Assembly (NCBI GenBank): GCA_935421135.1
Contig: OW285192.1
Location: 16,469,001-16,533,000, forward strand
Origin: Bugulina stolonifera
Lineage: Eukaryota; Bryozoa; Gymnolaemata; Cheilostomatida; Bugulidae
DNA: 64,000 nucleotides
Direction: 5' to 3'
Shown here: in pieces, positions 1 to 64,000 of the stretch
How positions within the stretch are numbered: the stretch's first letter is position 1
Layout of the letters: every line of letters begins with the position of its first letter
Notes under the pieces: model-generated
What the model was told of the DNA's origin: nothing
Seen by the model: the letters and a program-made list of their open reading frames with translations, nothing else
The model's database searches: none
Translations under genes and position numbers: made by a program

Positions 1-1663
<1,663 letters not shown>

Positions 1664-2629
1664 ATTACATTGCAACTAGAAATATGCTGATGGTTGTTCT
1701 TCGTCACATTTGCATTGTACGTCAGCAGAGATGTTGGGGCCTGAACAGTAATCATCACTGTTTACTGGGTTCCAAATAATTCCCTTACATTTGTACATGT
1801 ATGTCAAGAAGATGGGAGTATTGATGGATTATTATTATATTAGTTGTAGAACATAGAATATTATACAACATTATCATACAAAACAATAGAATCTCCATCT
1901 ACAAACCCAGGCAGCGTGCACATGTAATAGAAACCTAGCACATCTTTAAATTTAATGAAACATACTGTAATTACAATGTAGAGTAGTGTTTGAGTTGTAT
2001 ACTAAACATCAAATGCTCTGGTCATCTCTCCCCACCTCCACTTACCCTGTTTTAGCTTACCATCTACAACTCGCGGGGCTGTGTGTAGGTAAACGCATGA
2101 TTATAAAAGTAGTTGTTGGGGACATGTACATGTAGCTACATGTATTACATTGCCCAACAGTTACCCTTTCTCTATGGTGTGTATGGTAATGTACATGAGG
2201 TGGACTAGTGTTTAGGGATAATGTGATGTGTATTAGGAGTTACCCCACCTTATAATTAAGAGAACATTTAGTTGCTAAGCAACTGACAGGTACCAGAAGT
2301 TCTTCTACACTTCCATTCATTCATGTTATAATAGTTGCCCTCTATTTATATACATGTAGGTATGTTCAACCTTCATCTTCATCCTTGGTATAATAGTGTT
2401 TCCAGGGGCCCCAAACAGCCGGCCATTCCCATCAATAATGTAGCCCACATCATCATTAATAACATAAATAAGAGATAATGAAATGGCATTGCTAAAATAT
2501 ACATGCATATATACATGTACATCATGTAGATAATTACATTGATAGTAAACAAGTCGTGACCTCATGCACACACATGTATGAATCACTATAATTCCTAAGC
2601 TACACATTCACTTCGTAATTTGTTCGTCA
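1664..2629. other. Intergenic between ABCC copy A and the UPF0489 gene
   Basis: AT-rich spacer between two convergent genes. It holds scattered TACATGTA octamers (for example around 2130-2150). No conserved coding segment or RNA gene was recognised. Confidence 0.5.
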
Positions 2630-5600
2630 TTAAATTGTCATTAAATTCTCATCGTGAATAAAGTTAGCTTGGAGGTTTCGTTTTTTACCATAGCTGGTCA
2701 GCAAATTCTTCAGTTCCAACTCTATTTTAGGTTGCAGGCTCCTTGGTACGTACCCATCTCTGTTTGATCTAGCAACTGTAACCATGTCTACATTCTCAAC
2801 TTGTAATATTATATCTTCCAGCAGCTTTACTTCTCTAGCTAGTTCATCAGTATTTGGAGTAAAGAATTCACTATTCTTTGAATCAGGATCGTTTGCACCA
2901 GTACATACTAACATTGCATTGTTTTCCTTCTCGACTGATATTCTGGCAGTTTTTGGAGAAGTTTCCATGCAGAATCCTACTTCCAGCAATACATCCAGCT
3001 GTCTTGGCTGTAGGTTTCGATTCACATAGCTTTTAAGTTGTTGAAACTTGTGCTCAATTTGAGTGACTTGAGGGCATTTAGTTCTGGATACTCCAGCCTG
3101 TTCCCTCTGAGTCAAAGAGATACAACTGATATCTAGTGGAGAGGTGCAGTTTGATCTTAGTAGGTCAGGAATCAGCCCCGACAACTTTTCCTCATGTTCA
3201 GCAGACTGAGGGCAAAACAATGGCCGCAGGTAGTCATTTATTATTTCTAGAATGAATTGAAATTAAAACATTTAGACAATGTACGTGTATCTGTGCACCA
3301 TGTCTCTAGTAAAATACCAAAAGGTAGGCCACAACAGGGGAGGCTGCAAAACATGCACAGCATCTTTATTTATTTTGGTCTCTGAGTGTTCATAAGTTTT
3401 CAAATGTGATAGAAATACCTGTATCAATAATGATGTATTTTTAGCAAGGACTTATTGTCAAGCCCCTTAAAGGGGTTATGCCACGTGTTTTCAGGTAGCA
3501 TTAAGACGCACTCAGCTATCTAGTGGCACAATATATTGAGTGCCTAGATATTCACTATTGTAGTACTGGGCTATATTTAGAACAACTAGACCACACCGCA
3601 ATGTATAGGCAAGTAGAATAACGCAATGATAGCCACTGTATACAGTGTGGCCAAATGAAATACCGGACCTACCAATAAAAGCAGCTAGTTATTGCCAGCA
3701 AAAGTAAAGCCCAGAAAAATTCAAAAACTTGCACAAGCTATCCTACTGCTATATTAGTAAATCCTGTGAAATCATTTGTTCACTGCTGTACTCTTTCTAT
3801 ACAAACAGCTTGAATTCAACAATTTTCTCTATATGACATAAAGCACCGAATAGTGCTAATGAGTCAAGCATGGGCAAGAGGACACAACTCTGCTTATAGT
3901 AGCACAAATGCAATAAACCTAAGTAAGAGATGCTGCTTTGAACATAGACATAAACCACATGTCATAACCCCTTTAACAATTGTATCAATAAGTATTTAGA
4001 AATTACTATTAAGCCTGCTAAAAATATCCTGTGACTGATAGTTTTGCTTACCTATATGGGTCCAATTTATACCGGCTTTCACAATAGGATTAGAGCCTTT
4101 TTCACAACCAAAGTAATCTTCATCTATGTCTAATATGATGGTTGACGTAGCTGCTTGCTTCTCCTTAGACTTGCCCTTCCTGCTGGAGATTATTTCTTGA
4201 TAGTTACGCACCATAAACTCACTTTTGACATAGTCAAACCTTATATTCTAAAAGATTACAGAATAATGTGATGGTACAGGACATTTGTATACGACTCCAA
4301 CTCCCGGACGAAGCTCCACCGCACCCTAAGTGCCTAGTAGTCGTTACAGCGCTACTCACCTGACACTAACATTCTCACAATTAGTGCTCGTATACTTACC
4401 TTTAACTACATTGCATGTTCAAGTACTTAATTACCCTCTATATATATATGTCTCCATGTGTTTATGCTCACTCCTTATTCATGTATCTTACTATATGTTG
4501 TTGTACATAGTCACATGAATGTTACTAAGTCCTTTTTTGTGCCTTTTATACCCATGTACAGAAGCCCGACCTCTCAGAATCCATTGATATTCATTTTGTA
4601 CATGAATTGGACCATTATAAGCAACTTTTGTAGAACCCGACCTATTTTGGGTCGGCCGTCGGGCTTCCGGCGGCCATCTTGTTGCGCAACTTCCGGACGA
4701 CCACACGTCGTCTTTTCCCGACGTCATGTCGGCCGGAAGTCTTTATACTATATAAAGGACACTGTTTTACTGTTCATTGTCTCAGTCTTCACTTGGCTTT
4801 CAATAAAGACACATCTATACTTGATACAGAGACTTTCTCTTCCTTTTGCCAGGTCATTCGCCTTGCGAACTGCCTACTAGGTCGGATCACTCTCTTTCAT
4901 TGTATAGTCTGAAGGTCGGACTTGAGATCAGATGGGTCGTCTTTGGTAGTATTTGGACTACTGAGACCGCTCGATCTTTCATGTAATGCGAAGTCCTATT
5001 ACCACTCATAGGCACTTCATTTCTGGGTCGATAGTCGTCCAAGGACGACCGCACCAAATCACAGAAACCATTACAATAATATATCAAGTGCTGTGTTTGA
5101 AGGTAATTATTTGCTTTTCATAATTAAATTTTTTTGTCCTAAATTTCAATCAACCAAATGGAAGATTGGAAAATGACCGAATAACAAAACAATCAAGAGA
5201 ATTCAGATAAATTAACATATTAGAGACTATCATCCCAAATAACTCACTTCAATTTTAAAGCTGCAGGTAACATTAAGACCTTCATATGGTTCCATCTCAG
5301 GCTTGGCATAGAGACAAGGCCTCCCCAGTGAATCAGTAAAAGGTTTGCTGCTTTTACCATCTGTAAATGTCTGAAATAACATGAAACGGCAAAAAATCAA
5401 AAGGGTAGTGTGTTGGCCATGCTTAACCTTCTGAGTACCATATCCTGGCCAGACAAGTGGTGGTGTTAATGGTACAGTGCAAATGGTAATTTGGATGTCT
5501 TGTTGGTTAGATCGCTTGTCAAAACCAGAGTAAAGATTACTTGTGAGAATAGAGGAGTTGCAACTTTATGCTTGTGAATGCCTTAAAACTTCTGTTCCTA

Positions 5601-8311
5601 CTACCCTACTACTTTATCTGCAATAACCACCTGCTTAGAGCAGGAATGAAACATGTTATACCTTGCTCATGCATACACACATTCCTCTCTTGAAACCTCC
5701 CTCTTGTTCTGCGTAAGTGAAAGTTCCTAGACTAACCAGGCCAGTCGTATGGTTACCAAATACAGAGCTACTGTTCTTTGTCCAGCTAGGCCAAACCCAT
5801 ACAAATCTCTCAACAAGTCCTGTACCTATAGCTGCCTAAAATTTGTAGAAATTTTATTCCTTTTCAGTTACAGCTATCATTACAGTCATAATCAGAGTAT
5901 CACAGCATGTACAGGAAAGTCGTTTATGCATGCTGCATGCTCTGCTCTGCTCTGTATTTGCACTATGTATACTGTATACAGCAGAAAGGAGCTGCTTATT
6001 ACCAGAATTATTTAGCAGCTCACTGCAGTGCTTACTGAATATTTGGGTGTTAGCTACACATTAACATGCATAAAGCTATCAGCCGAGTCAGCACTGAACT
6101 CTTCACATGGACGTGTATGTGCTGCCTTTTCTATTTAAAAATCTGTCAACTTAGAATATAATCTGTTGCAGTAACTTTCTGCTCTATATTTCTTTATTGA
6201 ATCTTAAAATTGAATACAAGCAGTTTTGCTGGTAAGAAACTTTTGCTACTTGGTACATAAATGCTGCACAAGTGCCAGGGGAATCCGTCATCCTGTTATC
6301 TAACTAGCTTACAGCTTACCAGGACAAATACGTCATTCCTCTGCATCAACTTCAAGACTTCTGCCAAAGATTGGGGCCATCCGAAAAGTGAGAGATCTGG
6401 TCTGTATGATAGTGGTCCAAAGTCACTGTGGCCATCAAAGTGAACCTGATGAGACACGGTAGAGTTCTTGGAAGGCAGTCAATAACTCAATATACTTTAT
6501 AGCATTGAATACCTTTCAGTTGAAAAGTGCTCCAGAAGTGAAAAAATTCCCTCCCCCACCTTCCCCAGTTAGTACAATGATACCTTACCAATGTATAACT
6601 CTTGTGGGTTTGCATGTCCGGGTGTTTCATGGCATTCCTATTATTTTCAACTTCCTCTTTATCGATCAAGCCAGCTTGTTTGTACCAGTATGGTAAGACT
6701 GAAAGGTAATCATATACTGTATATAGGAACTCTGACATGCACATAGGGAAGCCGTAGAATATGTGGACACTCAATTTACAATCCTGGCCAGTTAAAAGAA
6801 GCTGAAAAATATTTCTCACTATCTCTAAGGGTGAAATAAAAACATATTATGTGTTATGCAACAAATAATAAAATCCCCTTTTTAACCTTCTTTGTAATTG
6901 GTGGGCATACTATACGCCGTTTACTGCGATTGCCGACTACGGTTGCTATGATTGCGTGCAGAAAGTTATCAGCAATGATCTCAGTTAAAGGTGGACTGCA
7001 CTGACAATTTCAGAATGTTTGTCACCAAATTACATGTAACTATGTTAGTATTACTTGATACCTATACAAACATATCTAAACTGTTTTAGTAGTAATTACC
7101 AGATGCTAAACTGCAAAAAAGTAACCCCAAAATTTCTAAATTAACCATAGTGATGTCAGCTTTAGGAGTTATCTCCACCTAGTTTTATGTCAGTTCTCAA
7201 AACTTCTTCTTTGATTATCTCAACTCTGACACACTATATAGCTGAAATGTTCAGTTGTCACAACTGCTTTAGAAGAAATACAGTGTGCATTCAATAAAAC
7301 AGATATTAGCAATTAGAGTACTACATACTACAGGTTCAACACACCAGTCTAGTGCATTGGCTTGTTATTCATGAGATAAACAAGTAACCTATATTGACCA
7401 ATCAAATTGCGAACTCAAAAGTCATTTGATAATCTTTTGCAACAAATTGTACTTTTTATTGCCTAGGAATATTAACTAGCATTTGTTTTACATACCCATT
7501 TTTTCGTTTTGTGATATTCCTAGTACAACAAAGATAAAATCTCAATTAAAATTTTCGGTTTATAATAATACAATGCGTGGTCTGGCATTCACTCCCTGCA
7601 ATGATGTATTTCACTAGTTTTAACAGAGCTGGATACCATGATGACATCATATAGCCCCGCTGGTATTGTGCTAACTGGTTCAGCTGCTACTAGGCTTTCT
7701 AATGGTGTATTCAACTCATAACGTCAAAATTTCAGTACAGTCCACCTTTAATAGCGCAGAAGCCTCAAGAAAATTGTGTTCTTAGCGGTTTAATGAGTCA
7801 TAAGAATTATACCAAATTGCGACTTACCTTCATGATGCTCTTCAACAACTACTACATCTAAAACCTCTTTTAAGGTACTCTCATCTGGAGATTTAGTCTC
7901 TTTAGAGCCGGAGTTTGTAGCCTGATTGTAGATCTCTCTAGTGTTGACAGATTCTTGATTACTATTAGTTTCCTGGTGATTCTCAAGCCCTCCAATGTGT
8001 CTGTTCCGACTTGTTGATGCAGTGTGCTCAACAATATTTCTTCCATTTTTGTGATTGCTGTATTTGGATTTCGAGTTGGTGCCTTGGCTGTTATGAGCTC
8101 TTGTGTTTGATGCATCGTCATAAACTACATGCTTACGGTTTGATACAGCAGTGGAAGTTGGAGATCTCAGAGAAAATATTGCAAATATAAACAGAGCAAT
8201 GAAGACTAATGTGATTGCAGCTCGGCAGAGCAACTTCGCCATCCGAGTTTTCATGTACCAAAGCATGATACTCCAGCAGCTACAAACAGAGCATTGCAAA
8301 CCATCAAACAT
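2630..8311 (-). CDS. UPF0489 (C5orf22-like) family protein with N-terminal membrane anchor
   Basis: Eight exons join in phase: 8311-7828, 6698-6589, 6445-6320, 5835-5662, 5514-5428, 5370-5248, 4247-4052 and 3246-2630, giving 638 residues. Recognisable UPF0489 motifs come in order: VVVVEEHHE (about 153-161), HFDGHSDF (about 200), VWVWPSW (about 252) and LDIDEDYF (407-414). A hydrophobic stretch at about 29-48 follows basic residues and looks like a signal anchor; a Ser/Asn-rich linker follows it. The start at 8311 is the first in-frame Met; Met24 (8242), right before the anchor, is an equally good start. The family's function is not established. The HFDxHxD and DxDxD motifs resemble ureohydrolase metal ligands, which is inference. 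Introns host two MITEs and a solo LTR. Confidence 0.85.
3467..3976. mobile_element. TTAA-flanked MITE (family 2) in a UPF0489 intron
   Basis: A 510-bp non-coding element bounded by TTAA at both ends. The terminal inverted repeats start AAGGGGTTATGCCACGTG on the left and read the same, imperfectly, on the reverse strand at the right end (ACATGTCATAACCCCTT). TTAA targets and lack of coding capacity suggest a piggyBac-type MITE. Fragments of the same family occur at about 30.2-30.5 kb and about 39.43-39.55 kb. Confidence 0.75.
4267..5075 (+). mobile_element. Solo LTR of a retrotransposon, copy 1
   Basis: An 809-bp sequence starting TGTGATGG and ending CCATTACA, flanked by the 4-bp direct repeat ATAA (4263-4266 and 5076-5079). 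Inside are a TATA box (ACTATATAAAG near 4748) and an AATAAAG poly(A) signal about 50 bp further on, the usual U3-R order of an LTR. Two other copies (11804-12574 and 45206-45864) share its sequence and 4-bp duplications. No internal retroviral genes are near, so it is a solo LTR left by recombination. It lies in intron 6 of the UPF0489 gene, opposite to transcription. Confidence 0.8.
6985..7751. mobile_element. TTAA-flanked MITE (family 1), copy 1
   Basis: A 767-bp non-coding repeat in intron 1 of the UPF0489 gene. It is bounded by TTAA, with terminal inverted repeats AGGTGGACTG... and ...CAGTCCACCT. A second copy of 760 bp lies at 31278-32037 in an intron of ABCC copy C and aligns over its whole length. 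The TTAA target and TIRs suggest mobilisation by a piggyBac-like transposase encoded elsewhere. Confidence 0.85.
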
Positions 8312-9423
8312 ATATGTATTATTACTGCCACATGCTGTACAATTCTTGCATTGACTGTTGCATACATGTGCATGTACATACAGATGCTGTAACTGTTGGA
8401 TAACAGTACCAATCTTGAAGTAATAGCAAACAAACTAGTAGTACCACCTGTTTGCTCCCATGAACGTATAGTAGTTCAATTGTAAATTATAACAAAGATG
8501 GTGGTGTGTAATACTATTAACTGAGTTTTAACACTTAATTCAATGTTAGAAGACTGAAAACTTATCCAAACTTCTGAGTTGACAACTGGAGAGAATACCT
8601 AAACTCACCTCCTGCAATAGCGACCAATGTGCCAATATTTTAGATGTACTTGAAATGAATCGAACAAACGGCCTAAAACATCTATGAAAAGCATCTATAA
8701 CTTCCTGAATACACTCTAAATGCAATGCAAAACACACAAGTTAGAGCTAGCAATTTTAATCTTAACTCCTTCACAATAGATCTATTGATACATACATGTA
8801 ACACTTGACTAAACATCACTGGGGTCAAATTCTTTGAATTACTTGTATATACATTGTAAATAGAATTGCTCATCTCCAGGTATATTCCTTGTAAGCACAT
8901 GTAAATCTGATCATGAAGTATTTTCGTACTAATGATCATGCATGATCATTAGTATGAAAATACTTACATGTATTGTACAGTTCTACTATTTATACCTAAC
9001 ATTTCACCACTAGTCCTAAGGCCATCATCAGCAGGAGATATTTTATCTATTAAATATTTATTTAATTTTACTATATTAGTGTTTTAGTGACCTACATTCC
9101 AGGTAAAAGCCAACTTGCTAAAAGAATTTATGGCACACATTCCTCACATAGTTGGGGACACACTGGCCTGGCTTGTGCAAAAAACTCAAGTGTGTCGATG
9201 AGCTAGCGATGGTTTTCTCCGGCCAAGAAAAATCGCAAGTCAATAGCCCTTTTAACCTAGGACGAACGGCAATCTTGGAATTTTTATTGGTGACACTCTA
9301 CATACAAGCATATAAAACAGTATAGTACTTTAGCCACAGCTGTGTCTTCTATGCTAATCTTCAGAGTTGGGTCTAAGTCGGATTTTAAGTCAACACGGCA
9401 AGTCATTTCTAATTCTTTGAAAG
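8312..9423. other. Upstream region of the UPF0489 gene
   Basis: This should hold the promoter of the - strand UPF0489 gene, but no clear TATA box or other core element could be assigned. It contains a near-perfect 25-bp-arm palindrome (8916-8965) and short non-conserved open frames only. Confidence 0.4.
8916..8965. repeat. Near-perfect palindrome
   Basis: Two 25-bp arms meet at 8940/8941 (centre CATGCATG) with one mismatch and no spacer. It could be the relic of a small foldback element. Confidence 0.75.
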
Positions 9424-9793
9424 CAAGTCACATTGATGGGCAAGTCAAAGTCAAGTCACATTGATGGGCAAGTCAAAGTCAAGTCACATTGATGGGCAAG
9501 TCAAAGTCAAGTCACATTGATGGGCAAGTCAAAGTCAAGTCACATTGATGGGCAAGTCAAAGTCAAGTCACATTGATGGGCAAGTCAAAGTCAAGTCACA
9601 TTGATGGGCAAGTCAAAGTCAAGTCACATTGATGGGCAAGTCAAAGTCAAGTCACATTGATGGGCAAGTCAAAGTCAAGTCACATTGATGGGCAAGTCAA
9701 AGTCAAGTCACATTGATGGGCAAGTCAAAGTCAAGTCACATTGATGGGCAAGTCAAAGTCAAGTCACATTGATGGGCAAGTCAAAGTCAAGTC
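9424..9793. repeat. 28-bp minisatellite, about 13 copies
   Basis: Almost identical head-to-tail 28-bp units containing CAAGTCAAAGTCAAGTCA and CATTGATGGG. Units abut directly with no spacers. Degenerate AAGTC-type sequence precedes it (9370-9424). Distantly similar sequence in reverse orientation occurs at about 29.4-29.6 kb, so the array probably expanded from part of a dispersed repeat. Confidence 0.9.
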
Positions 9794-10261
9794 TACGACT
9801 TGGAACCAGCACTAACCGCTAATTGTTGTTCCAATGTACGGTGATATGACTATTGAAAAAAGTGAATACAAAAGAATAGAAAGCTAGACGAGACAGAACG
9901 GAACATCTGGATCATCTACACTCACATTTTATTATTTTCCTAGTTTCACTGCCTAGTCATTCATGTGTTATATCTGAGTTTTTACTGAACTGTTTTCTAC
10001 CAACACCAACCACTTTATCGCAAAAGTCAATAATGCACCCAATTTCTAAAGGCATTATTTCATGTAATATGAGGTAGTAAATATTCATAAGAATATACAG
10101 TTCTACCATTGAAATTTATTTAGGTAGTATGTAGCATAGTTCTTTCATTGAAATTTATTTGGGTAGTATATAGTATAGTTTATATTAGTGTCTATATGCA
10201 CAAAGGTAGTCGTTAGTCTAATATAGTATTGTAATGTTTTTGAGTGTGATTACATACAGGT

Positions 10262-10830
10262 GCCGATAGGCCACAAGTATGGGAAGAGCTTGAAAGGTGG
10301 TAGAGGCCGACCAAGTAACCTTCTGCTCATTACATAAAGAGTGAACAGTATTTATATGCTCTTATTGGTATGTATATCAGACGTAGGCCGATGCTGAGAC
10401 TCATTGGAGAGCTCAGGATCGATGTAGGTCTTGTAGACTTTATACTCCAGAGGAGTGCAATGAAAGATCTGGTATTCTAGGATCTTAACCCCGACGCTAG
10501 ATTCATATGGAATCCGGGATCGACCTAAGTCGTAGAAGTGGTGTAGAGATATGCTTAAACGAGGATGGATCTATGGATCTGCCGGTAGAGTTACTCGCCT
10601 ACAAGAGAAAGCCTCTATAGGTTTGAGTTGGGAGATTTTGCTTTATTGAAGCGCAATCAACAACTGATTTGATACAGAAAATGTACTGCCTTTTATACTA
10701 ATTCTATTTCCGGTCCAAAGAGGCCGATAAGGTATCGGGCCGGAACTGATGCAACAACATGGATGGTTCCGCCCGACGTCGGCCACATAAAAGGGTCGGC
10801 CTTGGCACAAAAAGTGCTTACAATAATGTA
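10262..10830 (-). mobile_element. LTR-like fragment, reverse orientation
   Basis: Read on the - strand this stretch has the same order of signals as the solo LTRs: CCGAC/GTCGG-rich segments, a TATA box (AGTATAAAAGG near 10690-10700) and a CAATAAAG poly(A) signal near 10645. Sequence identity to the three solo LTRs is weak and no target duplication was found, so the boundaries are approximate. It lies directly upstream of the truncated ABCC copy B. Confidence 0.5.
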
Positions 10831-10859
10831 AAACATAAAGTGTATGAATATGAGCCTTT

Positions 10860-13747
10860 TCTGAAGCATCAGCCCCAAGTGATACTTATAATAGGTGAGA
10901 AGTGGCCGAATGAGGTAGCTATAAAATTTGATAACGTAGATGTGAGATACAGAGAAGGTCTACCTCTAGTACTAAAGAGTATATCATTAGATATAAAACC
11001 TCTGGAGAAGATTGGTATAGTCGGTAGAACTGGCTCAGGTATGGGTAGTAAACTTATGTAAGCATGTTATTCAAAAGAAATTTGTAGCTGACAACGACAT
11101 CGGTCATCCAAAGTACTGTTTAATTTTCAGGAAACCTAGTAAAACAATGATGCATGTGTGTGGCTGTGCGCGGCAGTGCTACTGGGGAGCCCTACCAAAT
11201 ATTTTTAAAATAATTTTAATTAGCACCAATATTTTCCATTTGGGGCATTTCATTTCTATTTCAGGGAAAGTTTCTCGCCTAAAGCTCTTTTTTCTATTGC
11301 AGGAAAATCCTCTTTAGCTACGGTTCTGTTCCGTATGATGGAACTGGATAGGGGAGCTATCAAAATAGACAATGTCAACACAAGCACTATAAGACTTGAG
11401 GACCTCAGGTCTAAGCTATCTATTATACCTCAAGATCCTGTGCTATTTGTAGGGACAGTCAGGTACTTAGCTTGTTTTTAGAAAACAGCCAATAGATAAC
11501 ATTCACTGCATAACTTTGTGCTTCAGCTTTTCACTTTTAGGTATGCTTAATAAAACACAAAACTAGACAAGCTGCTGTACTCTCATCTAGAAAAAAATTA
11601 AATCATTTACTGTTTATTGTCTAGCAAAAGTTCAATACCTCTGAAAGTTTGTTTGTTAACAAGGCAGTGTAGTTTTAGACGCTAGCGGCTGGTAGCTTTG
11701 CACAAGTAGCTTGGCAGTTATTAGCTTGCACAAGTAGTTAGTAGCAAGTAGCTTTGCAACGCAGTAGCTAGTGTAAGGAAACATATATACAGTGTATATG
11801 TATTGTAATGGTTCAGGACATTTTTACATACGACCTCAGCTAGCCTGATGGACCTTATAGCACCCTAAGTGCCTAGTAGTTGCCACAGCACTACTCATCT
11901 AACACTTGGTTTCTCGCACTTAGCTGTCTTGTTACTCATACCTACATTGTTATGCATGTTCTAACCATACACTTATAACTACATATCATTTACTGAGCAA
12001 TTATGTCCTTTTTATACCCATGTAAAGAGGCCCGACCTCTCAGAAATACCTGATATTGATTTTGCATATGATCAAGATGATTTTAAGCATCATTTTGTCA
12101 AACCCGACCTATTTTGAATCGGCCCTCGGGCTTCCGGCCGCCATATTGTTGCGCAATCTCTGGACGACACTACGTCGCCTTTTTACGGCACTACGTCGGC
12201 CTTTTTACCGGAAGTTCTAATACTATATAAAGCACATTGTTTTTATGTTTGCTGTCTCAGCTCATGCTTGGATCTCAATAAAGACACATCTATACTTATA
12301 TACAGAGACTTTCACTTCGTAGACAGGTCATTCTAGTTGTTAAGGTCTTCAACCTTGAAACCCAAACTCCCTACTAGGTCGGATCACTCTCTTTCTCAGT
12401 ATAGTAAACAAGCACCGACTCGGGACCATATGGGTCGTCTTTGGTAGTTATTTGACTGCTAGTACCTGTTAATCTTCTATGTAATGAGAAGACCTAGCAC
12501 CACTCATAGGCTCTTCATTTTGGACACGAGAGTCGTCTTAGGACGACAGTACCCAACCCCAAAAAACCATTACAGTATATGATGCATGCATGCCTTAGAT
12601 AGTTAGCTACGATATTAAAAATAATAAAAGAACTGCAGTACAACACAAAAGGCAGGAGTAACAGTATTGGGTGAACGTCGAGGTTCAATCACAACTGGTA
12701 TTAATCGTACTACAATACACTATTACTGTACTAAGATCACCAAAGCAAACCAAAAGGTATTCTATACATCAAACACCTTCATCATATTTATGCTAAAATT
12801 ATTATTTTATATCAGATCACACTATCCCCATGTGTAAAGTGCAACCTGGATCCTTTTGGAGTGTACAGGGACGAAGAGTTGTGGTCTGCCCTGAAGAAGT
12901 GTCATGTTAAACATACTATAAAAGCTCAGGATGGACCGTTGGATGCTTCTATAGTAGAAAATGGGGAGAACTTTTCAGTTGGGGAGAGACAACTCATATG
13001 TATGGCCAGAGCTTTGCTAAGGCACAGTAAAATACTTCTTTTAGATGAAGCAACTGCAGGTAAAAGTTACGACATCGCCAACGGTTTATTTAGAGGAATC
13101 CTAACAAAGCTAGTGAGCACAAAGCTGTTTTTCTACTATAATATTAAGCCTCACACAAAACCCAAGGTTTTACAACTGCATGCACCTACTGTTGGAACAC
13201 ACTGATTATTTCTTATAAAAATGAATATTATTGTTATGTTTAGCTATAGACACGGAGACCGACTCTTTGATACAAGATACCATCAAAGAGGCATTTGCTG
13301 ATTGTACTATGCTGACTATAGCTCATAGACTCAACACTGTAGTAACTTATGATAAGATTCTAGTCTTGGATAATGGAAAGGTAAGAAAAGCCTTTATCAG
13401 CCTACTCCACTTAACATAGTTTATATAATTTATGTGTTACTCACTCCTAAATAAATCTAAAGGGAAATATGTTTTCAGTGTCATGCCAGTTTTATTTTCT
13501 TTTCATTGTTATGATTCTAAATTTCAGGTGTTTCAAATCAGTTAGAATTCTATATAAAGCTGCCAATTTATTGACACCCGGGTATGAATATATACATGTA
13601 TTTATAAATGGGTAATATCTCATTTAAAAGGTAGTTGAATTTGACACTCCTAAGAATCTCTTAGCCAATGGGGATACACTATTTGCTCAGATGATGCTCG
13701 TGCGAGAAGCACAGAAGAATGATGCTATGGAAAATGGTCATTGTTAG
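10860..13747 (+). pseudogene. ABCC copy B: 5'-truncated NBD2 fragment
   Basis: Only the last five ABCC exons are present: about 10907-11038 (boundary uncertain), 11303-11462, 12839/12840-13059, 13244-13380 and 13631-13747 (TAG). They encode an NBD2 with Walker A (GRTGSGKSS), signature [10 protein letters not shown] and Walker B ILLLDE. No membrane domain or NBD1 exon lies upstream; the first exon is diverged at its start and abuts an LTR-like sequence. The acceptor of the third exon has changed from AG to AA relative to copies A and C. The next usable AG is one base later and would shift the frame. A solo LTR sits in the second intron. It is almost surely a non-functional duplicate, although the other exons stay open. 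Confidence 0.8.
11804..12574 (+). mobile_element. Solo LTR, copy 2
   Basis: A 771-bp sequence beginning TGTAATGGTT and ending AACCATTACA, flanked by the 4-bp repeat GTAT (11800-11803 and 12575-12578). It contains ACTATATAAAG near 12223 and CAATAAAG near 12276. It matches copy 1 over its length and lies in an intron of the copy B pseudogene. Confidence 0.85.
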
Positions 13748-14374
13748 GCTCCATTAAAGCTAAAAAAATGCTGGTTTATCTCAGCATTTATGTCAGTAGT
13801 ACTGCCTCGCATATGTATTTATGTATATGTAAGTAGGAAGTTCGTAAAGTTGTAGAAAACTGTTTTATTTGTTGTTTGAGAGATACATGGAACTGCTTCT
13901 ACTACTGACCTCTACGCTGACCACTACTGCTGACCACTACGCTGACCACTATGCTGGTGACTTTTACTGTTTACTATTACTAACTATCTCTATCTACACT
14001 GTGTTTTATGAATGTCTACTCATATACTGATACATGTACACCTATGTACATGTATCAGTATAAAACTGGTATGTGCATTTACATGAGTTAGTTCCTATTA
14101 CATTTTATTGTCCTCTCTAATGGCAAGGCAAAGCAGGTATCATTAATAATACTATTTATAAATTTTAGTTAGATCACAAGAAGGGTTAAAGATAGACGTT
14201 GTACCAGTGGATGTGCATATATACATCATGTATATGTAGCTATTTTATAATGTCTTTTGGTAACTATTAGTGTAGTTTAGAAGTGTTAGCTGATTATATT
14301 AGAAATTTCTTTACAAGTTATCATTATCTGTATGCATAATTGTGCTAATATAATAATATTTATTGTTTAGTTCT
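13748..14374. other. Spacer after copy B
   Basis: No gene seen. It has a short irregular run of CTGACCACTACG-type repeats (about 13905-13955) and several TACATGTA octamers. Confidence 0.4.
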
Positions 14375-14526
14375 CTGTGTAATTCTGTCAGCAATAAACA
14401 GCACAGCTATTTTCATGCAAATATTATTATATTATATAATACATATTATAATATAATATATATCATATAATATAATAATATTTGCATGAAAATAACTGTG
14501 CTGTTTATTGCTGACAGAATTACACA
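14375..14526. repeat. Long inverted repeat with AT-rich loop
   Basis: Two arms of about 65 bp (14375-14440 and about 14461-14526) are reverse complements with about one mismatch. They are separated by a short ATAT-rich loop. Part of the arm (TGCATGAAAATA...TTTATTGCT) recurs once at about 34794, downstream of copy C. The repeat ends exactly where the NBD1 relic starts, so it may mark a rearrangement breakpoint. Confidence 0.8.
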
Positions 14527-14529
14527 GTG

Positions 14530-15758
14530 AACGAAAAAAATAGACACTATTGTGACTCTGCATGACATCACAATGATATTGACTGAGAGCACATTGCTGG
14601 GCATCTGTGGTTCTGTAGGGAGTGGTAAAGCATTCATCGTCATACAGGCTATACCCAGAATGGTAACTTAGAAGCTAACACTCATGCACATAGAAAATGA
14701 ACCAATTACAGAACAGTTATGCACAACCCTGGCATACTTGCGCTATGTTGGCAGATGTACATGTACCTATTATTTGAAATATTTACATTGTATTACTTCC
14801 ATGTACTAGTATACTGTGATATGATTATATTTAATCCGAGTTCCAAACCTCAATTTGACAAAACGTATATTACGTCTGTTTAATTGGAAGTCAAGCTGAA
14901 GAAAGATTAAGTTGATGATGATAGAATACCTGAACTTACATGTATATACAATCCAAAGGGTTACAAGATTTCTGCAGGTTTTATGAGTATGAGCAATCTG
15001 ATATATGAATATGACATAAATATCTATCATATCAAGGTGTACAAGCATACAAGAATGATTTATTTTATTAGTTCCCCATTAAGTGATGGATAACATGCAT
15101 TTCACTGTGTACATGTCAAAGGAAAAGAGGAGATCATTGTATTTGTGATTAAAAAAAAGAAAATAGACTACATCACGTGTATATTCCGCAACCCGCTTGG
15201 ATTATTATGCAACTGTAAGAGAGAAAATTCTCTTGGGTCAAAAACATGATGTTAAAAGACACAAAGCAGTATGCACTGAAAAGTTGTCTAATTTTGGAAC
15301 ATTAGAACATTTGCTACCAACAATATCCCAGCTAGCTGCAAAACTCCACCTTACCTACCTTTCCTAGTTTTTAGATATGAGGAAGTAGTAGAAGCCTGTG
15401 CTTTAGTGAGTGACTGGAAGCAGCTTCAAGCTGGAGATCAGACTGAAATTGGAGAGAGAGGAATAAATTTATCATCTGGAAGACAAAAGCAAAGAATCAG
15501 TATAGCCAGAGCTATCCATAGGTAATATATGTACAGTACTGCACATATTGTATATTACGCTCTATTGCAAAAAACGTCAGCGTGTCCATGTAATGCTAAT
15601 TATATTGTATAATTCCTGTTTGCAGTGACTCAGATATGGTTCTGCTAGATGACCCCCTGTCAGCAGTAGATGCTCATGTAGGTCAGCTTATATTTACTAA
15701 CTGCTTGAAAAGACTCTTACAGTATAAAACTGTTCTGTTGGTTAAACATCAGTTACAG
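14530..15758 (+). pseudogene. Decayed ABCC NBD1 relic
   Basis: Four blocks match consecutive NBD1 exons of copy C (exons 11-14): 14534-14661, about 15160-15255, 15375-15521 and 15626-15758. Walker A reads GSVGSGKAF, so the Thr/Ser after the Lys is lost. The second block is frame-broken. The signature reads LSSGRQ after a 3-base insertion. The donor after the last block is GC instead of GT. No membrane exons flank it. The order NBD2 (copy B) then NBD1 relic then full gene C is what unequal crossing-over followed by deletion would leave. Confidence 0.85.
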
Positions 15759-16883
15759 GCTCCCACTCCTCAGCATATTACATGTTTTTTAAATGGGAAC
15801 TCAGTTTTCAAAGCTTGATATAAAATCTCTGTTAGAATAGCTTTGCATAACCTTGCCCTTTCTATGCTACAATATCACCGTGCAGTATGATGATACATGT
15901 ACTATAACAGCTTAGTGTAATACAATGTACAATGACACATGTACAATCAAAGTTATTATTTAATAATTTATATAAGCATATCAATGTACACCGACAGAAA
16001 CATCATACTGTTGCATGCAGGTAAACTGGAGGAAGTTATTATACCCATGGGAGTGAAGACTAATTTCCAACTACATCTTCTTCTTCATTTCCTACTCACA
16101 AATTTTATTCTAGCAAACTGTAAAAGAAGTGCAGACAACTCATATTTGATCTATACAGTGAAACTTGCTTGATTCAAACTCCAAGGAACCACCATAATTG
16201 GTTTGAATTAGGCCTGAGTTTGGATTGTAAGATCACTTCACTTACATGTATATAAAACCATTTACATGTATATAGTGCTCAGCAGGATCAAGGCTTATAG
16301 TTTGAGCTAACCAAGTTTTTGAGTTATTCAAAGCAAGTACCACTGTACTATTCTCTATGGTGATGGTATTCTATAGTAATTTTATTCTTTAACATCTACA
16401 TTCTACTGTTTATGTCGATTATTTTAGACATACTGCAACCTTTCAGATGCTAGTAACAGTTGTTAGTGGTACAGTAGCATTGTGTGATACCATATCAACT
16501 TGTGACCAAATGCTTACATAAACCAGCATTTACATTATGCAAGCAGGAACACATGTACATATACATTTACCTCAGTGAATATTGCATCTCTATTTCAAAG
16601 ACACCTAAGCCTACTTCAAAGTATATTGACTACCAGCATGAAGGGCTACTTTGATAACGTTTTGTTTGTTCTCCGTTAGCATTTCTTATTTGATCGCAGT
16701 ATTTGTTAGAGTGTAGCACAAGCATTGAGCACATCTCTTTACCGGATTGTTTTCTCACTCCACTATTAAAGAGCATGTGAACAAGTAGTCTGTTCTTTTA
16801 GACTGCCTGTTAACAACTTTTAGCTAGTAGAAACTTCTGTCTGCTGTCTCATTAGTAGAGCGGCAAGAAGAACTGCCGTGAGT
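15759..16883 (+). promoter_or_regulatory. 5' flank of ABCC copy C
   Basis: From about 15940 to the start codon this aligns with the flank of copy D (about 35410-36406), so the upstream region was duplicated with the gene. No TATA box or initiator could be assigned. The 5' UTR may include a non-coding exon. Confidence 0.45.
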
Positions 16884-33743
<16,860 letters not shown>

Positions 33744-33816
33744 AATGGTCATTTTGAGGTTCTACTGTAGCTAACAAATACTGATGATCCTTTTTCTTCA
33801 TATTATTCATGTCAGC

Positions 33817-34753
33817 TGCAGTAGGGGAGACGGGGGGAGGGGGCACATTAGGACAAAATTTACATTTTTCAGTTTTGCTCGCTGGCATTCTTGAATAAAT
33901 GCTTGAAATCACTTTTAAAACATGCTTTCATATGTTTTCTATATAGATTCTTAGTAAAAATGTTCTAGCAATTACCAATTTTTCATAAAGTGAACTTTAC
34001 ATAGAGTTGTCAATTGTCCCATCCTGCCCCCTATTTAAGTTATGTATTTGAAAAGTAAAGGAATAACCTAAAACAGTAATTATAAGCAATATTAGTGCTA
34101 AAATCCATCAAATACATAGATTGTCAATATTTGCTAACTGCCCTTGCTAAAGAATTGACTTGCTGATTGTGGTAACATTGTCAGCTTCTTGTTAACTACT
34201 TTCTTCACCGCTTGAAGAATGTCTTCATAGCTATGCCTGACTCTAGCAGTAGGTTTTCTGTTCCTAGCTATGTTCTAAAAACCCAAAATAATTGTTCGCT
34301 TCATCAACCTTAAAAACTGATACATATGGGGCTAATTGGGACATGTTCCAATTAGCCCCCAAGACATGCGTCCCAATGCGCCCCGATAGGACTTTTTTAT
34401 GTAAACCACGTCTAACTTAAAATTAAATTGCTTTAGCACTCAATTGATTGATACGCTGTGATCCTCATTAACAGTGTTTCAAACTACCAAAGGGACAAAA
34501 ACATAATCATAAGCATGTTGCTAATATAATTAAATCAATGCCGAGGTAAATAAATACTTTTGGTACGAAAATTTTTCATTTGCCCACCAAATTCTTTTGT
34601 TTTCAATTAGCCTGCTCTTTTCAACATGGCAACCATGTTATGCCATTTCCTGTTTTCAACTGAACTTTGGCAGTTGTAGAAAGAAGAAAACTACCTATAG
34701 TCAAATTGTCCCAATGTCCCCCCCCCCCCCCCCCCCCCCCGTCTCCCCTACTG
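33817..34753. mobile_element. Non-autonomous DNA transposon with G/C-run TIRs
   Basis: About 935 bp just past the end of copy C. The left end reads CAGTAGGGGAGACGGGG followed by GGGGCACATTAGGACAAA. The right end is its reverse complement, with a run of about 25 C (34719-34742) and then GTCTCCCCTACTG. No coding capacity was seen and a target duplication could not be fixed. The family is unknown; a CAG-starting TIR could fit hAT-like elements. Confidence 0.65.
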
Positions 34754-36406
34754 TTAGTTCTAAACAATTGTCATCATAACCATTTATAGATCTGCATGAA
34801 AATAGCTATGTTGTTTATTGCTCGGTGAATTTCAGAGAGAACTAGAGAAAAGGCAAATGATCTTGCATACTGTATTGTAAGAGTAGAAACTGTGTGTAAA
34901 TATTTCATCCGTGTGCCATTATGTTCAAATTTCAAACTTATGGAATTAAAGTAATTATACAGTTGTTTAACTCCACACCATCATTTTATCTGCTCTCTCT
35001 CTACATCTACTGCATTTTCCATATATGAAATACATGTGAATTATAGATCAAAGAGAGAAAATCAGTCCTTGTTGAAATATTGCGTATATTATAAAGAATA
35101 AAATTTAGTGCACTTAGAAACATACTAGCGTAGCAAAGTAGCAAATGGTGGTGGGGTATTAAAAATGTTATACATGCATAGCATTTTGTTTAAAGGTAAG
35201 TCTCGCTTGATTTATAATTAAACCCAATTTCTTACATCACCCCACATTATTACATTATGTTACATACAGTATCACTTCAATTTTTAATACATAGATTCTA
35301 GTTAAATTGTAAAGTTATAAATTATATCTCCATTATAACTTCATTCCCAAACAAAACAAAATTTATCATTTAATATTTATAAAATTAAGAAAGGAAACCA
35401 CAAGCATCTCTTGTAAAATAAGTGCACTCTATAACAAACACTTATAACATAAGCATATACATGTACGTGTACAGAGACATTATGCTGTTTCGTGCAGGAA
35501 CTAGAAGAAGCGCTTATACTCATGGCGGTAAAGGCATAATTCCACGTACATATTTTTCTTCTTCATTTTATCTATATGGTGAAGTTTACTTAATTCAAAC
35601 TCCAAGGGACCGCAATAATAGGTTTGAGTTAGACCTGCGTTTGAATTGTAAGATCACTCCACTTATATGAAACCATATATATAGTGCTTAGCAAGGACCA
35701 AGGCTAATAGTTTGAACTAACCAAGTTTTTGAATTATCCAAGGCTGACTTAAGCAAGGCCCACTGTGTTTATTCTCTATGGTGATCGTATTTTATAATAT
35801 CTCTGTTCTTTAATTTATTATACATTCCGCTATTCATGCTGCTTATTAGAGACGTACTGCAACCTTTCAGACATTAGTAGCAGACGTTAGTGATTCAGCA
35901 GCATTGTATTATTCCATGTTGACTTGCAACCAAATGCTTACATGAAACAGCATTTACATTGCATATTATGCAAGCATGGACACATATACATTTACCTCTG
36001 TGAATATCAATTAGGTGCAGCAGTGAAGAAATTTGGATAGCCTTCGTTCCCTATATTATGCAAGCATGGACACATGTACACTTACCTCTGTGAATATACG
36101 GCCCACATCGTTTCTCTATTTCAAAGACACCTACTTCAAATTATATCGACTACAAGCATGAAGGGCTATTTTGACAAAATTGTTTCTTCTTCGTTAGCAT
36201 TTTGTATTTGATCACTGAATTGGGTAGAGAAACATGGTGAGTGTATAGAGGAGATCCATTTACCTGATTATTTTATCACTCAATTACTAAAGAGCGTGTG
36301 AATAAGTACGTCTGTTCTCTTGGACTACTTGTTGAAAATTCTCAGCTAGTAGAAACTTCTATCTGCTGTCTAATTAGTAGAGCTGGCAAGAGGAACTATA
36401 GTAAAT
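34754..36406 (+). promoter_or_regulatory. Spacer and 5' flank of ABCC copy D
   Basis: The first part resembles the inverted-repeat arm at 14470-14526. From about 35410 it aligns with the flank of copy C. No core promoter motif could be assigned. Confidence 0.45.
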
Positions 36407-54068
<17,662 letters not shown>

Positions 54069-54497
54069 GTAAGTAAGTTAAGCATTTTCTTTGCATGTAA
54101 ATTGGGTGCATAAAATAATAGGTTACTTTGGCTGCCATGTGTTGATACTTTCAGTGGGTTTCCATGGTTTGAACACATTAAACTTAGTGAGTTTCTACAA
54201 TATGGTTTGCGCACAGTGCACTTTGAGCACAGCTGAAATTATTGGATGAATCAGATTACTCTAAACTCTGTCAGTTTGGGGTCTCAGTGCACATACTTAC
54301 TGGTTTACATGGTTTCATGATTCATGTAGCACTTGGTGGAAACAGAGTGAGCCTGGTATGCATGATTAAGCACACCAGTCAGTTGCTCTAAAGCACGAGC
54401 CTGTCCCCATGTCATGCTAAACTAGTAATTGTTAGCAACAACTGTTATTAGTGAGTAGTATAGTCAGTGCAGATCTACACAGACACCCGGCCCTTTC

Positions 54498-55014
54498 CGC
54501 GTCGTATTAGCCCTAGATCCAAAAACTCCCCGGGCGGACGACCACCCCACCCGTCCTCTCGCCCCTCCTCTCCCCTAAACCTCACTCTATGTGCAAAGCC
54601 CTAGAACCTACTCCCCCCCATCGCGGGTGGGGTTTCAAAAACCTCATCGGCTGTTCCGCGGAACCCAGTCTAAAGAGCAAACCCCTCGCCCCATCCCACG
54701 GCTCGGGCGAGGGGGCGCGCGCGTACGCGCGCGCCCCCCCCCCCCGCCCCGCGAACCCCACCCGTCCTCCCTCCACCCGTCCCCGCCCCTCCCCACCCCA
54801 CCCCACCCCAAACCCCTCCGCCTCGCCCTCCGCCTCGCCCTCCGCCTCGCGGCGGTTCTCGTTCGCGAGTCCAGCCGTGGCCCCACGCCGCCCTCCCCCC
54901 GCCCATCCCCCGCCCCTCCCCCGCCCTCCCGCCCCAACGACCCGTCGCGACCCTCGCGGGCGGACCGTCGGCTGGAGTAGGGTGAAGCGAAGGAAAATAC
55001 GGGTTAGAGTAATG
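54498..55014. repeat. Left terminal inverted repeat of the PolB element
   Basis: About 517 bp, pairing with 63499-64000. It is very GC-rich, with C-runs, CCGCCTCGCCCT repeats (three here, one fewer in the right copy) and a perfect palindrome GCGCGCGTACGCGCGC extended by G5/C5 (54711-54738). The pairing probably continues left to about 54480; the partner bases lie outside the window. Confidence 0.93.
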
Positions 55015-55427
55015 ATAGGCTACACCCGTGCGGAGTGCCCGTGCAGAGTTTACGACGCTGACTATACTACTATAAAAAACTTACCGAGTGGTGGTGGTGG
55101 TGCTTCCGGATGATTTCTTCGCCGGGGACTGTTGAGAATGAACTGGTCGGGGTGACACCGCACTCGCGCGCTCCTCCGTTCGAGCGCCCCCGGACCTTCG
55201 ATGAAAGACTCGGGTCTTAACCCTCATTTTCCCCGGACCCTCCCCTAGGGAAATCGCCCGTCCCCGTGACGAGCGGCGAGAGAAAGTGAAGGCGGTGGCT
55301 CTTCCGCGCTTCAAACCGTAGACTTCGCGAGGAGGTTAGCCGACGACATCATCGCTCGGAGGGGTAGAAATAGAAATAGATAAACGGGATAGATGGATGA
55401 TTGTCTTCTCATCGCCATCATCATCAC

Positions 55428-55458
<31 letters not shown>

Positions 55459-55893
55459 CAAATAGACCCGCCTCTACGATGATGTCGTTGACTCGCCACC
55501 AATTTCTTTGACCACCGCGTCCACTTTCCCCCGGGTAGCAAACTCCGATAGGGAGAGAGCGCATCGTGCGCGTGCGATGTCACCCCCCACCTACGAATGA
55601 AGACAATAGAAGAAATGTGAACTGATAAGGGGTGAGTATGAGCGGAAGCTGCGCTAGTATCGTCTACCCCTTTGGTTTGGAGAGGTAAATGATTTTTAAT
55701 GTATTAGCTAGTGTTTTATTGCTCGGTTTTAAGGCTACAACCGGTAAACCCTCCGTTTTGAGGACGGAGACCCCTTACAATAGAGAGTGAATGTGAAAAA
55801 AATTATACGGGTATATGTACAAGGGTTATGATGCACTGTTCGTTTACTCTCCAATTTATCGAATGAAGTAGTCTCATCTCCGAGAAATCAGTA
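55015..55893. other. Region between left TIR and the polymerase gene
   Basis: No confident gene. Two short - strand open frames (55081-55314 and 55311-55583) have skewed composition. One runs through a (CAT)n array (55418-55455), read as Met repeats. They could be exons of an unrecognised small gene, but no splice structure or domain supports this. Confidence 0.4.
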
Positions 55894-58800
55894 CTAGCAT
55901 TCTATAGGACTCGTACTCACCCCGTCTTCTGCAACCTTCCGCTTACCATAGAAGTAGGTGAGTCCGGTCTTTAGCTGGGTGTAGCTATACGTTTGGTTTC
56001 CTCTTCTGATAAAACCCCGATTGTCCCCTCTCACCGACTCCCCTGTCCTGAGCACGGAGAGGAACTTCTCTTTGGTTAGGGCGTTTCCTCTTTTGTTTAG
56101 TCCTTTGCTGCTATACTTGCTATCACCATCAGCGGACCAGCAAAAGTATGTTTTTGAGTTGAGCGCGATGACCCCCTCCCCCCGAAACTCCTCCTTAAAC
56201 AGGCCGGGGGTTCGTGTTTCGTATCGTTGCACCTTCTCACAACATTCCCTCATCTCCCACTCTTGGCCAAGCACCTTGGTCGTGATAAAGTCTTCCTTGT
56301 GCCTATCGCAGAAGGGTCTGGGAAACCATCTACCATATTCTCTGTAGAACTCTTCTTTTTTATCTTTTCGGATGACCTCATCTATACTACGAGCACTCAG
56401 AGCCATGTAAGCGCTATCCGTGTCCATTTCTACGTACTCAAAGTCCTCTCTGCTGACGAATCTGTGAAAATAAAACGGACGGGTTGTAGGGGGGTTGGGG
56501 TTGACACCAAAGAATAAATAGAGAAGGATTTGATAAAATCTTTGTATAGTCTAGTTCTACTTACCTATCCATAAAGTCGTAGTAGAATTCTAGCATTCTC
56601 AACTTGGCTCTCTGGAGGATAACGAATCCTACGACAGATGGAACATCCATTCGAATCTAAAAGAAAGAAAGAGAGAGAGAGAGTTTACCCTACCACTCAG
56701 AAAAAGTTTCGTCAAATCAAGAATCAAAATAAAAAAAAAGATTGTCAACACTTGCCTTTTTCTTGTGAAGCTCTATCTCAAAGTAGTTTTCATCAACTTC
56801 GTTTAGACTAGAAAAGTGCCTACTCCTCACTTTGACAGCCGCCTCCTCTACTGTCTCCACATACTTGACAGTCTTATGTTTCTCTTTATTTGTTATGGTC
56901 TTTCCGTAGGCTGAATTCCCAACGAGCTTGCTGGTGCTGGCCAAGAGGGCCAGGTCGGGGTTCACATCCCCACCTCTTCTTGCGTCTGAGACCGAAGAAC
57001 CAAAGTCTTTGTAGATGGCTCGTGGGATAAAGTGAACAAACTGATAGATCCTGGTAATTATCAAACCTTGATCTAGATACCATCTAGCCAGATCGGAGAG
57101 TAGTGTGATTCGCTCGCCAAAAAGACTCCCCACGAGCATTCGCTGAGGTCTCTTCAAGAATCCGTTCTGTTCGGCAAAAGCGCGCATGTGTTCGCTAAGG
57201 TGTTCTCTTCCCACGTTTATATTCTTGAAAATAGGTGCCATCTCAGAGAACTTCGCTTTTAGCTCTTCGGGTACGGAAATGTCACACTCCACTAAACCAT
57301 AGTACTCTCCACTACGAATGTTATTGATTATCTTATCGAGGTTGACGTAACCCCTCTCCGGATAGAGAGAAGAAAAGAAGATGGCGAGAAATGTCCTAAC
57401 TTCTACATCCGAACGAACTCGCGCTTCCCACTCACACTGCCGAGTGGTGATGAGCTTATAGCCTAGAGCCTTGATGTAATCTTCTTTCCTTGCAGTGTCC
57501 ACCCGGAGCTCTTCATTCGTCATGTTTCTGACACCTTTTCCGTTCCCTCCTAGCTCGCACTCGTGCCCATGCCAGTAGCAACCGTGGAATTGGTACACCG
57601 TTCGACTCTGTTCGCTATAACCATCCACTGGTAGGTTGTGACAGCCTATCCTCATTTCTCCTCCATTCTGTTGGTGAAGGATGACCTCTCCTCTCTTCCA
57701 CGATTGGAACTCTAACCAACCATGCGCCACTTTGCTGAACTTTTTAATAGGTTCTAGAGCAAAGCCTCGGCTCTCTAGCCTCCGCCTGGGATAACCCGTA
57801 GGCATATTCCCCATCATACAGTATAGGTAGAGGGCGTTGGCATCAACTCCCAGAATGGACCTACAGGGTTTTGCGGATGTGCCATACATCTTCTCTCGAA
57901 TAGAGGTCACTCCAACTTCATGATGTCTGTGAAAGATAATGCTTGGCCCTCCCACGAGGTTATCGCGAAGAGTATGGTACAGACTTTTGCTCTCCTCATC
58001 GAACAGACATATGGGTTGCGAGTTGCAAAGTTCGTCTCGGAGAGACATTAACCTATGCAGCGGAAGAGCGGCTTGTGGAGGAGAGTAGCCATAAGGTCGG
58101 GCCTCCACCTCCTTAAACAACCATCTGATAGCCAAGCCTGGAAGCGAGATTGCGGATTTCAACATGTCAATACCCTTTTGTCGATAGATAGAGCTCTGAC
58201 GTGCAATGGCCTCGATGAATGGGGCCACATCGAGGTTGTTGTACCAGATGAGAAAATCCCTGAACGTTTCCATGTTCTCTCTTTCCCACACGACCTGACA
58301 GTGGTGATAATCTTGCTCGCTCAATTCTTGCTGAGTCAGCGAGTTGAAAAAACTCTCTCGGGGAGGGAGTCCATAATAATCCAACCTTCTCAGGGAATCT
58401 ACCCAGTCATAAGGAAAGAATCCCTTACTCTCTGACACGCCAAATGCCTTCAAGTATTTGGAGTAGTTGAAGCCCGGTGCGATAAAGTTGCATATGTCAA
58501 GGAACCTAAAACGTCTACTCTCCACGCAGGACATACTGTTAACACGCTTAACGATGAAGACAAAATCTTCTCCCTCCTCCTCTTGTAGAGAGCGAAGCAA
58601 AGGTCCCTTTAGTATATTTAGGTCATACTTTTGTGAGTTGAAACCAACCACCGGAACGCTGGAGATGTGCTGTTCTAACTCTCTTTCTAATCCGGAGAGA
58701 CCGGACTTCACCCTGTAAGTCGAGACGTTAGAGAACTTTTCGTCAGCAAAGGCTTCTTCTCTATCCGCCCGATCCGCAAGGAAAGTAGAGAGTCGCTTGC

Positions 58801-60555
58801 GTACATCCCGGAATCTTTCTCCGAACAAATCTCCTGCCACGTCAGCAATCTTTGCTATGTAGTGGACGAATTGACGAATGCACTTCGTTCCATCCTTGCT
58901 GTCGACACTCCTCACAAAGCACTTGGCCTGCTCAAACCCCGGGACGTTAGAACATACAGATATGCTCAGTAACTCGTGTCTTGCACTAAAAGTCATTGTG
59001 GAGGTGTTAGCTTGTAGGTTGTCTTTTGGCATGAAGCATTCAATATCATAGGTGATATAGTAGGGGTAGTATAAGAGGTCGGGGTTCACCACCTCTATTC
59101 CCGCCACTCGCTTGAGTTTTGTGAATATGGTTGGCGGGGGTCCAAACGTTCCACCAGGGAAAACAAACACCGATGCTTCCTCTGGCGAGCACTTATGTCG
59201 CCGTAGGCTGGACAAACGTGTGAAAGCGCCATCGCACAACTTGCAGGTGAAACATCTGGCAAACGAATCAACATTCTTTATCCAGCTGAAGTGTTTTTCG
59301 TACATGTTGACAAAGAGTTTACGGGCTTTGTTTCGTGCCCCAGATGACCAAACTATCGGAGCTACCCCCTCATCAGTTAGGCAGAAGACTATTATAGATA
59401 TGTCAAAATGATCTTCCAAGGCCAGCAGATCACTCGCGCCCACCCCGGGAAAGTCTGACAAAGTTGATGAGGGTGGGGAAGAAGATCTAGATCGTCTCAT
59501 GTATTGTTTAAACAAGCGATGTGTTGTGGTCTGAGAGGGGCGATGACAGCAACATCCCTTCTTTGGGTCGCAGTTACAGTCATACATCATGGCCAAACAT
59601 CTAAAGAAACACAATTTGTCTGGGTAGGGACGGGCACCTCCTCTGGCCCAAAAGTCTACATCTAGTGCTATCACATGTCGGTTGTTAAGTATGTAGTCTG
59701 GGAGTTTGCTCACTACACCACCCACCTTGCCAATCTCTAGGAGTTTATAGATGTAGAATGTCAAATTTGCAATGTGACGTAAAACCCAAGCGGTGTTCGG
59801 TCTCCTTTGTGCTGACCTCTCTCTCAAGTCGAGCTCCTGCACAGATTCGCAAAACTCTCTCATCTCATTCTCTGCTCTGATCAGTCTTGGCTTGGGGAAG
59901 AACGCGGCATTGTTGCTTGATGAGTGAAAGTAGCGCAACTCTCCACTGGTCTTATGCTCGAGGATGACTCCAGCGCTACAGTTAATCTTCACAGTACAAG
60001 GTACTCTCTTCCACATCGCTCTCAATTTAGTCCACACCTCTTCATCTCCTTCATCTTCACATTCCCCTCTCCACACTCGAACGTTGAGAATGTCTTCTAC
60101 AGGACGAGAGTGTATTGTGGACCTGATCGAGCTCCAATAGCGGGCTAGTAGCACCCCCATCTCATCCCCCTCTTCAGCTGTTGGAGGTTTGGACCAGAAA
60201 ACATCATCAAACTTCTCTGCATCCCCCTCATCTTTTTCCGCCTTGGCCTCGCTATGAAATCGTCTCATGTGATGACCTAGCTTTCTCCTCCCATCAAAAC
60301 ATCCGCCACAAACCGGGCACTTGTGTGGGTGAGCCTGTGCATGCATTCTCTTCGTGTGCCTGTCTAGAGAAAACGCTGTTTTGAGAACCAGACCGCATAG
60401 TTGACAAGTGTGCTCGGCCTGACGAGAGCTCTCCCCCCCTATAAAAATACAAAATAGTAGGGTGTAAGTTATTCTTTTACCTCATACTACTATTAGCAAT
60501 CCACAATTGTTACCAACTACCTCATTTAGCACTAACCTTTTTTACTTGTTGACAT
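55894..60555 (-). CDS. Family B DNA polymerase of the element (protein-primed type likely)
   Basis: Four exons join in phase: 60555-60537, 60438-56756, 56656-56565 and 56461-55894 (4362 nt, 1453 residues). The second intron has a GC donor (AAG|GCAAGT). Domains: two C2H2 fingers (Cys18-His39, Cys47-His68); an N-terminal region with a FFRCLAMMYD segment and a third Cys/His cluster (about 401-423) as in large PolB proteins of metazoan elements; exonuclease motifs DIE (Asp471/Glu473), NSQKYD (607-612) and YNNLD (739-743); polymerase motif A GVDANALYL (Asp872); a HGCYWHGHEC nuclease-like motif (958-967); motif B KLVGNSAYG (1177-1185); motif C DTDS (1278-1281). The C-terminus ends DGVSTSPIEC. Catalytic residues appear intact. 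It should replicate the element from its ends. No separate terminal protein was recognised. Confidence 0.9.
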
Positions 60556-60785
60556 CTCTGATCAGGTGCTGACTAGTAGGTAAGTGTCTCTGTTTAGTCT
60601 CCCTATAAAAAATATATAGTAGTAGGGTGTAAGTTAATTTTTTTGTTTTTGGCTCAATAGCGTTATATACAATAGACACTTCACAATTGCTGCCGATTAC
60701 CCTATTTAGCACTAACCTTATGTTGTACTTGTTGACATCTCTGATCAGGTGCTGACTAGTAGGTAGCTGTCTCTGTTTACTCTCA
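60437..60785. repeat. Direct duplication of the polymerase exon 1 region
   Basis: Two copies, 60437-60600 and 60601-60785, share CCCTATAAAAA, AGTAGGGTGTAAGTTA, ACACAATTG-like and TTGACATCTCTGATCAGG blocks. The proximal copy holds the start codon and the 19-nt coding exon (MSTSKKG). In the distal copy the same ATG is followed by TAA after six codons. The distal copy is therefore 5' leader with an upstream short frame, or a spare non-coding first exon. Confidence 0.8.
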
Positions 60786-60837
60786 CTCTGTTGACTAGAG
60801 GCTGATTGTTCATACTGCTAGAGTGAGAAACTCATAC

Positions 60838-60896
60838 CTTAAATAGTAGTATTCAGTGGGCGGAGTCTAACCATTTCCCCACCCTTGGCAATACCA
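60838..60896 (-). promoter_or_regulatory. Likely core promoter of the polymerase gene
   Basis: On the - strand a CTCCGCCCAC GC-box-like motif (about 60866-60857) is followed by TATTTAAG (about 60847-60840), right at the edge of the repeat palindrome. It lies about 285 nt upstream of the start codon. Confidence 0.45.
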
Positions 60897-61712
60897 CCCC
60901 GATGTGAATCCGAAGCCTCCCGATGTGAATCCGAAGCCTCCCGATGTGAATCCGAAGCTTCCCGATGCATCCCGATGTGAATCCGAAGCTTCCCGATGCA
61001 TCCCGATGTGATTCCGAAGCTTCCCGATGCATCCCGATGTGAATCCGAAGCTTCCCGATGCATCCCGATGTGATTCCGAAGCTTCCCGATGCATCCCGAT
61101 GTGATTCCGAAGCTTCCCGATGCATCCCGATGTGATTCCGAAGCTTCCCGATGCATCCCGATGTGAATCCGAAGCTTCCCGATGCATCCCGATGTGATTC
61201 CGAAGCTTCCCGATGTGATTCCGAAGCTTCCCGATGCATCCCGATGTGAATCCGAAGCTTCCCGATGCATCCCGATGTGATTCCGAAGCCTCCCGATGCA
61301 TCCCGATGCACCCCGATGTGAATTGACACATCGGGACACATCGGGATGCATCGGGAAGCTTCGGAATCACATCGGGATGCATCGGGAAGCTTCGGAATCA
61401 CATCGGGATGCATAGGGAAGCTTCGGATTCACATCGGGATGCATCGGGAAGCTTCGGAATCACATCGGGATGCATCGGGAAGCTTCGGAATCACATCGGG
61501 ATGCATCGGGAAGCTTCGGAATCACATCGGGATGCATCGGGAAGCTTCGGATTCACATCGGGATGCATCGGGAAGCTTCGGAATCACATCGGGATGCATC
61601 GGGAAGCTTCGGATTCACATCGGGATGCATCGGGAGGCTTCGGATTCACATCGGGGTGCATCGGGAGGCTTCGGATTCACATCGGGATGCATCGGGACAC
61701 ATTGGGATTGGA
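60897..61712. repeat. Head-to-head palindrome of 31-bp iteron-like repeats
   Basis: Left arm 60897-61320 and right arm 61327-61712 are built from the same 31-bp unit in opposite orientations, with a few units missing part. The unit contains CATCGGGATGCATCGGGA and AAGCTTCGGA, with two inner palindromes (CCCGATGCATCGGG and an AAGCTT-centred one). About 14 and 11 cores are counted in the two arms. The centre is near 61323. It sits exactly between the divergent polymerase and OB-like protein genes. An ori/promoter role is inference. Confidence 0.92.
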
Positions 61713-61747
61713 TAATAAAAAGGGAGGAGTCAAGAAATGAGCAGATG

Positions 61748-61754
61748 TATAAAG
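61748..61754 (+). promoter_or_regulatory. TATA box of the + strand element gene
   Basis: TATAAAG about 35 bp past the palindrome edge and 89 bp before the ATG at 61837. This leaves a 5' leader of about 60 nt if transcription starts about 30 bp downstream. Confidence 0.6.
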
Positions 61755-61836
61755 GGAGAGTGGGATCACAGTCTCAGCATTCAAAGTTCAGCACATCACT
61801 ACTGTACAGGAACACTACTACAATAGTACATTATCA

Positions 61837-63151
61837 ATGGATACTGACAACATAGTCCAGAACCAAGAAGAGTTATTTGCGGGCTTAACGGACTCACAAA
61901 TGGATGGAATTATTGAAGAAGAAGAGTGCAGTCAGAAGAGGAAAGAAGAGGTGGATGCGTTAAAAGAGGCACGGAAGAAGGGGAAAATAATAGGAGTGGG
62001 GAGTCTTGCCCGAAAGGATCTTTCTAACATGGCGGACTCTCCGTCCTCCCCGGAGCGGGCCTCGGATAGGGGCGAGACCACAACAACCAAGAAGAGGAAG
62101 AACCCAAAAGGAGATGAAATCTGTGCTAAGAAAAAAAAGAAACCCCAGGTGATTGTAATATCAGATGATGATGATGATGGCCACGGAGCCGATACGGCTA
62201 CGGAAGAAATGGATGGTGGTGAGACGACGAAGGGAAAAAAAGCTACCAAGTCCCCTTGCAAGGGGAAGAAAAAGAGCGGGGGACTAAGCCTGGAGAAAGC
62301 TCGTGCAGTGGCGGCAACCCTAATGTAAGTAGCCCTATTCGTATATCTATAAATTACCGTACTATCTTTCTCCCGTTTAACCACTTTGTCGGATCTATAT
62401 ACACCACTTTCATTATTGTAGGAGCATGGGAGCGGAGAAGAGGAGCTCTCTGCAGACAACGGTGAAGCTGTCGGAGCTAGAGCCAGGAACTGTGCTAGAA
62501 GTGAGTGGAGGTTCGGTGGTTGAAACGGCATTCGGAAAAGCATTCTTAGCCAGGGCAAGCTATGTGGATGACAAGGGGATGAGACATTGCATCAGCTTTC
62601 ACACCAACATTCGTCACGCCATGCCCAAGCTAGCGGATGTCAAAGAAGAGGAGCTAAAGGACCTTACCCTTCCACCTAGGATCATGGTGTACTTGGGACA
62701 GCAGGAGACCGCTAAAGGACAAAACACATTCAACCGTATCGAGAGCGTGTGCTCCCTGCCAGGAGCAGCCATGAAAAAGCTGGCCGGTGACTTGAGAAAG
62801 AAGACCTTGGCCCAGTTGGAAGAATTTTTTCGAGTGCAAACGCTATCTTCCTTCCCCGTTGGTTCTGTGCTGGTGGTGACCGCGCTCCGACCCACATACG
62901 TCCCAAGATGCGGTGATGGTGATAATGCGAGCAACTCCATTGCCACCTACGAGTGCCGGATTGGAAACGAAGAAAAAAAGGGAGAAGTCTTCCTTCCGGG
63001 ACGTCTGGCAGTTTCGATGAAAGAGCTCCTCCCCTCCGTGATGGTGTACAAGGGACAGAAGACTTCCAAGAGCGGGAGAACATTCTACGATTGTGCCATT
63101 CTAGACTCCATCCTCGGCGAGCGTCTCCTCCCCGCCACTGCACAGTTTTGA
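61837..63151 (+). CDS. Element-encoded nuclear protein with duplicated OB-like C-terminal domain (putative ssDNA/repeat-binding)
   Basis: Two exons, 61837-62324 and 62422-63151, join in phase (1218 nt, 405 residues). Residues 1-162 are charged and low complexity. They hold basic clusters fit for nuclear import (KKRK 85-88, KKKKK 98-102) and, right after, VIVISDDDDD (105-114), a textbook SUMO-interacting motif. The C-terminal half holds two diverged repeats, about 177-271 and 302-392. Each has an EPGTVLEV / PVGSVLVV strand and a closing LPPRIMVYLGQ..TF / LPSVMVYKGQ..TF block. The strand-rich pattern suggests OB-fold units and thus a single-strand DNA-binding partner for the polymerase; this is inference. 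No known family was recognised with certainty. Confidence 0.75.
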
Positions 63152-63189
63152 GGCAAAAACTTTTGTCATTCACACTCATTCGTGTCTAC

Positions 63190-63480
63190 TTATCAATTGA
63201 TTTTATATTATTACTCTCAAACTCGTGTATCGTTAGCCTTACTCATATTTTTCATAGTCGTATATCGGATTTTATCGCTTGATTTTATATTATTACTCTC
63301 AAACGTATTGAAAATTAAAACAAACTCGCGTATCATTACCCTTACTCATATTTTTCGTAGTCACATATCAAGTTTTTTATCGATTGATTTTATATTATTA
63401 CTCTCAAACGCATTGAAAATTAAAACAAACTCGTGTATCATTACCCTGACTCATATTTTCATAGTCGTATATCATCTATT
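63190..63480. repeat. Three tandem AT-rich repeats next to the right TIR
   Basis: Units of about 105 bp (the first shortened to about 85) share TTGATTTTATATTATTACTC, TATCATTACCCTTACTCATA and CATAGTCGTATATC-like blocks. They separate the + strand gene from the right TIR and may hold its 3' UTR. No canonical AATAAA was found in the spacer. Confidence 0.85.
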
Positions 63481-63498
63481 CTAGAATACATCACACAC

Positions 63499-64000
63499 CA
63501 TTACTCTAACCCGTATTTTCCTTCGCTTCACCCTACTCCAGCCGACGGTCCGCCCGCGAGGGTCGCGATGGGGTGGTTGGGGCGGGAGGGCGGGGGAGGG
63601 GCGGGGGATGGGCGGGGGGAGGGCGGCGTGGGGCCACGGCTGGACTCGCGAACGAGAACCGCCGCGAGGCGGAGGGCGAGGCGGAGGGGTTTGGGGTGGG
63701 GAGGGGTGGGGAGGGGCGGGGACGGGTGGAGGGAGGACGGGTGGGGTTCGCGGGGCGGGGGGGGCGCGCGCGTACGCGCGCGCCCCCTCGCCCGAGCCGT
63801 GGGATGGGGCGAGGGGTTTGCTCTTTAGACTGGGTTCCGCGGAACAGCCGATGAGGTTTTTGAAACCCCACCCGCGATGGGGGGGAGTAGGTTCTAGGGC
63901 TTTGCACATAGAGTGAGGTTTAGGGGAGAGGAGGGGCGAGAGGACGGGTGGGGTGGTCGTCCGCCCGGGGAGTTTTTGGATCTAGGGCTAATACGACGCG
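63499..64000. repeat. Right terminal inverted repeat of the PolB element (cut by window end)
   Basis: The reverse complement of 54498-55014, differing by small gains or losses in C-runs and in the CCGCCTCGCCCT repeat. The GCGCGCGTACGCGCGC palindrome recurs near 63760-63785. The near identity of the two ends suggests recent activity or copying of one end from the other. Confidence 0.93.

What the first reader, a model, noticed from the sequence alone, without database searches (positions are those of the whole stretch)
54480..64000. Candidate minimal self-replicating PolB element without visible integrase or capsid
The two-gene layout (complete PolB plus one putative DNA-binding protein), long GC-rich TIRs and a central repeat palindrome do not match a standard Polinton/Maverick, which carries integrase, ATPase, protease and capsid genes. 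Intact exonuclease and polymerase motifs and near-identical TIRs suggest it is, or recently was, active. How it integrates without its own integrase or transposase is the open question.
Basis: partly seen in the sequence, partly recalled or inferred. Interest (0 to 1): 0.88.

Follow-up and report, generated by a model that had tools for sequence, protein, structure and literature searches.

The report
Replication half of a split Polinton
The element carries only a DNA polymerase and a DNA-binding protein, and appears to be one half of a virus-like transposon split in two, because a separate, similarly widespread element with matching ends and a shared internal region carries the shell and integration genes.

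Summary
The element is real. Its borders are 54454-64044 (9,591 bp), with (AGT)2...(ACT)2 tips and a 6-bp target duplication, both Maverick/Polinton signatures. It holds a protein-primed-type PolB with a Vsr-like nuclease insert and a tandem OB-fold (SSB/RPA-like) protein, and no integrase. Its end sequence occurs 744 times in the assembly. The 131 PolB copies scored are 99-100% identical.

It is probably not a stand-alone minimal element. The same genome holds a second element, B (10.8 kb), with a double-jelly-roll capsid protein (94 of 94 scored copies identical), an rve/chromodomain integrase and a packaging ATPase, but no PolB found. B-type ends occur 726 times. A and B share the first 18 bp of the tips, 6-bp duplications and an internal palindrome-plus-promoter region. 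In the stretch covered by my lists, 0 of 28 PolB places lie in B-ended elements and 0 of 45 integrase places in A-ended ones. Best reading: a bipartite Polinton, with replication on A, and capsid and integration on B. Gene-less palindromic derivatives of A, and a class C with B ends and unread genes, are also abundant. Complementation and packaging are inferred, not shown.

The parts
54448..54453 (.). left copy of the 6-bp target site duplication TTAGTG (right copy at 64045-64050, outside the window, L069 1045-1050)
54454..55010 (+). left terminal inverted repeat, tip AGTAGTATAGTCAGTGCAG; first 288 bp perfect, inner GC-rich part diverged (inner border approximate)
55894..60346 (-). PolB gene, predicted exons 60346-56756, 56656-56565, 56461-55894; DNA_pol_B_2 PF03175 E 7.6e-7; motifs YDIE, FNSQKYD, YNNLDV, DANALY, KLVGNSAYGKT, MDTDS read by eye
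60347..60432 (-). in-frame upstream C2H2 zinc finger, probably an additional 5' exon of PolB (start codon not resolved)
   Evidence: frame read by eye
59267..59629 (-). region corresponding to the vOTU-like protease domain of polinton PolB; candidate catalytic residues C246 and H352 are invariant in all 25 aligned sequences
   Evidence: assignment by analogy with PMC11071308
57422..57634 (-). Vsr-like endonuclease insert in PolB (residues 905-975)
   Evidence: profile of 17 sequences: the three PDB hits at E up to 1 are all Vsr, best E 5.2e-6
60879..61708 (.). central palindrome of 31-bp repeats in two inverted arrays; also present in element B
61748..61753 (+). TATAAA box in front of the OB-fold gene; promoter region shared with element B
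   Evidence: (by eye)
61837..63151 (+). 405-aa OB-fold (SSB/RPA-like) protein gene, predicted exons 61837-62324 and 62422-63151
61200..62088 (.). region shared with element B at 93.6% over 890 bp (right half of palindrome, promoter, first ~84 codons)
63499..64000 (-). right terminal inverted repeat, continuing to 64044 in L069

Best explanation
The window element (A) is the replication segment of a split (bipartite) Polinton/Maverick. A encodes the protein-primed-type PolB and a single-strand-binding protein. Element B, with nearly the same tips, encodes the double-jelly-roll capsid protein, integrase and packaging ATPase. Proposed cycle: PolB from A, primed by its N-terminal terminal-protein domain at the (AGT)2 tips and aided by the OB-fold protein, copies every linear DNA with these tips. 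Integrase from B then inserts A, B and their derivatives, making 6-bp duplications. The capsid from B may package them. The shared palindrome/promoter region would act as the common region of the two segments (origin, packaging or co-regulation signal). Shown: anatomy, tips, duplications, end counts, gene segregation in the covered lists, predicted capsid fold. Inferred: complementation in trans, protein priming, role of the common region, packaging.
Against: No direct evidence of complementation, replication or particles. Complete or near-complete Polintons also live in this genome (six near-identical integrases of the L001/L073 type, two of them with a stop; a Vsr-PolB type, L008, with an integrase about 3 kb away, not read as one element) and could supply missing functions. 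B's inner TIR differs from A's. B's copy of the OB-fold gene is cut after ~84 codons, which could mean that the common region came in by recombination and then spread. The B-ended elements of 8.9-9.6 kb in the listed stretch have no exact palindrome repeat (0 of 5, only one of them confirmed as class C by probe), so sharing the ends does not require the common region; and exact repeats also occur at two places (C1:7.09 and 7.56 Mb) outside any listed pair. 13 of 44 OB-fold places and 20 of 38 integrase places lie in no listed pair (capped, exact-end lists; of the 20, four are the L073 type and two sit beside an unpaired B end). 10 of 131 PolB pieces lie in open frames under 1,000 aa. Low divergence alone could reflect recent amplification rather than selection.
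Confidence: 0.75

Rival explanations
1. A and B are two separate incomplete Polinton derivatives that each parasitise complete Polintons of the same genome, which supply integrase, capsid and, for B, PolB.
For: Polintons with PolB, integrase and ATPase exist here (L072/L001/L073; L008 type). The L072 tip shares the first 10 bp with A and makes a 6-bp duplication.
Against: Close integrase matches of that type are few (6 of 127 scored) against 744 A-type ends. Genes not needed for a parasite are kept intact in A and B. A and B share 18 tip bases and the common region with each other, only 10 tip bases with the complete type and no palindrome repeat in its pieces.
Confidence: 0.12
2. B is the main element, and A is a satellite that took over replication; or the reverse: host and satellite rather than two halves of one genome.
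For: A has gene-less palindromic derivatives that spread with the same ends (10 of 48 A-ended pairs), so parasitism on this replication system is plausible.
Against: B as read has no recognisable replication gene, so it is unlikely to be self-sufficient. Each partner holds what the other lacks.
Confidence: 0.08
3. A is a self-sufficient minimal PolB element; the Vsr-like nuclease in PolB or a host enzyme does the integration.
For: A has a conserved Vsr-like insert and no integrase.
Against: 6-bp duplications with (AGT)2 tips are the reported signature of Mavericks, which carry an rve integrase. A Vsr-type PolB is also found about 3 kb from an integrase in this genome (L008), so the insert need not replace integrase.
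Confidence: 0.04

Closest known systems
Polinton/Maverick (Polintoviricetes)
   Same: protein-primed-type PolB, TIRs with (AGT)2//(ACT)2 tips, 6-bp duplications; integrase, DJR capsid protein and ATPase present in the partner B
   Different: gene set divided between two separately integrated 9.6- and 10.8-kb elements instead of one 15-20-kb element (size from PMC4028283, passage); A has an OB-fold protein gene
Bidnaviridae
   Same: PolB of polinton origin, linear genome in two segments with conserved ends (PMC4061559, passages); some members are reported with up to twelve segments (PMC11071296, passage)
   Different: bidnaviruses have parvovirus-type capsid and superfamily 3 helicase genes and ssDNA segments of about 6 kb packaged in separate capsids; here the capsid is DJR and the segments are integrated
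Linear protein-primed plasmids (pGKL/kalilo type)
   Same: PolB with fused terminal-protein region and TIRs, few genes
   Different: those are extrachromosomal (recalled); A is integrated with target duplications in hundreds of copies
Vsr mismatch endonuclease
   Same: conserved GC-(Y/F)-W-H...C, D and ECxW positions in the PolB insert (residue roles recalled)
   Different: here a domain inside a DNA polymerase, activity unknown; PMC11071308 (passages) mentions homing-endonuclease inserts in polinton PolB, and the word Vsr does not occur in it

Membership tests
[quoted passage not shown]
   PF03175 hit and relatives; terminal-protein function itself not testable
Polinton/Maverick | TIRs, (AGT)2//(ACT)2 or (AG)3 tips and 6-bp duplications | tested here: met
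Polinton/Maverick | rve integrase in the same element | tested here: not met
   not found in A (0 of 45 covered integrase places in 48 A-ended pairs); present in B
Polinton/Maverick | DJR major capsid protein and A32/FtsK-type ATPase | tested here: not met
   not found in A (capsid gene 0 of 24 covered places in A-ended pairs); both in B. A alone is therefore not filed as a standard Polinton; A+B together have them
Polinton/Maverick | Ulp1/adenain-type cysteine protease | tested here: inconclusive
   114-aa piece in L076 looks adenain-like by eye, but no Pfam or PDB match
Bipartite (multipartite) virus genome | two DNAs with complementary gene sets and common terminal/internal sequences | tested here: met
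Bipartite (multipartite) virus genome | segments packaged, and mutually dependent | not testable with these tools
   needs particles, reads or experiments
Bidnaviridae | parvovirus-type capsid and superfamily 3 helicase | tested here: not met
   no such Pfam hit in the A gene pieces or nine B ORFs; capsid model is DJR

The most novel reading that the evidence does not exclude
A multipartite, integrating double-jelly-roll dsDNA virus/transposon of a eukaryote (probably an animal), with a replication segment (A), a capsid-integrase segment (B) and possibly a third segment (C, ~9.5 kb with B ends, genes unread), each integrated separately in many near-identical copies and exploited by gene-less palindromic defective forms.
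Probability: 0.35. Interest if true: 0.95.

Novelty: new variant of a known kind. Interest (0 to 1): 0.86.

Why it matters
Polintons are seen as a hub linking adenoviruses, virophages, linear plasmids and bidnaviruses. Split genomes are well known for RNA and ssDNA viruses, and bidnaviruses carry a polinton PolB on a split genome. A Polinton whose replication and capsid/integration modules live on two separately jumping DNAs would show that the split can arise within Polintons themselves. With hundreds of ends and near-identical copies in one chromosome-scale assembly, it would make questions about copy-number balance, cheating by gene-less forms and dependence between segments directly testable.

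Full report
What is there. The window is G000:C6:16469001-16533000 of a 235-Mb, 27-contig assembly. The element (here called A) runs from 54454 to 64044. Its tips read AGTAGTATAGTCAGTGCAG... and it is flanked by TTAGTG on both sides. The terminal repeat is perfect for 288 bp. Two divergent genes flank a central palindrome made of 31-bp repeats: PolB on the minus strand, and a 405-aa protein on the plus strand behind a TATA box. No other convincing gene was seen in the ORF list.

PolB. It has 91 relatives in the protein database, many with C2H2 fingers. All 25 aligned sequences keep the residues that I take for the Cys and His of the vOTU-like domain described for polinton PolB (PMC11071308, passages). 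Between the polymerase motifs sits a Vsr-like endonuclease: single-sequence hits are weak (PF03852 E 0.0039; 5 of 25 members at E 0.01), but a profile of 17 PolB pieces (17 of the 25 aligned) has just three PDB hits at E up to 1, all Vsr, the best at 5.2e-6. Two homologues (P0028, P0031) are named as very short patch repair proteins by their source.

Copy number and age. The 29-bp tip occurs 364 + 380 times, reversed control 0. Of 150 scored copies of the second exon (340 candidates), all are 99-100% identical and 146 lack stops. Of 131 scored PolB pieces (371 candidates), all are 99-100% identical, 130 lack stops, and 10 lie in open frames under 1,000 aa. Against the window copy, 30 loci (chosen by best protein score, so biased; they include the window's own copy, L053) show 23 mismatches in 21,780 exon-2 bases, 28 in 17,636 of exon 1 plus intron, and 128 in 9,283 of the 3' noncoding stretch, typically four per locus. 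Eight of eight paired copies and three further A-ended copies have perfect 6-bp duplications. The amplification is recent.

Is there a longer relative? From the first 100 listed exact ends, 48 pairs form (4 ends unpaired): 6.5-11.1 kb, none longer. In these 48, 29 carry PolB and the second gene, 3 PolB only, 2 the second gene only, 10 a palindromic gene-less form and 4 none of the probes. The probe lists are capped, and I used only their C1-C3 part: 34 of 131 PolB, 46 of 150 second-gene and 51 of 127 integrase places, and 14 places for the palindromic form. L070 has an internal PolB deletion and its right end replaced by the inverted left end. L071 is an 8.4-kb near-perfect palindrome in which I found no gene. 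Such snap-back forms are what strand-displacement replication of linear DNA can produce (recalled); here they reach many copies (40 scored of 421 candidates, up to two per element).

The link. B's tip is AGTAGTATAGTCAGTGCACTTCTAGACAGACACGCAC, identical to A for 18 bp and at 31 of 37 positions. The L072 Polinton tip is identical for 10 bp and at 19 of 37. B-type ends occur 362 + 364 times, control 0. B holds the right half of A's palindrome, the promoter and the first ~84 codons of A's second gene at 93.6% over 890 bp. A probe across the junction to B-specific DNA matches along its whole length at 40 of 40 scored places of 512 candidates. The exact 31-bp repeat occurs 1,629 + 1,630 times; in the stretch covered by the first 100 listed places (C1 to 12.66 Mb) it lies in 3 of 3 full-size paired B elements and beside one unpaired B end, in A elements, and at two places outside any listed pair, but in 0 of 5 B-ended elements of 8.9-9.6 kb (matched by eye). 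Genes do not mix in the covered stretch: PolB 32 of 33 in A-ended and 0 of 28 in B-ended elements; second gene 31 of 44 and 0 of 34; integrase 0 of 45 and 18 of 38; capsid gene 0 of 24 and 13 of 18.

Class C. Of 48 B-ended pairs, 18 contain a listed integrase, 10 match a 400-bp probe from the ~9.5-kb class and 20 match no probe; two of those 20 hold a listed capsid gene. The probe is 100% identical at 40 scored places of 158 candidates and was seen in one orientation per element, so C is not a palindrome like L071.

Interpretation. Together A and B hold the defining polinton genes looked for here: PolB, integrase, capsid and ATPase, with the protease unproven. The simplest reading is a split genome with division of labour, A for replication and B for integration and capsid, tied together by tips and a common region. 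The Maverick tip motif (AGT)2//(ACT)2 and 6-bp duplications are quoted in PMC8097293 (passages) after Kapitonov and Jurka 2006 (not read). The nearest known split relative of polintons is Bidnaviridae (PMC4061559, passages), which has a different capsid.

Limits. Everything rests on one assembly. Host species unknown. B was read in one copy. Dependence, priming, packaging and the role of the common region are inferences. Searches return capped lists, so absences in pairs are partial. The paper searches cover only CC-licensed PMC texts and show capped listings.

Noticed in passing
G000:C1:3987912-3997479 (L078, L079, L080): Class C: ~9.5-kb element with B-type ends, high copy, identical in a 400-bp probe at 40 scored places, asymmetric; possible third segment. 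A Ser/Thr-rich repetitive open frame in L080.
   Followed up: partly
L071 (G000:C1:11555876-11564273): Near-perfect 8.4-kb palindrome without recognised genes, with A ends and 6-bp duplication, an abundant family; contains AT-rich repeats not found in A.
   Followed up: partly
L050: A very short A-ended copy (2,664 bp) that keeps the OB-fold gene exon 2, with perfect 6-bp duplication GACATA.
   Followed up: no
L072/L001/L073 and L008: Two other Polinton types in the same genome: one PolB with an Endonuclease_7 insert, the other with the Vsr-like insert (37% identical to the window PolB).
   Followed up: partly
window 60440-60790: A ~180-bp stretch upstream of PolB is duplicated in tandem (three repeat families with 165-183 spacing).
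   Followed up: no
window 63190-63460: Direct repeats of about 105 bp behind the OB-fold gene.
   Followed up: no
window 53545-53860: Long 8-bp simple repeat just left of the element, outside it.
   Followed up: no
G000:C1:7092894-7093525 and C1:7562689-7563403: Arrays of the exact 31-bp palindrome repeat that lie in no listed A- or B-ended pair.
   Followed up: no
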